A stretch of 64,000 nucleotides of DNA from Bacillota bacterium (GTDB lineage Bacteria; Bacillota; Clostridia; Peptostreptococcales; Anaerovoracaceae): positions 1-64,000 of the forward strand of contig JALEJU010000031.1 in NCBI GenBank assembly GCA_022769485.1. The letters are read 5' to 3'. Numbering within the stretch: the first letter of the stretch is position 1; each line of letters opens with the position of its first letter. The translations under genes were made by a program, and so were the position numbers. Under the pieces are notes generated by a model, which was given only the letters and a program-made list of their open reading frames with translations, was not told the DNA's origin and made no database searches. Of the stretch, positions 1-64,000 are shown one piece after another.

Positions 1-23
1 GTGCTCAATCTCGGGCGGAATAC

Positions 24-260
24 TCAAATAATCACAATTGCTTTGATAATATAATAGATAATTGCCAATAACTGATAACTTGGCCTGCTTAAACCTCTGT
101 ATCTGTTATTTCGCAGGCGAAAAGGAAGCCGATATGCCCAATCCTCTTTTAAATGCTCAATTAACACCATTTGACCTGTTTCGCTAGATACCTTAAGCAC
201 AATTCCAGCAATAATAAATGCCATGCTCACCGATAATAGGGCAAAAGTTTCAGCAGTCAT
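24..260 (-). CDS. small two-helix membrane protein, unknown function
   Basis: A 78-residue protein of a family I do not recognise. An N-terminal hydrophobic segment (about residues 5-22) and a C-terminal one (about 62-78) flank a basic middle section with several arginines, so it is probably a small inner-membrane protein. It is supported as a real gene by an AGGAGG ribosome binding site 8 bases before the ATG and a TATAAT -10 box at 290-295. The gene on its left lies outside the window, so context is limited. No function should be inferred. Confidence 0.55.
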   Translation of the reverse strand: MTAETFALLSVSMAFIIAGIVLKVSSETGQMVLIEHLKEDWAYRLPFRLRNNRYRGLSRPSYQLLAIIYYIIKAIVII

Positions 261-330
261 TGCAACAACCTCCTTCTATTTATAAATATATTATAGCACC
301 TCAACTGTCCAATATAAAGTACTGCAATTG

Positions 331-432
331 GCAACGTTCCTCACAAAGCAACGTTCCTCACAAAGCAAGATTCTACCATGGCACCAAATTTCGATACCAT
401 GGAATCTTGTTGGGGAGTACCGTCCCCAAACC
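331..432. repeat. tandem 17-bp repeat followed by two inverted repeats
   Basis: A 17-bp unit (GCAACGTTCCTCACAAA) occurs twice head-to-tail at 331-347 and 348-364, and a third copy starts and breaks off after four bases. It runs straight into an inverted repeat with arms CAAGATTC..CCATGG (about 366-381) and CCATGGAATCTTG (about 398-410). A second hairpin follows, TTGGGGA / TCCCCAA (about 409-428). No coding sequence or matching copy elsewhere in the window was noticed. It could be a decayed mobile repeat or a structured untranslated region. Confidence 0.5.
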
Positions 433-442
433 CTGCTGATTT

Positions 443-488
443 AAAAACGGGAAGCACGTGACCTAAATCATGTTGCTTCCCGTTTTTT
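443..488. terminator. bidirectional rho-independent terminator
   Basis: The arms AAAAACGGGAAGCA (443-456) and TGCTTCCCGTTTTT (474-487) are perfectly complementary and carry a T-run on either strand. On the minus strand it ends the transcript of the radical-SAM gene pair that stops at 539. Confidence 0.85.
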
Positions 489-538
489 GTTATACTGTTT
501 TATTGGATCGCTCCCTGCCTGCGGTTCTTTTTCCTCTC

Positions 539-1225
539 TTATGACTCAATCAGCGGTGTTCCGTCGTTTAAATACAGTCCTTCCCTGTGAATGCGCAGGT
601 CTTCCTTCGAAAAATCCCGTTCAATAAAATCAGAAAATGCTTTCATAAACAGTTCCGGATTTAAATTTGCTTCACTGCCTGCAGCTAAAAATACACGAAA
701 CCATTCCTTATTGTCCTGTCTCCCCAAATATTCCGCACTCTTTATCATAGACTGAATATCTATCTGCTTCAGCATCTTTGTTTTTTTCTGCGCTTTTTCC
801 ACAAAAATTTCCTTCAGGTGACAAAATTGATCCAGCACATCCGCAGCCTCTGCAAGCGGCTTCGTTTTCCAGCCGATTTCGTAACTTCCCATACCAACAA
901 GTGCCGCGGCATTTTTTCTGTTCTCATTCAGCAACTTGCATTTCAGAATTGAAATTCCTGCCGGAAACAGCCTGTTCAATTTATCCGAAAGATCTTCCGC
1001 TGTATATTCCTCAACAGTTTCAAATTCCATATACTCTCCGCCTCCTGTAAATCCAAGTGACAGCGGCTGTGCAATGCTCATTTTCGGGTGCGGATTAAAC
1101 CCTTTGGAATATGACAGCCTGATATCTGCACGTTTAAATGTTCTTTGAAACAAACGCATCAAATCCAAATGGGAGATATAACGCAAAAGGCCGTTTTTCT
1201 CAAACTTAATCAAATACTTGCTCAT
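539..1225 (-). CDS. TIGR03936-type radical-SAM-associated protein (DUF2344)
   Basis: A 228-residue protein with the N-terminal pattern KFEK.G..RYISHLDLMR and the conserved YSKGFNPHPKMS block typical of the DUF2344/TIGR03936 family, which almost always accompanies the TIGR03960 radical SAM enzyme. Its biochemical role is not established; the family clusters with rplU/rpmA and, in many clostridia, ribonuclease G, so an RNA-related role is only a guess. Its ATG overlaps the stop of the upstream radical SAM gene by 4 bases (ATGA), indicating translational coupling. It lacks a CxxxCxxC cluster motif and so is not itself a radical SAM enzyme. A terminator at 443-488 closes the transcript. No rng gene follows, unlike the common clostridial arrangement. 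Confidence 0.85.
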   Translation of the reverse strand: MSKYLIKFEKNGLLRYISHLDLMRLFQRTFKRADIRLSYSKGFNPHPKMSIAQPLSLGFTGGGEYMEFETVEEYTAEDLSDKLNRLFPAGISILKCKLLNENRKNAAALVGMGSYEIGWKTKPLAEAADVLDQFCHLKEIFVEKAQKKTKMLKQIDIQSMIKSAEYLGRQDNKEWFRVFLAAGSEANLNPELFMKAFSDFIERDFSKEDLRIHREGLYLNDGTPLIES

Positions 1226-3078
1226 AGCGTCCCTTCCCTTTCACACACGGCCGTGCGGTTAATTCCGCATCCGGTACATCCTTTCCGGCAGTCCGGCGTA
1301 ATAGTCTCCTCCATAGCCAATTTCCATTCCCTGCGAAAATAACTATCACTGATTCCTGAATCAATTATCTGCCAGCATACGGCGCCGTTTTCCGGATCCC
1401 CTGCATACGCATAACATTCCGGCGCCAAACCTGCTTCCGAGAAAGCCTGCATCCATCTGCCGTAATCAAAATGCTCTCTCCACCCGTCAAATTTGCTGCC
1501 CAGTTCCCACGCCCGCAGAATTGCCGCCGCCACGCGTCGGTCTCCCCGAGCCAAAACCGCCTCAATATAGCTGGTCTCCGTATCGTGATATGTAAAATGA
1601 ACACCCCTTACCGTTCGGAATTTCTCCTTTAAATAATTATGTTTTTCCCGCAGCTGTTCCCGGGTATTCTGCGGAAACCACTGGAAAGGCGTATGGGGCT
1701 TCGGCACAAAGTTGGAAACGCTCACCGTAATATTAAAGCGTGCGTTTTTCCGGCCTCCGTTGTGTTCATAATACAAATTCATAATATTTTTCGCAATCTC
1801 GACTATACCGTCCAGATCTGCATACGTCTCTGTAGGAAGCCCTACCATAAAATACAGCTTAATATTAATCCATCCAAGCTGAATGGCCTGTTTCATGGAA
1901 CTGTAAATATCTTCCTCTGTAATCGATTTATTGATTACATTCCGAAGCCGCTGCGTTCCTGCCTCCGGAGCAAATGTCAGGCTTGATTTCCGATAACTCT
2001 GTATCTCATCCAGCACGTGGAAAGAAAATGAGTCCAAGCGAAGAGACGGCAGCGACAGCGCTACGTTTTTCTGACGGCAGGTTATCATTAAATCCGTTAC
2101 CAGAGGTTCAATTTCCGAATAATCACTGGTAGACAAAGAGAGCAAAGAAAGTTCATCGTATCCCGAAGCTTCCAGTTGCGCTCTTACCAGTGCCTCAATC
2201 CGTTCCTTTGATCGTTCCCGCACAGGCCTGTAGATCATTCCGGCCTGACAAAACCGGCAGCCCCTGGTGCAGCCCCGGAAAATTTCCACCACAGCACGAT
2301 CATGTACTACTTCAATCAGCGGTACAATCGGCTTTTCCGGGAACGGCGCCGTGTCCAGATTCTGCACGACCCGTTTGCTTATCCGATCCGGCGCTGCTTT
2401 GTACAGCTTGTCCATACGGATAAACGCACCGTCCTCTCCGTAAACAGGCTCATAAAATGCAGGTACGTAGATACCCTCCAGCTTACAGATCTCCTCAAGA
2501 AATGCCCGTCGGCTTCCGCCGGTGGCTTTCCATTCCTTATGGATACGGCATAACTCAATATTCACTTCTTCTCCGTCGCCGATTACAAAGAAGTCGATGA
2601 ACTCCGCCAAGGGTTCCGGGTTAAACGCACAGGGGCCTCCCGCCGAAATAAAAGGAACGCCTTCTCCCCGATCCTTGCTGCGTAATGGAATTCCGCTTAA
2701 ATCCAGCAGATTGATTACATTTGTATAGCACATCTCGTATTGAAGCGTGAAACCCAGAATATCCATTTCTTTCGCAGGAGTCTTCGTTTCTATGGAAAAA
2801 AACGGAATTCCCGCCTTCCGCATTTCTTCCTCCATATCCATGCCGGGGGCAAAAAAACGCTCGCAGAAAATGAACTCTTCTGCGTTCAGCGCATGATAAA
2901 GAATCTGCATTCCCAAATAAGACATTCCTATTTCATAGGTATCCGGAAAAACAAAACCGAACCGGGTATCCACCGTTTTCGGATCTTTTATTACCGAATG
3001 CAGTTCTCCGCCAATATAACGAGCCGGCTTCTCCACTCGTGCGAGAAGACGTTCCAGTTCTTCACCGATATAATTCAT
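1222..3078 (-). CDS. TIGR03960-type B12-binding-domain radical SAM protein
   Basis: A 618-residue cytosolic protein. It has a cobalamin-binding-like Rossmann region (about 15-180), then a radical SAM core with the cluster motif CTRGCRFC (Cys 270, 274, 277 counted from the chosen start), and ends in a CxxCG cysteine cluster that may bind another metal. The family is conserved next to rplU/rpmA in clostridia; its substrate is unknown. I start at the ATG at 3078 (MNYIGEELERLL), preceded by GAGG; an upstream in-frame extension of 42 residues lacks family similarity and a ribosome binding site. It overlaps the following DUF2344 gene by 4 bases. An 85-base gap separates it from the LytM-like gene upstream. 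Confidence 0.87.
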   Translation of the reverse strand: MNYIGEELERLLARVEKPARYIGGELHSVIKDPKTVDTRFGFVFPDTYEIGMSYLGMQILYHALNAEEFIFCERFFAPGMDMEEEMRKAGIPFFSIETKTPAKEMDILGFTLQYEMCYTNVINLLDLSGIPLRSKDRGEGVPFISAGGPCAFNPEPLAEFIDFFVIGDGEEVNIELCRIHKEWKATGGSRRAFLEEICKLEGIYVPAFYEPVYGEDGAFIRMDKLYKAAPDRISKRVVQNLDTAPFPEKPIVPLIEVVHDRAVVEIFRGCTRGCRFCQAGMIYRPVRERSKERIEALVRAQLEASGYDELSLLSLSTSDYSEIEPLVTDLMITCRQKNVALSLPSLRLDSFSFHVLDEIQSYRKSSLTFAPEAGTQRLRNVINKSITEEDIYSSMKQAIQLGWINIKLYFMVGLPTETYADLDGIVEIAKNIMNLYYEHNGGRKNARFNITVSVSNFVPKPHTPFQWFPQNTREQLREKHNYLKEKFRTVRGVHFTYHDTETSYIEAVLARGDRRVAAAILRAWELGSKFDGWREHFDYGRWMQAFSEAGLAPECYAYAGDPENGAVCWQIIDSGISDSYFRREWKLAMEETITPDCRKGCTGCGINRTAVCEREGTL

Positions 3079-3163
3079 TCTGTTCCTCTTTTCCCCTGTG
3101 TTTCTCATTCGAAAGTGTATCTCATGCCTCTTTATTGTAACAAGGAAAGGAGAAAATTTGAAG

Positions 3164-3766
3164 TTATTTTTTCCCTTTTTCCACGGGCAGGTACGCTGAC
3201 GCATTTACACTTTTTCCCTCTTCACAGATTTGAAACCGTAAAGCATTTCCTTTTCCTGCAGCTACAGCTCCTATAATCTGTCCCCGTTTGACCTTATCCA
3301 GCTTCTGCACATAAACTTCCGTGCATCCCTGATAAACGGAAGACAAATCCTTTCCGTGTTCAATTTTTAAGCTGATGGTTCCGTCGTTTTCTTCGGTTAC
3401 TTTGGTTATTGTCCCGCCGGAAACCGCATAGACCTGCATTTCGTTTTCACTTTCATATTTCACCAAATCGGAATTTCCATTCCACACAGCGACGGCACCT
3501 TCCGCATCCACAGGGAATCCCATTTTTACTTCTCTTTCGGAAATCCGCGCAATCGTTTCTTTTGCTGCATTTTCCCCTTTTGCGGCCAGGCGTTTCCCTT
3601 CCGAAATCAACTCGGCCACTTCATAATCCTTTTTAATCTGACTTTCCAGAAAAGCCACTGCCTGATTTGCAATCGCCGCGTCCATCTTTTTTACTGCTAT
3701 TACGGTTAAAAGTATGAGTACGCAAACCAGAAGCTGCCAAAGCAGCGTTCCTTTTTTGAAGCCCAT
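3164..3766 (-). CDS. membrane-anchored degenerate LytM/M23 protein, SpoIVFA-like
   Basis: A 200-residue protein with one N-terminal transmembrane helix (about 9-25), a charged helical stretch (about 35-75) and a C-terminal LytM/M23 beta fold (about 110-195: IEHGKDLSSVYQG, VKRGQIIG, ALRFQI). The zinc ligands of active M23 endopeptidases are absent: the usual YxHL is YQGC and HLHFE is ALRFQ. It should therefore be enzymatically dead. Both the fold and the position beside rplU-rpmA-obg match SpoIVFA, which holds the SpoIVFB intramembrane protease in the forespore envelope, but no SpoIVFB-like M50 gene is adjacent. The start at 3766 has a GGGAGG site; the longer reading frame (to 3805) does not. 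It could instead be a generic envelope scaffold. Confidence 0.65.
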   Translation of the reverse strand: MGFKKGTLLWQLLVCVLILLTVIAVKKMDAAIANQAVAFLESQIKKDYEVAELISEGKRLAAKGENAAKETIARISEREVKMGFPVDAEGAVAVWNGNSDLVKYESENEMQVYAVSGGTITKVTEENDGTISLKIEHGKDLSSVYQGCTEVYVQKLDKVKRGQIIGAVAAGKGNALRFQICEEGKSVNASAYLPVEKGKK

Positions 3767-3853
3767 AAGAAAAACCTCCCTCGCACCTGTTTTAAACATA
3801 TGCAAGAAAGGTCTTTTCCATGCGAATTCCTATGGCTGCATCCGCCTGTTCCA

Positions 3854-4399
3854 TCAGGGGATTTTATCCAAAAGCAGACAGTCCATGCTGCAGCCGATTA
3901 CATTCTGGATGAAATTTCTCTGCTTTAAAGTCTGATAAATTTTCCCTTGAATCTTCCCGTACACTTCCGGGTTTTCCCGGTTCCTGCCCAATATCTCCGT
4001 CATTCGCTTTTCCAGCCCGATATACCGGTCTTCTTTTACCATGCGATCCGCCAGGCAGAGTACATCCAGCTCGCGAACATGTTCCGGATTTTCCGGTGCA
4101 TAAATCATATGCGGCTTAATCAGGTCCGCCGCTTCTTCATATCCCAGGCTGCGCAGATATTCTGCACCCACGGCTGCATGCCGGGAATGGACTCTGGCAA
4201 TATCATGCAGACAGGCTGCAAAGCGAATCAGATCTACATCCAAAGCATAGCCATTTTTATTCAGAGCATCTGCCAGAATTTCCGCCGCCTTTGCAACAGC
4301 CAGGCAATGGCGTATTACATGCTCCGGTGTGCCGTAATTTCGAAGAAGTCGCAGGCATTCTTCCTCATTCGGTCTCTCTTTTTTTGTTTCTTCGCTCAT
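3854..4399 (-). CDS. HD-domain phosphohydrolase
   Basis: A 181-residue soluble protein with a complete HD metal-binding signature: His31, the HD pair at 65-66 (CLHDIARVHSRH), His71/His74 and Asp118 (CLADRM). HD proteins hydrolyse nucleotide or phosphate esters; the substrate is unknown. It follows obgE by 17 bases, where YqeK sits in other Firmicutes, but nadD and rsfS, YqeK's usual neighbours, are missing, so I do not call it YqeK. Similar HD domains occur with the MobA-like nucleotidyltransferase family encoded at 6704-7951, which raises the possibility of a link to the molybdenum operon. Start supported by GGAG 6 bases upstream. Confidence 0.75.
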   Translation of the reverse strand: MSEETKKERPNEEECLRLLRNYGTPEHVIRHCLAVAKAAEILADALNKNGYALDVDLIRFAACLHDIARVHSRHAAVGAEYLRSLGYEEAADLIKPHMIYAPENPEHVRELDVLCLADRMVKEDRYIGLEKRMTEILGRNRENPEVYGKIQGKIYQTLKQRNFIQNVIGCSMDCLLLDKIP

Positions 4400-4416
4400 T
4401 TTCTGCTCCGAGACAT

Positions 4417-5694
4417 CTATTCGTCATAATACTCCATCTCATAATCCACGATACGGATTATGTCGCCCTCTTCCAGTCCCATTTTCTTTAACTCATCAAT
4501 GGCGCCGTTTTTTTCAATATATTTATACAAATACCTTAAAGAACCATAATCATTGAAGTTCGTAGAGTTAAAAATTTTCGTCAGCTGTTTGCCCTCCAAT
4601 ACAAAAACATCCCCTTCTTTAGAACAACGAATGTCTCTGTAATCCGGCGCTTCTTCTTCTCGCTCAGCTTCGTAATATACAATCGGTTCCTCTTCTTCCA
4701 AAGGCATGGCCGCCAGCATAGCAGCTGCCGCATTTAATACATCCTGCACGCCTTGATGAATGGGCGCAGACATGGGATAGACAACAAAGCCTTTGGCCTC
4801 CACATACTCCTTTAACCGCTCAAACTGCTCGTCCTCAGCCATATCCATTTTATTTGCTGCAACAATCTGCGGTTTAGATGCCAGCTTTTCGCTGTAGGCT
4901 TTAAGCTCCTGATTGATTTTTTCAAAATCCTCGATGGGATCCCTTCCCTCTGAGCCGGAAACATCAATTACATGAATCAATAATCGAGTCCGCTCCACAT
5001 GCTTCAGAAAATCAAGACCAAGGCCAACGCCTTCGTGCGCCCCCTCGATCAAACCGGGGATATCCGCCATAACGAAACTGCTGTCATAAATCTGCACTAC
5101 ACCTAAGTTGGGGGTCAGCGTAGTAAAATGATAGTTCGCGATTTTAGGGGTTGCACTGGTAGAAACGGAAAGCAGAGTGGATTTCCCTACGTTGGGAAAC
5201 CCGATTAACCCTACATCGGCAATCAATTTCAATTCCAGACGTACTGTTTTTTCCTTTGCGAAGCCGCCGGCCTCCGCAAAATTAGGAGCTTGGCGGGTGG
5301 GCGTTTTAAAATTTACATTTCCCTTGCCGCCTCGGCCGCCTTTTGCCGCAATAAAAGAATCACCGGGTTTTACCAGATCGTACATGGGCAGTCCGGTTTC
5401 ATCGTCGATTACAACCGTTCCCGCAGGAACTTTAATGATCAGATCCTCGCCCTTTTTTCCGAACTGCTTCTTTTTGCGGCCATCTTCTCCGTTTTCCGCT
5501 TCGTATTTTCTCTTGTATCTAAAATCCAGAAGCGTTCTCATATTTCCGTCAGCCAAAAAGATAACATTTCCGCCCCGGCCGCCGTCACCGCCGTCGGGTC
5601 CGCCTTCCGGAACAAAAGGCTCTCTTCGAAACGATACGCAGCCGTTTCCGCCTTTTCCGGATCTAATGGTAATTTTCGCTCTGTCTACAAACAT
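4417..5694 (-). CDS. obgE: GTPase ObgE
   Basis: A 425-residue essential ribosome-associated GTPase acting in 50S maturation and stress control. The glycine-rich Obg fold is at 1-158 (SGKGGNGCVSFRREPFVPEGG begins near residue 12). The GTPase domain follows with G1 GFPNVGKS (165-172), G3 DIPG (about 211) and G4 NKMD. A C-terminal OCT domain (about 345-425), present in Gram-positive Obg proteins, completes it. It lies downstream of rplU-rpmA as in most Firmicutes, separated from rpmA by a terminator hairpin, which probably lowers its expression relative to the ribosomal proteins. Start supported by AAGGGAAG just upstream. Confidence 0.97.
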   Translation of the reverse strand: MFVDRAKITIRSGKGGNGCVSFRREPFVPEGGPDGGDGGRGGNVIFLADGNMRTLLDFRYKRKYEAENGEDGRKKKQFGKKGEDLIIKVPAGTVVIDDETGLPMYDLVKPGDSFIAAKGGRGGKGNVNFKTPTRQAPNFAEAGGFAKEKTVRLELKLIADVGLIGFPNVGKSTLLSVSTSATPKIANYHFTTLTPNLGVVQIYDSSFVMADIPGLIEGAHEGVGLGLDFLKHVERTRLLIHVIDVSGSEGRDPIEDFEKINQELKAYSEKLASKPQIVAANKMDMAEDEQFERLKEYVEAKGFVVYPMSAPIHQGVQDVLNAAAAMLAAMPLEEEEPIVYYEAEREEEAPDYRDIRCSKEGDVFVLEGKQLTKIFNSTNFNDYGSLRYLYKYIEKNGAIDELKKMGLEEGDIIRIVDYEMEYYDE

Positions 5695-5746
5695 ATTCTT
5701 CCCTTTTTATCTTTATTTTGTCTTCTGTACGAGTCTGTACATATAC

Positions 5747-5777
5747 GAAAAAACCCCTATGCAGTACGCATAAGGGC
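5747..5777 (-). terminator. hairpin terminator between rpmA and obgE
   Basis: On the minus strand the stem CCCTTATGC / GCATAGGGG (plus-strand 5768-5776 and 5754-5762), with one U-G pair, is followed by six T residues (5748-5753). It lies between rpmA and obgE in the same direction, so it probably acts as a partial terminator. Confidence 0.8.
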
Positions 5778-5789
5778 TTTGCTGTTCTT

Positions 5790-6050
5790 TTACGCTTCCT
5801 TCGGATAAACGCTTACTTTCTTTCTGTCTTTTCCGAATGTTTCGAACTTAACGACACCTTCCACCTTTGCGAACAAAGTATCGTCTCCGCCTTTTCCTAC
5901 GTTATTACCGGGATGGAACTTCGTTCCTCTCTGTCTAACCAGGATGCTTCCTGCGCTGACGGTCTGTCCGTCCGCTCTCTTTACGCCAAGACGTTTCGAC
6001 TCACTGTCGCGGCCGTTCTTGGAGCTGCCTACACCTTTTTTACTTGCCAT
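5790..6050 (-). CDS. rpmA: 50S ribosomal protein L27
   Basis: An 86-residue L27 with the standard [16 protein letters not shown] and [10 protein letters not shown] blocks; its flexible N-terminus reaches the peptidyl transferase centre. It starts directly with [13 protein letters not shown], like the E. coli protein, and lacks the short cleavable N-terminal extension found on L27 of most Firmicutes. Consistent with this, the Prp protease gene (ysxB) that normally sits between rplU and rpmA is absent: only 40 bases separate the two genes. AGGAGG precedes the start, leaving no room for a longer form. Confidence 0.96.
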
Positions 6051-6090
6051 AGAAGAAACCTCCTTATCTATTTAAAGTAAATCTGACTTT

Positions 6091-6573
6091 TTATTTCAGT
6101 GCTGCTTCGATGGTTTCAATCATTACAGCGTTAGTTGCTTTTTCATCGATTTCGATGTTGTTTTCCTGAGCAAACGCAATCAGTTCTGCCTTTTTCATAG
6201 ACTTCAAAGACGGCTTTTTCACCGGTTCCGCTGCTTCTGCTGCAGGAGCCTTAGCTTTCATTTTCCCATTCAGAGATTCGATCTTCAGCATGGTATACGG
6301 CTGTCTGTGTCCCTGCTTCTTCCGGTAGTCCTTCTTGGATTTGTACTTGAAGATAATTACCTTCTTTCCTTTTCCGTTTTCAACTACGCTGGCAGCCACT
6401 GCCGCACCCTCCAGGTAAGGGGTTCCTACTTTTACGGTATCTCCGTCGGAGAGAATCAATACTTTGTCCAGCTTTACAGCGTCACCGGCTGCAGCGTCCA
6501 GCTTTTCAACTGTGATCACATCGCCTTCCTGTACTCTGTACTGCTTACCGCCTGTTTCAATTACTGCATACAT
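6091..6573 (-). CDS. rplU: 50S ribosomal protein L21 with C-terminal extension
   Basis: Residues 1-104 are a normal L21 ([35 protein letters not shown]), which binds 23S rRNA in the large subunit. Family members usually end there, but this protein has 160 residues. An Ala/Pro/Lys linker (105-122) leads to a predicted helix-extended-helix segment (123-160: [18 protein letters not shown]) that resembles SAP/Rho-N-type nucleic-acid-binding domains. The extension is in frame with no sign of a frameshift. It is the first gene of the rplU-rpmA-obgE unit and sits behind a strong promoter and a probable L21 leader. Confidence 0.94.
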
Positions 6574-6658
6574 TGTTTTTTACCTCCTCTATCCAGTCTC
6601 GCCATCCAAGGCACCGCTTGCGCAGTTTAGAGAGCCTTTTCTGAGCGGCTTTACAAAC
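6574..6658 (-). ncRNA. probable L21 leader (ribosomal protein autoregulatory RNA)
   Basis: The 85-nt leader between the predicted transcription start and rplU can fold: GCCGCT pairs with AGCGGT, enclosing AAACTGCGCA, and GCC..GGC closes around TTGGAT. The segment AAACTGCGCAAGCGGTGCCT and the following TGGATGGCGAGAC resemble the Firmicute L21 leader as I remember it. L21 leaders are thought to be bound by L21 for feedback control. A covariance-model scan with the Rfam L21_leader model would settle it. Confidence 0.55.
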
Positions 6659-6664
6659 AGTAGT

Positions 6665-6693
6665 ATTTTACATGATGAACAGCCTTCTGTCAA
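6665..6693 (-). promoter_or_regulatory. sigma-A promoter of rplU-rpmA-obgE
   Basis: On the minus strand TTGACA (6688-6693), a 17-base spacer and TAAAAT (6665-6670). It lies in the gap after the molybdenum operon's last gene and fits the start of the ribosomal protein leader. Confidence 0.75.
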
Positions 6694-6703
6694 CTGTTTT
6701 CAT

Positions 6704-7951
6704 CTATGCAAAATCAAGAATAATAACAGCGCCTTTGGGAATTTCCATCTTTACCGCTTCCTCCAGCGGAACTCCCTGTAAATCGCTGAGCAGAACCCGA
6801 AGGACACCGGAATGAGCTACGATAATCAAATCCCGATATTTGTCATCCTCGCCGCGCAGCGCCGCCTCTCTGCTTTCTATCCGCAGAATCTTTTCCAAAC
6901 ATTTCATTACCCGGTAACGAAGGTCATAAAAATTTTCACCATCGTGTCCGATTTTAAATCGAAGCAGATCCTCTCCGCGAGCTTTATACTCCTCCGGATA
7001 TTTTTCCTGAATCTCCCGAATAAAATGTCCGTCCCAATCCCCCAGATTCATTTCCCGAAGTCCGGCTTCCGGCCGAAGTTCCGGAATCTGATTCCGCAGC
7101 ATAATTACCGTGTTCCCGGCAATTTCCGCTGTGTCTTTTGACCGCTTTAAATCGCTGCAATAGATATGTTCAAATTTAGCTTCATGCCGTGTCAAAAATA
7201 ACCCCACAGCCTGAGCCTGCTCCTGCCCTTCTTCATTTAATGGGACATCCGTCTGGCCGATAAATACTTTTTCCGCATGCTGCTCCGTCTGACCGTGGCG
7301 AATCAAAAAGAGCCTCCCCCTGAAATCCAGGGGTTCCTTCGGTTTCAGCATATTCAGAACGTCCTGGTATCCTGCCGGCGTATCCATATCCAAAACCACG
7401 CCTTCCTCCCCCGTTTCCAACAGCCTCACCTTATCCGCATAGCGGTTCATTACAGCTTTCAAGCCGCCGTCCCCGTGATAATTCAAAATTTCCTCTCCGT
7501 ATTGAGAAGGAATCAGTATGGGATGTCCTTTCTTCCCACGATAACAGGGAATCAAAAAACAATCAGGATGTACCATATGTTCCGCTGCCATACGCCGAAT
7601 TGCACTGACAGGAACCAACGGACAGTCCACCAGCATCAACAGATATGCGCTTGATTGATTCTCCCGGGCTGTCCGAATACCTGCCTGTATTGATGTAAAC
7701 ATGCCTTCGGAAAAATTTTCGTTATAGGCCTCCCGAACTCCCTGATTCTCCAAAATTCCCCGCAGCGCCTCCCGCTTATAACCGGTAACAGCTATAATTT
7801 CCTGAAATCCGGCTTCCTTCGCCGTGTTCAAAACCCGTTCCAAAGCGGTTATTTCTCCTACCGGGAGCAGCGGTTTAAAATCCCCCATCCGGGAAGAATA
7901 GCCCGCCGTTAAAACAAAAGCGGTTAAATTCAGTAAATTACCTTGTTCCAT
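6704..7951 (-). CDS. MobA-like nucleotidyltransferase fused to histidine phosphatase
   Basis: A 415-residue two-domain protein. Residues 8-200 are a MobA/MocA-like NTP transferase with LTAGYSSRMGDFKPLLPVG near the N-terminus (nucleotide binding) and LLMLVDCPLV (metal-binding Asp). In molybdenum hydroxylase systems such enzymes make the cytidine dinucleotide form of molybdopterin. Residues 213-415 are a histidine phosphatase (phosphoglycerate-mutase superfamily) with LIRHGQTEQH (His219 phospho-acceptor) and a second catalytic His in VAHSGVLR. It resembles the NTP transferase family named after Desulfovibrio DVU_1551. It is the last gene of the operon and overlaps xdhC by 14 bases. Cofactor nucleotidyl transfer is the likely role; the phosphatase substrate is unknown. 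Confidence 0.85.
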   Translation of the reverse strand: MEQGNLLNLTAFVLTAGYSSRMGDFKPLLPVGEITALERVLNTAKEAGFQEIIAVTGYKREALRGILENQGVREAYNENFSEGMFTSIQAGIRTARENQSSAYLLMLVDCPLVPVSAIRRMAAEHMVHPDCFLIPCYRGKKGHPILIPSQYGEEILNYHGDGGLKAVMNRYADKVRLLETGEEGVVLDMDTPAGYQDVLNMLKPKEPLDFRGRLFLIRHGQTEQHAEKVFIGQTDVPLNEEGQEQAQAVGLFLTRHEAKFEHIYCSDLKRSKDTAEIAGNTVIMLRNQIPELRPEAGLREMNLGDWDGHFIREIQEKYPEEYKARGEDLLRFKIGHDGENFYDLRYRVMKCLEKILRIESREAALRGEDDKYRDLIIVAHSGVLRVLLSDLQGVPLEEAVKMEIPKGAVIILDFA

Positions 7952-8759
7952 GACCGGCTCTCACCTGAATCATTTCCGCTGCAATGCTGATAGCAATTTC
8001 CTCGGGAGTTTCCGAATAAATTTCCAGCCCGATCGGGGAATAAATCTTATCCAGCGTTTTCTTCGAAACGCCTTCTGACGCCAGCTGATCCAGATTGGTT
8101 TTGACCTTTCCACGGCTGCCGATCATACCGATATATGCGTTTTCTTTCGTTACAGCCTGCCGCAAAACTGTTAAATCCGCCGCATGCCCTCTGGTAACGA
8201 TGATAATATAACTGTCCTGATCCGTCTCGATTCCTTTAAAAGCGTCTTCGAAATCCCCTACGATGACTTCTTTGGCTTCCGGATACCGCTCCCGGTTCGC
8301 AAACTGCGCCCTGTCATCCATTACAACTGTTTCAAATCCGATATAACGAAGGATCGGCTCCAAAGCCTGAGCTACATGACCTGCGCCGAAAATATAAGCG
8401 GTTGTCCGCTGCCCAAAATCCTCTGTGAAATTTGCGGGATTGGATGCGTCAATATAATCAATAGCAATATCCGCATCCCCGCCGCAGCGCATGTCGATTC
8501 CGCCCTGTTCCTCTTTTGTTAATCGGAAATGATAAATTTGACTTTTTTTCGTTTTAAAAGTCTCGCGACAGATTCGCTCCGTTTCTGCTTCCAGTTTGCC
8601 GCCTCCTACCGTTCCGATTCTGTCTCCGTTTGCCTTCATCAACAAATACGCGCCCTTTTTCCGAGGCGTAGAACCATGGGTATCGACTACCTTTGCCATT
8701 ACAAAATCTTCTCCGCGCTCCAAAAGCTCTCTTGCCACATAAATCACTCTATCTGCCAT
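7938..8759 (-). CDS. XdhC-family molybdenum hydroxylase maturation factor
   Basis: A 273-residue protein of the XdhC/CoxI family, chaperones that bind molybdenum cofactor, help add the terminal sulfido ligand and insert the cofactor into xanthine dehydrogenase-type enzymes. The N-terminal XdhC domain carries DTHGSTPRKKGA and GTVGGGKLEAET. The C-terminal Rossmann domain has YIFGAGHVA, VTRGHAADL and YIGMIGSRGKV. The start at 8759 is preceded by AAAGGA. It lies between the adenylating enzyme and the nucleotidyltransferase fusion and supports the view that the operon matures the aldehyde oxidoreductase at 15009-17870. Confidence 0.92.
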   Translation of the reverse strand: MADRVIYVARELLERGEDFVMAKVVDTHGSTPRKKGAYLLMKANGDRIGTVGGGKLEAETERICRETFKTKKSQIYHFRLTKEEQGGIDMRCGGDADIAIDYIDASNPANFTEDFGQRTTAYIFGAGHVAQALEPILRYIGFETVVMDDRAQFANRERYPEAKEVIVGDFEDAFKGIETDQDSYIIIVTRGHAADLTVLRQAVTKENAYIGMIGSRGKVKTNLDQLASEGVSKKTLDKIYSPIGLEIYSETPEEIAISIAAEMIQVRAGHGTR

Positions 8760-8777
8760 TTTTCATTTCCTTTCTCT

Positions 8778-9890
8778 CTATTTTTCCCGTGGGCCTACCC
8801 GTTCCAAGCGTTTTAAGATACAGCCGCAGGGACACGGCTCCGTCAAAAAACGACTCCGGTCTCCCGTGCGGTACCGAATAAAAGGCATCCCTTTCCGGGT
8901 TAAAGTAGTAAATACGATCTCCCCGTATTCTCCGTCTTTTACTAATTCCCCGGTTTCGGGATTTATAATCTCAAAAAATAAATCCGCTTCCCGATAATGG
9001 TAGCCATCCAGGACATAACAGCTGACAGCGCCTCCAAGCCCCATTTCCGTCATGCCGTAATGCTCAAATATTTTGCATTCCCACGCGGTTTCAATGGCGT
9101 TCCGCGCCTCCGCGGAAACATAATCCGCCGACAGCAAAACTGTACGCATAGAAGCTTTAACTTTTTCCAAACGTTCAACAATCAAAGGATCCTGCGCCGC
9201 CGCTCTTTTCTCTGTCCAAAGCTGCGCTAAAGCCGCCACCTGCCCGGGAATCCCCAGAATAAAAGTCACATCCTTCTCCGCCATCAGCTTCAGAAGTTCT
9301 TCCAATTCCTGTTTAAAAGTTTCTCCCCGGCCGTTTCCTTTATTTCCCCGTTCCAGTTCTCGCATGCCCGGAAGGCCATACGGTATTGTAAATACATCCA
9401 TCCGTTCCGCACCGATGCGGAAAAGATCGCCTACCGACCCCGGCCGCCTGCACGGAAGCAGAATCAAAGCCCGATCCGTATCGTCCGCCATATTATGCAG
9501 CCCAATCCAAAAATAAGCCGTAGTTAACTCCTGATCTTCTTTTGTAAAATATACACGCTTCGGCTTTCCCTGAGTACCGCTGGTTTCCAGCGTTACAATT
9601 CGACTGATCTCACCGGGACGAACGCAAAGAAGCCCCTCCTCCTCCGCCAGCAAATCTGCCGGAGAAGTAAAGGGGAGCTTCTGCATATCTTTAGTTGACA
9701 TAATATCCCGTTCCGGATCCACGGAAGCAAACAGTCTCCCGTAAAACGTACTGTTTTTTTTCGCCATTGCTACGGTCTCCCGCAGTTTTTTCACCTGATA
9801 CGCTTCCAGAGTTTCTCTTGTCAAAGGAGCATCGGCAGGAAGTCCGATTTTCTCTTTTGTCCAGTCGCTGATGAATTCTTTTTTAATCAT
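8778..9890 (-). CDS. PaaK-like adenylate-forming enzyme without C-terminal lid
   Basis: A 370-residue protein similar to phenylacetate-CoA ligases and to the family named after DVU_1553. The adenylation core is intact: SGTQGKPK (104-111, ATP phosphate loop), HYGMTEMGLGG and YRTGDRSR. It then stops at CPCGC..RVGPREK, the position of the hinge, so the lid domain of about 60-100 residues that PaaK enzymes swing in for thioester formation is absent, and no downstream open frame encodes it. It may therefore only adenylate an acid, or hand the acyl group to another protein. It overlaps the preceding C_GCAxxG_C_C gene by 8 bases. Substrate unknown. Confidence 0.82.
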   Translation of the reverse strand: MIKKEFISDWTKEKIGLPADAPLTRETLEAYQVKKLRETVAMAKKNSTFYGRLFASVDPERDIMSTKDMQKLPFTSPADLLAEEEGLLCVRPGEISRIVTLETSGTQGKPKRVYFTKEDQELTTAYFWIGLHNMADDTDRALILLPCRRPGSVGDLFRIGAERMDVFTIPYGLPGMRELERGNKGNGRGETFKQELEELLKLMAEKDVTFILGIPGQVAALAQLWTEKRAAAQDPLIVERLEKVKASMRTVLLSADYVSAEARNAIETAWECKIFEHYGMTEMGLGGAVSCYVLDGYHYREADLFFEIINPETGELVKDGEYGEIVFTTLTRKGMPFIRYRTGDRSRFLTEPCPCGCILKRLERVGPREK

Positions 9891-10278
9891 CTTCCCAACC
9901 TAACATTTCCTGTAACTTTTTATAAGTTGCATCCATCATCGCAGGACATTTTTCCGCCTTGTTCAAAGGGTTCCCTTCCAGCAATTCATCACAGTCCAAG
10001 CTGCCGAACTCGTCCTCAAACCAGTCAAGCAGTTCTTCGTTCTGACCCTGACCCGCTTCTTCCGGATTCCGCATATAAAGCAGGCACGCTGCCGCCGTCA
10101 AAATTCCGCAGACCTTTCCCCTGTGCAGGCCGCCGCACAGCCCTGCCATAGCAGCGATCAGATCCGGATTTTTTTCCTTACCCATGGCGTCCATTCCCAT
10201 CTGCATGATGATCTGACTGCAGCAATTTCCCTGCAATTTTAAATCAATAATCTTTTTATTAATATCCATCATTCCCAT
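9883..10278 (-). CDS. C_GCAxxG_C_C-family cysteine-rich protein
   Basis: A 131-residue protein of the C_GCAxxG_C_C family, probably a metal or iron-sulfur/redox carrier. Visible cysteines are Cys19-Cys20 (GNCCSQI), Cys48 and Cys57 (GLCGGLHRGKVCGILTAAACL), Cys65, and two later ones (LDCDELL, KCPAMM). The helical GLCGG..G..CG pattern resembles the family named after DVU_1555. It sits in the middle of the molybdenum operon, between the methyltransferase and the adenylating enzyme. The ATG at 10278 follows AGGCGG at good spacing; a second ATG nine bases on is possible. Confidence 0.82.
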   Translation of the reverse strand: MGMMDINKKIIDLKLQGNCCSQIIMQMGMDAMGKEKNPDLIAAMAGLCGGLHRGKVCGILTAAACLLYMRNPEEAGQGQNEELLDWFEDEFGSLDCDELLEGNPLNKAEKCPAMMDATYKKLQEMLGWEDD

Positions 10279-10323
10279 CGCATTTCCGCCTTTCTTCTTT
10301 TAAGAATCGGAATACAGCCCCTT

Positions 10324-11064
10324 CTACTCCGGCTTAACAGCTACTAAGAGGAAATATCCCGGATTTTTCTGTTTCATAGACTTGCAGAATTGACAAGCTT
10401 TTTCCCCTTCGCCTTCCGATTCAAAGAATTTTTCAAGGGAACCATAATCCATTATGGTCTGCGCTATGAAGTCACGAAGCGCTTTGCTTTTATCATACCA
10501 TTTTACATTCTTATACCCTATATCTTCCAAGTTTGTCTGTAAAACATCCATAACAAAAGCGCCGTCCAGACAATATTCCGAAGGATACTGCACTAATCCG
10601 GATTCGCAGTCTCCTTCCTGTTTTGGCTTATTCATAGCCGCATGAGCAGTCTCTATCATATTCATTACATCTTCGGGCTTGGGGTCTTTTGTAAACAAGT
10701 CGGTGATAATCAGCTTCCCGCCTTTTTTCAAAACGCACCAGGCCTCGTGAAGCGCTTCCGTCTGCATATTGATTAAAGAAAGCGTACATTCCATCAAAAC
10801 GCCGTCAAAAGTAAATGAAGAGAACATATCTAAAAATTCTCCGTCCCCTTCCCGAATATCCAGTTTCGGGTTTCTCTGTTTTCCGGCTTTTATCAAATCC
10901 GGAGAGAGATCAATTCCACACGCATCAAATCCATTGTTGTTCAAGTGCTCTACCGTCTGACCTTTTCCGCATCCGATATCCAAAAGTTTCGCGCCTTTTT
11001 TAAATCCGCAAAGCTTTACGGCCTCGTCTGTCAGCGTAAATTCACCCGGTCTAAATACTGCCAT
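10324..11064 (-). CDS. SAM-dependent methyltransferase of the molybdenum cassette (TrsM/DVU_1556-like)
   Basis: A 246-residue class I methyltransferase: LLDIGCGKGQTVEHL (motif I), IDLSPDLI, VLMECTLSLI and LKKGGKLIITDLF. A CQFC pair lies near the C-terminus (CQFCKSMKQ), which is unusual for simple methyltransferases. It resembles the family named after DVU_1556. The start is taken at 11064 (MAVFRPGEF), giving a 19-base gap to the radical SAM gene; the longer frame to 11130 would overlap that gene by 47 bases and lacks a good site. The substrate is unknown; pairing with a radical SAM enzyme suggests that the two modify the same molecule. Confidence 0.82.
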   Translation of the reverse strand: MAVFRPGEFTLTDEAVKLCGFKKGAKLLDIGCGKGQTVEHLNNNGFDACGIDLSPDLIKAGKQRNPKLDIREGDGEFLDMFSSFTFDGVLMECTLSLINMQTEALHEAWCVLKKGGKLIITDLFTKDPKPEDVMNMIETAHAAMNKPKQEGDCESGLVQYPSEYCLDGAFVMDVLQTNLEDIGYKNVKWYDKSKALRDFIAQTIMDYGSLEKFFESEGEGEKACQFCKSMKQKNPGYFLLVAVKPE

Positions 11065-11083
11065 GTTCCTATCATCCTTTCTT

Positions 11084-12451
11084 TTACCGTCTGTGCCATT
11101 GATATGCGCAGAAAGGCACCAGACGCTCATCGGGGCTGTATACCTGAACCCGGCACCGTTTCAGCCGCTCCGCGTCCAGATTTGTCTCATCTTGAAATGC
11201 CATTCCCGACAGAGTAAACGTATTTCTTCTCATATATGCAATCATCTGATCAAAATCCGGAATTTCATTCTCTTTTTTTTCGCCGGAACAGCAGCAAGAA
11301 GATTTTTCTTTCTCCGGTTCTTCCGCTATCCAGTTGTTTAAAACGAAATCCCGATCTTTTTTAATAATAGACAATGGATCCTGATCACCGCAGCAGCTGA
11401 CACCGCTCTGCTTTTCGCTGCTCCCCAAAAGGCTCTTTACACTGCCGTCCTTCAGCAGCAGATAACTGCCGCTGAAACAGCATAGAGGATGCCCGGTAGA
11501 AATCGGACAAAAATCCTCATAACGGAATAACCCATTCGTCTGCTTTACAATTTCATGCATAACCGCAAACATGGTAACCCGTTCTTCCTTCCGGCGCGTT
11601 TCATCATAATCATGTCGCCCGATAAAACTCACCGGCTGAAAGTGAATTCCCTTTACTACGCCTATATAACGGAACATAAACCGGATCATATTCCCAATGT
11701 TGTCCATGTTCAAATGCTTTACAAGCGTAGGCACTAAAGTGACCGGCAGACCTGCTTTCCTGCAGTTTTCAATGGCCAGTTTCTTCACTTCAAAAAGGGC
11801 TTCTCCCCGAAGTTCCATGTAGATATCGTCTTTTGTTCCGTCGAACTGCATGAAAATCACGGAAGCTCCCGCTTCTTTCAGTTTTTGGGCATACCCCTCT
11901 TCCAAAGCCAATCTGCGTCCGTTTGTGTTAATCTGTATGTAAGAAAAACCTTTTTCCCGTCCCATACGGATTAATTCCGGCAGATCGTCCCTGACTGTAG
12001 GTTCTCCGCCGGAAAGCTGAATATTAAAAGGACGTTCCTCCCCCAGCTCGATCAGACGATCGTACCAGCGTTCAATTTCCTCTTTCGAAGGGTCTCCTTC
12101 CATGGTTTTCCCCGCATCCGCAAAACAGCACGGACAATGCTGATTACAGCGCTGGGTAATATCCAAAATCACACAGCAGGCAGTCTGCAGATGTTTATCA
12201 CACAGGCCGCAATGCAGAGGACATTCCCCTTCTTTTCCTTCGGTCATAGCTTCCTTCATTGGAATGTTTATAACCTTTTTTTCAGTCCAGCGGGTGAAAT
12301 CCTTCACCCGCTCGGCTGCCAACGTTTCGATCAATCCATGCTCCGGGCATTCGCTTATAAAATGCGCTTCGCCTTTTTCTTCTACATAATAAGCTTTAAT
12401 AGGTTTACCGCATTTCGGACAAACGCTCTGCACGGTGCTTAACTTTTTCAT
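11084..12451 (-). CDS. cysteine-rich radical SAM protein of the molybdenum cassette (TrsS-like)
   Basis: A 455-residue radical SAM enzyme. An N-terminal zinc-ribbon-like part (Cys11, Cys14, Cys35; Cys77, Cys81, Cys84) precedes the core cluster motif CNQHCPCC (Cys102, 106, 109), followed by LSGGEPTVRDDL and INTNGRRL, all typical of the SAM core. A C-terminal cysteine run (SSCCCSGEK) is notable. It resembles the TrsS family, of which some members are selenoproteins; here all positions are ordinary codons. It overlaps the small CxxC gene by 4 bases (ATGA). The reaction is unknown. The reliable inference is only that it serves the adjacent aldehyde oxidoreductase. Confidence 0.85.
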   Translation of the reverse strand: MKKLSTVQSVCPKCGKPIKAYYVEEKGEAHFISECPEHGLIETLAAERVKDFTRWTEKKVINIPMKEAMTEGKEGECPLHCGLCDKHLQTACCVILDITQRCNQHCPCCFADAGKTMEGDPSKEEIERWYDRLIELGEERPFNIQLSGGEPTVRDDLPELIRMGREKGFSYIQINTNGRRLALEEGYAQKLKEAGASVIFMQFDGTKDDIYMELRGEALFEVKKLAIENCRKAGLPVTLVPTLVKHLNMDNIGNMIRFMFRYIGVVKGIHFQPVSFIGRHDYDETRRKEERVTMFAVMHEIVKQTNGLFRYEDFCPISTGHPLCCFSGSYLLLKDGSVKSLLGSSEKQSGVSCCGDQDPLSIIKKDRDFVLNNWIAEEPEKEKSSCCCSGEKKENEIPDFDQMIAYMRRNTFTLSGMAFQDETNLDAERLKRCRVQVYSPDERLVPFCAYQWHRR

Positions 12452-12642
12452 TTTTCTTCCAGGGTTCCTTCCAGCTGTTTCATCTTACTTAAAACCAGAT
12501 CTTCCGGAATATAAACTTGTCCGCATTCAGGACAGCGAGGAACCTTATGCTGGATCGACGTTCCCAAGTACGTGAATTTTGTTTCCGCCGGAACCATCTC
12601 CACTTTGCATCTATCGCAAATCAAAGTCTGTTTTTCTTCCAT
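12448..12642 (-). CDS. small two-CxxC redox/zinc protein (DVU_1557-like)
   Basis: A 64-residue protein with two cysteine pairs, Cys9-x-x-Cys12 (CDRC) and Cys37-x-x-Cys40 (CPEC), as in a rubredoxin-like or zinc-ribbon knuckle. It resembles the family named after DVU_1557. Its 5' end overlaps the 3' end of the dicluster protein gene by 32 bases and its stop overlaps the radical SAM start by 4 bases, so the three are translationally coupled. It could carry electrons or a metal to the radical SAM enzyme; this is inference. Confidence 0.8.
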   Translation of the reverse strand: MEEKQTLICDRCKVEMVPAETKFTYLGTSIQHKVPRCPECGQVYIPEDLVLSKMKQLEGTLEEK

Positions 12643-14899
12643 TCCAAATCATCTCCAGCTCAATTTCAATTCTATGGTTATAAACGTTTAAGATTTCAAA
12701 TTCATTTTCGCCAATGGGACGATAATCTACCCAATAGGTCGTATATCCCAACTGGCGGAAACAGGTATAGCTGTCCGTATCGGGATGATAAACTCTGCGC
12801 TTTAATTGCTCGGCCAATTCCAGAACTTTGCAGATATCATCTTCTATAATGTGAAGCTTATCCATTTTTTCCGTCAATTCAGGGCTGATTTTCAACTTCA
12901 TCTTCTGCTCCGGTTTTTCTTCCATTTTTTCTCCCCAAATTTTTTTCAGCAAATTTTCTTTTAACCGTTCTCTATTTCTTCTCCGTTCAGTTAAGGAAGG
13001 TTTTGAACAGCCGTCATCATTGATGTCGAAAAACAAATCCAGAATGTGGAGCGCATCTTTCCCCTTGCTTCTGAAATTATCCCTGCAGTTAATACAGTAT
13101 GCAATATAAGGATGTTCTGAAGCGTTTACACGACTTTCGATAACGAAATCCACATACTCCGGATTGGCAACTGCACCCTGCCCGCCGTAGCCGCAGCATC
13201 CGTGCTGTTCATATTTAGGCAGGTCTTCCCATTTCGCTCCGGCTTTATCTGCAAGTTCTCTCACGGTTTTCTTGATGTTTTCATCACCTCTGACAGCGCA
13301 GGGGTCAAAAATACAATGCATTTCATGGGGAGAAGCTCCATGGGGCTCAATTCCCCATTGGTTCATCACCTCATAAAGCATAACAGTTTCGATTTCCGGG
13401 AGAGCCTCTTTCAATTGGTTTCTGCAAGTGGGGCAAGCCAGTATAAGCTTTGGTTTTCCTAAATCCTCCCAGTCCTTTCTTAACAGTTCGGTCTCATCTT
13501 TATGCAGCTGTTCATCTCCCGACCACTTTGCAGGGATATTGCAGCAACGAAGCAGCAACGCTGTATCAGGCTTTTTGGAAAGCAACCAGTTATAAGACTT
13601 CTCTACATAACGCGGATCGGTAGCTCCCAGCTGACATCCCGGAAAAAATGCGTATTCACAGGATTTTTCTCCCGGAGCCATTTTCTTTATGGCTGCAAAG
13701 CTCCCGTTGGCATGATCCATATCCTCCAGGAAATATTGATGATACCCGTAAGGCATTTTCCCGATTCGATGCAATTCTGTCCTTGCATGCATGATCATGT
13801 CGCACAGTTCAATTTTAGAAGGACAACTGCTTCCCTGCAGCTGCCCGCACTGAGAACAAGTATTGATCAATTTCTTAGCCGGAGCCGCATGAATAATCGA
13901 ATCAGAAGGCGATACCGTAGCCGTTACTTCGTCTCTCAACTTCAGCGGCCATTTATTGTAAAACGCGACCAGATCACAGTCCGTTCTGCAGGCGTCGCAC
14001 TGACAGCGAATGCAGCGAGCCGTCTCCTCTTTTACTTCTTCGTCAGTGTAAATTCCATTATCGGAAGGAGTCGGCCCTTTTGTCTCTTTCAGGCGATTGG
14101 GATTCGGAACCACTTTCGTTTCCATTACTCCTTTGGGATATTCCAATCTTCCTACTTTAATGAACACCTCCATAGCCCATGCCATGTCCAGGCCGTCAGC
14201 CATAGCCTGCACCGGGTCTTTGCCTGTCAGCATACCGCCTGCAAAAACCGCGGTTTCGCCTTCCATGCGGCAATGCCCCTCCGGCTGATTCAGCGTACCG
14301 AAATCGTTGCCGCCTTTCCCGGTAGCAACATAAATTGCGTCGAAATGTTCATTCTCCAATTCTTTTATATCTTTGATCTCTGTATTGAGTTTCAGAGTAT
14401 AATTTTCATATTTAAATTGTCTCTCGATATCGGTTGTAAAAACCTCTTCGGGAACCATATCCCGAACAACTCCTCCGATTCGATCGCTCTTTTCATAAAC
14501 GATAACCTGGCATTTTTTAGACGCTGTGCGCAGTGCACAGGAAAGACCGCTCATGCCCGCTCCGATAATGCCGATTTTCCAATCCTTAGCGGGTACATTA
14601 TAATCCGTAGGATCTTTTCTTTTTGCCTTAGCAACACAGGTTTTTTCCAGTAAATTTACTTGAACAGGTTCATCAACGCTGTTTCTTGCACAGCAGGCAG
14701 TACAGTACTGCGGACAGAGCGCAGCTACAATATCAGGAAACACGACTGCATTCCGAAACGTTTTATACGCAGTATTATAAGTGCCTCTTCCCATCTTTTC
14801 TATAAAATCCAAAATATCCACATGAAACGGACATTCTGTCGTACAATGGGGTTTTTCCCACTGACGGCATTTTTCAAATTGATTATAGTAGTATTCCAT
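12611..14899 (-). CDS. FAD/dicluster-binding oxidoreductase of the aldehyde oxidoreductase system
   Basis: A 762-residue multidomain protein. The N-terminus (cysteines at 11, 19, 23, 62, 66, 69, 88) resembles the GltD/NfnB Fe-S domain. A dinucleotide fold follows with GIIGAGMSGLS at 110-120 and YEKSDRIGGV. Then comes a ferredoxin-like dicluster segment (CIRCQCDAC..C and CSQCGQLQGSSCP), and a heterodisulfide-reductase-like region (FFPGCQLG, CPTC, HGCCGYGGQG) that could hold another cluster. The last 100 residues are of unknown type. It probably passes electrons between the hydroxylase's 2Fe-2S clusters and a soluble carrier. Start supported by AAGGAG. It is the first gene after the hydroxylase, behind a strong hairpin. 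Confidence 0.85.
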   Translation of the reverse strand: MEYYYNQFEKCRQWEKPHCTTECPFHVDILDFIEKMGRGTYNTAYKTFRNAVVFPDIVAALCPQYCTACCARNSVDEPVQVNLLEKTCVAKAKRKDPTDYNVPAKDWKIGIIGAGMSGLSCALRTASKKCQVIVYEKSDRIGGVVRDMVPEEVFTTDIERQFKYENYTLKLNTEIKDIKELENEHFDAIYVATGKGGNDFGTLNQPEGHCRMEGETAVFAGGMLTGKDPVQAMADGLDMAWAMEVFIKVGRLEYPKGVMETKVVPNPNRLKETKGPTPSDNGIYTDEEVKEETARCIRCQCDACRTDCDLVAFYNKWPLKLRDEVTATVSPSDSIIHAAPAKKLINTCSQCGQLQGSSCPSKIELCDMIMHARTELHRIGKMPYGYHQYFLEDMDHANGSFAAIKKMAPGEKSCEYAFFPGCQLGATDPRYVEKSYNWLLSKKPDTALLLRCCNIPAKWSGDEQLHKDETELLRKDWEDLGKPKLILACPTCRNQLKEALPEIETVMLYEVMNQWGIEPHGASPHEMHCIFDPCAVRGDENIKKTVRELADKAGAKWEDLPKYEQHGCCGYGGQGAVANPEYVDFVIESRVNASEHPYIAYCINCRDNFRSKGKDALHILDLFFDINDDGCSKPSLTERRRNRERLKENLLKKIWGEKMEEKPEQKMKLKISPELTEKMDKLHIIEDDICKVLELAEQLKRRVYHPDTDSYTCFRQLGYTTYWVDYRPIGENEFEILNVYNHRIEIELEMIWNGRKTDFDLR

Positions 14900-14939
14900 A
14901 TGTTATCTCCTTAATCGGAAATTCCCTCTATTTAAGAAT

Positions 14940-14972
14940 ACCCAGGCTGTGATAAATTATCACAGCCTGGGT
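14940..14972 (-). terminator. perfect 15-bp hairpin between the hydroxylase and accessory genes
   Basis: CCCAGGCTGTGATAA (941-955) and TTATCACAGCCTGGG (957-971) are perfectly complementary, extended by one more A-T pair. No uninterrupted T-run follows on either strand (TATTC on minus, TTTAAATTT on plus), so it is more likely a partial terminator or mRNA-stabilising structure. It would let the hydroxylase be made in excess of its accessory proteins. Confidence 0.6.
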
Positions 14973-15008
14973 TTAAATTTAAGCTAACTCGCTTTTTCAA
15001 CCAAGAAA

Positions 15009-17870
15009 CTACTCAGTGATGGGGTTTGCCTTAATGTTTTCCAGTTCATCATACAGATCGGAACCCAAGAAGTACTTTTTGGGAGGTTCAACCTTTCCAC
15101 CTGCTGCGATGATGTCCAAACCGGCCTTAACCTTATCAGGAGTAGCCGGGAGTTCGTAGATTCTAACACCGCAAGCATTGTTGATAGCGTTGAGAACTGC
15201 AACGTGACCGGAGCACTGGAACGCTTCGGAAGCACCGGAGCAACCGAAAGGACCGTGAGAATCTTCGCCATCCATGTAGATAGCCTGGAAGTTGTCACCA
15301 TCCGGAATGTCCTTAATATAAGGCATACCTGCTGTCAGCATGTTGGTGTGCTTCTTAACATCATCATAATTTTCGCTCAGAGCGAAACCGATGGAGTGGG
15401 ACATGCCGCCGTAAGCCTGGCCGTCAACCAACTGGATGTTACCGATATTACCTACCCAAGCAACGCACTTCAGGCCGATGCAGGTAACCTTACCGGTAGC
15501 AACTTCAACTTCAACTTCTGCCAAGTACAGAGTATAGGTATAAGCGTAAGTCGGGTTACCTTCGCCGGTGTTGGGATCCAGGTAAGTGAACTCGCCGTCC
15601 CACTCTCTTGCAGACCAGTTACCCTCGTATCTGGTGGGAATGCCTTCAGCGATCATTTCGTCATAGGTTCTCAATGTGCCGTCAGGCTTTGTCATAGCTT
15701 CTACCAGAGCCTTAGCTGCCAGCTCAGAAGCTTTACCGTTTACGAAGAAGGATCTGGAGGAAGCAGATTCACTTGTATTCGGGCAAACCTTACTGTCGTT
15801 CTGAATCAGCTTGACGTCGTCGGGCTTAATGTTGGGGAAGTACGGTCTCAGAGCTTCCAGAGTACATACCAGGGAGCCTGCGTCGCCGCCCTGACCCTGA
15901 TCCTGCCATGTATCGTACTTTCTGAATTTGCCGTCGCCAACCAATTCGATCGCTACATTAGCAAAGTCATCCGGGCCGGAGCCTACGTTATAACCACCCC
16001 AGCAGATACCAACACCGCGGCGAACTTCCGGAGTATCAGCGGCCTTAGCATCAGCTACAGCCTTTTCATACAGCGGTCTCATCTTATCCATCATAGCTTC
16101 CATGGGATACTGCAGGAAGGTATGGCTGTTGGTATTAGTGTCGCCTTCTCTTGCGATATTGATATAACGGAACTCAAACGGATCAATACCGGCTTTTTCA
16201 GCCAGCATATCGATAATGGATTCGGAGCAGGTGAATGTCTGCGGAGAACCATAACCTCTATAAGCTGTACCATAAGAGTGGTTTGTTGTAGCTACTCTTG
16301 CCAGACCTGCAATGTTGGGAACCTTGTAGGGCCAGAAGATGAAACGTACGAACTTGGAGATAACGTCATCGCCCAGTTCGAGGTAAGCGCCGTGATCCAG
16401 AGCACCGTCAAATTCGCCGGCAACAAACTTACCGTTTTCATCGCAAGCCAGACGAGCATTCCAGTAAGACGGAGAACGCTTGCCGGAGAACGCCATGTAC
16501 TGGCTGTAGTCCATAGACAGAGCAACAGGCATCTGCGTTACCTTACAAGCGATTGCTGCCAGAGCATAGGAACCGGCAGAAATAGCCCAACCGAAGGAAC
16601 CGCCTGTCGGGTTTTCAATTACCCGTACCATCTCGGGATCCAAACCGGTAGCTTCAGCAATTTCGTCTCTGTCGAAGTAAACGGTCATGGTCTTACAATG
16701 TACGTTCAGGATACCTTCATCGTCATAATAAGCCTGGATGGTGTCGCCTTCGATGGAGCAATGGGGCTCTCTGGAGGAGTAGAAGCTGCCTTCTACAGAA
16801 TAAGCAGCATTGTCGATCAGTTCGGGAACGTTGTCGGAATCACCCTTCAACAGGGGCTGATAACTCCAAACGTTATCCATTGTCGGATGAATTCTCATAG
16901 CGTCCGGCTTAACCGCATCCAGCAGGTTCATGTATTCGGGCAGCTGTTCGATTTCAACCTTAACCTTTTTAGCAGCTTCCAGAGCGTGCAGCTTTGTGTC
17001 TGCAGCAACCAGAGCTACGATATTACCCCAGTTAACGATCTTTTCATCAGTAATCAACTTGTGAACCTGATCAAAAGCCTTTGTTCTGGGAGAGAATTGA
17101 TACATCATCAGACGATTTGCGCCTGCGATATCTTCAGCTGTAATTACTTTGTAAACGCCGGGCATCTTTTCAGCTTCGCTGTAGTCGATGCTCTTAATGT
17201 TTGCATGGCTAGCGATTCTCGGCATTACAGGAACAACTTTCAGGGTTTCTGCAGGCATATGCAGTTCAACGTCATCGCCGTAATCTGCAACACCGCAAGC
17301 CTTAGCCATAGCAGCCGGACGAATCAGCGGCTTGCCAAGGAATTCTGTATCCTTACTGTAATCGTAAGTAATGTCTGCTTCTGTCATTTCACCACGGCAA
17401 ATAGCAGCAGCAGCCATAACAGCGTCTACGATCTGCTTGTAGCCTGTGCAGCGGCAAGCATTTCTGTGCTTCTGGAACCAGTCACGAACTTCTTCTCTTG
17501 TGGGGTTCGGATTTTCTTCCAGCAGCTGATACGCGGATACAATGAAACCGGGAACGCAGAAACCGCACTGTACAGCACCGAGATGTACCCACGCATACTG
17601 AAGGGGATGGGGGTGTCTTACGGTACCAATACCTTCTACTGTCAGGATTTCGCTGTATTCTTCAACAGCCTTCATTTTCTTTGTACAGGAACGGATTACC
17701 TTTCCGTTCACAATAACGGAACAAGCACCGCAAACGCCGACGCCGCAACCGATCTTTGTGCCGGTCAGGCCCAGACGGCGGAGAACGGTAGCTAAGGTAT
17801 CTGTGGCGGGATCATAGATAAAAGTACGATCAGCGCCATTAATATTCAGCGTCATCTTCTTCAGTTTCAT
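15009..17870 (-). CDS. molybdopterin-dependent aldehyde oxidoreductase
   Basis: A 953-residue single-chain enzyme of the xanthine oxidase family, organised like Desulfovibrio gigas MOP. Two [2Fe-2S] domains come first: plant-ferredoxin type (Cys42, 47, 50, 62) and helical type (Cys102, 105, 139, 141). The molybdenum domains follow (about 185-910), with PTGGSFGWAIS, AYRGYGSPQ, DQGQGGD and the candidate catalytic Glu882 in GASEAFQ. No FAD domain is present, so electrons must leave through the clusters to a separate partner, probably the 762-residue protein downstream. It oxidises an aldehyde or a similar carbonyl/heterocycle; the substrate cannot be read. GAGG precedes the ATG, and a Moco-type riboswitch lies upstream. 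Confidence 0.93.
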   Translation of the reverse strand: MKLKKMTLNINGADRTFIYDPATDTLATVLRRLGLTGTKIGCGVGVCGACSVIVNGKVIRSCTKKMKAVEEYSEILTVEGIGTVRHPHPLQYAWVHLGAVQCGFCVPGFIVSAYQLLEENPNPTREEVRDWFQKHRNACRCTGYKQIVDAVMAAAAICRGEMTEADITYDYSKDTEFLGKPLIRPAAMAKACGVADYGDDVELHMPAETLKVVPVMPRIASHANIKSIDYSEAEKMPGVYKVITAEDIAGANRLMMYQFSPRTKAFDQVHKLITDEKIVNWGNIVALVAADTKLHALEAAKKVKVEIEQLPEYMNLLDAVKPDAMRIHPTMDNVWSYQPLLKGDSDNVPELIDNAAYSVEGSFYSSREPHCSIEGDTIQAYYDDEGILNVHCKTMTVYFDRDEIAEATGLDPEMVRVIENPTGGSFGWAISAGSYALAAIACKVTQMPVALSMDYSQYMAFSGKRSPSYWNARLACDENGKFVAGEFDGALDHGAYLELGDDVISKFVRFIFWPYKVPNIAGLARVATTNHSYGTAYRGYGSPQTFTCSESIIDMLAEKAGIDPFEFRYINIAREGDTNTNSHTFLQYPMEAMMDKMRPLYEKAVADAKAADTPEVRRGVGICWGGYNVGSGPDDFANVAIELVGDGKFRKYDTWQDQGQGGDAGSLVCTLEALRPYFPNIKPDDVKLIQNDSKVCPNTSESASSRSFFVNGKASELAAKALVEAMTKPDGTLRTYDEMIAEGIPTRYEGNWSAREWDGEFTYLDPNTGEGNPTYAYTYTLYLAEVEVEVATGKVTCIGLKCVAWVGNIGNIQLVDGQAYGGMSHSIGFALSENYDDVKKHTNMLTAGMPYIKDIPDGDNFQAIYMDGEDSHGPFGCSGASEAFQCSGHVAVLNAINNACGVRIYELPATPDKVKAGLDIIAAGGKVEPPKKYFLGSDLYDELENIKANPITE

Positions 17871-17946
17871 AGAATCATTACCTCCTCAATTTACGTTCAA
17901 ATCCTTAAATATTCTCTCCGGAATTATCTGTTTTTATGAAAACAAT

Positions 17947-17980
17947 CAAAAAGCCTATCCCTTTTTGGAAGGAATAGGCT
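17947..17980 (-). terminator. riboswitch expression-platform terminator
   Basis: On the minus strand the stem AGCCTATTCC / GGGATAGGCT (plus-strand 17971-17980 and 17952-17961) is followed directly by T5 (17948-17952). It lies between the riboswitch aptamer and the hydroxylase start codon, so ligand binding would decide termination against read-through. Confidence 0.85.
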
Positions 17981-17983
17981 CAG

Positions 17984-18105
17984 AACACGCGCTACACATC
18001 TTTTGCCGCTTCTCCTTTCCAATACGGGAGGCCCGTCCGTTTCCAAACAGACCCACGGTCTCAATTTCATAGCGCAACACGCCACAGAAAGAAAGACTCG
18101 GAGAA
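17984..18105 (-). ncRNA. Moco-type (molybdenum/tungsten cofactor) riboswitch
   Basis: Read on the minus strand, the leader contains GGGCCTCCCGTATTGGAAAG followed by GAGAAGCGGC. This closely resembles the GCCTCCCGTAT..TGGAAAGG core of the E. coli moaA Moco RNA as I remember it. A closing stem GCGCTATG / TGTAGCGC brackets hairpins GACC-GTG-GGTC and GTCTGTT-TGGA-AACGGAC. The terminator at 17947-17980 follows immediately, and the first gene is a molybdenum enzyme, so the biology agrees. Such RNAs sense molybdenum or tungsten cofactor. An Rfam MOCO_RNA_motif scan would confirm it and show whether it is the Moco or Tuco subtype. Confidence 0.82.
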
Positions 18106-18127
18106 AAATATTTAATTTTCTGTAACT

Positions 18128-18164
18128 TGATAACAGTTTATCAGGGTTGCGCCTGCCCTGTCAA
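18128..18164 (-). promoter_or_regulatory. promoter of the molybdenum operon with overlapping palindromes
   Basis: On the minus strand TTGACA (18159-18164), an 18-base spacer and TAAACT (18135-18140). The spacer contains CAGGG..CCCTG, and TGATAA-N4-TTATCA (18128-18143) overlaps the -10 box and predicted start site, which is a plausible repressor site. The transcript would begin about 20 bases before the riboswitch region. Confidence 0.65.
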
Positions 18165-18220
18165 CTATTCCAAACGTTTTTTTCCCGCATTTGGAATTTT
18201 TTTTGTTGTTCGAGTAACAT

Positions 18221-18252
18221 AAAAATGAGCTGCATCGATTTGATGCACTGCT
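18221..18252 (-). terminator. possible recA terminator
   Basis: Between recA and the molybdenum promoter the minus strand holds TGCATC-AAATC-GATGCA followed within a few bases by five T residues. The stem is short with an imperfect base. Beyond this hairpin and the features listed, the stretch 17871-18326 shows no coding sequence that I can support. Confidence 0.4.
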
Positions 18253-18326
18253 ACCCAAGCCGACAATTTTTCCCGATTTTGTCTTCCCGGAAGAGAGCAC
18301 ATCATTTCGTCTGCAGCCCTTTCTTT

Positions 18327-19448
18327 TTAATCTTCAATTATTACGCCGTCTTCATCTGCAAAAAATTCTTCTTCCGGCATTGCTTCGTCTTCATCTGCAG
18401 CAAATTCCGGCTCTGTTTCTTCCAAGCGCTCCCGCAATAATTTCTGCAATTCTTCCAGCAGCTCCGGATGCTCCGTGAGATAGCTTTTAACATTTTCTCT
18501 CCCCTGACCAATCCGCTCACCGTTATAGCTGTACCATGCGCCGGCTTTATGGATCAGCTTGGCCTCTACCGCACAGTCCAGAACATCGCCTTCTTTCGAA
18601 ATGCCGGTTCCGTACATAATATCAAATTCAGCCTGTTTAAACGGAGGCGCCACCTTGTTCTTTACAACTTTTACACGAGTACGGTTTCCTAATATTTGAT
18701 CCCCTACTTTTATACTCTCTACTCTTCTGACTTCAAGGCGCATAGAGGAGTAAAATTTCAATGCCCTTCCGCCGGTAGTTACTTCCGGATTTCCGTAGAC
18801 AACTCCCACCTTTTCGCGAAGTTGGTTAATAAAAATCACGGCACAGTTGGATTTATTGATTGCGCCCGCCAGCTTTCTGAGAGCCTGAGACATCAGACGA
18901 GCCTGAAGACCTACATGGCTGTCTCCCATATCACCTTCTATTTCCGCTTTCGGAACCAGGGCTGCCACCGAGTCTACAACCACTAAATCAATTGCGCTGG
19001 AACGTACCAGCATTTCGCAGATTTCCAACGCCTGTTCTCCGGTATCCGGCTGAGATACCAGGAGCTCATTCACATCCACGCCTAACCGCGCTGCATATTC
19101 CGGATCCAAAGCATGCTCCGCATCTATAAACGCCGCTTTTCCGCCTTTTTTCTGAGCTTCCGCTATAATATGTAAAGTAAGCGTTGTTTTGCCGGAAGAT
19201 TCCGGTCCGTAGATCTCGATAATCCTTCCTTTCGGAACACCGCCGATTCCGGTAGCCGCGTCAAGGCTTGCAGAACCTGTAGAAATTGCTTCGACCATCA
19301 TAGCGGAATGCTTATCTCCCAGCTTCATAACAGCGCCTTTTCCAAATTGCTTTTCAATCTGCTGCAGCGCCGCATCCAGTGCCTTCTCCTTATCTGTTTT
19401 CTTTTCGTTTTTTTTATCCATCTGCTTTTCAGCCTGTTTCGTCGCCAA
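18327..19448 (-). CDS. recA: recombinase RecA
   Basis: A 373-residue RecA, the ATP-dependent strand-exchange protein and LexA co-protease. Walker A is GPESSGKT (81-88); [16 protein letters not shown] is the conserved L1 region and [10 protein letters not shown] the L2 end. An unusually long, charged N-terminal tail (about 24 residues, [11 protein letters not shown]) and an acidic C-terminal tail ([10 protein letters not shown]) bracket the core. The start is TTG at 19448, because AAGGAGG lies 5-6 bases before it; the TTG seven codons upstream would put the ribosome binding site inside the coding region. It follows cinA, a conserved pair, and has its own SOS-type promoter. Confidence 0.97.
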
Positions 19449-19473
19449 TGTTTCCTCCTTATCGCGCAAATAG

Positions 19474-19487
19474 CGAACATCCGTTCT
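19474..19487 (-). promoter_or_regulatory. LexA (SOS) box of recA
   Basis: CGAACATCCGTTCT contains GAAC-N4-GTTC, the Firmicute LexA/DinR box. It lies about 25 bases before the recA start codon and just after a promoter reading TTGCTT, 17 bases, TATTCT on the minus strand (about 19495-19525), so LexA bound here would cover the transcription start. Confidence 0.82.
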
Positions 19488-19572
19488 TTTTTTTAGAATA
19501 CCTCACCAAATAAAAAAAAGCAAGCCCTTTTTTATTTTACAAATTATACCATAATAAGTTTTATTTGTAAAC

Positions 19573-20811
19573 TTATTTTCCCAACAGTTCATTAGCCATA
19601 TCAAGCATATTTAAAACTGCATAATTTCTGTTCCAGGCTCTCCCCATACGGCGCATTTCCGACTTTCTGCAAATCATTAGCTCATCCAAAATTGCACAGA
19701 AATATATCAGCCCTACGGGCTTTTCTTCAGTTCCTCCGTCCGGACCCGCAATTCCGGTCACGGAGAGACACATCCTGCAGCCGGTTTTCTGTTTCAGTCC
19801 CTGCGCCATTTCTACAGCTGTTTCCCGGCTTACCGCGCCGTGAGCATCCAGAGTTTCCTGAGAAACCCCTAATTCTTCTACCTTGGCACGATTGCTGTAA
19901 GTTACAATCCCGCGATCAAAGACAGAGGAAACACCGGGAAGATCCGTAAGTGTCTTTGCAAACCAGCCTCCGGTACAGGATTCCGCACAGGCAATGCTTA
20001 CATTTTGCTCCTTTAATTTTCTCACTACCACATCCGCCAGATTTTCATCATCATAACTGTAAATATAAGTCCCCACTCTGGCTTTCACTTTTTCTGTCAT
20101 TTCATCTACCGCCCGGCGTGCTTCTCCCTTTGTCCTCCGCTTGGAAGCCACCCGAACGCAGCACTCGCCGTCCTTAGCATACGTAGCCAAGGTCGGATCC
20201 GTTTGCCCGTCGATTAAATCTAAAAGCTCTGTTTCCAATTTGGATTCGCCGATGCCGAAACACCGAAGCATCCGGTAATAGATCGCCGCTTCCGTTTTTT
20301 CCTCTAAATACGGGCTTACATACGTTTCAAACATATGAACCATTTCACGGGGCGGCCCGGGCATACAGATTACAATTTTCCCCTTTTCATCTGCCAATGC
20401 AAACCCCGGGGCGGTTCCCATATCGTTGGGGAATACATGGGCTCTTGTGGGAAACAATGTCTGCTTCCAATTGTTTTCTGTCATTTCCCTGCCAAGCTTA
20501 TCAAAATAGATTTTCATCCGTTCTGCCGATTCTTTATGCGGCCGCAGCTCATCTCCCATAACGTCACAGGCGATTTCTTTTGTCAGGTCATCCTGAGTCG
20601 GTCCAAGCCCTCCCGTTGTCAGAACCAAATCACAGTCCTCAAATGCCCGTTTCATCATATCCGCCAGGCGCTCCGGATTATCCCCTACCGTAGAATGATA
20701 CATAACGTCAATCCCCAGCAAGTTCAGCTGCTGAGATAAGTATACCGTATTTGTATTTGTAACCTGTCCAAACAAAAGTTCTGTTCCTACGCTCAAAATC
20801 GTAGCTTTCAT
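19573..20811 (-). CDS. cinA: CinA, competence/damage-inducible protein A
   Basis: A 412-residue CinA. The N-terminal MoaB/MogA-like COG1058 domain (1-170; SVGTELLFGQVTNTNTVYL, TTGGLGPTQDDLT, GPPREM) has ADP-ribose pyrophosphatase-type activity in relatives. The C-terminal domain (about 250-412; ACAESCTGGWFAKTLTD, SVTGIAGPDGGT) is the nicotinamide mononucleotide deamidase type involved in pyridine nucleotide recycling. The length is normal. It lies between pgsA and recA, the classic Firmicute order, and may be co-transcribed with recA when read-through occurs; the recA SOS box lies downstream of its stop. Confidence 0.95.
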   Translation of the reverse strand: MKATILSVGTELLFGQVTNTNTVYLSQQLNLLGIDVMYHSTVGDNPERLADMMKRAFEDCDLVLTTGGLGPTQDDLTKEIACDVMGDELRPHKESAERMKIYFDKLGREMTENNWKQTLFPTRAHVFPNDMGTAPGFALADEKGKIVICMPGPPREMVHMFETYVSPYLEEKTEAAIYYRMLRCFGIGESKLETELLDLIDGQTDPTLATYAKDGECCVRVASKRRTKGEARRAVDEMTEKVKARVGTYIYSYDDENLADVVVRKLKEQNVSIACAESCTGGWFAKTLTDLPGVSSVFDRGIVTYSNRAKVEELGVSQETLDAHGAVSRETAVEMAQGLKQKTGCRMCLSVTGIAGPDGGTEEKPVGLIYFCAILDELMICRKSEMRRMGRAWNRNYAVLNMLDMANELLGK

Positions 20812-20821
20812 AAAATGCCTC

Positions 20822-21352
20822 CTACGAAAGAAATACTTGCTTGTTCTTTACGATATATTCTATCCCGGAATATACGGTCATAATCACCGCTGCCCACAGG
20901 ATAATATTTCCTACGGGAAAATCGGTAAATAAAGCAAACGGCCAATCCCGCAGCAAAATTACAGTCAGCGCCGTCATCTGCAGGATCGTCTTCAATTTCC
21001 CGGATTTACCGGCAGCTATAATGATTCCTTCTCCCGCGGCTACCGCGCGCAGGCCGGTAATAATGAATTCTCTTGCCAAAATTATAATTACCATCCAGCC
21101 GGCAATTTCCCCCAGTTCTACCAAGCAAATCAATGCCGAAGTAACAAGAAGCTTATCCGCCAGCGGATCCATAATTTTTCCGAAATTCGTAATCAAATTA
21201 TATTTTCTGGCAATCTGACCGTCCAGCATATCCGTAAAAGAGGCAAGTAAAAATACAATGCCGGACCAATAGTAATAGCCGTTCATCAGCAGTACAATAA
21301 AAACCGGAATCAATAAAACCCGCAGTATGGTCAACTTATTCGGTAAATTCAT
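20822..21352 (-). CDS. pgsA: CDP-diacylglycerol-glycerol-3-phosphate 3-phosphatidyltransferase
   Basis: A 176-residue integral membrane enzyme that makes phosphatidylglycerol phosphate, the first committed step to phosphatidylglycerol and cardiolipin. The CDP-alcohol phosphotransferase signature D-G-x2-A-R-x8-G-x3-D-x3-D is complete in MLDGQIARKYNLITNFGKIM and the following DPLAD. About five hydrophobic helices are visible. AAGGAG precedes the ATG, which lies 11 bases after the rimO stop, so both genes probably share an mRNA. Confidence 0.95.
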   Translation of the reverse strand: MNLPNKLTILRVLLIPVFIVLLMNGYYYWSGIVFLLASFTDMLDGQIARKYNLITNFGKIMDPLADKLLVTSALICLVELGEIAGWMVIIILAREFIITGLRAVAAGEGIIIAAGKSGKLKTILQMTALTVILLRDWPFALFTDFPVGNIILWAAVIMTVYSGIEYIVKNKQVFLS

Positions 21353-21363
21353 AATATTACTCC

Positions 21364-22695
21364 TTATCTTTCCGTTTCTTTCCCTACCAAATCATAATCA
21401 AACGCATCTGTAATCAAAACCCGCACCAAATCTCCCGGTTTTAATTCCCGCTCCGAGGTAAAAATTACAGAATTATCAATATCCGGCGCATCGAAACGAC
21501 TGCGGCCGATCCAGGTACCGGGTTCTTCATCCTTCTCTTCCACAAGAACTTCCTGTACGCTCCCAATCTTTTCCTGATTATGCCGCAATGAAATTTCCAT
21601 CTGCATCGCCATAATCTGATCTCTCCGCCGCAGCTTTGTAGATTCCTTTACCTGGGACGGCATGGCTGCCGCTTCCGTATTCTCTTCTTTCGAATAAGCG
21701 AAAACGCCCAAGCGATCAAATTTCATATCTTCCACAAAATTTTTTAAAATATGGAAGTCCTCCTGCTTTTCGCCGGGAAAACCTGTAATTAAGGTAGTAC
21801 GAATACAGATATCCGGCAGTTCTCTTCTCAGCTTTTCTATGGTGCCGCGGATAGACGCTTCCGTAGACCGACGGTTCATTCGTTTCAGCACTTTATCCGA
21901 AGCATGCTGAATAGGGATGTCCAAATACCGACAAATTTTTGGATTGTCTTTCATTACACGAATCAAATCATCCGTAATTCTGTCCTCATAACAATACAGA
22001 AGCCGAATCCATCGAATCTCGTCTATTTTACACAAAGCCTTCAAAAGATCCGGCAAGCGGAACGCCTCTTCAAAATCCATTCCGTAAGCAGTCACATCCT
22101 GCGCTACGAGAATCAGCTCTTTACAGCCCTGCTCCGCCGCATCCCGGGCTTCCGCAAGAATTTCTTCCGGCTTTCGGCTTCGATAGTGTCCGCGAATAGA
22201 GGGAATCACACAATAGGCACAGCGGTTATCGCACCCTTCCGCAATTTTCAAATACATGGTATAAGAAGAACCTAAAGACTTTCTCTTTCCCAGTTCCTCA
22301 TATTCCGGCAGGCAGCCGCAAATACGAGGGCTATGTTTCTTATTGTCTGTTTTTTGTAGAGATTCCAGATATTCCGGCAACTTCGCATATTCATTTACCC
22401 CCATAAATAAATCTACCTCCGGCATAGATTTATATAAGGCTTCTCCGTATCGCTGAGACAGACATCCGGAAACAATCAATTTCGTTCCCTGCTCCCGATA
22501 TTGAGCCATTTCAAAAATGCGGTCGATGGATTCTTCTTTGGCATCGTTGATAAATCCGCAGGTATTGACCAGAATTACATCGGCATCGGAAGGATCGTTT
22601 ACAATCCGATGACCGGCACGTTCTAAAATGCCGGCTGCGCTCTCGGAATCCGCCACATTTTTGGGGCATCCCAACGTTTCAATTAAACAATTCAA
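21364..22695 (-). CDS. rimO: ribosomal protein S12 methylthiotransferase RimO
   Basis: A 443-residue methylthiotransferase that adds a methylthio group to an aspartate of ribosomal protein S12. Domain order is UPF0004 (1-110; TLGCPKNVADSE, VNTCGFINDAKEES, VSGCLSQRYG supply three cluster cysteines), radical SAM (135-370; CDNRCAYC) and a C-terminal TRAM RNA-binding domain. The start codon is TTG at 22695, supported by AGGAG eight bases before it. It lies between ftsK and pgsA. Confidence 0.95.
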   Translation of the reverse strand: MNCLIETLGCPKNVADSESAAGILERAGHRIVNDPSDADVILVNTCGFINDAKEESIDRIFEMAQYREQGTKLIVSGCLSQRYGEALYKSMPEVDLFMGVNEYAKLPEYLESLQKTDNKKHSPRICGCLPEYEELGKRKSLGSSYTMYLKIAEGCDNRCAYCVIPSIRGHYRSRKPEEILAEARDAAEQGCKELILVAQDVTAYGMDFEEAFRLPDLLKALCKIDEIRWIRLLYCYEDRITDDLIRVMKDNPKICRYLDIPIQHASDKVLKRMNRRSTEASIRGTIEKLRRELPDICIRTTLITGFPGEKQEDFHILKNFVEDMKFDRLGVFAYSKEENTEAAAMPSQVKESTKLRRRDQIMAMQMEISLRHNQEKIGSVQEVLVEEKDEEPGTWIGRSRFDAPDIDNSVIFTSERELKPGDLVRVLITDAFDYDLVGKETER

Positions 22696-22741
22696 TTACG
22701 TTTCTCCTATTTTCCGCAGCCCTCAGGCCGCACTGCACTCT

Positions 22742-25315
22742 TTAAATTTCCTCCGGCACACCATCATCCCCCGGATCCCTGCCCAACGCCAAATATTCTT
22801 CTTCCGTCAGAAGAACTTTTCTCGGTCGGCTTCCATCCGGCGGCCCTACAATTCCACGGGTTTCCATCATGTCGATCAAACGGGCAGCCCGGTTATATCC
22901 GATTCGGAACCTTCTCTGCAGCATGGATGTGGAGGCCTGCTCGGCTTTTACGACTGTTTCAATGGCTTCCTGCAGCAGCTCATCCTCATCGGAATCCGCT
23001 TTCGTATCGAAGTTTTTTTCAAGAGACTGCATCACATCCGAGGAGTAGCTTGTTTCCGGAACCTGCTTCTTTAAAAATTCAATTACATTATGAACCTCCG
23101 TATCGGAAATAAAGGCACCCTGTACCCGAACCGGCTTGGAAATTCCAAGAGGGCTGAACAGCATGTCCCCTTTTCCCACAAGCTTTTCCGCGCCGCCCAT
23201 ATCGATAATCGTTCTCGAGTCAAATTGAGACGATACGGCAAAAGCGATCCGCGACGGAATATTGGCTTTGATTACACCGGTAATTACATCGACGGAGGGT
23301 CTTTGGGTCGCTACGATCAAATGCATGCCGGCAGCACGAGCCATCTGAGCCAGGCGGCAGATAGCGTCTTCCACCTGGTTTTTAGCAACCATCATCAAGT
23401 CCGCCAATTCATCGATTATAATTACAATCTGCGGCATAATGCACTCCGGCTTTTCATCCGCTTTCATCTTTTCGTTAAACGACGCCAGATCACGCACACC
23501 TTCTTCCGCGAATTTCCGGTAGCGTTCTGTCATTTCCGCAACCGCCCAATTTAATGCTGAGGCCGCTTTGGAAGCATCCGTCACAACCGGAACCAGCAAA
23601 TGCGGAATGCCGTTGTAATTTCCCAGTTCTACCACCTTCGGATCGATGAGAACAAACTTGACTTCTTCCGGCTTTGCTTTGTACAGGATACTGGTTATCA
23701 GCGTATTGATACAAACACTCTTTCCGGAGCCGGTGGAACCTGCAATCAAGAGATGGGGCATTCCTTTCAAATCGGCTACCACTGCCGTCCCGGAAATATC
23801 TTTTCCCACCGCAAAACTGATTTTGGATTTCGCATTCCGGAACTCTCTGGATTCTATAATTTCCCGAACGGAAACCATATTGATCCGCTCGTTTTCCACT
23901 TCGATTCCTACAGCAGCTTTTCCCGGGATCGGGGCTTCCATCCGTATGCTTTTCGCTTCCAGATTTAAAGCAATATCATCCGCCAGGCGCACGATATTGC
24001 TGACTTTCACCCCTACGCTGGGCTGAATCTCATATCTGGTTACCGCAGGCCCTCTTGTGACCTGTACGACTTTCGCATCCACGCCGAAATTATGCAGTGT
24101 GTTTTCCAGTTTCTCCGCTTTTGCTTTTAACGCCGCACCTTCTCCCTCATCCCGTACACCGGGCGCTTTCGCCAGCAAGTCGATAGGCGGCATTTGGTAA
24201 TCGGTATCCGAAGCACCGCATGGGCTTTCGATTTTCATGGCTTCTACCGCCGCGGCTTTTTTATGCAGAGCCGACTCCGCGGACGCAATGGATTCGGGGA
24301 CAACCGTGTTGCCGAAAGCCGATTTCCGAAAAATCGTTTCTTCTTCCAATCCGGTCGAAGCACCGACTCCAGGATCTTCATTTTCCCGCTCGGTCGGCAG
24401 GGAAACCGCCGACCCGTCTAACCCCATTCCCGGCTCCGGCGTATGCACCGCCTCCAGCCCCACACTTGCTGAGCCGGACTGATTGCGTTCAAACAGGCCG
24501 TCATCGTTCATATAATCGATAATCTTCAGCTTTCCGGCTCTGGCTTTGCGTTCCGCTTCCGCTTTCATCCGTGAAAAGCCAAAAGCAGCCGATTGCTTCT
24601 CTTCCGACTCATTTACGGAAGCAGCCGACGCAGAATCAGCGCCTTTTTTGGACGTGTCTCCGTTTTCTTCACCTTCCGAAAGCACTTCTTCCGCTGCTCT
24701 CTTCGCCTCTCTGCGAATTTTCCAATCCTCTGCGAACTGTGAAATCGGCGTATTCATTACACCGATCAAAGATATGAGAATCCCTGATATGCATACAATA
24801 TACAGCCCGCTGACACCTATGATCTGCTTCAAAAGCAGGCCTGCGCACATACCGAAAATGCCCCCGCTTTCCAGCTTCGTGCCTTCCATATAGCTGTCAC
24901 CGGGAAAAGCCGCCGACCAAACGGCATTTTCCAGAAAATGAGCCGAATTAAGCACACAAGCCAGCAAAAATATAACCGCCAGCAAAACCACAGATCGATG
25001 TCCGATATGAGCCGTCTGCTTCGCGAACAGAAGCACTCCGTAAAGAATCAGATAATAGGGAAGCACATAGGCCAGCAATCCAAACAACCCTTTGAAAAAT
25101 AAAGAAATGCCGTGCCCGATCTGTCCGGCAGCTTCTGTCTGCAGAGAGATAACCAGAAAAACGCCCACGGCAATCAGAACAATAGCCCAAATCTCATCCT
25201 GAATCCGTTTTTTCTTTTTCAATTCTTCCTGTAAGCGAAGCTGTTCTTCTTCACTCACCTTATTTTTATTTTTCGAACCGGGCGGACGCCCCGGTTTTTT
25301 CTTTGTTTCCCCCAT
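22742..25315 (-). CDS. ftsK: DNA translocase FtsK/SpoIIIE
   Basis: An 857-residue hexameric dsDNA pump that clears chromosomes from the closing septum. The basic N-terminus is followed by four or five transmembrane helices (about 40-190). A low-complexity Ser/Glu-rich linker (190-380), the RecA-like motor with Walker A GSTGSGKS (526-533) and Walker [11 protein letters not shown] come next. It ends in a winged-helix gamma domain (about 785-845) that reads KOPS/SRS sites. The start at 25315 ([12 protein letters not shown]) has GGAG nine bases upstream; the 14-residue extension in frame lacks one. It is followed by rimO-pgsA-cinA-recA and preceded by uppP, 19 bases away. Confidence 0.95.
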
Positions 25316-25334
25316 AAAAAACACTCCAAATACA

Positions 25335-26165
25335 TTAACTAAGCAAAGTATAGACAATCAGAACCGCGCCTGCGACCCAGGTGTAATAAGAAAAGATTTT
25401 TAAGCCCTTATTCGTAACCAATCTGATCATAAATTTGATTGCCAGAAAGCCTGAAACGGCTGCTGTGACTACACCAGCAATAATAGGCAGAACCATATCT
25501 CCCCCGCCGGAAGCAAGTGCATCCGGCATTTCCAGGATAACCGCACCTAAAATAGGGGGAACGGAAACCAAGAACGCAAACCGCACTGCAAATTCCCGCT
25601 TTAATCCGGAAACCAAACCGCCTGCAATAGTAGAACCGGAACGGGATATTCCGGGCATCATGGCAATTGTCTGGAACAAACCTACTAAAAGTGCGTGCCT
25701 GTATTTCATTTCCCGAACAGTTCTTCCCTTTCCGGCTATACGTTCTACTGTCCAGAGAAGAGTGCCCGTTACCAGAAGATTAACGCCCACCAGGATCATC
25801 GAAGTGTACATGGCATTAAAAAAGTCGTTCAGCAGCAAACCGAATGCGGCAGTAGGTATGGTGGCTATAACTATCATGATTCCCAGCTTTCGGGTTTCAT
25901 TTGCGTCAGGGCGAAGCCCTTTGCCTGTAAATAAATCCTTTAATGCGGCAAACAGTTCCTTGATCAAATCCCAAAGGTCTTTGTAATAAACAGCTACCAG
26001 GGAAATCAGCGTCCCGAAATGCAGCGTGGCTGTCAGCGCCAAAACCTGATCGCCTTCAATCCCGAACAGATTCTGCAGAATTGCCAAATGTCCCGAACTG
26101 CTGATGGGAAGAAACTCTGCCAACCCTTGAATCAATCCCAATAAAATACTTTGTGTAATTGTCAT
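25335..26165 (-). CDS. uppP: undecaprenyl-diphosphatase UppP (BacA)
   Basis: A 276-residue polytopic membrane enzyme that dephosphorylates undecaprenyl pyrophosphate to recycle the cell-wall lipid carrier. Family signatures are [13 protein letters not shown] with Glu and His, and the phosphate loop [13 protein letters not shown]. The start at 26165 ([14 protein letters not shown]) follows AAAGGGGA; the 36-residue upstream extension is hydrophilic and atypical. The ftsK gene begins 19 bases after its stop. The 207-base region upstream is shared with the divergent asd gene. Confidence 0.95.
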
Positions 26166-26268
26166 TCTAATCCCCTTTCCCCGATTATTTCCATCGGGCA
26201 AAAATACTTTTTTTATTATATCACTTCGCTGCCGGAAATTGAATATATTAATTAAACGAAAAAAACAT

Positions 26269-26296
26269 TTCACAATTTCTTTCTTTACGTTATAAT
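26269..26296 (+). promoter_or_regulatory. promoter of asd-dapA
   Basis: TTCACA (26269-26274), a 16-base spacer and TATAAT (26291-26296). The leader to the asd start is about 70 bases and holds only a small hairpin (ATTCG..CGAAT); no lysine riboswitch could be recognised. Confidence 0.7.
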
Positions 26297-26372
26297 GATT
26301 TAATAGGCTTTTTCTGTGGTTATATTCGAGCTAAATGCGAATACATGCGAAAATGAAATGGAGGACAAAAGA

Positions 26373-27365
26373 ATGAACAAGAAACCCAATATCGCAATCG
26401 TCGGCGCAACCGGCCTGGTTGGCAGTACCTTCTTAAAGGTTCTGGAAGAACGCAACTTTCCCTTTGAAAACATCTACATGATGGCATCCGCACGTTCTGC
26501 CGGAAAAACATTGACATTTAAGGGAATCGATTATGTTGTGGAAGAATTGAATGAACATTCTTTTGATAAACCCATCGATATCGCCCTGTTTTCCGCAGGC
26601 GGCTCTACCAGCGAAAAATTTGCTCCCATCGCGGCTGCTCACGGAACAATTGTAATAGACAACAGCAGCGCATGGAGAATGGATCCCACCGTTCCTCTGG
26701 TTGTACCCGAAGTGAATCCGGAAGATATAAAATGGAACAAAGGAATTATCGCAAATCCCAACTGCTCTACAATCCAGGCTATGTTGCCCTTAAAAGCTCT
26801 GCACGATGCTTATAAAATCAAGCGCATCGTCTACTCTACTTACCAGGCTGTATCCGGTTCCGGCTTAAAAGGTATCAATGATCTGAAAAACGGTCTTGCC
26901 GGCAGCAACGAAACCACAGCCTACGCTCACCCCATCGCCGGCAACTGCCTGCCCCATATTGACGTATTCTTGGATAATGGATACACAAAAGAAGAAATGA
27001 AGATGATTAATGAGACAAAGAAAATTCTCGGCGATGACAGTCTGAAAATTACAGCGACCACAGTTCGTGTTCCCGTCTTTGACTGCCACAGCGAATCCAT
27101 CAACATAGAGTTCGAGAAGCCCTTCGATCTGGAAGAAGCGAAACAGCTGATGGATAACTTCCCCGGCCTGCATGTGATCGATGATCCCGCAAACGCAGTC
27201 TATCCGCTGGCTCGGGATATCGCAGGAAAAGATGAAGTTTATGTAGGCCGTATCCGCAGAGACGAAAGCGTAGAGAACGGCATGAATATCTGGGTCGTTG
27301 CCGATAACATTCGAAAAGGCGCAGCAACCAACGCAGTACAGATCGCTGAACTTTTACTTAAATAG
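26373..27365 (+). CDS. asd: aspartate-semialdehyde dehydrogenase
   Basis: A 330-residue NADPH-dependent enzyme converting aspartyl phosphate to aspartate semialdehyde, the branch point to diaminopimelate/lysine, threonine and methionine. GATGLVGSTFL is the dinucleotide-binding loop, NPNCSTIQA carries the catalytic cysteine, and HIDVFLDNGYTKEE fits the active-site helix region. The start at 26373 follows GGAGG at eight bases; the longer frame from 26316 overlaps the promoter region. A terminator lies between asd and dapA, but both point the same way and are consecutive in the pathway. Confidence 0.96.
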   Translation: MNKKPNIAIVGATGLVGSTFLKVLEERNFPFENIYMMASARSAGKTLTFKGIDYVVEELNEHSFDKPIDIALFSAGGSTSEKFAPIAAAHGTIVIDNSSAWRMDPTVPLVVPEVNPEDIKWNKGIIANPNCSTIQAMLPLKALHDAYKIKRIVYSTYQAVSGSGLKGINDLKNGLAGSNETTAYAHPIAGNCLPHIDVFLDNGYTKEEMKMINETKKILGDDSLKITATTVRVPVFDCHSESINIEFEKPFDLEEAKQLMDNFPGLHVIDDPANAVYPLARDIAGKDEVYVGRIRRDESVENGMNIWVVADNIRKGAATNAVQIAELLLK

Positions 27366-27398
27366 CCGTCAGCTTTTATTTATAAAACCAACCAAAGA

Positions 27399-27428
27399 AG
27401 ATTCTGCTGAAAAGCAGGATCTTTTTTA
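27399..27428 (+). terminator. terminator or attenuator between asd and dapA
   Basis: The stem AGATTCTGCT / AGCAGGATCT (27399-27408 and 27413-27422, one T-G pair) with loop GAAA is followed by T6. dapA continues in the same direction with no clear promoter of its own, so it may be a partial terminator. Confidence 0.8.
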
Positions 27429-27464
27429 TTAAAATTTTAAAAAATTAAACAGGAGGTGTTATTT

Positions 27465-28349
27465 ATGGCTATATTTACAGGATCCGCTGTGGCTCTTGTT
27501 ACGCCGTTTAAAGACGGAAAGGTAGATTATCCGGCAATGGAACAGATGATTGAAGAGCAAATTGCTCAGGGCACCGACGCGCTGGCTGTATGCGGCACCA
27601 CCGGAGAAGCCCCGACTTTAAAAGATGAAGAACAAATCCAAATTGTCCGCTTTGCGGTAATGCAGACCGCAGGCCGTATCCCGGTCATTGCCGGCGCAGG
27701 CAGCAACGATACCGACCATGCCGTTTATATGAGCTGCGCGTTAAAAGATGTGGGCGCGGATGCCTTACTTCTGGTCACTCCCTATTATAACAAATGCAGC
27801 CAGGATGGACTGGTTTCCCATTACATCACCATCGCAAATGCCGCGGAACTGCCCTGCATTCTCTACTCCGTTCCCGGAAGAACCGGAGTAAATATTACGC
27901 CCTATGCCGTCTCCCGCCTCTGCGATCACCCGTATATTGCAGCTATCAAAGAAGCCAGCGGAAACATTTCTCAGGTTGCGGAAATCGCGCAATATATCTC
28001 AGATGATTTTGATCTCTACTCCGGTAATGACGATATGGTGGTTCCGATTATGTCTTTAGGAGGAAAAGGTGTTATCTCTACGGCGGCAAACGTAGTTCCA
28101 AAAGATATGCACCAAATGACAGAACGATTTTTCAAAGGGGATATACAAGGTGCAGCAGAACTGCAGCTTTCCATGAAACCTCTGATGGATGCACTGTTCT
28201 GCGAAGTAAATCCGATTCCCGTAAAAGCGGCTCTGCATATGCTTGGAAAAATCCAGGCAGAATACCGTCTCCCGCTCTGCGCACCATCCCCGCAGTCTTT
28301 AGAGCGGATTCGAAATGAGCTAACCCGTTACGGGCTGCTCCCCCTTTAA
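27465..28349 (+). CDS. dapA: 4-hydroxy-tetrahydrodipicolinate synthase
   Basis: A 294-residue TIM-barrel lyase condensing pyruvate with aspartate semialdehyde in the diaminopimelate pathway. GTTGEAPTL is the substrate-binding loop, the catalytic Tyr lies in LYSVPGRTG, and the Schiff-base lysine in AIKEASGNI. The usual PYYNKPTQEGL loop reads YYNKCSQDGL, a small divergence. AGGAGG lies eight bases before the ATG at 27465. It lies 99 bases after asd, so two successive pathway steps are encoded together. Confidence 0.95.
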   Translation: MAIFTGSAVALVTPFKDGKVDYPAMEQMIEEQIAQGTDALAVCGTTGEAPTLKDEEQIQIVRFAVMQTAGRIPVIAGAGSNDTDHAVYMSCALKDVGADALLLVTPYYNKCSQDGLVSHYITIANAAELPCILYSVPGRTGVNITPYAVSRLCDHPYIAAIKEASGNISQVAEIAQYISDDFDLYSGNDDMVVPIMSLGGKGVISTAANVVPKDMHQMTERFFKGDIQGAAELQLSMKPLMDALFCEVNPIPVKAALHMLGKIQAEYRLPLCAPSPQSLERIRNELTRYGLLPL

Positions 28350-28359
28350 ACAGCTGCGA

Positions 28360-28400
28360 AAAAGTATACAGGAAGCATTTAAAAATGCTTCCTGTATACC
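28360..28400. terminator. terminator between convergent dapA and the mini zinc-ribbon gene
   Basis: A perfect 17-bp inverted repeat, GTATACAGGAAGCATTT (28364-28380) and AAATGCTTCCTGTATAC (28383-28399). On the minus strand it is followed by TTTTT, so it best terminates the leftward transcript; the strong stem may also stop rightward transcription from dapA. Confidence 0.8.
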
Positions 28401-28455
28401 TTGAGATTATGATTATGGTTTTTTACAGAATTGAAAATCCCCGCTTAAGCGGACA

Positions 28456-28596
28456 TTATAAATTGCTTTTTACATACCGCAGACACTCTTCGCAGACCAT
28501 CAGTTTCCGGAACGGAACCTCAGCGTCTTTTCCGCAAAGTGCGCATGTATTCTCATTTTCCGCAGACATATCTGCTTTTGGCTTTATTTTTCTCAT
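28456..28596 (-). CDS. 46-residue zinc-ribbon mini-protein
   Basis: A small basic protein of 46 residues with two cysteine pairs, CALC and CEEC, about 16 residues apart, a likely zinc knuckle. I do not recognise a named family. It is supported by GAGG eight bases before the ATG at 28596, by a promoter on the same strand and by a terminator just downstream. The longer in-frame reading to 28698 would cover that promoter and is not favoured. It may bind nucleic acid or act as an adaptor; unknown. Confidence 0.6.
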   Translation of the reverse strand: MRKIKPKADMSAENENTCALCGKDAEVPFRKLMVCEECLRYVKSNL

Positions 28597-28667
28597 ATTA
28601 ATTTCCTCTTTCCCGCTGTCAAGCGTTTTGCAGAATGTATATAACGTCTCCCGGCCGGTGTATTGAT

Positions 28668-28695
28668 ATTGTAATCCAAATTCTGTAAAATTCAA
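28668..28695 (-). promoter_or_regulatory. promoter of the mini zinc-ribbon gene
   Basis: On the minus strand TTGAAT (28690-28695), 16 bases, TACAAT (28668-28673), about 70 bases ahead of the proposed ATG at 28596. Confidence 0.55.
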
Positions 28696-28772
28696 CACCT
28701 TTTTGAAAAATTATGCTCAAATTGTAAAAAAAGAAATGCTTTTTGTCGAATTTGCATTTCTTTTTGCCGTTC

Positions 28773-29393
28773 CTATTTTTTCGTTTTTTTGCTTTGCCGT
28801 TCTCTCGCGATTCGTTTCGCGGTTTTGGGTTTCATGATAGAATATCCAAACCTGCCTAAACATTTCTGCTTCACGCCGAAATATCCGCCGTGACTGAATG
28901 TCAATAACCCGGCTCGCTCCAAATTCAGCTTCCCGTTCTTGTCCATCAAATCCTGATCCGCATGTACCGCCAGCACTTCTGCCAAAAACATATCGTGAGA
29001 GCCCAACTCTATTACCTGTGTTACCCTGCACTCGATATTTACGGGAGATTCCGCAATCATGGGACATTTTACAAACTTCGCACCCATGGGCGTCAGCTTT
29101 TTTTCCGCAAATTTATCCACATCTCTTCCGGACTTTACCCCGCAGTAATCCGTTGCCTCCACCAGCTTTTCCGTAGTTAAATTTACCACAAATTCGCCGG
29201 TACGCTTTATGATGTCGTAAGAATGCCGGGATTTTCGGATGGAGACAAAAAGCATGGGAGGATCGGAATTTACGGTTCCGGTCCATGCAATCGTAATAAT
29301 ATTGAATTCCTCCGGCTCGGTTCCGCAGCTGACCATAACAGCAGGTAACGGATACAGCATAGTGCCCGGTTTTTCAAACATAATCTTTTTCAT
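28773..29393 (-). CDS. flavin reductase-like FMN-binding protein
   Basis: A 206-residue split-barrel flavoprotein of the flavin reductase family. The pattern AVMVSCGTEPEEFNIITIAWTG and SIRKSRHSYDIIKRTGEFVVN matches proteins that bind FMN and reduce flavins or small quinones; the exact substrate is unknown. The C-terminus is strongly basic (KPKTAKRIARERQSKKTKK), which is atypical. It overlaps rluD by 4 bases (ATGA), so it is the last gene of the sepF-divIVA-lspA-rluD unit. Confidence 0.85.
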   Translation of the reverse strand: MKKIMFEKPGTMLYPLPAVMVSCGTEPEEFNIITIAWTGTVNSDPPMLFVSIRKSRHSYDIIKRTGEFVVNLTTEKLVEATDYCGVKSGRDVDKFAEKKLTPMGAKFVKCPMIAESPVNIECRVTQVIELGSHDMFLAEVLAVHADQDLMDKNGKLNLERAGLLTFSHGGYFGVKQKCLGRFGYSIMKPKTAKRIARERQSKKTKK

Positions 29394-30313
29394 TTTCTCA
29401 ATTTCTCCAACATGAGTTCAAACTCCGCAGGCAACGGGCTGTCAAACTCCATGTATTCTCCCGTAGAGGGATGTATAAAACCAAGGGTTTTAGCATGGAG
29501 CATCTGCGATTCAGCGCCCAGTCCCTGCTTTTTCGGGCCGTATACAGCGTCCCCTACCAGCGGATGACAGACAGAAGCCATATGCACGCGAATCTGGTGA
29601 GTTCTTCCCGTTTCAAGTCTGACTTCCAGATAAGTATACCGACCAAACCGTTCAAGCACGGTATAATGCGTCACTGCCGGTTTTCCTCCCCGTTCCACAA
29701 CGGCCATGCGCAGACGGTTTTTCGGATCCCTGCCGATATCTCCGGTAATTGTCCCTTCGTCCTCTGTAAAATTATTATATACCAAAGCCCGATACGCTCT
29801 GGTTATGCTGTGTTCCGCCAGCTGTTTCGCAAGACATCGGTGCGCCGCATCATTTTTAGCTACCATTAAAAGTCCGCTGGTATCCTTATCTATCCGGTGT
29901 ACGATCCCCGGACGAATTATGCCGTTGATGGAAGACAACCTGTCTCCGCAGTGATACAAAACAGCGTTGACTAAAGTCCCGGAATGTGTCCCCGCTGCCG
30001 GATGCACCACTAAGCCTTTCGGTTTATTTACAATTAGCAAATCATCGTCTTCGTAGATAATCGAAAGCGGTATATTCTCCGGTTCTGCGGATAACCCCTC
30101 CGGCTCCTGCATTTCAAGGGAAACGACATCTCCCGCCGATATTTTTCGCTTTTTGGAAACTTCCGTTTTCCCATTTACAGAAACACAGCCGGTTTCAATC
30201 AATTTTTGAAGGTAGCTTCTGGATGCCTCTTCTACCAGCGTCGCCAGTACTGCGTCCAGCCTTTGCGCCCCCTGTTTTTCTTCAATTGTGAAAGTATATC
30301 GATTCTCTTCCAC
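29390..30313 (-). CDS. RluA/RluD-family 23S rRNA pseudouridine synthase
   Basis: A 307-residue pseudouridine synthase. The N-terminal S4 RNA-binding domain (about 15-75) precedes the catalytic domain with the HRIDKDTSGLL motif containing the catalytic Asp, and RTHQIRVH near the C-terminus. The RluD type, modifying helix 69 of 23S rRNA, is the usual role of this lspA neighbour, but RluC-type specificity cannot be excluded. The start codon is GTG at 30313 with GGGAG seven bases before it. It lies 11 bases after lspA. Confidence 0.92.
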   Translation of the reverse strand: MEENRYTFTIEEKQGAQRLDAVLATLVEEASRSYLQKLIETGCVSVNGKTEVSKKRKISAGDVVSLEMQEPEGLSAEPENIPLSIIYEDDDLLIVNKPKGLVVHPAAGTHSGTLVNAVLYHCGDRLSSINGIIRPGIVHRIDKDTSGLLMVAKNDAAHRCLAKQLAEHSITRAYRALVYNNFTEDEGTITGDIGRDPKNRLRMAVVERGGKPAVTHYTVLERFGRYTYLEVRLETGRTHQIRVHMASVCHPLVGDAVYGPKKQGLGAESQMLHAKTLGFIHPSTGEYMEFDSPLPAEFELMLEKLRK

Positions 30314-30324
30314 GCTTACGCTCC

Positions 30325-30807
30325 CTATTTTGCATCCTTCACCGGAGCCTTTTTACAGCTGTTTCTCCGTCCGGACTCAAAGAAAAATACATACAGTAAA
30401 ATCAGACCACAGCCGCAGCAAACACAGATATCCGCTATGTTGAAAATAGGCCAGATCCGAAAATCCAGAAAATCAATCACATATCCGTACGCAATCCGGT
30501 CAATCAGATTCCCCGCGCCGCCGCTTATAAGCAGTGCGATACCGGTCAGAAGAACGGGATGCGCCTGCTTTCTTTTTATCCAAAGATAAAAGGCCGCGCC
30601 CCCTAACGCTGCCACCGAAATACAAATCAAAAAAACTTGCTTTCCCTGCAAAATGCTGAAAGCAGCTCCATAATTCTGAATATAAGTGATGTGAAAAACA
30701 TTCTCTATTAAAGGAATGGTCTCATACAAAACCATCCCGCTTTTTATTAAATATTTACAGAGCTGGTCAGCGAAGACCAGCCCTATAATCAAAATCAGAT
30801 ATTGCAT
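30325..30807 (-). CDS. lspA: lipoprotein signal peptidase
   Basis: A 160-residue four-helix membrane aspartyl protease that removes signal peptides from prolipoproteins, for instance the two lipoproteins in this window. The catalytic aspartates lie in the conserved blocks GGAGNLIDRIAYGYVIDFLDF and FNIADICV. The C-terminus is basic and cysteine-containing. The ATG overlaps the divIVA stop by one base (TAATG). Confidence 0.95.
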   Translation of the reverse strand: MQYLILIIGLVFADQLCKYLIKSGMVLYETIPLIENVFHITYIQNYGAAFSILQGKQVFLICISVAALGGAAFYLWIKRKQAHPVLLTGIALLISGGAGNLIDRIAYGYVIDFLDFRIWPIFNIADICVCCGCGLILLYVFFFESGRRNSCKKAPVKDAK

Positions 30808-31388
30808 TAACCCTTTTCTCCGACTCGCATATTTACAATCGTCTTGCGTTCGTCGCCCCCGACAGCGGAAGGATCGTCCTCCCGTACGGAAACCGCCTCG
30901 TCCAGGATATTTTCCAAATCAGCTATATCCTTTTCTCCGAAAATATCCTCCGAAAGAGTATCGAAGCGTTCCAGTTCCATCTCCAGCATATTTTTAAACC
31001 TGCTTCGAAACTGCATGTACCGATTGCGAAGCGCATTGTTTTCCTCCGTCAGCCTCTCTGCCGATTCCCGTGCTTCCCGGGTTATCATCTTAGCATCCAG
31101 TTCCGCATTTTTCACCAGAATCTCAGCGCGCTTTTCCGCGCTGGCAGAAATATCTCCCATCAGCGATTTTGCCGCTTCCAGAGTTTCCAGCACGGTTCCC
31201 TCTGTACTTTTATAACGCAGCAATTCGTTGTTCAGCGCATGGATTTGATCTTTCAGTTTTTTATTCTCTTCAAGAAGCTTTTCCATATCCAATGTCAGAA
31301 GATCCAAAAAACCGTCTACATCATCTTCTTTATATCCCCGTACACCTCTTGCAAATTCTTTATTCTGGATATCTAAGGGCGTAATCAT
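30807..31388 (-). CDS. divIVA: DivIVA domain cell division protein
   Basis: A 193-residue coiled-coil protein that binds negatively curved membrane at poles and septa. The signature MITPLDIQNKEFARGVRGYKEDDVDGFLD sits at the very N-terminus, followed by long heptad-rich helices (30-150) and an acidic tail. GGAGG precedes the ATG at 31388; the seven-residue extension in frame lacks one. It lies between yggT and lspA, and the ylmH RNA-binding gene usually found here is missing. Confidence 0.93.
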   Translation of the reverse strand: MITPLDIQNKEFARGVRGYKEDDVDGFLDLLTLDMEKLLEENKKLKDQIHALNNELLRYKSTEGTVLETLEAAKSLMGDISASAEKRAEILVKNAELDAKMITREARESAERLTEENNALRNRYMQFRSRFKNMLEMELERFDTLSEDIFGEKDIADLENILDEAVSVREDDPSAVGGDERKTIVNMRVGEKG

Positions 31389-31436
31389 AACAAACTCCTC
31401 CAAATACAAAAGCCGCGCTCATCCCGACTGCTTTTT

Positions 31437-31712
31437 CTACACATGGTAAAGCAAACGAATCAGCAGTCCACCGACAATTTCGATCAGCAGAATAGCAATC
31501 ACCGGCGAGAAATCTATACCCATGCCGGCACCGAACCGCCCCATAAGTTTCCTGCAAGGCGCCAAAATCGGATCACTCAGCCGCTGAACGAACAGATACA
31601 AAGAATAGAGCCTGTCACCCGGCCGTATAAACCAACTCATAACAGCTCCGGCTATAATGATAAAAACCAGCACTCTGCAAAACAAAGCGATAGCCGAAAT
31701 CAACATCCCCAT
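31437..31712 (-). CDS. YggT-family membrane protein (YlmG)
   Basis: A 91-residue protein with two transmembrane helices (about 5-27 and 65-88) and the conserved FIRPGDRLYSLYLFVQRLSDPILAP loop region of the YggT/YlmG family, linked to division and osmotic tolerance in other bacteria. Its ribosome binding site (GGAGG) lies inside the 3' end of sepF and only two bases separate the genes. Confidence 0.9.
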   Translation of the reverse strand: MGMLISAIALFCRVLVFIIIAGAVMSWFIRPGDRLYSLYLFVQRLSDPILAPCRKLMGRFGAGMGIDFSPVIAILLIEIVGGLLIRLLYHV

Positions 31713-31714
31713 AT

Positions 31715-32209
31715 CTACCTCCAGCCGTTATTCTTATCACCGAACCCGGTTTTGGGCTCCAGCGGAATGCTGACTTCCACGTTCTCAGGAGCAAAAATAA
31801 AGATATTATTTGCCACTTTCTGTACATTTCCATTCAAAGCATAAGTAGCGCCGCTCAAGAAGTCAAAAATTTTCCTAGCCGTATCCGATTCAATTTTCTC
31901 CAAATTAATAATCACCGGTTTTTTCGCTTTTAAGCTGTCCACCAACCGGGGACATTCTTCAAAGCTTTTCGGTTCGATTACCAGCATTTTAAACTGATTG
32001 CTGAATTGATTCGCCGTGGTCACACGAGGAGCCATGCTGACTACCCGCGCCTCCTTATTTTCGCCTTCTTTATGTACAGAAGCACTATGAGGATCTAACG
32101 GTTTTCTTTCCGGCAGAGAAGCCATTTCTTCTTCTACTTCCAATTCATCGTCTTCTGCGTCCTCAATACCTACCAGCACCTTCATTTTGCTGAACAATCC
32201 ATCACCCAT
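31715..32209 (-). CDS. sepF: cell division protein SepF
   Basis: A 164-residue FtsZ-binding protein that anchors and bundles the Z-ring. An N-terminal amphipathic membrane helix (MGDGLFSKMKVLVGI) and an acidic linker (18-60) precede the SepF core (about 75-155; PKSFEECPRLVDSLKAKKPV, FLSGATYALNG). Typical length. It stands between yggS and yggT, as in the ylm cluster of other Firmicutes. AAGGAG precedes the start. Confidence 0.95.
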   Translation of the reverse strand: MGDGLFSKMKVLVGIEDAEDDELEVEEEMASLPERKPLDPHSASVHKEGENKEARVVSMAPRVTTANQFSNQFKMLVIEPKSFEECPRLVDSLKAKKPVIINLEKIESDTARKIFDFLSGATYALNGNVQKVANNIFIFAPENVEVSIPLEPKTGFGDKNNGWR

Positions 32210-32235
32210 TTTTCCTTACTCCTTTTCTGTTTTTC

Positions 32236-32943
32236 TCAAATCTGCTTCCCGTAATCCCGCGGTCCGAAAATCGCGGTACCCACGCGAACCAGGCTGCTGC
32301 CCTCCCGAATGGCTATTTCAAAATCATTAGACATTCCCATAGACAGCCACTTCAAATCCAAACGTTCATGCTTCACCGTTCCGAATCGATCGTATAATTC
32401 CTTAACCTGACGAAAATAAACCGCGACTTCTTCGGGCTCTTCCGCATACGGAGCGATGCACATAAATCCGCGTATGCGGATATTCTCACAGCGTTCCAGG
32501 ATATCCGAAAGAAGCTGTTCTGTTTCTTCTGTCCCAATTCCGAATTTGCTTTCTTCCTGCGCAGAATTCACCTGAATCAAAATATCCATGGTCTTATTAT
32601 GCTGTTTTGCCCGCCGGTCTATTTCTTCCGCCAGATGCAGCGAATCTACTGAATGGATCAAATCCACTTTATCGATAATATATTTTACCTTATTTGTCTG
32701 CAAATGTCCAATCATATGCCAGCGTACCGGTCCTTGAATCTGATCAAATTTGTCCAGGATTTCCTGCACTTTGTTTTCGCCGATATCCGTAGCTCCCGCT
32801 TCAATGGCTTGATTGATTTCCTCCGCAGATCTCGTCTTTGTTACCGCGATTAAAGTTACATCTTTCGGGTCACGTCCTGCCGCCTCCGCAGCTTCTGCAA
32901 TGCGCATTTCAATCGTCCGTATGTTTTCTCGAATTGTGCCCAT
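32236..32943 (-). CDS. YggS-family pyridoxal phosphate homeostasis protein
   Basis: A 235-residue PLP-binding TIM-barrel protein (YggS/PROSC) that buffers vitamin B6 and amino acid pools. The Schiff-base lysine is in LIAVTKTRSAEEINQ, GENKVQE is the neighbouring loop, and GMSNDFEIAIREGSSLVRVG is the phosphate-binding signature. The start at 32943 (MGTIRENIRTIE) has AAGGAAG upstream; nine extra residues in frame are not favoured. It lies 23 bases after the HlyD-like gene's stop and precedes sepF. Confidence 0.94.
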   Translation of the reverse strand: MGTIRENIRTIEMRIAEAAEAAGRDPKDVTLIAVTKTRSAEEINQAIEAGATDIGENKVQEILDKFDQIQGPVRWHMIGHLQTNKVKYIIDKVDLIHSVDSLHLAEEIDRRAKQHNKTMDILIQVNSAQEESKFGIGTEETEQLLSDILERCENIRIRGFMCIAPYAEEPEEVAVYFRQVKELYDRFGTVKHERLDLKWLSMGMSNDFEIAIREGSSLVRVGTAIFGPRDYGKQI

Positions 32944-32966
32944 CCATTCGCTTCCTTTCTCCCACG

Positions 32967-33932
32967 TCACTTTGATTTGGGGCTGTTTAAAATTTCATCG
33001 TAAGCTTCTACCGTTTCTACTTTTACAATACCGTCTTTCGTTTTTTGATTAAACGAACCGGATTCTACTAAAGAATACTCCCCATCGGTTGTAATAACGG
33101 AAACCGGCGTAAATTTATAATCTCCGTTCAAATCCTTTACATAAACCCCGATCTGCCCGTCTTTCGTTGCAATGCTGCCGTTTCGGAGCAAAAGCCCTTC
33201 GTAGTCGGAAGTAGTAATCGTCACATCCTCCAGTATCCGAATCTTACAGAGGTCTTCGTAATAACGGTTAAACCGAAGAATGATCTGATACCCATTGTCT
33301 TCATCCACAATTTTATATATCGTACCTCTGATTTTACCTAAAGGAAGATCAACCGAAACGCTATTCCCCTCAACATACTTTGCAATATCGCCTTCTCCGA
33401 TCCAATAGGTCAGAAACCACTCGTCGCCTCCTACCAGCTTGTACACAGTTTCGCCGGAAGCAGCCGACTTACGCTTTGTATCCTTGGTTTCGTCCTTCAG
33501 TTCGGATAATTCTTCCTTCTTCAGCTTTTCCATGGAACCGGGCTGAAACAGACCTTCTTTTCCGTCCGTGTAATAGCTGACAATTCCGTTTTCCAATGCG
33601 GTATATGTTCCGCTTCCCGGCGTAATGTCCAAAATTTTGGTTCCCTTTCGAACCATCGTTCCTTCTTCCAAATAATACTGGATGGAGCCGGAATCCGTCG
33701 CTTTGCACACGCTTTCCTGCCGCACTACATAGCAAGTAGCTTTATCCGTTACCTGCAGGGTTCCGTACTCCAGAATCCAGGTTGAGGTCAATGCGTCGGA
33801 TACCACGGGAAGCACATATATAATTATACCCAAAAAAACAGTTGCTGCGGCAAAAACAAATGCCAGCAGAAATTTTTGGTTTGTTCTTTTCTTGCCTTTT
33901 TCCTGCTTTGCCACTTCCATCTTTACATCCAT
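32967..33932 (-). CDS. HlyD-like membrane-anchored protein
   Basis: A 321-residue protein with a basic N-terminus, one membrane helix (about 22-45) and an extracytoplasmic beta-rich portion resembling the barrel-sandwich of HlyD-type adaptors (GTLQVTDKATCYVVRQESVC, EEGTMVRKGTKILDI). A charged, Lys/Glu-rich segment (130-155) may form a helical hairpin. No transporter partner is adjacent; it heads the yggS-sepF-divIVA cluster, so a role in envelope or division processes is as likely as efflux. Start: GGGGG touches the ATG at 33932, and the ATG at 33920 is an alternative. Confidence 0.7.
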   Translation of the reverse strand: MDVKMEVAKQEKGKKRTNQKFLLAFVFAAATVFLGIIIYVLPVVSDALTSTWILEYGTLQVTDKATCYVVRQESVCKATDSGSIQYYLEEGTMVRKGTKILDITPGSGTYTALENGIVSYYTDGKEGLFQPGSMEKLKKEELSELKDETKDTKRKSAASGETVYKLVGGDEWFLTYWIGEGDIAKYVEGNSVSVDLPLGKIRGTIYKIVDEDNGYQIILRFNRYYEDLCKIRILEDVTITTSDYEGLLLRNGSIATKDGQIGVYVKDLNGDYKFTPVSVITTDGEYSLVESGSFNQKTKDGIVKVETVEAYDEILNSPKSK

Positions 33933-33995
33933 CCCCCGGTTTCATTGCTTTATCTATTGAATTATATACTGTATATCGACTGTTTTCAAATAGAA

Positions 33996-34736
33996 TTAAC
34001 CTTTCTTCGAAACCTCATTTAAAATTTTCTTTTCTTTTTTTGTCAGCGTCTCAGAGTTTTTCAGAAATTGTTCAAACAAATCCGGACGCCGTTTCTTCGT
34101 CAATTTCAGCGACGCTTCAAATTGCCACAGATGAATGCGCTCATGATCTCCGGAGACAAGAACCTCCGGCACGCTCATTCCCAAAAATTCTCTTGGTTTC
34201 GTATACTGCGGATATTCTAAAAGACCCGAATAGATGGATTCCTCCCTATGGGATTCACTGCTGCCCAAAACATCCGGTATCAAACGAGCCACCGCATCAA
34301 TAAGAATCATAGCCGGCAGTTCGCCGCCGGTCAGCACGTAATCTCCTACCGAAACTTCCTCCATACCCCAGAAATCCAGGATCCTCTGGTCAACGCCTTC
34401 ATAATGTCCGCACAAAATGACCAGATCCGTCTCCTCGGAGAGTTCTTCAATTAATTCTTGATCCAGCATACGCCCCCTTGGAGACATATACAGCATACGC
34501 TTACCTCTGGCGCCGATTTCATTCAAGCAGCGAAACACCGGCTGCGCAGACATAACCATACCGGCGCCGCCTCCAAAAGGCGTGTCGTCGGTCTTATTGT
34601 GTTTATCCGAGGTATAATCCCGTATATTCCACAAGTTTATATTGAGAATTCGATTGCTGTTAGCCCGTCCCAAAATGCTCTGTGTTGTTACCGGAGCAAA
34701 CATTTCCGGAAATAAAGTCAATACATCAATGTTCAT
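33996..34736 (-). CDS. trmD: tRNA (guanine-N1)-methyltransferase
   Basis: A 246-residue SPOUT methyltransferase making m1G37 in tRNA, which prevents +1 frameshifting. The trefoil-knot SAM site is visible as ILCGHYEGVDQRI and VGDYVLTGGELPAM, and the catalytic Asp lies in the flexible SSESHREES loop region. Length normal. It is the last gene of rpsP-khpA-rimM-trmD; rplS, the usual next gene, is not present. An AAGGGGA site precedes the ATG. Confidence 0.96.
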   Translation of the reverse strand: MNIDVLTLFPEMFAPVTTQSILGRANSNRILNINLWNIRDYTSDKHNKTDDTPFGGGAGMVMSAQPVFRCLNEIGARGKRMLYMSPRGRMLDQELIEELSEETDLVILCGHYEGVDQRILDFWGMEEVSVGDYVLTGGELPAMILIDAVARLIPDVLGSSESHREESIYSGLLEYPQYTKPREFLGMSVPEVLVSGDHERIHLWQFEASLKLTKKRRPDLFEQFLKNSETLTKKEKKILNEVSKKG

Positions 34737-34766
34737 CCGTATCCCCTTCCTTCTGCCGGAAACGCA

Positions 34767-35285
34767 TTAAGCTAAATCCATAATTCCTTCGATCAGATGA
34801 ACAGTTATCTTTCTGCCGTCGAAATCAATCTCAGGTATAAAAGCTTCTACCGCAGGCACTAAAAACGTTCCGTTTCCATCCTCCCGCTCTATTTCATAAA
34901 GATCCTGACTGCTGTTTTTTATCACGTTTTTCAGCCTGCCGATCACATTCTTTTCTTCATCAATTATAGACATTCCTATCAAATCTTTTATATAATAAGT
35001 ACCTTCCGGTAGTGCGGGAGCCTCCTCACGATAGAGGAAGAGCATACAGTTTTTCAGCCCTTCCGCCGCTGTCCGATCATCGACGCCTTTCAGCTTCAGA
35101 ATCGCCATTTCTTTTATATAGCGCACATGCTCCAGCTCATACCGTTCTTCTTTTCCTTTGCCGTTTTTTATTAAAAGCGAATCAATCTGTTCAAAAAACT
35201 CCTTCTCGTCCGTATAAGGGTAAACCTTTACTTCGCCTTTTAATCCCACCGCATTTACAATTTTCCCAAGCTGCAGTTTTTCCAT
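34767..35285 (-). CDS. rimM: ribosome maturation factor RimM
   Basis: A 172-residue 16S rRNA processing protein that acts on the 30S head together with S19. Residues 1-80 form the RimM domain (MEKLQLGKIVNAVGLKGEVK, YPYTD) and 95-172 a PRC barrel (YYIKDLIGMSII, IPEIDFDGRKI). The start at 35285 has GGAGGG upstream. It precedes trmD, the universal pairing. Confidence 0.94.
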   Translation of the reverse strand: MEKLQLGKIVNAVGLKGEVKVYPYTDEKEFFEQIDSLLIKNGKGKEERYELEHVRYIKEMAILKLKGVDDRTAAEGLKNCMLFLYREEAPALPEGTYYIKDLIGMSIIDEEKNVIGRLKNVIKNSSQDLYEIEREDGNGTFLVPAVEAFIPEIDFDGRKITVHLIEGIMDLA

Positions 35286-35396
35286 GCTGCCCTCCTGTAT
35301 AAAATAAAGGCACATACGCAGAATCGCATATGTGCCGCACGCGCAGTTCAAACTCAGCAGAAATAATGAAATTATTCCCGATAGACGCTGTACGTC

Positions 35397-35627
35397 TTAC
35401 TGCAGAATTTCTACCACGACTTTCTTGTTCGCTTTGGTTGCCGCAGCTTTGACTACAGTTCGAATCGCTTTTGCGATCCGTCCCTGCTTGCCAATCACTT
35501 TCCCCATATCTTCGGGAGCGACACGCAGCTCGATCACGATTGCCGGTCTTCCTTCTACTGCCCGCACCTGGACCGAATCGGGATGATCCACCAGTGATTT
35601 GGCAATCGCTTCAACTAACTCTGTCAT
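35397..35627 (-). CDS. khpA: KH-domain RNA-binding protein KhpA (YlqC)
   Basis: A 76-residue single KH domain with the GxxG loop [12 protein letters not shown]. KhpA works with KhpB in RNA binding and cell elongation control in Gram-positive bacteria. It lies between rpsP and rimM, the standard Firmicute location. A GGATGAATACGG site precedes the ATG. Confidence 0.92.
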
Positions 35628-35643
35628 CCGTATTCATCCTTCC

Positions 35644-35889
35644 TTATTCCAAAATCCCGGATTTCTTGAAAAGACCCTTAACGGTATCGGTCGGCTGTGC
35701 GCCGTTGGAAAGCCACTGCTTTGCCTTATCTGCATCAATCTTAACTTCTGCAGGCTCGGTCAGAGGATTATAATAACCCAGCTCTTCGATGAACTTACCG
35801 TCTCTCGGGGAACGGGAATCTGCTACGATAACTCTGTAGAAAGGCTTTTTCTTTGCACCCATTCTCTTTAATCTGATTTTAACTGCCAT
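35644..35889 (-). CDS. rpsP: 30S ribosomal protein S16
   Basis: An 81-residue S16, a primary 16S rRNA-binding protein; [20 protein letters not shown] and [20 protein letters not shown] are canonical. AGGAGG precedes the start. An extended -10 promoter (TGTTATAAT on the minus strand, TATAAT at 35929-35934) suggests that this gene can be transcribed independently of ffh. Confidence 0.97.
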
Positions 35890-35952
35890 TTATATTTCCA
35901 CCTCCTTCTTCAAACGATTATGTTAAAGATTATAACAACCTCTCAACATCGA

Positions 35953-37290
35953 CTACATCAATCCGCGGAACAGCGAATTCCGCTTGAATTTCCCTCCGGT
36001 AAGCTGCTTCATCAGCTTCCGCGCATCCTCGTATTTCTTAATCATACTGTTTACCTGCGCTACCGTAGTCCCGCTTCCCGCCGCGATTCTCTTTCGGCGG
36101 CTGGCGTTCAAAATCGAAGGGTCATGACGTTCCGCCTTTGTCATGGAATGGATAATTGCTTCCATCCTCCGGAATTCCTGCTCCCCTCGGTTTACATCTT
36201 CTTCCTTAACTTTATTCGCACCGACTCCGGGAAGCATTTCCACCATTTTAGCGATGCCGCCCATTTTTTTCACCTGACCCATCTGTTCCAGAAAGTCTTC
36301 CAATGTATATTCATTCTTTCGAAGCTTTTTTTCTAACTTCTCGGCCTGCTCGTCATCATAAGCCTCTTGCGCCTTCTCAATCAAAGAAAGCATATCGCCC
36401 ATGCCCAAAATCCGAGAAGCCATCCGGTCGGGATAAAACGGCTCCAACGCGTCCAGCTTTTCTCCCATGCCGATAAATTTAATCGGCTTTCCCGTTACCG
36501 CCTTTGCAGACAGCGCCGCACCGCCTCTTGTATCGCCGTCCAGTTTGGTCATAATCAGGCCATCAACACCTAATTTATTATTAAAGCCTTCCGCCGCGTT
36601 TACCGCATCCTGGCCGGTCATCGCATCGATTACTAAAAGAATTTCATGAGGTTTGGTCCTCTGCTTAATCCGAACCAGCTCTTCCATCAACTCTTCGTCA
36701 ATATGCAGACGGCCGGACGTGTCTATAATCAATACGTCGTATCCTTTGTATTCCGCTTCTTTGCAGGCTCGTTCCGCGATATCGGCCGGATCTTTACAAT
36801 CCCTGTCCGTAAATACAGGTACGCCTACGGATTTTCCTACAATTTCCAGCTGGTCAATAGCCGCGGGACGATATACGTCGCAAGCCGCCATCATGGGCTT
36901 CTTTCCGTTTTTCTTTAAATAATTCGCCAGTTTTCCGCAGGTGGTGGTTTTTCCGGTTCCCTGCAGACCGGCCATTAAAAGAACCGTAAAACCTTTAGGC
37001 GAGTAGGTCAGCTTACTGCCCGCACCGCCCATCAACGCAACCAGTTCTTCGTTTACGATTTTAATTACCTGCTGAGCCGGCGTCAAGCTTTCTAAGACAT
37101 CGGCTCCCAAAGATTTTTCTTTCACCGAAGCCACAAAATCTTTTACGACTTTGAAATTGACGTCTGCCTCCAACAAAGCCAATTTGACCTCCCGCATGGC
37201 TTCGTTAATATCAGCCTCCGTCAGAACGCCCTTCCCTTTTAATTTTTTAAAAACACCTTGTAATTTTTCCGAAAGTCCTTCGAACGCCAT
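35953..37290 (-). CDS. ffh: signal recognition particle protein Ffh
   Basis: A 445-residue SRP GTPase. The N domain (1-90) is followed by the G domain with GLQGTGKTTTCGKLA, DTSGRLH and TKLDGD, and a C-terminal M domain (about 300-445) that binds 4.5S RNA and signal sequences (SRRKRIAAGSGTTVAQVN region). The start at 37290 (MAFEGLSEKLQGVF) follows AAAGGAA; a 13-residue extension is rejected. It is preceded by ylxM, the conserved SRP partner gene, across a 196-base gap, and followed by rpsP. Confidence 0.97.
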   Translation of the reverse strand: MAFEGLSEKLQGVFKKLKGKGVLTEADINEAMREVKLALLEADVNFKVVKDFVASVKEKSLGADVLESLTPAQQVIKIVNEELVALMGGAGSKLTYSPKGFTVLLMAGLQGTGKTTTCGKLANYLKKNGKKPMMAACDVYRPAAIDQLEIVGKSVGVPVFTDRDCKDPADIAERACKEAEYKGYDVLIIDTSGRLHIDEELMEELVRIKQRTKPHEILLVIDAMTGQDAVNAAEGFNNKLGVDGLIMTKLDGDTRGGAALSAKAVTGKPIKFIGMGEKLDALEPFYPDRMASRILGMGDMLSLIEKAQEAYDDEQAEKLEKKLRKNEYTLEDFLEQMGQVKKMGGIAKMVEMLPGVGANKVKEEDVNRGEQEFRRMEAIIHSMTKAERHDPSILNASRRKRIAAGSGTTVAQVNSMIKKYEDARKLMKQLTGGKFKRNSLFRGLM

Positions 37291-37485
37291 AGTATTCCTT
37301 TCTGTCCGCAGAGTTCCGCCCTTTTTCAAAGTATCGCCTGAATGTCTCCTAAATTAAGATATACTCCGTAAGGAAATTCATTCAGGAAAGGTTTCCGCGT
37401 TTTGCAGACGATCCGGTCTGCAGGAAAGCAGATACCGGAATGCTCAGTATAACAAACACTGCATTTCAGCGGATATCCATTCGCA

Positions 37486-37887
37486 CTAAATGGAATCCAG
37501 CCCGTCCAATGCTGTTTTAATCTCCTCTCTCATCTGTGCCAGCGCTTTATCCAATTCTTCCGGACATAGCTGTCCTTCCGCCGACTGTTGAAAAATAATG
37601 TCAATCGTTTCCGCTGCCTGCTGCAAAGCTTCTTCCATTGCGCCGAATTTTTTCGCCAGTCCTAATTTTTTTTCGTACCCTTCCAGCTTCGCTCCCGCGC
37701 GTTTTACAGCTTCATGCACGCCCTGGCGACTCATTCCCAGTTCCTGCCCGACTTCCGCCAGGCTGTAATTATCTTCGTAATACAACCGGAACATCTCCCG
37801 CTGCTTTTCCGGGAGCAGTTCACCGTAAACATCATAGAGAATATTTAAGGCGCTGATTTCCTGAATCTTTTCAAATTCCATTTTCAT
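37486..37887 (-). CDS. ylxM: YlxM/p13-like helix-turn-helix SRP-associated protein
   Basis: A 133-residue protein with a sigma-region-4-like HTH (about 25-65; FRLYYEDNYSLAEVGQELGM, SRQGVHEAVKRA), the hallmark of the UPF0122/YlxM family, which binds and modulates SRP in streptococci. It is longer than the usual 105-115 residues because of an acidic C-terminal helix. The start at 37887 is preceded by AGGGGG. Its promoter carries a striking palindrome. Confidence 0.88.
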   Translation of the reverse strand: MKMEFEKIQEISALNILYDVYGELLPEKQREMFRLYYEDNYSLAEVGQELGMSRQGVHEAVKRAGAKLEGYEKKLGLAKKFGAMEEALQQAAETIDIIFQQSAEGQLCPEELDKALAQMREEIKTALDGLDSI

Positions 37888-37906
37888 CAACACCCCCTAA
37901 TGAATA

Positions 37907-37937
37907 ACAGCATACCACGCCCCCGGTATGCTGTCAA
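37907..37937 (-). promoter_or_regulatory. ylxM-ffh promoter overlaid by a perfect palindrome
   Basis: On the minus strand TTGACA (37932-37937), a 17-base spacer and TATGCT (37909-37914). A perfect inverted repeat ACAGCATACC-N8-GGTATGCTGT (37907-37916 and 37925-37934) covers the -10 and part of the -35, which is typical of a repressor operator. On the plus strand the same hairpin is followed by CAAG and T7 and would work as a terminator, although no plus-strand gene leads into it. Confidence 0.65.
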
Positions 37938-38054
37938 GTTTTTTTCTTTACAGTTCGTTCGTTTTCAAGAATCTTATAGAGTCTTTCCGATTCCTCGAAA
38001 CCGTCTTTGGAGAATGCTGCTTGCGGCAGCAAATTTCCACCTGTAAAGCATTTA

Positions 38055-38624
38055 TTATCCCGCTTGTTTGCTATTCCGCTTGTTTACCATGCCGCTCAGG
38101 CGTTTTCCAAGCAAGCCCGCAAGCAAAATTGAAATCGCATCTTTCAAAATGTACGGCAAAGAGGCAATGCAGAAGGACTGCAAAAGAGAATTCCCGGACA
38201 GGAAATAGAATTGCAGCACGCCTAAACCGTGACAAAGCATAAGCCCAACCCCGCACAGCAGAATTGCAGCGCCCCTGTTTTGTTTTCCATCCGCCCTTTT
38301 AAAGCGAAGAGAGAGGCCGCAAAAAAAAGCCAAAAGGAAAAAACCCCACAAAAACCCGCCGGTCAAACCTAAAAGTACGCCAGGGCCTCCTTTGAAATTA
38401 GCAAATACAGGAATCCCTATAACGCCGAGCAGAAGATATACGCCTATGGCTAAAATGCTCTTTTTTTCTCCGAGAACAAAGCCGCATAAAGCAATGGCAA
38501 ATGTCTGAAGGGTAATGGGAACTCCTGTGGGAAACGGAATAGCCAGCTGGGAGCAGACTACAATCAAAGAAACCAGAACACCGGTCTGCACCAGTGTTAA
38601 AACAGGGATCACACCTTTTTTCAT
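38055..38624 (-). CDS. bioY: biotin transporter substrate-binding protein BioY
   Basis: A 189-residue ECF-type S component with six hydrophobic helices; ITLQTFAIALCGFVLGEKK and GVPITLQ..GGPGVLLGLTGGFLWGF are typical. BioY binds biotin and works alone or with a shared ECF ATPase module. The ATG overlaps the birA stop by 4 bases (ATGA). Sensing (BirA) and uptake of biotin are thus coupled; no biotin synthesis genes are visible here. Confidence 0.93.
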   Translation of the reverse strand: MKKGVIPVLTLVQTGVLVSLIVVCSQLAIPFPTGVPITLQTFAIALCGFVLGEKKSILAIGVYLLLGVIGIPVFANFKGGPGVLLGLTGGFLWGFFLLAFFCGLSLRFKRADGKQNRGAAILLCGVGLMLCHGLGVLQFYFLSGNSLLQSFCIASLPYILKDAISILLAGLLGKRLSGMVNKRNSKQAG

Positions 38625-39652
38625 TTTTTATTTCCTTCCTGATGAAGAGTAACTTCCCCGGCACACAAGGCTTTTACACCCCCGTCCGCTAAACGAACCA
38701 GCAGTCGGCACTCTTCATCGATACCTAAAACCACAGCTGTTTCGTACAAATCCACTTCCGATCCGGTTGCCTCTCTTTTTTGCACAGCCGCTGCTCCGGT
38801 GCTTAAAATTTTAACGGTTTTTCCATCTAAAAAGGAGCGCTGTCTGTAAGTTTCCATAAAAGTTTTTTCTTCCAGATGATCATAGTAAGAAAAAAAACGG
38901 TCGATAATAACGGCGGCAAGATGATTGCGGACATCGGGCGGCGCCGTTTCGTCCTCGAAAACGTAGCCTATCTTTCCCTCCAGTTCGTCCGGGATTCCGC
39001 TTTCCGGCAGCTTTACATTTACGCCGATACCTAAAACGGCGTATTCCAGCCCGCCCCCTTCCAGATCGAATCCTGCTTCTGTAAGAATGCCGCAGATTTT
39101 CCTGCCTCTGCAATATACATCGTTCACCCACTTGATCTCTGCTTTCACGCCGCTGACCTTTTCAACCGCTTCCGAAACGGCTGCGGCAGCAGCAGCGGTG
39201 ATAGAAAGCGCCTCCTGTGCACTGCAGCGCGGCCGAAGCAGAATGCTCATATAAAGCCCGCTTCCCGCAGAAGAATAAAACGACCTTCCGAACCTTCCCC
39301 GCCCCCTGCTCTGTTCTTCCGCAAGAATGACAAGGCCTTCAGGTTCTCCTTCTGCAGCCAGATTCTTCCCAAGATCATTTGTGGAGCTGAGGGTTTTACA
39401 AATCCGAAATTGAATTCCCTCCCGATGCAGATATTTTAAAATTGCAGGCACGGACAGGATATCACTTTCTCCGGACAAGCAATAACCCCGGTTATTAATC
39501 CCTTCGATTTCATATCCTTCTTCCTGCAGCGACTTCACCGCTTTCCATACAGCGGTTCTGCTCACGTTAAGACGAGAAGCCAGCTCTTCTCCCGATAAGT
39601 AAACACCGCGGTTTTTTTCAAATTCGGCCAGTACGCATTCTCTTACACTCAT
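38621..39652 (-). CDS. birA: bifunctional biotin-protein ligase/biotin operon repressor
   Basis: A 343-residue protein. The N-terminal winged helix (5-65; LASRLNVSRTAVWKAVKSLQ) indicates repressor activity. The ligase domain carries RGRGRFGRSFYSSAGSG and KWVNDVY, and a C-terminal SH3-like domain follows (about 280-335). It attaches biotin to carboxylases and probably represses bioY. It starts from a consensus promoter. No obvious TTGTTAACC-type BirA operator was recognised, which leaves the regulatory role open. Confidence 0.94.
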   Translation of the reverse strand: MSVRECVLAEFEKNRGVYLSGEELASRLNVSRTAVWKAVKSLQEEGYEIEGINNRGYCLSGESDILSVPAILKYLHREGIQFRICKTLSSTNDLGKNLAAEGEPEGLVILAEEQSRGRGRFGRSFYSSAGSGLYMSILLRPRCSAQEALSITAAAAAAVSEAVEKVSGVKAEIKWVNDVYCRGRKICGILTEAGFDLEGGGLEYAVLGIGVNVKLPESGIPDELEGKIGYVFEDETAPPDVRNHLAAVIIDRFFSYYDHLEEKTFMETYRQRSFLDGKTVKILSTGAAAVQKREATGSEVDLYETAVVLGIDEECRLLVRLADGGVKALCAGEVTLHQEGNKK

Positions 39653-39682
39653 ACACTGCTCCTTTCGTTCACTCTTCTGCTT

Positions 39683-39711
39683 ATTATAAATTTTTCCGTT
39701 TTGAATGTCAA
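39683..39711 (-). promoter_or_regulatory. consensus sigma-A promoter of birA-bioY
   Basis: On the minus strand TTGACA (39706-39711), exactly 17 bases, TATAAT (39683-39688): a full consensus promoter 31 bases before the birA ATG. Confidence 0.8.
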
Positions 39712-39759
39712 CCGTTTTTATTTTGCAAGTTTACATTATGTGATTTTAAAGGAAATAGC

Positions 39760-39787
39760 TTGCTTTCAAAACCCGAAGTGATACAAT
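39760..39787 (+). promoter_or_regulatory. promoter of trkA-trkH-trkH
   Basis: TTGCTT (39760-39765), 16 bases, TACAAT (39782-39787). The leader of about 40 bases is too short for a c-di-AMP riboswitch. Confidence 0.5.
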
Positions 39788-39830
39788 AAAGAATCAAAGT
39801 ACTTACATAGACATTACAGGAGGCTGAACT

Positions 39831-41195
39831 ATGAATGTAGCCATCGTCGGCGCTGGAAAGCTGGGCGTTACCATAACAGAGGCTTTTCTCGGTTCGGGGA
39901 TCGAAGTAACCCTTATCGATAAACGGGCAGAAATTCTTGAAAAAGCCGGAAGCCAATTCGATCTTTTAACGGTGACCGGAAACGCTAAAAATACCGACGT
40001 TTTAAAGCAGATTAAAATTGATACCTACGACCATTTGATCGCCTGTACAGATAATGATGAAAAAAACATCGTCATATGCCGTTTCGCAAAGGAAATGGGC
40101 TGCCCCAGCGTGATTGCACGAGTCCGGGATCCGGAGCATGTAAATCAGCTGGAATTTATAAAAAAGGCTGCCGGCATCGATTACATCATCAATCCCGATT
40201 TATCCGTGGCTAATGAAATTTACAAATACCTGGTAGAAAAATACACTCTGAGCAACGGCCTCCTGTCCATGGGCGATACCAGCATACTGGAATTTTCCAG
40301 CAATAAAATTCCTGTTATCATCAACAAACAGGTTAAAAATGTAGGAAGGATTCTGGATCGACTTCTGATCATCGCCATCTCCCGTCTGGGAAAAATTATC
40401 ATCCCCAGAGGAGACACCGTGATTACGGAAGACGACAGCCTTTACGTCCTCGGCCCCAACGAGGAAATTCAAAAACTGAGCCAGATCGTACATGAACAGA
40501 ATGCTTATACGGATCTGCAGCATGTTATGATCGCCGGCGGCGGAAAGACAGGATATTATCTGGCAAAAAAACTGGACGAATTCGGCGTCTCTGTTAAGAT
40601 CATCGAGGTGGATCGGGATCGCTGCCAATATCTTTCAGAGCACCTGAACGATGTGCTGGTTCTCCACGGAAACGCAACGGATCCCGTTCTTCTGGAGGAA
40701 GAAAATATAGATGAAATGGACGCTTTTGTCAGCGCTACAGGGTTTGACGAAGAAAATCTGCTTCTGGCACTGATGGCAAATCAGCATAATATCGAAGATG
40801 TTGTGGCAAAAATCAGCCGCAAAAGCTACAGCAGCCTGATCGAAAAATTAGGCGTCAGCATGGCTTTAAATCCGCAGGATATTTCCGCATCCAATGTGCT
40901 GCGCTATGTTCAGGGCTCCAAACGGATCCTTTTCTCCAAATTAATCCAGGGACAAGCTGAATTTATTGAAATCCTGGCGGACAAAGATATGAAATTGACC
41001 AACACGCCCATGGCGGAACTGGATCTGCCGGAAGGTGCTCTGATTGTAGCTGTCCATCGGGGAGACGAGTCCATCGTTCCCGACGGCAGCACGGTTATTC
41101 AAGAAGGCGATAAGGTAATTATTTTCTGTCTGCTTTCAAAGCTCCCGCTTCTGGAAAAACTGTTCCAAAGCAAGAAACTGTTTCTGAGACGTTAA
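39831..41195 (+). CDS. trkA: Trk potassium uptake regulatory subunit TrkA
   Basis: A 454-residue cytosolic gating subunit made of two tandem RCK modules. RCK-N1 starts MNVAIVGAGKLGVTITEAFL (GxGxxG) with RCK-C1 near 140-220; RCK-N2 starts MIAGGGKTGYYLAKKL (about 232) with RCK-C2 near 370-450. It binds NAD(H)/nucleotides and controls the TrkH pore. AGGAGG precedes the ATG. It is followed by two trkH genes, so one regulator may serve two pores. Confidence 0.95.
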   Translation: MNVAIVGAGKLGVTITEAFLGSGIEVTLIDKRAEILEKAGSQFDLLTVTGNAKNTDVLKQIKIDTYDHLIACTDNDEKNIVICRFAKEMGCPSVIARVRDPEHVNQLEFIKKAAGIDYIINPDLSVANEIYKYLVEKYTLSNGLLSMGDTSILEFSSNKIPVIINKQVKNVGRILDRLLIIAISRLGKIIIPRGDTVITEDDSLYVLGPNEEIQKLSQIVHEQNAYTDLQHVMIAGGGKTGYYLAKKLDEFGVSVKIIEVDRDRCQYLSEHLNDVLVLHGNATDPVLLEEENIDEMDAFVSATGFDEENLLLALMANQHNIEDVVAKISRKSYSSLIEKLGVSMALNPQDISASNVLRYVQGSKRILFSKLIQGQAEFIEILADKDMKLTNTPMAELDLPEGALIVAVHRGDESIVPDGSTVIQEGDKVIIFCLLSKLPLLEKLFQSKKLFLRR

Positions 41196-41218
41196 CCCGG
41201 GAAAGGTTTTACTATGCT

Positions 41219-42706
41219 ATGGCTCTGAATTTTAAACTAATTTTTCGGATCTTAATATACATGCCGATCCTCGTATCTGCAGCTATGCTTCCCCCGCTTC
41301 TGATCGCCTTTTTCCTGAAGGAAGAAACGGAAATTGTCGCTTTCGGAATACCGGCAATGCTGTTTCTTTTATGCGGAGGGCTTCTTCTGTTCCATATGAG
41401 CAAACAGGCCGTTCTTTTTCGGCGCGGTGAACAAGGCGAAAACATGGGCATTCGGGAAAAAATCTTTACCGTTGCCGCAATATGGATTTTTATTTCTTTA
41501 GCCGGGAGCCTGCCCTATTGGATTTCCGGCGCTGCTCCTCAGTTCGGCAGTGCGCTTTTTGAAAGCACCTCCGGATTCACCGCAACCGGAGCTACTATTT
41601 TCAAGGATGTAGAAAGCCTTCCGGAAAGCATTTTGTTCTGGCGATCCTTTTCCAACTGGCTGGGAGGCCTTGGAATACTGCTTTTGGCCATAGCGTTTTT
41701 TCCTTCACTTGGACTTAACGGCTATACCATCGCCAATTCAGAAATGGTAAGCGGAGATCTGCAGCAAAGCAACGCGAAGATCAACAGACCGGCGACGTTT
41801 TTAGCTCTGATTTATCTGATTTTCACACTGGCGGAAGCTGGTCTTTTAAAAATCGGCGGAATGTCTTTCCGCGACGCATTTTTATGCTCTATGAGTACCG
41901 TCAGTACCGGGGGTTTTACGCCCTATAACGACAATATCGGCCATTTTAACAGCCTTTACTCGGAGCTTGTTATCGCGTTTTTTATGATATTAGCCGGAAC
42001 AAATTTTACACTGTACTATAAAATGCATGAAAAAAGAAAGCATGTTTTGATAAGAAATGCAGAATTCCGAACCTACCTCGGTCTGATTGCGGGTTCTGTC
42101 ATTTTTATAACCGCATGCCTTATGATTCTGTGCAACTCATCGGAAGGCGGCGCAGTGCGCAGTGCCTTTTTTCAGGTGGTTTCCGTTTTAACGACTACCG
42201 GTTTCGTTACAGCGGATTTCAGTCTCTGGCCCACGCCCTGCTGTATGTTTTTATTTATGCTTTCTTTTATAGGAGGCTGCTCTGCTTCTACCGCCGGAGG
42301 AATTAAAATCATCCGCGTTATTATGCTGTTTCAAATTATCCGTATCGGTATATACAAAAAACTGCATACATCTGTCGTAACTTCTGTTAAATTCGGGCAG
42401 CAGAAGCTTTCTCCGGACATTGCATCAAATATTTCCAATTTTTATTTTTCATACTTTCTGGTTTTCCTTCTGGGAACATTTTTGTTAAGTTTGGATTGCC
42501 CCGACTTGATCACAGCCGCATCGGCGTCCGCGTCTTGTCTGGCTAACAACGGATTGGGTCTGGGGTTGATTTCCGGTGACTTCAGCTATGCGTTATTTTC
42601 GGAGCCTCTGAAAATTTACTTAGCTTTCCAGATGATCGCGGGAAGACTGGAAACCGTTGTAATTTTGCTTTTGTTTTTACCGTCTTTCTGGCGGATAAGC
42701 CACTAA
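41219..42706 (+). CDS. trkH: Trk potassium transporter pore TrkH, first copy
   Basis: A 495-residue polytopic membrane protein of the TrkH/KtrB superfamily. The four pore-loop glycine motifs are present: SGFTATGAT, STVSTGGFTP, LTTTGFVT and LANNGLGLG. Two extra N-terminal helices distinguish TrkH from KtrB. It starts 23 bases after trkA with GGGAAAGG upstream. Only about 25 bases separate it from the second copy. K+ uptake is the expected function. Confidence 0.94.
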   Translation: MALNFKLIFRILIYMPILVSAAMLPPLLIAFFLKEETEIVAFGIPAMLFLLCGGLLLFHMSKQAVLFRRGEQGENMGIREKIFTVAAIWIFISLAGSLPYWISGAAPQFGSALFESTSGFTATGATIFKDVESLPESILFWRSFSNWLGGLGILLLAIAFFPSLGLNGYTIANSEMVSGDLQQSNAKINRPATFLALIYLIFTLAEAGLLKIGGMSFRDAFLCSMSTVSTGGFTPYNDNIGHFNSLYSELVIAFFMILAGTNFTLYYKMHEKRKHVLIRNAEFRTYLGLIAGSVIFITACLMILCNSSEGGAVRSAFFQVVSVLTTTGFVTADFSLWPTPCCMFLFMLSFIGGCSASTAGGIKIIRVIMLFQIIRIGIYKKLHTSVVTSVKFGQQKLSPDIASNISNFYFSYFLVFLLGTFLLSLDCPDLITAASASASCLANNGLGLGLISGDFSYALFSEPLKIYLAFQMIAGRLETVVILLLFLPSFWRISH

Positions 42707-42730
42707 TCAGGAAGGAAAGGAGGAGATTCC

Positions 42731-44197
42731 ATGAGATTCAACAGTTCTGCTATCTTAAAAATTCTCTGCCAGATTATCATCATCATAGGTTTCTCTATGG
42801 TTCCATCCTTAGGTATTGCGATCTTTCTGCATGAAAAAGAAATGGTTCCCATCTTTTTCGGCTTGATTGTCATCTTTCTGTGCATCGGTTTTATCGGTAC
42901 TGTAAACATTCGACCCGCCAGCAATAATTTAAGAGTCCGAGACGGTTTTTTTCTTGTGGGTTTAACGTGGCTCCTTGCATCGCTTTTAGGCACGCTTCCC
43001 TATCTTGCAAGCGGCGTATTTACAAGTTTTCCCGACGCACTCTTTGAATCCACGGCTGCATTTACCACAACCGGAGCCTCTATTCTTCAAGAGCTTGAAA
43101 CGCTTCCCCGCAGCCTTCTTTTCTGGCGTTCTCTCTCCCAGTGGTTAGGAGGAATGGGGATTCTGATATTTATTATTTCCATTTTGCCTGCTCTGGGAAT
43201 CAGCGGGCAAAAAATTGCAAAAGCAGAGGCCACCGGACCTATTCTGGATAAATTCACACCCAAAATGTCCGACTCCGCAAAGGTGCTTTATCTGATCTAT
43301 TTTCTTTTTACCGCACTTTGCCTGATTTTGCTGCTTTTTAACGGAATGGATCTGTTCGATGCGTTTATTTACTCTTTTTCCTCCGTATCTACCGGCGGAC
43401 TGGTCTGCCACTCCGATGGAATCGCACACTTTGACAGCCGATCCATAGAACTCATCATTTCGTTCTTCGCGATTTTTTCTTCTGTCAATTTCACATTGTA
43501 TTACATCCTGCTCCGGGGACGATGGAAAGATTTTTTCCGAAACTGCGAGCTTCAAGTGTTTGCCTGCCTTTTGCTGGCTTCCACCGCATTAATATCCGTC
43601 AATCTTTTCGCACATAATGTTTTTGATTCCGTTTCGGAATCTCTCCACTATGCGTTTGTCCATGTAACCGCTTTTATTACCTCCGCCGGGTATTTCTGCA
43701 CAAACTTTGATACATGGCCGGCTTTCAGCAAAAGCGTCCTTTTCGTACTTGCGATGATCGGTGGATGTTCGGCCTCCACCTGCGGCGGGCTGAAAATCAT
43801 CCGGGTAATCGTTCTGTTCCGCGTCTTTGTACAGGGGCTGCGGAAAAAACTCCACCCCCGAGCCGTTATTCCCGTAAAAGTACAAGATCATATTATTCCG
43901 GAAGAAACTGTTTTTTCGATTTTCGTTTATTTCTTCCTCTATTTGTTCACCTTGTTCGCGAGCGCCCTTATTCTTTCCTTCCAGCAGATCGACCTGATGT
44001 CCGCACTTTCCGCTGTTTCTGCACTTCTGAACACCACAGGAACCGGTTTCGGTCTGGTGGGGCCTGCCGGTAATTTTGCATTCTTCTCTCCCGGGCTGAA
44101 ACTTTTTCTTTGCATCCTTATGCTGATAGGACGTCTGGAAATGTACGCGATCATCTTCTTGTTTATTCCGTCGTTCTGGAAACCTTCCGTTAAATGA
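42731..44197 (+). CDS. trkH: Trk potassium transporter pore TrkH, second copy
   Basis: A 488-residue paralogue of the preceding gene with the same topology. The pore-loop motifs are AAFTTTGAS, SSVSTGGLVC, ITSAGYFC and LNTTGTGFG, so filter glycines remain but loops 1 and 3 differ (AAF for SGF, SAG for TTG). That divergence suggests a different affinity or ion preference rather than recent duplication. GGAGGAG precedes the ATG. It ends 4 bases from the convergent rnr stop, with no clear terminator between. Confidence 0.94.
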   Translation: MRFNSSAILKILCQIIIIIGFSMVPSLGIAIFLHEKEMVPIFFGLIVIFLCIGFIGTVNIRPASNNLRVRDGFFLVGLTWLLASLLGTLPYLASGVFTSFPDALFESTAAFTTTGASILQELETLPRSLLFWRSLSQWLGGMGILIFIISILPALGISGQKIAKAEATGPILDKFTPKMSDSAKVLYLIYFLFTALCLILLLFNGMDLFDAFIYSFSSVSTGGLVCHSDGIAHFDSRSIELIISFFAIFSSVNFTLYYILLRGRWKDFFRNCELQVFACLLLASTALISVNLFAHNVFDSVSESLHYAFVHVTAFITSAGYFCTNFDTWPAFSKSVLFVLAMIGGCSASTCGGLKIIRVIVLFRVFVQGLRKKLHPRAVIPVKVQDHIIPEETVFSIFVYFFLYLFTLFASALILSFQQIDLMSALSAVSALLNTTGTGFGLVGPAGNFAFFSPGLKLFLCILMLIGRLEMYAIIFLFIPSFWKPSVK

Positions 44198-44201
44198 TTT
44201 T

Positions 44202-46241
44202 TTAAACCGGTTCAAAACGAATCTCCCGAAGAGAAAGATCGGCGGCCTCTACCCGCACCCGCAGAGAATTGCCCAGGCAATAACTCCGATGCCGCCTTTT
44301 TCCTATTAAGCGATACCGATCCTCTTCGTAAATGTAATAATCGTCCCGCAGAGCCCTTATGGGAATCCGCCCTTCGATGGTGCTGCCAATGTCTACAAAC
44401 AATCCGGAAGAAGAAATTCCCGTGATAATTCCATCAAACTCCAAGCCGATTTTATCCTCCATGTATTCGGCCTTTTTTAGCTTTTCCATTTCCCGTTCCA
44501 GTTCTTCCGCCGTCTGTTCGCAGTCAGAGGACTGTTTCGCCGCAAAATCCGTTTTGGAAATCAAAAAAGTACGCCTTTTCTCCGATAATCCTTTGCCGTT
44601 TCCTTCCTCCTGATTTTTCAGCCACTCTTTTATGATGCGATGAATCATTAAATCCGGATATCTTCGAATAGGCGAAGTAAAATGGCAATAATAATGAACC
44701 CCTAACCCGAAATGTCCCCGGCACCCGCTGTCATAAGCCGCTTTTTTCATGGCTCGCAGTACCACCGTATTGATTACCGTCTCCTCCGGCCGCCCTTGAG
44801 CATCTTTCAAAATTTTATTCAATACCGCCGGCCGTACCTCCTTCATCCCGGAAACATCCATAGAAAAACTTCTCAAAACTCGTTTCAGCTCTTCCATTTT
44901 ATCTTCGGCAGGCGATTCATGCACCCGGTATATAAAAGGAGAATCCAGCAGACAAAAATGCTCCGCAACCGTTTCGTTGGCAGCCAGCATAAATTCTTCA
45001 ATCATGCGGTTTGCAGTCCGCCGTACTTCTGTTTCCACAGACAGCGGCTTTCCATTCTCATCGCAGCGAATACGCGCTTCCGCAAAATCAAAATCCACGC
45101 ACCCACGTGCTTCTCTTTTTTCCCGAAGAAGATCCGCCAGCTTCTCCATGTCCCTTAAAGCCACACAAATTTCATTAGAAAGGCAGTCTTTTTCCATACC
45201 TTTCTCAAGATAATCCGATACATCATCATACACAAGCCTTGCCGCAGAGCAAATCAAACTTTTAAATATTTTATGGTTCCGCACATTTCCCCGGCTGTCA
45301 ATTTCCATCTCTACCGATAATGTCAAACGCTCTTCCTGCGGGTTTAGGCTGCAGATGCCATTGGACAGTTCCCGAGGCAGCATAGGAATTACTTGATGGG
45401 GAAAATAGACGCTGCACCCTCTTTTCAGAGCCTCTTTATCTAAATGGCTGCCCTCCCGAACATAATGGCTTACGTCGGCAATATGAACGCCTAAAAGCCA
45501 ATTTCCGTTTTCGGTTCGGCCAATGGAAACCGCGTCATCCAAATCCCTGGCATCCGCGCCGTCAATTGTAAAGATTAACAAGCTGCGCAGATCCAAGCGT
45601 CCCTCTTTGGAAGCGCTCCCGATTCGAAACGAAATGGATTTTGCTTCCGACAAAGCTTTTTTAGAAAAAAAGACGGGAATATCATAAGCACGAATCAATG
45701 CAGTCTCATTGGCTCCGGGCTCATTTCCCCGGCAGATCCGTTCCGCGATTTTTCCTTCTGCGGCTCGTCCCGGTTCCGGCCAGCGGGTAATTTTCGCTAA
45801 GACCTTATCCCCGTTAACGGCACCGTTAAAATCTTTTTTTAAAATTAACAGCGTTTCCCCATTCTTTCGATTTTCCGGGACGACAAATCCATAACCGCGC
45901 TCCCGCTTAAAAGTTCCTGTAATTTGAGAAGAGGAGCGTTCCAGTACAGTTAAAATACGTCCTTCCGCATTTCGCTTTTCTTTTCCGTAATCTCCGTCCT
46001 TTTCTAAAAACACTTCCGCTAAAACCCGATCGCCGTTCATAGCATTTCCTAACCCCCACGGGGGAATAAAAACATCCTGCCCATTCGCAGCTTTCGGATC
46101 ATCCAGGGAAACAAATCCGAAACCTTTCTGATTCTTTCGAAGAACACCCTGCAGAGAACCCAGTTTCTCTTTTTGTGTTTCGTATTCTGTACTTCTAAAT
46201 TCATTTTTACGCCTTGTGAAATGTTTCTGATTTTTTCTCAT
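44202..46241 (-). CDS. rnr: ribonuclease R
   Basis: A 679-residue 3'-5' exoribonuclease. Two N-terminal cold-shock/OB domains (KNQKGFGFVSLDD near residue 37; RERGYGFVV) precede the RNB catalytic domain (about 210-560) with DGADARDLDDAVSIG, whose aspartates bind Mg2+. A C-terminal S1 domain follows (about 590-670; FDGIITGISSSGLFVDIG). It degrades structured RNA and works with SmpB in trans-translation, but smpB is not adjacent. Both ends are basic. GGAGG precedes the ATG. Confidence 0.95.
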   Translation of the reverse strand: MRKNQKHFTRRKNEFRSTEYETQKEKLGSLQGVLRKNQKGFGFVSLDDPKAANGQDVFIPPWGLGNAMNGDRVLAEVFLEKDGDYGKEKRNAEGRILTVLERSSSQITGTFKRERGYGFVVPENRKNGETLLILKKDFNGAVNGDKVLAKITRWPEPGRAAEGKIAERICRGNEPGANETALIRAYDIPVFFSKKALSEAKSISFRIGSASKEGRLDLRSLLIFTIDGADARDLDDAVSIGRTENGNWLLGVHIADVSHYVREGSHLDKEALKRGCSVYFPHQVIPMLPRELSNGICSLNPQEERLTLSVEMEIDSRGNVRNHKIFKSLICSAARLVYDDVSDYLEKGMEKDCLSNEICVALRDMEKLADLLREKREARGCVDFDFAEARIRCDENGKPLSVETEVRRTANRMIEEFMLAANETVAEHFCLLDSPFIYRVHESPAEDKMEELKRVLRSFSMDVSGMKEVRPAVLNKILKDAQGRPEETVINTVVLRAMKKAAYDSGCRGHFGLGVHYYCHFTSPIRRYPDLMIHRIIKEWLKNQEEGNGKGLSEKRRTFLISKTDFAAKQSSDCEQTAEELEREMEKLKKAEYMEDKIGLEFDGIITGISSSGLFVDIGSTIEGRIPIRALRDDYYIYEEDRYRLIGKRRHRSYCLGNSLRVRVEAADLSLREIRFEPV

Positions 46242-46307
46242 ATACTGTTTCCTCCGGTTTTAGTTTAACACGAATCCGTCCATACTAACAACGAGGAGGA
46301 TCGTTTT

Positions 46308-46730
46308 ATGAAAATTTATGATTTAATGTCTCATTCCGTTTCCTGCGTACGCCCGGAAACTTCCATCGTTCAAGTTGCCAAGCAAATGCGTCAGGAAGAC
46401 GTAGGCGCAATTCCGGTCTGCGATGACCAAGACAGAGTTTTAGGCATTGTCACCGACAGAGACATCGTTATTCGTTCAGTCTCCAACGGATCCGAAAATT
46501 TATCGGCAATGGATATCATGTCTCGAAATCCGATCACTGTTTCACCGGGAATGAGTACCCATGAAGCTGCCCTTTTAATGGCGGGAAACCAGGTTCGCCG
46601 CCTTCCGGTCGTAGAAAATGAACGCTTAGTAGGTTTCCTGTCGCTTTCCGATATTGCCCGCCGGAACTTGTATGTAGACGAAGCCGGGGATGCGCTTTCT
46701 GCTATCTCCAAAGCTACTCCCATAGGATAA
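46308..46730 (+). CDS. tandem CBS-domain protein
   Basis: A 140-residue protein consisting only of two CBS motifs (7-60, DLMSHSVSCVRPETSI..GIVTDRDIVIRS; 70-125, MSRNPITVSPGMST..GFLSLSDIARRN). Such Bateman modules bind adenosine nucleotides or related ligands; without a catalytic domain the target is unknown. AGGAGG precedes the ATG. It is alone on the plus strand and ends at a shared terminator. Confidence 0.88.
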   Translation: MKIYDLMSHSVSCVRPETSIVQVAKQMRQEDVGAIPVCDDQDRVLGIVTDRDIVIRSVSNGSENLSAMDIMSRNPITVSPGMSTHEAALLMAGNQVRRLPVVENERLVGFLSLSDIARRNLYVDEAGDALSAISKATPIG

Positions 46731-46732
46731 AA

Positions 46733-46774
46733 ACAAGAGGCAAATCGTACAGATTCTGCCTCTTGTTTTTCTTT
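46733..46774. terminator. bidirectional terminator between CBS and lipoprotein genes
   Basis: ACAAGAGGCA (46733-46742) pairs with TGCCTCTTGT (46757-46766), followed by TTTTTCTTTT on the plus strand. The minus strand shows only a short U-rich end (TTTTATCC). Confidence 0.8.
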
Positions 46775-46782
46775 TGTTTCTT

Positions 46783-47082
46783 TTACTGATTGGCAGCTCC
46801 GCCTTTGACGTCATTGTCAGTCTTTGTGGTTCTGTCATTATCAGGTGCATTATTGTCGTTCCCGTCTAATAAATCATCTACATCGTCTTCCACATCATCC
46901 ACCACATTGTCGCCATTGTTGTTATTGCCGTTATTGTCGTTTGCGGTTCCGTTATCATTGAGTTCATTTGTGGTTCCGTTATTATCCGGAGTCACATCAT
47001 CATTCTGGTTGTTCCCGCAGCCTACAAAAGCGGCCAGAGCTAAAATCAATAAAAGTCCGATGATAATCTTCTTTGTTTTCAC
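46783..47082 (-). CDS. Asn/Asp-rich lipoprotein
   Basis: A predicted 99-residue lipoprotein: basic n-region (KTKK), hydrophobic h-region (IIIGLLLILALAAFVG) and a lipobox cysteine in AAFVGC. The mature part is almost entirely Asn, Asp, Gly and Thr with one acidic helix-like patch (DDVEDDVDDLLDG). No family is recognised; it may be a surface spacer or cation-binding tether. I choose GTG at 47082, because GGAG lies nine bases before it; the ATG nine bases further upstream sits directly on the ribosome binding site. Confidence 0.7.
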   Translation of the reverse strand: MKTKKIIIGLLLILALAAFVGCGNNQNDDVTPDNNGTTNELNDNGTANDNNGNNNNGDNVVDDVEDDVDDLLDGNDNNAPDNDRTTKTDNDVKGGAANQ

Positions 47083-47144
47083 TTCTTTCATCTCCTCTCT
47101 TATTTCATAAATATTGTTTGTTACAGAACCGTTTTTTAACACAA

Positions 47145-47188
47145 GCAAAAAATAGAAACAAACGGCGAAGAATGCTCCTCGCCGTTTG
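47145..47188 (-). terminator. hppA terminator
   Basis: On the minus strand AAACGGCGA / TCGCCGTTT (47179-47187 and 47160-47168) is followed by GTTTCTATTTTTT. It ends the pyrophosphatase transcript. Confidence 0.85.
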
Positions 47189-47225
47189 GAAAAATTTTCT
47201 TTTTATAAATTTTATAAGCTAAACC

Positions 47226-49274
47226 TTAGCCCAGCAAACCGCTTCCGAACAGAGGCGCGAATACAACCGCTACGATTGTCATCAGCTTGATCAGAATGTT
47301 GATAGACGGACCGGAAGTATCCTTGAACGGATCGCCTACGGTATCGCCTACAACTGCAGCTTTATGAGGATCGCTGCCCTTGCCGCCGTAATGCCCTTCT
47401 TCGATGTACTTTTTCGCGTTATCCCAGGCGCCGCCTGCATTTGCCATCATGATAGCCAGCAGAACACCTGCAGCCAGAGCACCTGCCAGCATGCCGCCCA
47501 AAGCAGCTGAGCCCATAATAAAGCCAACAGCCAAGGGAGCTACGATAGCCAACAGACCGGGAGCAACCATTTCTTTCAAAGCAGCCTTTGTGCTGATATC
47601 TACGCATCTTGCATAATCCGGTTTGGAAGTACCTTCCATAATTCCTTTATCCGCTCTGAACTGTCTTCTTACTTCTTCAATCATTTCATTTGCAGCTCTG
47701 CCCACGGAATTCATAGTCAAAGCAGAGAACAGGAACGGAAGCATAGCGCCGATGAACAGTCCTGCGATTACCAGGGGATCCAGCAAACTGATATTAAAGG
47801 AAACACCTTCGCCAAGAGAACCGGAATCTTCTACAACCTGAGAATAGGAAGCGAAAAGAGCCAAAGCGGTCAAAGCCGCGGAACCAATGGCAAAACCCTT
47901 TCCGATTGCAGCAGTTGTGTTACCTACAGAGTCCAACTTGTCTGTAATATTACGAACTTCATGGGGCAGCTCGGACATTTCCGCAATACCGCCTGCATTA
48001 TCGGATACGGGACCGTAAGCGTCTACAGCTACAACCATACCCGCTGTAGAAAGCATACCTACTGCAGCCAAAGCAATTCCGTACAAACCCGCACAGGCAT
48101 TCGCAACCAGAATGCCTACCGCTACAAAGAGCAGAGGCCATACTGTGGAAAGCATACCTACGCCCAAGCCACTGATGATTGTAGTGGCGGAACCGGTCTG
48201 GCTCTGCTCTGCAATCTTCTTTACATGCTTATAGTCGCCGGAAGTATAAACTTCTGTAACCTTACCGATGGCGATACCTACAATCAGACCTGCAACAATC
48301 GCAACAGCGCAGTTAAAAGTGCCGAAGAACACCTTACTCAGAATGAAGGATACGATTACAACGATAATAGCAGAAATATATGTACCCATATTCAGCGCAG
48401 TCGCCGGATTGGAGCCATCCTTGCCTCTTACCATCAGAATGCCGACTAAGGAAGCCAGAATGCCCACAGCGGCTAAAATCAAGGGAAATACACAGCCTTC
48501 AAGCGGAGGCAATGCGAACGCTTCACCGAATGCCGGAGTAATCGTCGGGATAATAACCGCCAGAGTAATTGCGGAAATAATGGAACCTACATAAGATTCA
48601 AACAAGTCGGAACCCATGCCGGCCACGTCGCCTACATTGTCGCCTACGTTGTCAGCAATAACGGCCGGGTTTCTCGGGTCGTCTTCAGGGATTCCGGCTT
48701 CAACCTTTCCTACCAGGTCAGCGCCTACGTCAGCAGCCTTTGTATAGATACCGCCGCCTACACGACCGAACAGAGCCATAGAGGATGCACCCAGACCAAA
48801 GCCGGTAATTACAGATGCACAGTCAATACCCAGAACAACAAAGATCGTTCCTACGCCCAGCAGACCTAAACCTACTACGCACAAGCCCATAACAGCGCCG
48901 CTCCGGAAAGCAACCTTCAGAGCTTTCGGCATACCGCCTTCTTTTGCTGCGTTTGCTGTTCTTACGTTACCTTTCGTAGCAACGTTCATTCCGAAGAAAC
49001 CCGCGAGCACAGAGAACAACGCGCCGAAAACATACAGAACCGCTGTAACCCAGCCGATTCCGATACCTAAAATGATGAACAGCGCAACAATTACGATTGC
49101 CATCATCTTGTATTCTCTCTTCAAAAATGCCATAGCGCCTTCGTGGATAAAACCGGCGATTTCTTTCATACGGCTTGTCCCTACGTCAACTTTGCTAATC
49201 CAAGCGGAAAGAGCAAAAGCAACGATCAGCGCAATTATGCCGCAGACAGGTGCAGCTATTGCCAACGTGTTCAT
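47226..49274 (-). CDS. hppA: K+-dependent, probably Na+-translocating membrane pyrophosphatase
   Basis: A 682-residue, roughly 16-helix membrane pyrophosphatase that couples PPi hydrolysis to cation pumping. The substrate motif [21 protein letters not shown].. (from about residue 180) and DNVGDNVGD are intact. GNTTAA, rather than GNTTKA, marks the K+-dependent class. DLFESYVG places the key Glu where Na+-pumping enzymes have it, while classical H+ pumps read DLFGSYAE. So K+-dependent and probably Na+ (or Na+/H+) transport is predicted. Start at 49274 with AGGAGG 12 bases upstream. It follows secG across a weak hairpin. Confidence 0.94.
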
Positions 49275-49327
49275 TTTATAAAATTCCTCCTTTTTCCTTT
49301 GCCCTGCTTTCACAGGGTACAACAATA

Positions 49328-49357
49328 TTAAGAGGCGCCGAATTCAACACCTCTTAA
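49328..49357 (-). terminator. possible secG terminator
   Basis: TTAAGAGG / CCTCTTAA (49328-49335 and 49350-49357), followed on the minus strand by TATTGTTG only. Weak; it may simply structure the hppA leader, which also holds a CCCTG..CAGGG stem. Confidence 0.4.
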
Positions 49358-49393
49358 AACGTTTCGGATAAAAATATAATAATTCCGCACCAA

Positions 49394-49624
49394 TTACTCG
49401 ATGCAAACCAGTGCCAGTGAACAAATAATAAAGCAGATTGCTCCTACGATACTGATCTTGCTCAGAACCGCTTCGTAGCCTTTGCTCTTTTTCTTGCCGA
49501 ACAGCTGCTCTGCACCGCCGCCGATAGCTCCGGACAGGCCGGCGCTCTTACCGGACTGCAGCAGGATACTTGCGATCAAAACAATACTCGAAATTGCGAG
49601 TAAAATCATCAAAAATGTTTTCAC
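49394..49624 (-). CDS. secG: protein translocase subunit SecG
   Basis: A 76-residue two-helix SecYEG subunit: helix 1 (FLMILLAISSIVLIASILLQ), the loop SGKSAGLSGAIGGGAEQLFG with the typical GGG.E.LFG motif, and helix 2 (ISIVGAICFIICSLALVCI). The start is GTG at 49624, eight bases after GGAGG; a longer frame to 49675 begins with non-SecG sequence. SecG commonly follows eno or precedes rnr in Firmicutes. Confidence 0.93.
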   Translation of the reverse strand: MKTFLMILLAISSIVLIASILLQSGKSAGLSGAIGGGAEQLFGKKKSKGYEAVLSKISIVGAICFIICSLALVCIE

Positions 49625-49674
49625 CTTTGCACCTCCATTAGTAGTATAACCACTATAGTTTAACACGAGACACA

Positions 49675-49700
49675 TTAAAAATCAAGCATTTTCATGCTTA
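49675..49700 (-). terminator. terminator of the SLH lipoprotein gene
   Basis: On the minus strand AAGCAT-GAAA-ATGCTT (plus-strand 49684-49699) followed by GATTTTTAA. Confidence 0.7.
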
Positions 49701-49731
49701 AGCTTCGGCTTTCAAAAACGAGTCCGTCCGC

Positions 49732-50925
49732 TTACCAGACCCGATAAAGAATTTCTGCGAACTGCGCTCTGGTAGCCGGCGCTTTGGGATTGCATCTTCC
49801 GTTTTCATCAACCAGCAGTATTCCGCTTTTACCTGCAAATGTTATTGCTTCCTTAGCCCATTCGCTGGCATCGGTAAAATCGGAACAAACTACGAGTTCA
49901 CCGGTTCCTACCCAATCAGATATATCGTTAACTTCGATGTAATTATATAACATCTTCAGAAGTTCCTGCATCGTTAATTCTTTTTCCGGCGCAAACCTCG
50001 TTTCCGAAACCCCATCTACCACCTTTGTGCTGTACGCCCAGCAAATTGTATCGTAGTACCATGCACTCGGCGAAACGTCGATAAACGGAACGTCCCGATA
50101 TTTTTGCCCTTCAAATTCAAAATACCGCTGAATCATAGCCACCGCTTCCGCTCTTTTAATCGTATCGTCCGGTTTCATCAAGGTTTCGGTTTTGCCTTTC
50201 ATAACCTCCATACCATACATAACCCGGAGCGCTTCTTCGGCCCAATGCCCTGGGACATCCGTCAGCGGAAAATTGGATTTTAAAAGCGCTTCCGCCTGCT
50301 TTTCGTTGATTTTCCATTTTGCGTTGAGCGGTGTGAAACCGTTCCAAACCAACGTCCCGTCTTTTTCAACTTTGTTTGCGTTGTTGGAAACCAGATTGCC
50401 GTCCACCTTGACCGCATAACGGAATTTAAACATTTCCTGCATCATTTTCTGCGTGTATCCCTGCAGCGCCTGTCCCTCTGATTCCTCATCTATGGTTTCC
50501 ATCATGCTTTCCATGTCAAGATTCAGATAATACTGTCCGTCGGCCTGTTCGACAAACATATTGCACAAAATAGACATTTCTGCCATATCGAAACCGAACA
50601 GTACTTCTTTATCAATGCCTTCTTCAAGACCTTCAAATGCGAATTCTGTGATTTCTCCCACATAATTTACATCGTCAAGGGTATAACTCGTCCGCTCTAT
50701 CCGGATCCCCGCTTCCCGGCAAATCTGCAGTTCTTCCGCAGTAGTATAGAACTCTTCTTCTTCGTATGTGCCATCCTCGATAAGAGCCTTATCTATTGCG
50801 GCAACCACCCTTTCCGTACCGTTTCCGTCCTTGTCAATATTCACAGCTACATCAAGGTTTACGCAGCCCGTCAGCGCAAAAGCAAAGACCAATAACACTC
50901 CGATCATCAGCAGTTTCTTTCTCAG
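49732..50925 (-). CDS. lipoprotein with three S-layer homology domains
   Basis: A 397-residue cell-surface lipoprotein. The signal peptide RKKLLMIGVLLVFAFALTGC has an LTGC lipobox. A mature domain of unknown type (about 25-215; VAVNIDKDGNGTERV is typical of bacterial lipoproteins of this kind) is followed by three SLH repeats (from about 222, 273 and 340; FPLTDVPGHWAEEALRVMYG, FIDVSPSAWYYDTICWAY, FTDASEWAKEAITFAGKSG) that bind pyruvylated wall polymers. The first ATG (50907) would remove the basic n-region; a CTG at 50925, eight bases after GGAG, restores it, so I favour that non-standard start. Confidence 0.75.
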   Translation of the reverse strand: MRKKLLMIGVLLVFAFALTGCVNLDVAVNIDKDGNGTERVVAAIDKALIEDGTYEEEEFYTTAEELQICREAGIRIERTSYTLDDVNYVGEITEFAFEGLEEGIDKEVLFGFDMAEMSILCNMFVEQADGQYYLNLDMESMMETIDEESEGQALQGYTQKMMQEMFKFRYAVKVDGNLVSNNANKVEKDGTLVWNGFTPLNAKWKINEKQAEALLKSNFPLTDVPGHWAEEALRVMYGMEVMKGKTETLMKPDDTIKRAEAVAMIQRYFEFEGQKYRDVPFIDVSPSAWYYDTICWAYSTKVVDGVSETRFAPEKELTMQELLKMLYNYIEVNDISDWVGTGELVVCSDFTDASEWAKEAITFAGKSGILLVDENGRCNPKAPATRAQFAEILYRVW

Positions 50926-50948
50926 TATGTAAACTCCTTTTTATCGAA

Positions 50949-50972
50949 GTTCCCCAGCGAAAACCGGGGAAC
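50949..50972 (-). repeat. hairpin between eno and the SLH gene
   Basis: GTTCCCC / GGGGAAC (50949-50955 and 50966-50972) between the enolase stop and the next ribosome binding site. No T-run follows, so it is probably an mRNA stem rather than a terminator. Confidence 0.5.
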
Positions 50973-50988
50973 CTGCCGATAGATTTTA

Positions 50989-52311
<1,323 letters not shown>

Positions 52312-52322
52312 TTAAGCCAACA

Positions 52323-52352
52323 GAAATTCTACGAAACATTTCGTAGAATTTC
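52323..52352. repeat. 14-bp palindrome between tpiA and eno
   Basis: GAAATTCTACGAAA (52323-52336) and TTTCGTAGAATTTC (52339-52352) are perfect complements with a two-base centre. No T-run follows. It could be an mRNA processing or stability stem, or an operator. Confidence 0.6.
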
Positions 52353-52368
52353 CGAAGTTGTCGATTAT

Positions 52369-53115
52369 TTAAAAATTAATAATTTGAATAAAATCTTCCG
52401 GTTTCAGACTTGCTCCGCCTACCAAAGCGCCGTCGATTTCATACATATTCATCAGCTCCGATGCATTGGCAGGTTTTACACTTCCGCCGTACTGAATCAC
52501 TACATTTTCCGCAAGTTCTTCGCTATACAGCTCCGCAATCGTTCGACGAATGTGCCCGCACATTTCATCTGCCTGTTCCGGAGTTGCGGTTCTTCCTGTA
52601 CCGATAGCCCATACCGGCTCGTAAGCCACCGTAACCTTTTCCGCCTGCCCCGCCGTCAAGCCGGAAAACGCCTTTTTCACCTGTAAAGCAACTACATCCA
52701 ATGCTTCTCCGGCATCCCGCTGCGCTAAAACTTCTCCTACACAGAGAATGGGAAGAATATCATGTTCAAAAGCTTTATGCAGCTTTTTATTTACGGTTTC
52801 ATCGGTTTCGCCGAAATACTGCCGGCGTTCCGAATGCCCGATAATACAATAATCTATACCTATTTCCGTCAGCATATCGGCAGAAATCTCACCGGTAAAT
52901 GCACCGCTTTCTTCAAAGTGCATATTCTGAGCTCCGACCCTTATTCCGGTTCCCCGAAACGCCTTGACCAGAGTTTCCAGCTGTGTATAAGGCGCACAGA
53001 TAGCAACCTGTACATCTGAAGCTTCATACAATTTTTTGAATTCGTCCGCAAATGCTGCCGCTTCCTTTGATGTTTTAAACATCTTCCAGTTTCCCGCAAT
53101 AAAAGGCTTTCTCAT
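52369..53115 (-). CDS. tpiA: triosephosphate isomerase
   Basis: A 248-residue TIM barrel. RKPFIAGNWKMFKT holds Asn and catalytic Lys, IIGHSERRQYFGETD the catalytic His, and AYEPVWAIGTG the catalytic Glu. The ATG follows the pgk stop with no gap, and the GGAGG site lies inside the 3' end of pgk. Confidence 0.97.
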   Translation of the reverse strand: MRKPFIAGNWKMFKTSKEAAAFADEFKKLYEASDVQVAICAPYTQLETLVKAFRGTGIRVGAQNMHFEESGAFTGEISADMLTEIGIDYCIIGHSERRQYFGETDETVNKKLHKAFEHDILPILCVGEVLAQRDAGEALDVVALQVKKAFSGLTAGQAEKVTVAYEPVWAIGTGRTATPEQADEMCGHIRRTIAELYSEELAENVVIQYGGSVKPANASELMNMYEIDGALVGGASLKPEDFIQIINF

Positions 53116-54303
53116 TTATTTGTCCTCCAAAACCGCCACTCCGGGCAGTTCCTTTCCTTCCAAGAATTCCAGCGAAGCGCCGCCGCCGGTAGAAACGTGC
53201 GTCATTTTATCTTCCAAGCCGAACAATTTTACCGCTGCGGCAGAATCACCGCCGCCAATGATTGTGGTCGCATCGGTTTCCGCCATGGCTTCGGCAACCG
53301 CCTTTGTTCCTGCCGCAAAATTAGGCATTTCGAACACACCCATGGGGCCGTTCCATACAATAGTCTTCGCGTTTTTTATTTCATCGGCGAAAATATCCAT
53401 GCTGGTGGGCCCGATATCCAACCCCATAAAGCCTTCAGGCATGGTTTCCGCGTCATAATACGCCCACATGGTATCGTTTGCAAACGATTTTCCAACCTTC
53501 ACGTCGATAGGCAATAAAAACCGCACACCTTTATTTTCCGCTTTTTTCATTAAAGCACTGGCCATTTCCTTCATTTCCGGTTCCAGAAGAGATTTTCCCA
53601 CGGAAAACCCTTTGGCGGCTAAAAAAGTATACGCCATTCCGCCGCCGATAATTAAGCTGTCTACCCGATCAAGCAGTTTTTCTATTACCGGAATTTTGTC
53701 GCTTACTTTTGCGCCTCCCATGATCGCCAGGAAAGGCCTCTCAGGATTCGCTACAGCATTCCCCAGAAATGCGATTTCTTTTTCCAGCAGAAAACCGGAA
53801 ACGGCCGGAAGATAATCCGCAATGCCTGCAGTAGAGGCGTGCGCTCTGTGAGCCGTTCCGAAGGCGTCGTTTACGAAGACATCCGCAAGTCCCGCCAAGC
53901 TCTCGGCAAAAGCGGGATCATTTTCAGTCTCCTCCTTCCGAAACCGTACATTTTCCAGCAGCATGACCTGTCCCGGCTCCATCTTCTTTGCAAGAGCCGC
54001 CACATCGTCGTTTACTACCTCCGGCACATTGGGAAACAACACCTTCTGCTTCAGCAGCTCCGACAGATGCTCCGCTACCGGTTTTAAACTGTACTTCGGA
54101 TCTGCTTTTCCTTTCGGCCTTCCTAAATGAGACATCAAAATCACGGAGGCACCTCCGTCCAGCAAATAACGAATCGTAGGCATGGCGCTGGTAATACGGG
54201 TATCGTCCGTTATTATACCATCTTCTGTAAGAGGCACATTAAAATCACAGCGGACGATAACCCGCTTACCGGTCACGTCAATATCTTTTACCGTTTTCTT
54301 CAT
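53116..54303 (-). CDS. pgk: phosphoglycerate kinase
   Basis: A 395-residue two-domain kinase that transfers phosphate from 1,3-bisphosphoglycerate to [11 protein letters not shown] and [10 protein letters not shown] are the substrate-binding segments, and [13 protein letters not shown] the nucleotide loop. Only two bases separate it from the gap stop; AAAGGA precedes the ATG. Length normal. Confidence 0.97.
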
Positions 54304-54305
54304 GT

Positions 54306-55364
<1,059 letters not shown>

Positions 55365-55437
55365 TTACGCAATTTCAATCGAAGAATTCATACGGAACAA
55401 ACCCTGTGCATTCCGCGTTTTCCGCCGATTTATAAAT

Positions 55438-56847
55438 TTAATATCTTTTTCGTTTGGATGAAGCGGGAATTCCCATCTCCTCCCGGTATTTCGCTACTGT
55501 TCTGCGGGAAATCTCAATGCCCCGGCTTCCCAGCGTATTTGAAATCGCCTGGTCTGACATGGGATTTTCCGTATTTTCTTTTCCTATCAGCTCTCTGATC
55601 TCTGTTTTAACGCTCTCCGAAGCAATACCCTCGCCGAATGCATTATGCACACCGCTGGTAAAAAAATGTTTGATTTCAAACATTCCTCTGGGAGTCTGCA
55701 TGTATTTTCCATTGACAGAACGGCTTACCGTAGACTCGTGAACGCCGATTTCTTCTGCGATCTGTTTCAGTGTCAAAGGCTTCATATGCTTCGGCCCATA
55801 GTCGAAAAATTCCTCTTGATAACGCACGACCGCACTGACCACATCCCGAATCGTATCCCGCCTATGCTCAATGCTTCTGATGAGCCAAATTGCGGAATTC
55901 AGCCGATCCGTCAGAAAATGAAACAGCGTGGAATTTTTATCGGATTCTTGTAAAATCTTTTGGTATTGAGGGCTGACAATCAATCGCGGCGCCGTGCTTT
56001 CGTTAACCTGCACCACATATTCACCATCCAGCTTCTCTACTGTCACATCAGGAATAATATACCGGTTTTCTTTTACCGAGCTGAATTGGTTTCCCGGCTT
56101 CGGCTCTAAAGACTTAATCACATCCGCTAATTCCTGCACCAAATGTAGAGGAATTCCCAAAGAACGGGAAATATTGGAAAGCCGATTTCTTGCCAGATCT
56201 TCCAGGTGATTTTCTACGATACTTCTGGCTTCCGGACAGTCTCTTTCTGCGGCTGCCAGCTGTATCTTCAGACATTCGGTCAAATCCCGAGCTCCAACGC
56301 CTGCCGGATCCAGATTTTGTACAATCCGCAGCGCCTCCTCGGTTCGCTTTTGGGGCAAAGAAAACGTTTCTGACAACTCCTCCAAAGACGCTCGAAAATA
56401 TCCGTTTTCATCCAAAGTTTCAATAATATATACTACCAAAGCATGGAGATTTTTATCCATCTCCATACAATCAACCTGCTCCAGCAAATGCTCCGCCAAG
56501 GTAACTTCCGAAGAAATAAACTGTTCAAAATTGAAGTCCTCTTGGGGAGTCTTTTCTTCCCATTGCCGGTAACTGATGTCATCATATTCTCTCTGCCGCA
56601 GAAATTCCTCCCAATCGATGGCCTCCGCTTTGGAACCTCTCACTTCTTCCGGTTCAAACTCCCGGTCGGTTCCGGTTTCATCCTGCACGTCCGGTTTTTC
56701 GAGAACCGGATTGGTCAAAAGCTGTTCCTCAATAAAGCGCTCCAGCTCCTGGGTATTAAACTGCAGAATCCGAATAGCCTGCAACAGCTCCGGTTTCATG
56801 ATAAGCTTTTGTTTTTGTTCAGTTAGCAGATCATATCTCAGATTCAT
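55438..56847 (-). CDS. rpoN: RNA polymerase sigma-54 factor
   Basis: A 469-residue sigma-54. Region I (LTEQKQKLIMKPELLQAIRI, Gln/Leu-rich, contacts activators) and the acidic region II (55-85) precede the core-binding region, an HTH (LKQIAEEIGVHESTVSRSVN) and a complete RpoN box (SRRTVAKYREEMGIPASSKR). It needs an AAA+ enhancer-binding protein, none of which is encoded in the window. The start at 56847 (MNLRYDLL) follows AGAAGG; seven extra residues in frame are less likely. It stands between the Na/Pi symporter gene and gap. Confidence 0.96.
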   Translation of the reverse strand: MNLRYDLLTEQKQKLIMKPELLQAIRILQFNTQELERFIEEQLLTNPVLEKPDVQDETGTDREFEPEEVRGSKAEAIDWEEFLRQREYDDISYRQWEEKTPQEDFNFEQFISSEVTLAEHLLEQVDCMEMDKNLHALVVYIIETLDENGYFRASLEELSETFSLPQKRTEEALRIVQNLDPAGVGARDLTECLKIQLAAAERDCPEARSIVENHLEDLARNRLSNISRSLGIPLHLVQELADVIKSLEPKPGNQFSSVKENRYIIPDVTVEKLDGEYVVQVNESTAPRLIVSPQYQKILQESDKNSTLFHFLTDRLNSAIWLIRSIEHRRDTIRDVVSAVVRYQEEFFDYGPKHMKPLTLKQIAEEIGVHESTVSRSVNGKYMQTPRGMFEIKHFFTSGVHNAFGEGIASESVKTEIRELIGKENTENPMSDQAISNTLGSRGIEISRRTVAKYREEMGIPASSKRKRY

Positions 56848-56879
56848 ACCCATTCCTTCTGTCGGCATTTATTGTATCA

Positions 56880-58508
56880 TTAAAAACCGGAAAGTTCTAC
56901 CGTTTCATTTCCAATTTTCTGCACATATGCAACAATTCTTTCCATATTGCTGATCAAATCCACAAAAAGTACGCCGGAACCGGGATGACAGATGCCTTTG
57001 CTGAGCCGTTCTACATGTTCCCTGCGCAGAGCTTCCGCCATCTTATCCAGTTCTTTTTCTTTCTGATTCAAAATTTTAACCAGTTCCTCATCATTATTTT
57101 CCATAGCGCTGATCAATGCTTCTCCCAATTCACATACACGATTATGATAATCCATCAGCTGCTGCGTTGCTTCCTGGCTGAATCCGATTTTATTTTCTTT
57201 TTTATAAATAGTCAAAGAAACCATGTTATTGCAGGTATCACTGACTTGTTCTACATCACCCAGCATATTTAAAAGAAGATTAAGTTCTTTCTTTTGATCC
57301 TCTCTGAGATTCTTTTTATTCAGCTTTACCAGGTAAACCTCAACTTCTTTTTCTGCTTTCAGAAAGCTTTCCTCTCTTTCCTGCAGGCGATCCCATATTT
57401 TATCTTCCTGTCCCTTAATGCTCTGGAACGCCATCTGATAGCTTCCCAGCGCCGTTCTGGTCAAGGCTATAATCTCATTATAGGACTGCGCAAGCGCAAG
57501 CCCCGGGGTTTCCAGCATACGCACATCCAAATTGCTTTGATCTGCCGCCGCATCTTTGTCCTTGGGAACCAGCCGTTCCGAAGTCTTCGCAAAAAAACCA
57601 ATAAACGGCAGACAAATAACCGTAGTACCCAAATTAAAGATGGTATGCGCATGGGCGATCTGATGCGTCAAAGCGTTGGGAGCCGCCCATTCCAGCGCGT
57701 CCGCCAATAAATTCCGGAAGAAAAACAAAAGCAGAAAAGCGCCGAACAAATTAAACAGAAAGTGGATTACCGCCACCTGGCGAGCCGTGCGGCTCGTCCC
57801 CCGGCTGTTCTGCAGAGCCGGAACGCATTTGCCTAAGTTCGCGCCGGCGATCAGCGGAATGGCAATTTCAATAGGCATAATCCCCGCCATAGCCATGCCG
57901 ATCATAATCCCGGTAATTAAACTGCTGCTTCGGACAACAGCAGTCAACAGAAATCCGGCAAATGCAATTACAAGACATATGCCTAATCCCGGTGCTTCGC
58001 ACAAATTCAAAAGCTGTTTGGTAACATCTAATTCAGCAACCTGCAGCATTCCATCTTTCACAAAGCTCAAACCAACAAACATGAGCCCTAAGCCGAGCAA
58101 AGCCTTGCTCAACGTTTCCCCGGTTTTTGTATCGGAAACTCTCCAGAACATAACCGCAATACCTACGATAAACAGAGAAAGCCATTCTAAACGAAAAGCC
58201 AGAATCTGCGCGGTTACCGTCGTACCGATGTTAGCGCCCATGATGACGCCTGTTGCCTGAACGAGGCTCAGCATACCTGCATTCACCATACCGACTACAG
58301 TGACGGTAGTTGCCGAACTTTTTTGATTTATAATAGTCAGAATAAAACCGATCAAAATCGCTTTTAACGTGCTCTTTCCCGACAGAGACAGAAGCTTTTG
58401 CCCCTGTTCCTGAGTCAGCCATTCCAGGCTGTCTTTCATTGTTTCGATTCCGTACATAAGCAGGCCGATTCCGCCCAAAACCGTAGAAATCATATAAAAT
58501 GTATCCAA
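56880..58508 (-). CDS. Na/Pi cotransporter family protein with PhoU-like tail
   Basis: A 542-residue protein. The membrane part (about 1-310) has the two inverted repeats of the NptA/PNaS family (GGIGLLMYGIETMKDSLEWL, INQKSSATTVTVVGMVNAG, RSSSLITGIMIGMAMAG). The C-terminal 340-540 is a helical PhoU-like domain. Sodium-coupled phosphate transport, or a related regulatory role, is expected. TTG at 58508 with AAAGGA upstream is used as the start; the ATG at 58493 is an alternative. It lies between trmL and rpoN, all in one direction. Confidence 0.9.
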   Translation of the reverse strand: MDTFYMISTVLGGIGLLMYGIETMKDSLEWLTQEQGQKLLSLSGKSTLKAILIGFILTIINQKSSATTVTVVGMVNAGMLSLVQATGVIMGANIGTTVTAQILAFRLEWLSLFIVGIAVMFWRVSDTKTGETLSKALLGLGLMFVGLSFVKDGMLQVAELDVTKQLLNLCEAPGLGICLVIAFAGFLLTAVVRSSSLITGIMIGMAMAGIMPIEIAIPLIAGANLGKCVPALQNSRGTSRTARQVAVIHFLFNLFGAFLLLFFFRNLLADALEWAAPNALTHQIAHAHTIFNLGTTVICLPFIGFFAKTSERLVPKDKDAAADQSNLDVRMLETPGLALAQSYNEIIALTRTALGSYQMAFQSIKGQEDKIWDRLQEREESFLKAEKEVEVYLVKLNKKNLREDQKKELNLLLNMLGDVEQVSDTCNNMVSLTIYKKENKIGFSQEATQQLMDYHNRVCELGEALISAMENNDEELVKILNQKEKELDKMAEALRREHVERLSKGICHPGSGVLFVDLISNMERIVAYVQKIGNETVELSGF

Positions 58509-58523
58509 ACCCTCAGATCCTTT

Positions 58524-59015
58524 CTATTCCATCTCAGGGAAGTCCATCTGCCGCAGGGCTTCGAAGAGGATAATCGCAGCGGAGTTTGAAAGATTCAAAG
58601 ACCGGAGCTTTGTATTTTGACTCATAGGAATTCGAATGGCTCGATCCGCATGAGCCTCTATAAAATCACGGGGCAGCCCCGCCGTTTCTTTTCCGAACAG
58701 CAGCATGGCGTTTTCCTCATACACTGCTTCCGTGTAAGATTTTCCCCCTTTTGTTGTGGCCAGATAAAAAGGCCGATTCCCGTATTTGTCCATAAAAGCT
58801 TCAAGACTTTCGTGGACTTCCAAATCTACATACTGCCAGTAATCCAGCCCCGCCCGTTTCAGCGCTGTATCATCAATGGAAAATCCAAGGGGTTTTACCA
58901 AATGCAGCTTTGCCCCGGTTATTGCGCAGCTTCTGGCAATATTCCCGGTATTAGGCGGAATTTCAGGTTCCACTAAGACAATGCTTAAATGGTGTGGTTT
59001 TTTTTCTGATTCCAT
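58524..59015 (-). CDS. trmL: tRNA (cytidine(34)-2'-O)-methyltransferase TrmL
   Basis: A 163-residue SPOUT methyltransferase that modifies the wobble base of leucine tRNAs. IVLVEPEIPPNTGNIARSCA is the family N-terminus; LLFGKETAGLP and IRIPMSQNTKLRSLNLSNSA form the knot. The start at 59015 (MESEKKPHH) has AGGAG nine bases upstream; the ATG at 59024 touches the site. It lies divergent from the homoserine dehydrogenase gene. Confidence 0.93.
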   Translation of the reverse strand: MESEKKPHHLSIVLVEPEIPPNTGNIARSCAITGAKLHLVKPLGFSIDDTALKRAGLDYWQYVDLEVHESLEAFMDKYGNRPFYLATTKGGKSYTEAVYEENAMLLFGKETAGLPRDFIEAHADRAIRIPMSQNTKLRSLNLSNSAAIILFEALRQMDFPEME

Positions 59016-59081
59016 AACGTTCATCTCCTAACGGGCAAATTTCGCCACTTTTTTATATTATAATATTTTTTTCACTTTTTG

Positions 59082-59110
59082 AAGACAATTTTAAAGAATT
59101 GTACTATAAT
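59082..59110 (+). promoter_or_regulatory. promoter of the homoserine dehydrogenase gene
   Basis: AAGACA (59082-59087), 17 bases, TATAAT (59105-59110). The -10 is perfect and the -35 weak. The leader of about 80 bases shows no recognised regulatory RNA. Confidence 0.5.
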
Positions 59111-59195
59111 CTTTTATCATGAAAATGTATGATTGAAAAGTATGAAATTTGTACATCGGCAAAAGCCGGAAACTAATTTAGGAGAGAAAAGGACT

Positions 59196-60215
59196 ATGAA
59201 GAAAGCACATTTGAAAATCGGCTTGATGGGATTCGGCAATATCGGCGTTGGCTCCTATCAGGTTCTGGAAATGAATCGAAAACAGATCCTGGCAGAAACC
59301 GGTTTGGATTTCGAGATCGTAAAGATTTTAGAAAAAAACGCAGACAGACCCCGCCCCGTTCAGGTTCCCCGTGAAATATTCACGCAAGATCCCGACGACA
59401 TTTTCTGCGATCCGGAAATCGATATCGTAATCGAACTTTTAGGCGGCATTCACCCTGCGGCTGATCTCATGCTGTCCGCCATGAATCACGGCAAGCATGT
59501 GGTAACTGCCAACAAAGCAGCTGTAGCGGCAGCTTACGACGAACTTCGTAAAGCTGCGGAGGACAATCATGTTCTGTTTCGCTACGAAGCCAGCGTAGCC
59601 GGAGGAATTCCTATCCTCAGCGCCCTTACAGAATCTCTGCAGGCTAACGAATGGACAGAAGTCCTGGGCATTTTAAACGGCACAACCAACTACATTCTGA
59701 CCCAGATGACCGATTTCAATCTGGAATACGCAGATGTGCTGAAAACCGCACAGGAAAAAGGTTTTGCAGAAGCGGATCCTACTGCTGATGTAGAGGGTAT
59801 CGACGCCGCAAACAAATTATCAATCCTGATCTCCTTAATTTTCGGCCACCGCGTGCCTCCTGAAGAAATTCCCATGGAGGGAATTACCCGCATTACAAAG
59901 GGAGACATTGCAGAAGCCACAGAATCCGGAAATAAAATTAAACTGATTGCTACTGCCAGAAAAACAGTGGACGGTAGGCTGGAATACAGCGTAAAGCCCA
60001 CTCTGATTCCCTTCGATCATCCGCTGGCAGGGGTCAGCAATGAATTCAATGCCGTATTTGTACAGGGCAATGCTGTAGGCGAGCTGATGTTTTACGGAAA
60101 AGGCGCAGGCCCTTTACCCACAGGCAGTGCCGTTATGGGAGACGTAATCTCCATTGGTAAACTGATTGCAAAAAATGCCGCATATGATAACAAAGTACCC
60201 GGAGGAAGAAGATAA
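59196..60215 (+). CDS. hom: homoserine dehydrogenase, short form without ACT domain
   Basis: A 339-residue enzyme reducing aspartate semialdehyde to homoserine. [17 protein letters not shown] is the NAD(P) loop, VVTANKAAV and [11 protein letters not shown] are diagnostic, and [20 protein letters not shown] the active-site signature. It ends near residue 339, so the C-terminal ACT domain (about 80-90 residues) that mediates threonine inhibition in the common 430-residue form is missing. The next gene overlaps by one base. The ATG at 59196 is preceded by GGAGAGAAAAGG. Confidence 0.93.
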
Positions 60216-60715
60216 TGACGCTATTAAAACAATGGGACAATTTAATTCAAAATCAGACCGACGATACATTTGACGCTTTCTGGGAGCGCTACAGCTCCGC
60301 GGAAAAACGCATTTACGCCGGTATTTTAGGCGATAAAAATCCCCATGTAACCGGGGTATTAAAAGATCTCGCCGAAAAGTATGAAACCGATACCGTGATC
60401 TTCACCGGTTTCATCGACGGAATCAACACCAGCTTAACAGAGCCCATCGATTTGAAATCTTTAACAGAGGAAAGCCTGTTGGAACTGAATATCGACTGGG
60501 AGAAGCTTTTCTTTAATATGCTGAAAGCCGAAGCAGATTATCTCTTTACACTGGATGAATGGGACGGACTGCTTACGGAAGAACGCCGCCAGGAAATCTA
60601 TAAAGACTTCCGCCGTTCCCGAACTGTCGTAAAAGAAAAAGAACCCGGGCGAAATGATCCCTGCCCCTGCGGCAGCGGGAAAAAATATAAAAAATGCTGC
60701 GGAGCAAATAAATAA
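60215..60715 (+). CDS. SEC-C motif protein
   Basis: A 166-residue protein ending in the zinc-binding SEC-C motif [17 protein letters not shown], as at the C-terminus of SecA. The first 140 residues form an acidic helical domain of unknown family ([16 protein letters not shown] precedes the motif). The ATG overlaps the hom stop by one base (TAATG), and GGAGG lies in the hom 3' end. SEC-C proteins may contact ribosomes or SecB-like partners; no function is claimed. Confidence 0.8.
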
Positions 60716-60720
60716 GCAAA

Positions 60721-60768
60721 AGAGAGCGTCCAAAAGTCATAAAACGACTCGAGGACGCCCTCTTTTTT
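60721..60768. terminator. terminator between SEC-C and CopZ-like genes
   Basis: AGAGAGCGTCC (60721-60731) pairs with GGACGCCCTCT (60753-60763) with one mismatch, followed by T6 on the plus strand. On the minus strand only a moderate U-rich end follows. Confidence 0.8.
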
Positions 60769-60979
60769 AACTGTCTTTTAATCCCGCTACCTGATAACCT
60801 GCATTGACGACAGCCTGTTTCAGCTGTTCATCGGAAACGCTTCCGTCTGTGGTAATCGATGCGATTCCTCTCAGCAGATCCGTTACCGCCTGAACCCCTT
60901 GCAGTTCATTCAATGCGTCAGTTACCCGATCACAGCAATGCTGACATTCCAGCCCCTCAATACTCATGGTCTTTCTCAT
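60767..60979 (-). CDS. CopZ-like heavy-metal-associated (HMA) protein
   Basis: A 70-residue HMA domain protein. The metal site is GLECQHCC (Cys12, Cys15), a variant of GMxCxxC in which Met is Leu; the rest (DRVTDALNELQGVQAV, LKQAVVNAGYQV) is a normal ferredoxin-like HMA fold. Probably a copper or other metal chaperone; no ATPase lies nearby. The start at 60979 follows AAGGAAG; the longer frame to 61042 is not favoured. Confidence 0.87.
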   Translation of the reverse strand: MRKTMSIEGLECQHCCDRVTDALNELQGVQAVTDLLRGIASITTDGSVSDEQLKQAVVNAGYQVAGLKDS

Positions 60980-61062
60980 ATGCGCACTTCCTTTTTGCTT
61001 ATATAAAAGCCTTTCTTTTCGTACGGTATTAGTCCTGCCCATTTTTCATTTCAAATATACAT

Positions 61063-62052
61063 TTACGATAAAGTTGCCACAATCACCGCTTTAATCGTAT
61101 GCAGGCGGTTTTCCGCTTCGTCAAATACTACAGAATGCTTGCTGCGGAATACCTCATCCGTAACTTCCCGAATATCATAACCTTTTTCCTTCCATGCCTT
61201 CGCCTGCTGCGTTTCAAAATCGTGAAATGCCGGGAGGCAATGAAAAAATAAAACATCTGGATTTTCCGTCTTTTCCAGCATTTCCATGGTCACTTTAAAC
61301 GGAGTCAACAGTTTTACACGCTCAGGAATCTGTTCCTCTTCTCCCATAGATGCCCAAATGTCTGTATAGATCACATCCGCGCCTTTCAGGCACGCCGAAT
61401 CAGAAGTCACTTCAATTTTTCCGCCGGTCTCTGCCGCCACGGCCTGCGCTCTTTTTACTGTCTCCGAATCGGGAACTAATTCATCCGGGCCGTAGGCCAC
61501 AAAATGCATCCCCATCTTTGCGCAGCCATACATCCAGGCGTATGCCATATTATTTCTGATATCTCCGCAAAATACAACCTTAACCTGTTTCAGCTTTTTA
61601 GAGCAATGCTCCTCAATCGTCAAAAGATCCGCTAAAATCTGCGTAGGATGATCCGTATCGGTTAAACCGTTCCATACCGGAACCCCCGAGTATTTAGCCA
61701 GGTCTTCCGGTATTTTCTGTTCGTATCCGCGGTATTCAATTCCGTCAAACATGCGCCCCAGCACCTTCGCAGAGTCTTCCAGCGATTCCTTTTTCCCGAT
61801 CTGCGAGGTTTTAGAATCCAAATAGGTCACATGCGCGCCTTCATCCAAACAAGCCACCTCAAAGGAGCATCTTGTTCTTGTGGATGTTTTGTCAAAAAGG
61901 AGAACCACATTTTTTCCTTTCAATGTTTCACTATGAATTCCCAGGCGTTTTTTGGATTTTAAATCATGCGCCAGATCAAGAAGATAACGTATCTCCTCCG
62001 GCGTGAAATCCATCAGCGACAAAAGACTTCTTCCTTTTAAATTTACTGCCAT
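61063..62052 (-). CDS. argF: ornithine carbamoyltransferase
   Basis: A 329-residue enzyme of arginine synthesis (or of the reverse, ornithine-forming direction of the deiminase route). STRTRCSFE is the carbamoyl-phosphate site, GVPVWNGLTDTDHPTQILAD the ornithine loop, and HCLPAFHD the C-terminal signature. GGAGG precedes the ATG. Two ARG boxes upstream imply ArgR control, which fits biosynthesis. No other arginine genes are nearby. Confidence 0.96.
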   Translation of the reverse strand: MAVNLKGRSLLSLMDFTPEEIRYLLDLAHDLKSKKRLGIHSETLKGKNVVLLFDKTSTRTRCSFEVACLDEGAHVTYLDSKTSQIGKKESLEDSAKVLGRMFDGIEYRGYEQKIPEDLAKYSGVPVWNGLTDTDHPTQILADLLTIEEHCSKKLKQVKVVFCGDIRNNMAYAWMYGCAKMGMHFVAYGPDELVPDSETVKRAQAVAAETGGKIEVTSDSACLKGADVIYTDIWASMGEEEQIPERVKLLTPFKVTMEMLEKTENPDVLFFHCLPAFHDFETQQAKAWKEKGYDIREVTDEVFRSKHSVVFDEAENRLHTIKAVIVATLS

Positions 62053-62096
62053 GTGATATCCTCCAAACCTTTTAAATCCATTTTTTTCGCAGAATA

Positions 62097-62125
62097 ATCA
62101 TACTATATTTTTATTCATGAATCAA
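62097..62125 (-). promoter_or_regulatory. argF promoter with ARG box in the spacer
   Basis: On the minus strand TTGATT (62120-62125), 17 bases, TATGAT (62097-62102). The spacer is CATGAATAAAAATATAG, whose first 13 bases equal the B. subtilis ARG box consensus. ArgR bound here would block RNA polymerase. Confidence 0.82.
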
Positions 62126-62142
62126 GTATTTTTTACCATATT

Positions 62143-62160
62143 GATGAATAATTATTCCAT
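62143..62160 (-). promoter_or_regulatory. second ARG box upstream of argF
   Basis: GATGAATAATTATTCCAT on the plus strand, a near palindrome matching 14 of 18 positions of the ARG box consensus, about 24 bases upstream of the first box. Paired boxes fit cooperative ArgR hexamer binding. Confidence 0.7.
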
Positions 62161-62229
62161 TTTTCGGGCGTGATATGCTTATTTTTGCATATATATCGTT
62201 TTGTATTCGTTTTCTCAAATATCGATTCT

Positions 62230-62261
62230 AAAGAAAAAAGCGGAGATCACTTCTCCGCTTT
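62230..62261 (-). terminator. terminator overlapping the 3' end of the methyltransferase gene
   Basis: On the minus strand AAAGCGGAG / CTCCGCTTT (62253-62261 and 62237-62245) with T6 after it. The upstream arm is coding and the TGA stop (62247-62249) lies in the loop. Confidence 0.8.
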
Positions 62262-63392
62262 GGTTGGTTTTGCGCCGTAATATTGATAGTAACAAATTTC
62301 GATTCTGCCATTGTAAAGCTTTCTTCTTCGATCAGCCGGCTTCTCCCGAAACCGCTGTTCGAACTGCTTATCCGAAGTCACCAAGTAAAGAGACCACGTC
62401 GGGTTTTCAGCAAAAAACCGCTTTAAATCCTCATAAATGCCATGTATGGCTTCCGCTTCACCGATTCGTTCCCCATAAGGCGGATTCCCTATTAAAATCC
62501 CATAGGGTTCTTCCGCCCGCAACTTCGAAACCGGTCTTACACTGAACTCAATACAGTCATCCACACCGGCTTCTTCCGCATTTGCAACAGCTGCCCTTAC
62601 TGCTGTCCTGCTGATATCCGAAGCCCGAATCCGTATGTCCGCATCGTAACGAATCGCCTCGAAAGCCGCCTTTCTCTCCTCTTTCCACAGATTAGCGGGA
62701 ATCGCGTCCCAGTCCTCGGAAACAAATTTTCTGGAGAGCCCCGGCGCGATATTTCGCCCGATCATAGCGGCTTCGATAGGGATTGTCCCGGAACCGCAGA
62801 AAGGATCTACAAGCAAGCGCCCCTCTTTCCAAAAAGACAGCTGTACCATAGCCGCCGCCAGAGTTTCCTTAATCGGCGCCGCTACATCCTTTACCCGGTA
62901 CCCCCGTTTATGCAGCCCCGCTCCGCTGGTATCGATAGTCAACGTCACGCGATCCTTCAGAATCGTTACTTTGATATTATAAAGAGCTCCCGTCTCCTCA
63001 AACCGATCCACCGCATAGGTTTCCTTCAATCGTTCCACAATCGCTTTTTTCACAATGGACTGGCAGTCCGGAACGCTATGCAGTTTAGATTTTACAGATG
63101 TTCCATTAACGGTAAACTTGCCGTCTATGGGAATCCATTCCTCCCAGGGCAGAGCTCTGGTCTGCTGAAACAGTTCTTCGAAGCTCAAAGCCTTAAATTC
63201 TCCCATAAGAAGCAACACCCGATCCGCAGACCGCAGCCACAGATTTGACTTTACCAGAGCACGCTCATCACCCATATAGGTAATCTTTGCATCCTCCGAC
63301 TTCAATACTTTAAAGCCCAGTGCTTCCACTTCACGCTTTACAACAGCTTCTAAGCCAAAAGTGGCAGTTGCAATCAATGTCAATTTTGCCAT
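62247..63392 (-). CDS. THUMP-domain 23S rRNA guanine-N2-methyltransferase family (RlmL/YpsC)
   Basis: A 381-residue class I RNA methyltransferase. The N-terminal THUMP domain (about 60-165) precedes the catalytic domain with DPFCGSGTIPIEAA (SAM site) and NPPYGER (N-methyltransferase motif IV). Relatives make m2G in 23S rRNA; the exact nucleotide is not assigned. The ATG overlaps the mreB stop by one base (TAATG). The terminator begins inside the coding sequence. Confidence 0.9.
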   Translation of the reverse strand: MAKLTLIATATFGLEAVVKREVEALGFKVLKSEDAKITYMGDERALVKSNLWLRSADRVLLLMGEFKALSFEELFQQTRALPWEEWIPIDGKFTVNGTSVKSKLHSVPDCQSIVKKAIVERLKETYAVDRFEETGALYNIKVTILKDRVTLTIDTSGAGLHKRGYRVKDVAAPIKETLAAAMVQLSFWKEGRLLVDPFCGSGTIPIEAAMIGRNIAPGLSRKFVSEDWDAIPANLWKEERKAAFEAIRYDADIRIRASDISRTAVRAAVANAEEAGVDDCIEFSVRPVSKLRAEEPYGILIGNPPYGERIGEAEAIHGIYEDLKRFFAENPTWSLYLVTSDKQFEQRFREKPADRRRKLYNGRIEICYYQYYGAKPTKAEK

Positions 63393-64000
63393 TACATGAA
63401 GCTCTTCTTTTTATTCATATGGTTGTTTTCAATTACATCCAGCTGGTTCAGCGCCTTGCCGGTTCCGATTGCAACGCAGGATTTCGGATCCTCCGCTACA
63501 ATAACCGGAATACCCGTCCATTCTTCAATTCGCTTGTCCAAGCCGTGCAGCAATGCGCCGCCCCCGGTAAGGATAATTCCGGAATTGCTGATATCCCCTG
63601 CCAATTCCGGGGGTGTCTTTTCCAATACGCTGTGGATTGCTTCACAGATGCTCTGCAAAGGTTCTTCCAAAGCGTTCAGCATTTCCTGGGAAGTAACCTC
63701 TACGGATTTGGGGAGACCGGTTACCAAGTCTCTTCCCCGGCATTCCTGAACGGTAATTTCTTCGCTGGGGTAAGCGGTTCCGATGCTCATCTTTAATTCT
63801 TCCGCGGTTCTTTCTCCGATGTAAAGCTTATGCTCTTTGCGCATGTATTTTACGATAGCTTCATCGAATTTATCTCCCGCCACCTTAACCGAATTACTGG
63901 TTACAATGCCGCCTAAGGCGATAACTGCCACGTCCGTTGTGCCGCCGCCGATGTCGATTACCATAACGCCGTTAGGTTTTGCAATATCCATGCCTGCTCC
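63392..64000 (-). CDS. rod-shape protein MreB/Mbl family, C-terminal part
   Basis: The last 202 residues of an actin-like MreB-family protein; the 5' end lies beyond the right edge. VMVIDIGGGTTDVAVIALGG is the phosphate-2 loop, and NSGIILTGGGALLHGLDKRI the adenosine motif. It continues in frame to the first base available (GAG before MDIAKP), so the gene is cut by the window and not truncated. Which paralogue (MreB, Mbl, MreBH) cannot be told. Confidence 0.93.
   Translation of the reverse strand, partial: GAGMDIAKPNGVMVIDIGGGTTDVAVIALGGIVTSNSVKVAGDKFDEAIVKYMRKEHKLYIGERTAEELKMSIGTAYPSEEITVQECRGRDLVTGLPKSVEVTSQEMLNALEEPLQSICEAIHSVLEKTPPELAGDISNSGIILTGGGALLHGLDKRIEEWTGIPVIVAEDPKSCVAIGTGKALNQLDVIENNHMNKKKSFM

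Follow-up and report, generated by a model that had tools for sequence, protein, structure and literature searches.

The window, by which we mean the whole 64 kb stretch of DNA analysed here, holds a Moco-type riboswitch and a terminator ahead of a molybdoenzyme gene, and this raises the question of whether the cofactor turns the gene on or off. The first-pass annotation, made from the sequence, had proposed the riboswitch, a terminator with T5 and the enzyme, and had leaned towards an ON switch, which would make sense for an enzyme that uses the cofactor.

A P3-less Moco riboswitch heads a molybdoenzyme operon

We scanned the covariance models of Rfam 15 over the whole 64 kb, which was the check suggested by the first-pass annotation. 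The Moco RNA family RF01055 was the sole match above threshold (77.8 bits, gathering score 36, E 4e-17) and it aligned over the full model (1-135). The terminator and the molybdoenzyme were also found as proposed (Table 1). The span initially assigned to the element (17947-18105) covers the terminator but misses the 5'-most 10 nt of the RF01055 match, and everything lies on the minus strand.

In the alignment to RF01055, 15 model columns are deleted, P3 among them, while P1, P2, P4 with its GNRA loop, P5 and the conserved core are retained. CUCCGAG, the GAAA loop and CCUCCC..UUGGAAAGGAG are all present in the window RNA. The leader folds more stably than 200 of 200 dinucleotide shuffles (z -3.47). 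A promoter-like site is positioned 20 bases 5' of the RF01055 match. The terminator hairpin spans 17981-17951 with its T run at 17952-17948, and both the Shine-Dalgarno sequence GAGGAGG (17887-17881) and the ATG (17870) lie 3' of it. Judged by its sequence, the window RNA on its own adds a new member to an already known riboswitch family and is located 5' of genes for cofactor use and maturation.

The leader heads an eight-gene operon of the DVU_1551-1559 kind known in NCBIfam. Its first gene encodes an aldehyde oxidoreductase of the xanthine dehydrogenase (XDH) family (Mo-AOR), whose nearest named relatives are from Anaerovorax odorimutans and Clostridiales Family XIII MAGs. XdhC and MocA are Mo cofactor maturation proteins. 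The XdhC-like and MocA-like genes of the operon point to Mo cofactor maturation and, together with the family of the enzyme, to Mo rather than W as its metal. Because of these two genes, the leader would govern part of the cofactor handling besides the enzyme. This runs against the earlier statement that the control point is the enzyme and not cofactor synthesis, since the operon also encodes an XdhC-family insertion factor and a MocA-like cytidylyltransferase fusion. In the latter protein (6704-7951) a histidine phosphatase domain resembling alpha-ribazole phosphatase is fused to the cytidylyltransferase domain. About 20 operons homologous to this one in the family have the same arrangement of leader and operon.

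Table 1. Positions and supporting matches of the features at the window locus and of the divergent leader elsewhere in the genome
Feature	Position	Strand	Evidence
Promoter-like site TTGACA-18-TAAACT	18135..18164	-	consensus scan, consensus match only
Moco/Tuco riboswitch aptamer, P3-less (P1, P2, P4 with GAAA loop, P5)	17996..18115	-	RF01055
Antiterminator 5' half: aptamer core and P1 3' strand, UUGGAAAGGA	18013..18022	-	predicted pairing with 17965-17974 in nascent RNA
Antiterminator 3' half: terminator 5' arm and loop, UUCCUUCCAA	17965..17974	-	predicted pairing; duplex energy against shuffles
Intrinsic terminator hairpin and T5	17948..17981	-	-16.4 kcal/mol; best terminator-like site of the leader
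Molybdopterin-dependent aldehyde oxidoreductase, XDH family, 953 aa	15009..17870	-	NF045668 1146 bits (cut-off 1100); Pfam MoCoBD_1/2, Fer2, Fer2_2
Pyridine nucleotide-disulfide oxidoreductase/dicluster-binding protein	12611..14899	-	NF045663 710 bits
Radical SAM protein TrsS	11084..12451	-	NF045646 491.7 bits
DVU_1556-family methyltransferase	10324..11130	-	NF045667
DVU_1555-family C-GCAxxG-C-C protein	9883..10278	-	NF045669
DVU_1553-family AMP-dependent ligase	8778..9890	-	NF045666
XdhC-family cofactor maturation factor	7938..8759	-	best match NF045664 320 bits (cut-off 350); Pfam XdhC_C, XdhC_CoxI
MocA-like NTP transferase fused to histidine phosphatase	6704..7951	-	NF045665 197 bits (below cut-off), TIGR03310, TIGR03162; Pfam NTP_transf_3, His_Phos_1
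Variant aptamer of the same genome	C42:9183-9076 (= L170:3577-3684)	-	variant covariance model (R1) 94.7 bits; ON-type terminator

The anatomy of the leader predicts an OFF switch

The terminator begins about 40 nt past the aptamer core and its 5' arm is complementary to the core. The duplex between the two reaches -10.3 kcal/mol against -5.1 kcal/mol for shuffled sequences (p 0.015). In the nascent RNA, with the terminator 3' arm still unmade, UUCCUUCCAA pairs with UUGGAAAGGA with a probability of about 0.7-1 at most positions, and the antiterminator fold (-51.8 kcal/mol) is preferred over the fold with P1 held (-45.6 kcal/mol). Fold prediction thus has the core sequestering the terminator 5' arm in the ligand-free nascent RNA. 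When the 3' arm is present, P1 together with the terminator (-61.5 kcal/mol) outweighs the antiterminator (-58.4 kcal/mol).

Since the 5' arm pairs with the core before the 3' arm is made, a ligand-stabilised aptamer should favour termination. We predict from these folds that the window RNA is an OFF switch which is decided kinetically. The logic hangs on co-transcriptional kinetics because at full length the antiterminator is not the favoured structure when ligand is absent. The ON switch that had been suggested for the window RNA is at odds with this anatomy, on which we dropped that reading.

This leader is one of a canonical set of 103, made up of the three from this genome and 100 from relatives in the family. 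Terminators were typed by the rule that the bases immediately 5' of the U run must make one helix. The terminator was separate and downstream in 90 of the 103 leaders, our script found none in the other 13, and in none of the 103 did a terminator start within the aptamer core. Pairing between the core and the terminator 5' half was stronger than in shuffled controls for 77 of the 90 leaders (Wilcoxon 4e-14) and for 18 of 19 leaders of Mo-AOR genes (2.7e-5); the leaders share ancestry, so these p values overstate independence and are optimistic. The core scarcely paired with the terminator 3' arm (mean -0.13).

Further riboswitch copies and metal genes in the genome

The genome (1.49 Mb) has four Moco-type leaders, three canonical and one divergent, the latter before its tungsten AOR. 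The two canonical RF01055 copies beyond the window copy both lack P3. One heads the genes moaC-moaA-MOSC-TupA-like-TupB-like-ATPase-moeA-moeA/PBP, and with this moaC-moaA-MOSC-tupABC-like-moeA order cofactor synthesis does stand behind an RNA of this kind, which the first-pass annotation had set apart from the control point. The other heads the gene of a protein of 2434 residues, in which S-layer homology domains occur together with Oxidored_molyb domains. From their sequences, both copies are predicted to be OFF-type.

The tungsten-use genes associated with the P3-lacking Tuco (WCo) subclass are present, namely one tungsten AOR (PF01314, C42:6837-7886) and one TupA-like protein (136 bits, under the curated cut-off of 400). 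The genome further has one gene matching NF045668 and, elsewhere, one ModA gene, at which the genome search with RF01055 found no copy.

The surface protein (L005:2580-9884, minus strand, on C42 of the same genome) carries SLH repeats, Reg_prop propeller repeats and an Oxidored_molyb domain. Its neighbours are further Oxidored_molyb proteins, an FMN_bind protein and ApbE. Comparable giant surface proteins are found behind Moco RNAs in several relatives.

A divergent class with predicted ON architecture mostly precedes tungsten AOR genes

The leader of the genome's own tungsten AOR gave no RF01055 match in the Rfam scan, even at E 0.5. In relatives, weak RF01055 matches (about 30-43 bits) stand directly before tungsten AOR genes, some of them at 37-43 bits and others at 30-34 bits, on either side of the gathering score of 36. 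Their consensus has GC:GC in P5 instead of CC:GG (24 of 24 aligned), a GYRA loop (GNRA other than GAAA) and no receptor. The alignment of these 24 variants gives the Moco P1-P2-P4-P5 fold, with two-sided changes in 15 of 24 pairs. Its covariation score was 0.456 compared with 0.216 for shuffled alignments, well above the shuffled and slid controls.

With the variant covariance model we found 52 members of at least 66 bits in the family, while canonical RNAs scored at most 60 bits. Members also occur in other families of the order. This suggests that RF01055 largely misses the class preceding tungsten AOR genes in this bacterial order. We read 51 distinct members, and a tungsten AOR or its ferredoxin partner was downstream in 42 of the 48 decidable cases, a Mo-AOR in 3 and something else in 3. 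Given the three variant ON leaders before Mo-AOR genes (L040, L071, L210), the association of the ON variant with tungsten is not strict.

In 44 of 50 variants, compared with 0 of 103 canonical leaders, the aptamer core itself is the terminator 5' arm (GCAAAGG...CCUUUGC-U6). In the variant copy of this genome, the terminator fold is at -49.8 against -39.8 with P1 held and is thus preferred unless ligand keeps P1 in place; the P1-held fold is the MFE until the 3' arm appears. Since the core doubles as the 5' arm of its own terminator, ligand binding should turn the gene ON, and by its sequence the divergent variant is an ON architecture. The genome therefore does contain the architecture that had been suggested for the window RNA, but on the divergent aptamer before the tungsten AOR.

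Several variant loci deserve a mention. The copy at C42:9183-9076 precedes a ferredoxin subunit, the tungsten AOR and a MoeA-like gene. A tandem pair of variant aptamers stands before an AOR gene at L224 (513 and 741, plus strand). Variant RNAs with a GCGAAGG core precede Mo-AOR or other genes (L071, L040, L210, L223, L225, L226), and three of these (L223, L225, L226) have a second complementary element, GUGCGCAG/CUGCGCAC, 3' of the terminator. An RNA intermediate between the canonical and variant types, GCUUGCC..UGCGAAGG, is located upstream of a PF01314 AOR (37689-38675) at L184 (G225:C63:40605-40762, minus strand). Both classes also seem to be present in two cultured strains, Anaerovorax odorimutans DSM 5092 and Sinanaerobacter chloroacetimidivorans BAD-6.

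Proposed mechanism and alternatives

The explanation that we favour, and on the modelled folds consider probable, is an attenuation OFF switch at the window as one of four leaders, three of them canonical OFF and one variant ON. Without ligand, the core and P1 3' strand (18022-18013) would pair with 17974-17965 and the polymerase would read through. With the cofactor bound, the core would be kept in the aptamer, the terminator would form and the operon would be silenced. At the variant before the tungsten AOR, ligand binding would block the core-armed terminator and turn the gene ON. The most economical reading, which is speculative, is that a cofactor surplus, probably of the tungsten form, would shut off import, synthesis and the Mo-AOR and switch on the tungsten AOR. 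Equally speculatively, the P3-less aptamers as well as the variant would sense the tungsten cofactor. A further step, which we take only tentatively and with more doubt than confidence, is that two Moco-type subclasses in one cell distinguish the W from the Mo cofactor with opposite polarity. This would be an RNA-only exchange of metal isozymes, in which the variant turns the W-AOR ON and the P3-less RNAs turn import, synthesis and the Mo-AOR OFF.

OFF switching could also serve simple homeostasis, with all four leaders sensing the same free Mo cofactor and no W/Mo isozyme exchange. This would agree with the E. coli copy, which according to Regulski et al. (2008; PMC2408646) senses Moco and represses, with the XdhC and MocA-like maturation genes within the operon, and with a modA gene at which no RF01055 copy was found. 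Yet P3-less aptamers have been linked to tungsten use in the same paper, both a tungsten AOR and a transporter of the TupA-like kind are encoded in the genome, and the variant aptamer differs at the P5 core pair and precedes tungsten AOR genes. We consider homeostasis alone unlikely.

An ON switch at the window, where the cofactor prevents termination so that no enzyme is produced before cofactor is there to load it, is biologically reasonable for a cofactor user, and the ON architecture does occur before the tungsten AOR of this genome and before Mo-AOR genes in three related leaders. The position of the window terminator, about 40 nt past a core that its 5' arm complements, and the count of zero ON-type terminators among 103 canonical leaders make it improbable. 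That the leader attenuates passively, or that its aptamer has decayed and lost ligand control, is hardly credible given the full-length Rfam match, the intact core and an arrangement repeated before about 20 operons, even if the ligand is too unstable for routine binding tests (PMC2408646).

Relation to known systems

Regulski et al. (PMC2408646) had already described Moco RNAs before genes of cofactor users, platforms of the terminator type and RNAs without P3; they assigned the last of these to the tungsten cofactor and showed by experiment that the E. coli moa copy is an OFF element. The window RNA is like these Moco RNAs in aptamer architecture, conserved core, genomic context and, as predicted here, in the OFF polarity of the E. 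coli copy. In contrast to the latter, in which P3 is present and control is exerted at the ribosome binding site, it lacks P3, uses a terminator and leads a DVU_1551-type Mo-AOR operon. It resembles the Tuco subclass in the missing P3 and in the tungsten AOR and TupA-like transporter of its genome, but the enzyme downstream belongs to a molybdenum family, that of xanthine dehydrogenase. In this it is similar to the sulphite oxidase exceptions of Syntrophomonas wolfei, in which Mo-family enzymes are behind P3-less RNAs; for these two sulphite oxidases Regulski et al. speculated on a comparable repression (PMC2408646).

The same source noted 4 of 176 Moco RNAs with a GCAA tetraloop and no receptor as a correlate between tetraloop and receptor. 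They share the loop type and the missing receptor with the tungsten-AOR variant and may belong to it, although the main text neither sets them apart as a class nor links them to particular genes or to ON polarity. Our literature search, made at the level of article texts, found nothing on ON-type or tungsten-AOR Moco RNAs past PMC2408646 and the reviews citing it. The ON-type variant class, and its pairing with OFF copies in one genome, appears to be new. If our reading is true, the variant is an ON-type switch of the Moco family.

Lack of a stable ligand has kept discrimination between the Mo and W cofactors by Moco RNAs an open question since 2008. Two natural leaders of one genome whose outputs are predicted to be opposed offer a test with a sign, for which the ligand need not be purified. 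If the proposal holds, a cofactor surplus brought about with molybdate or tungstate would raise the output of one leader and lower that of the other, and any dependence on the metal would decide which cofactor they recognise.

Cobalamin riboswitches shut off B12-independent isozymes, which do not use the sensed cofactor. The system proposed here is alike in that a cofactor-sensing RNA would silence an alternative enzyme. It differs in that both enzymes use a pterin cofactor and the metal varies.

Observations on canonical relatives

The canonical P5 core pair is either C-G (GCCUCCC..GGAAAGG) or U-A (GCCUUCC..GAAAAGG), as seen in L046, L058, L060, L064, L090, L124 and others, and family RNAs with a clear P3 have the U-A pair. 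Co-variation of these core types with the terminator class was tried and rejected, as it held for C-G cores (-7.35 with their own and -5.8 with the other class) but not for U-A cores (-4.83 and -4.9). A statistic of P3 against gene over the 100 relatives was also dropped, as the P3 parser is unreliable wherever P2 is misplaced.

By a hand tally, a tungsten AOR is present in 12 of 15 genomes with a riboswitch-led Mo-AOR and in about 18 of 51 other Mo-AOR genomes, a difference that is suggestive yet confounded by the general link between the riboswitch and tungsten use.

Moco RNAs were also found before ABC transporter operons of the FecCD type, a B12/siderophore fold (L035, L037, L079, L129, L131 and others). 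These may be Mol-type transporters that import molybdate or tungstate. In one relative (L066:467-1939, plus strand) a Moco RNA stands directly before an aldehyde dehydrogenase of the NAD type (PF00171), whose family does without a pterin cofactor. The arrangement would fit an OFF switch on a metal-free substitute enzyme.
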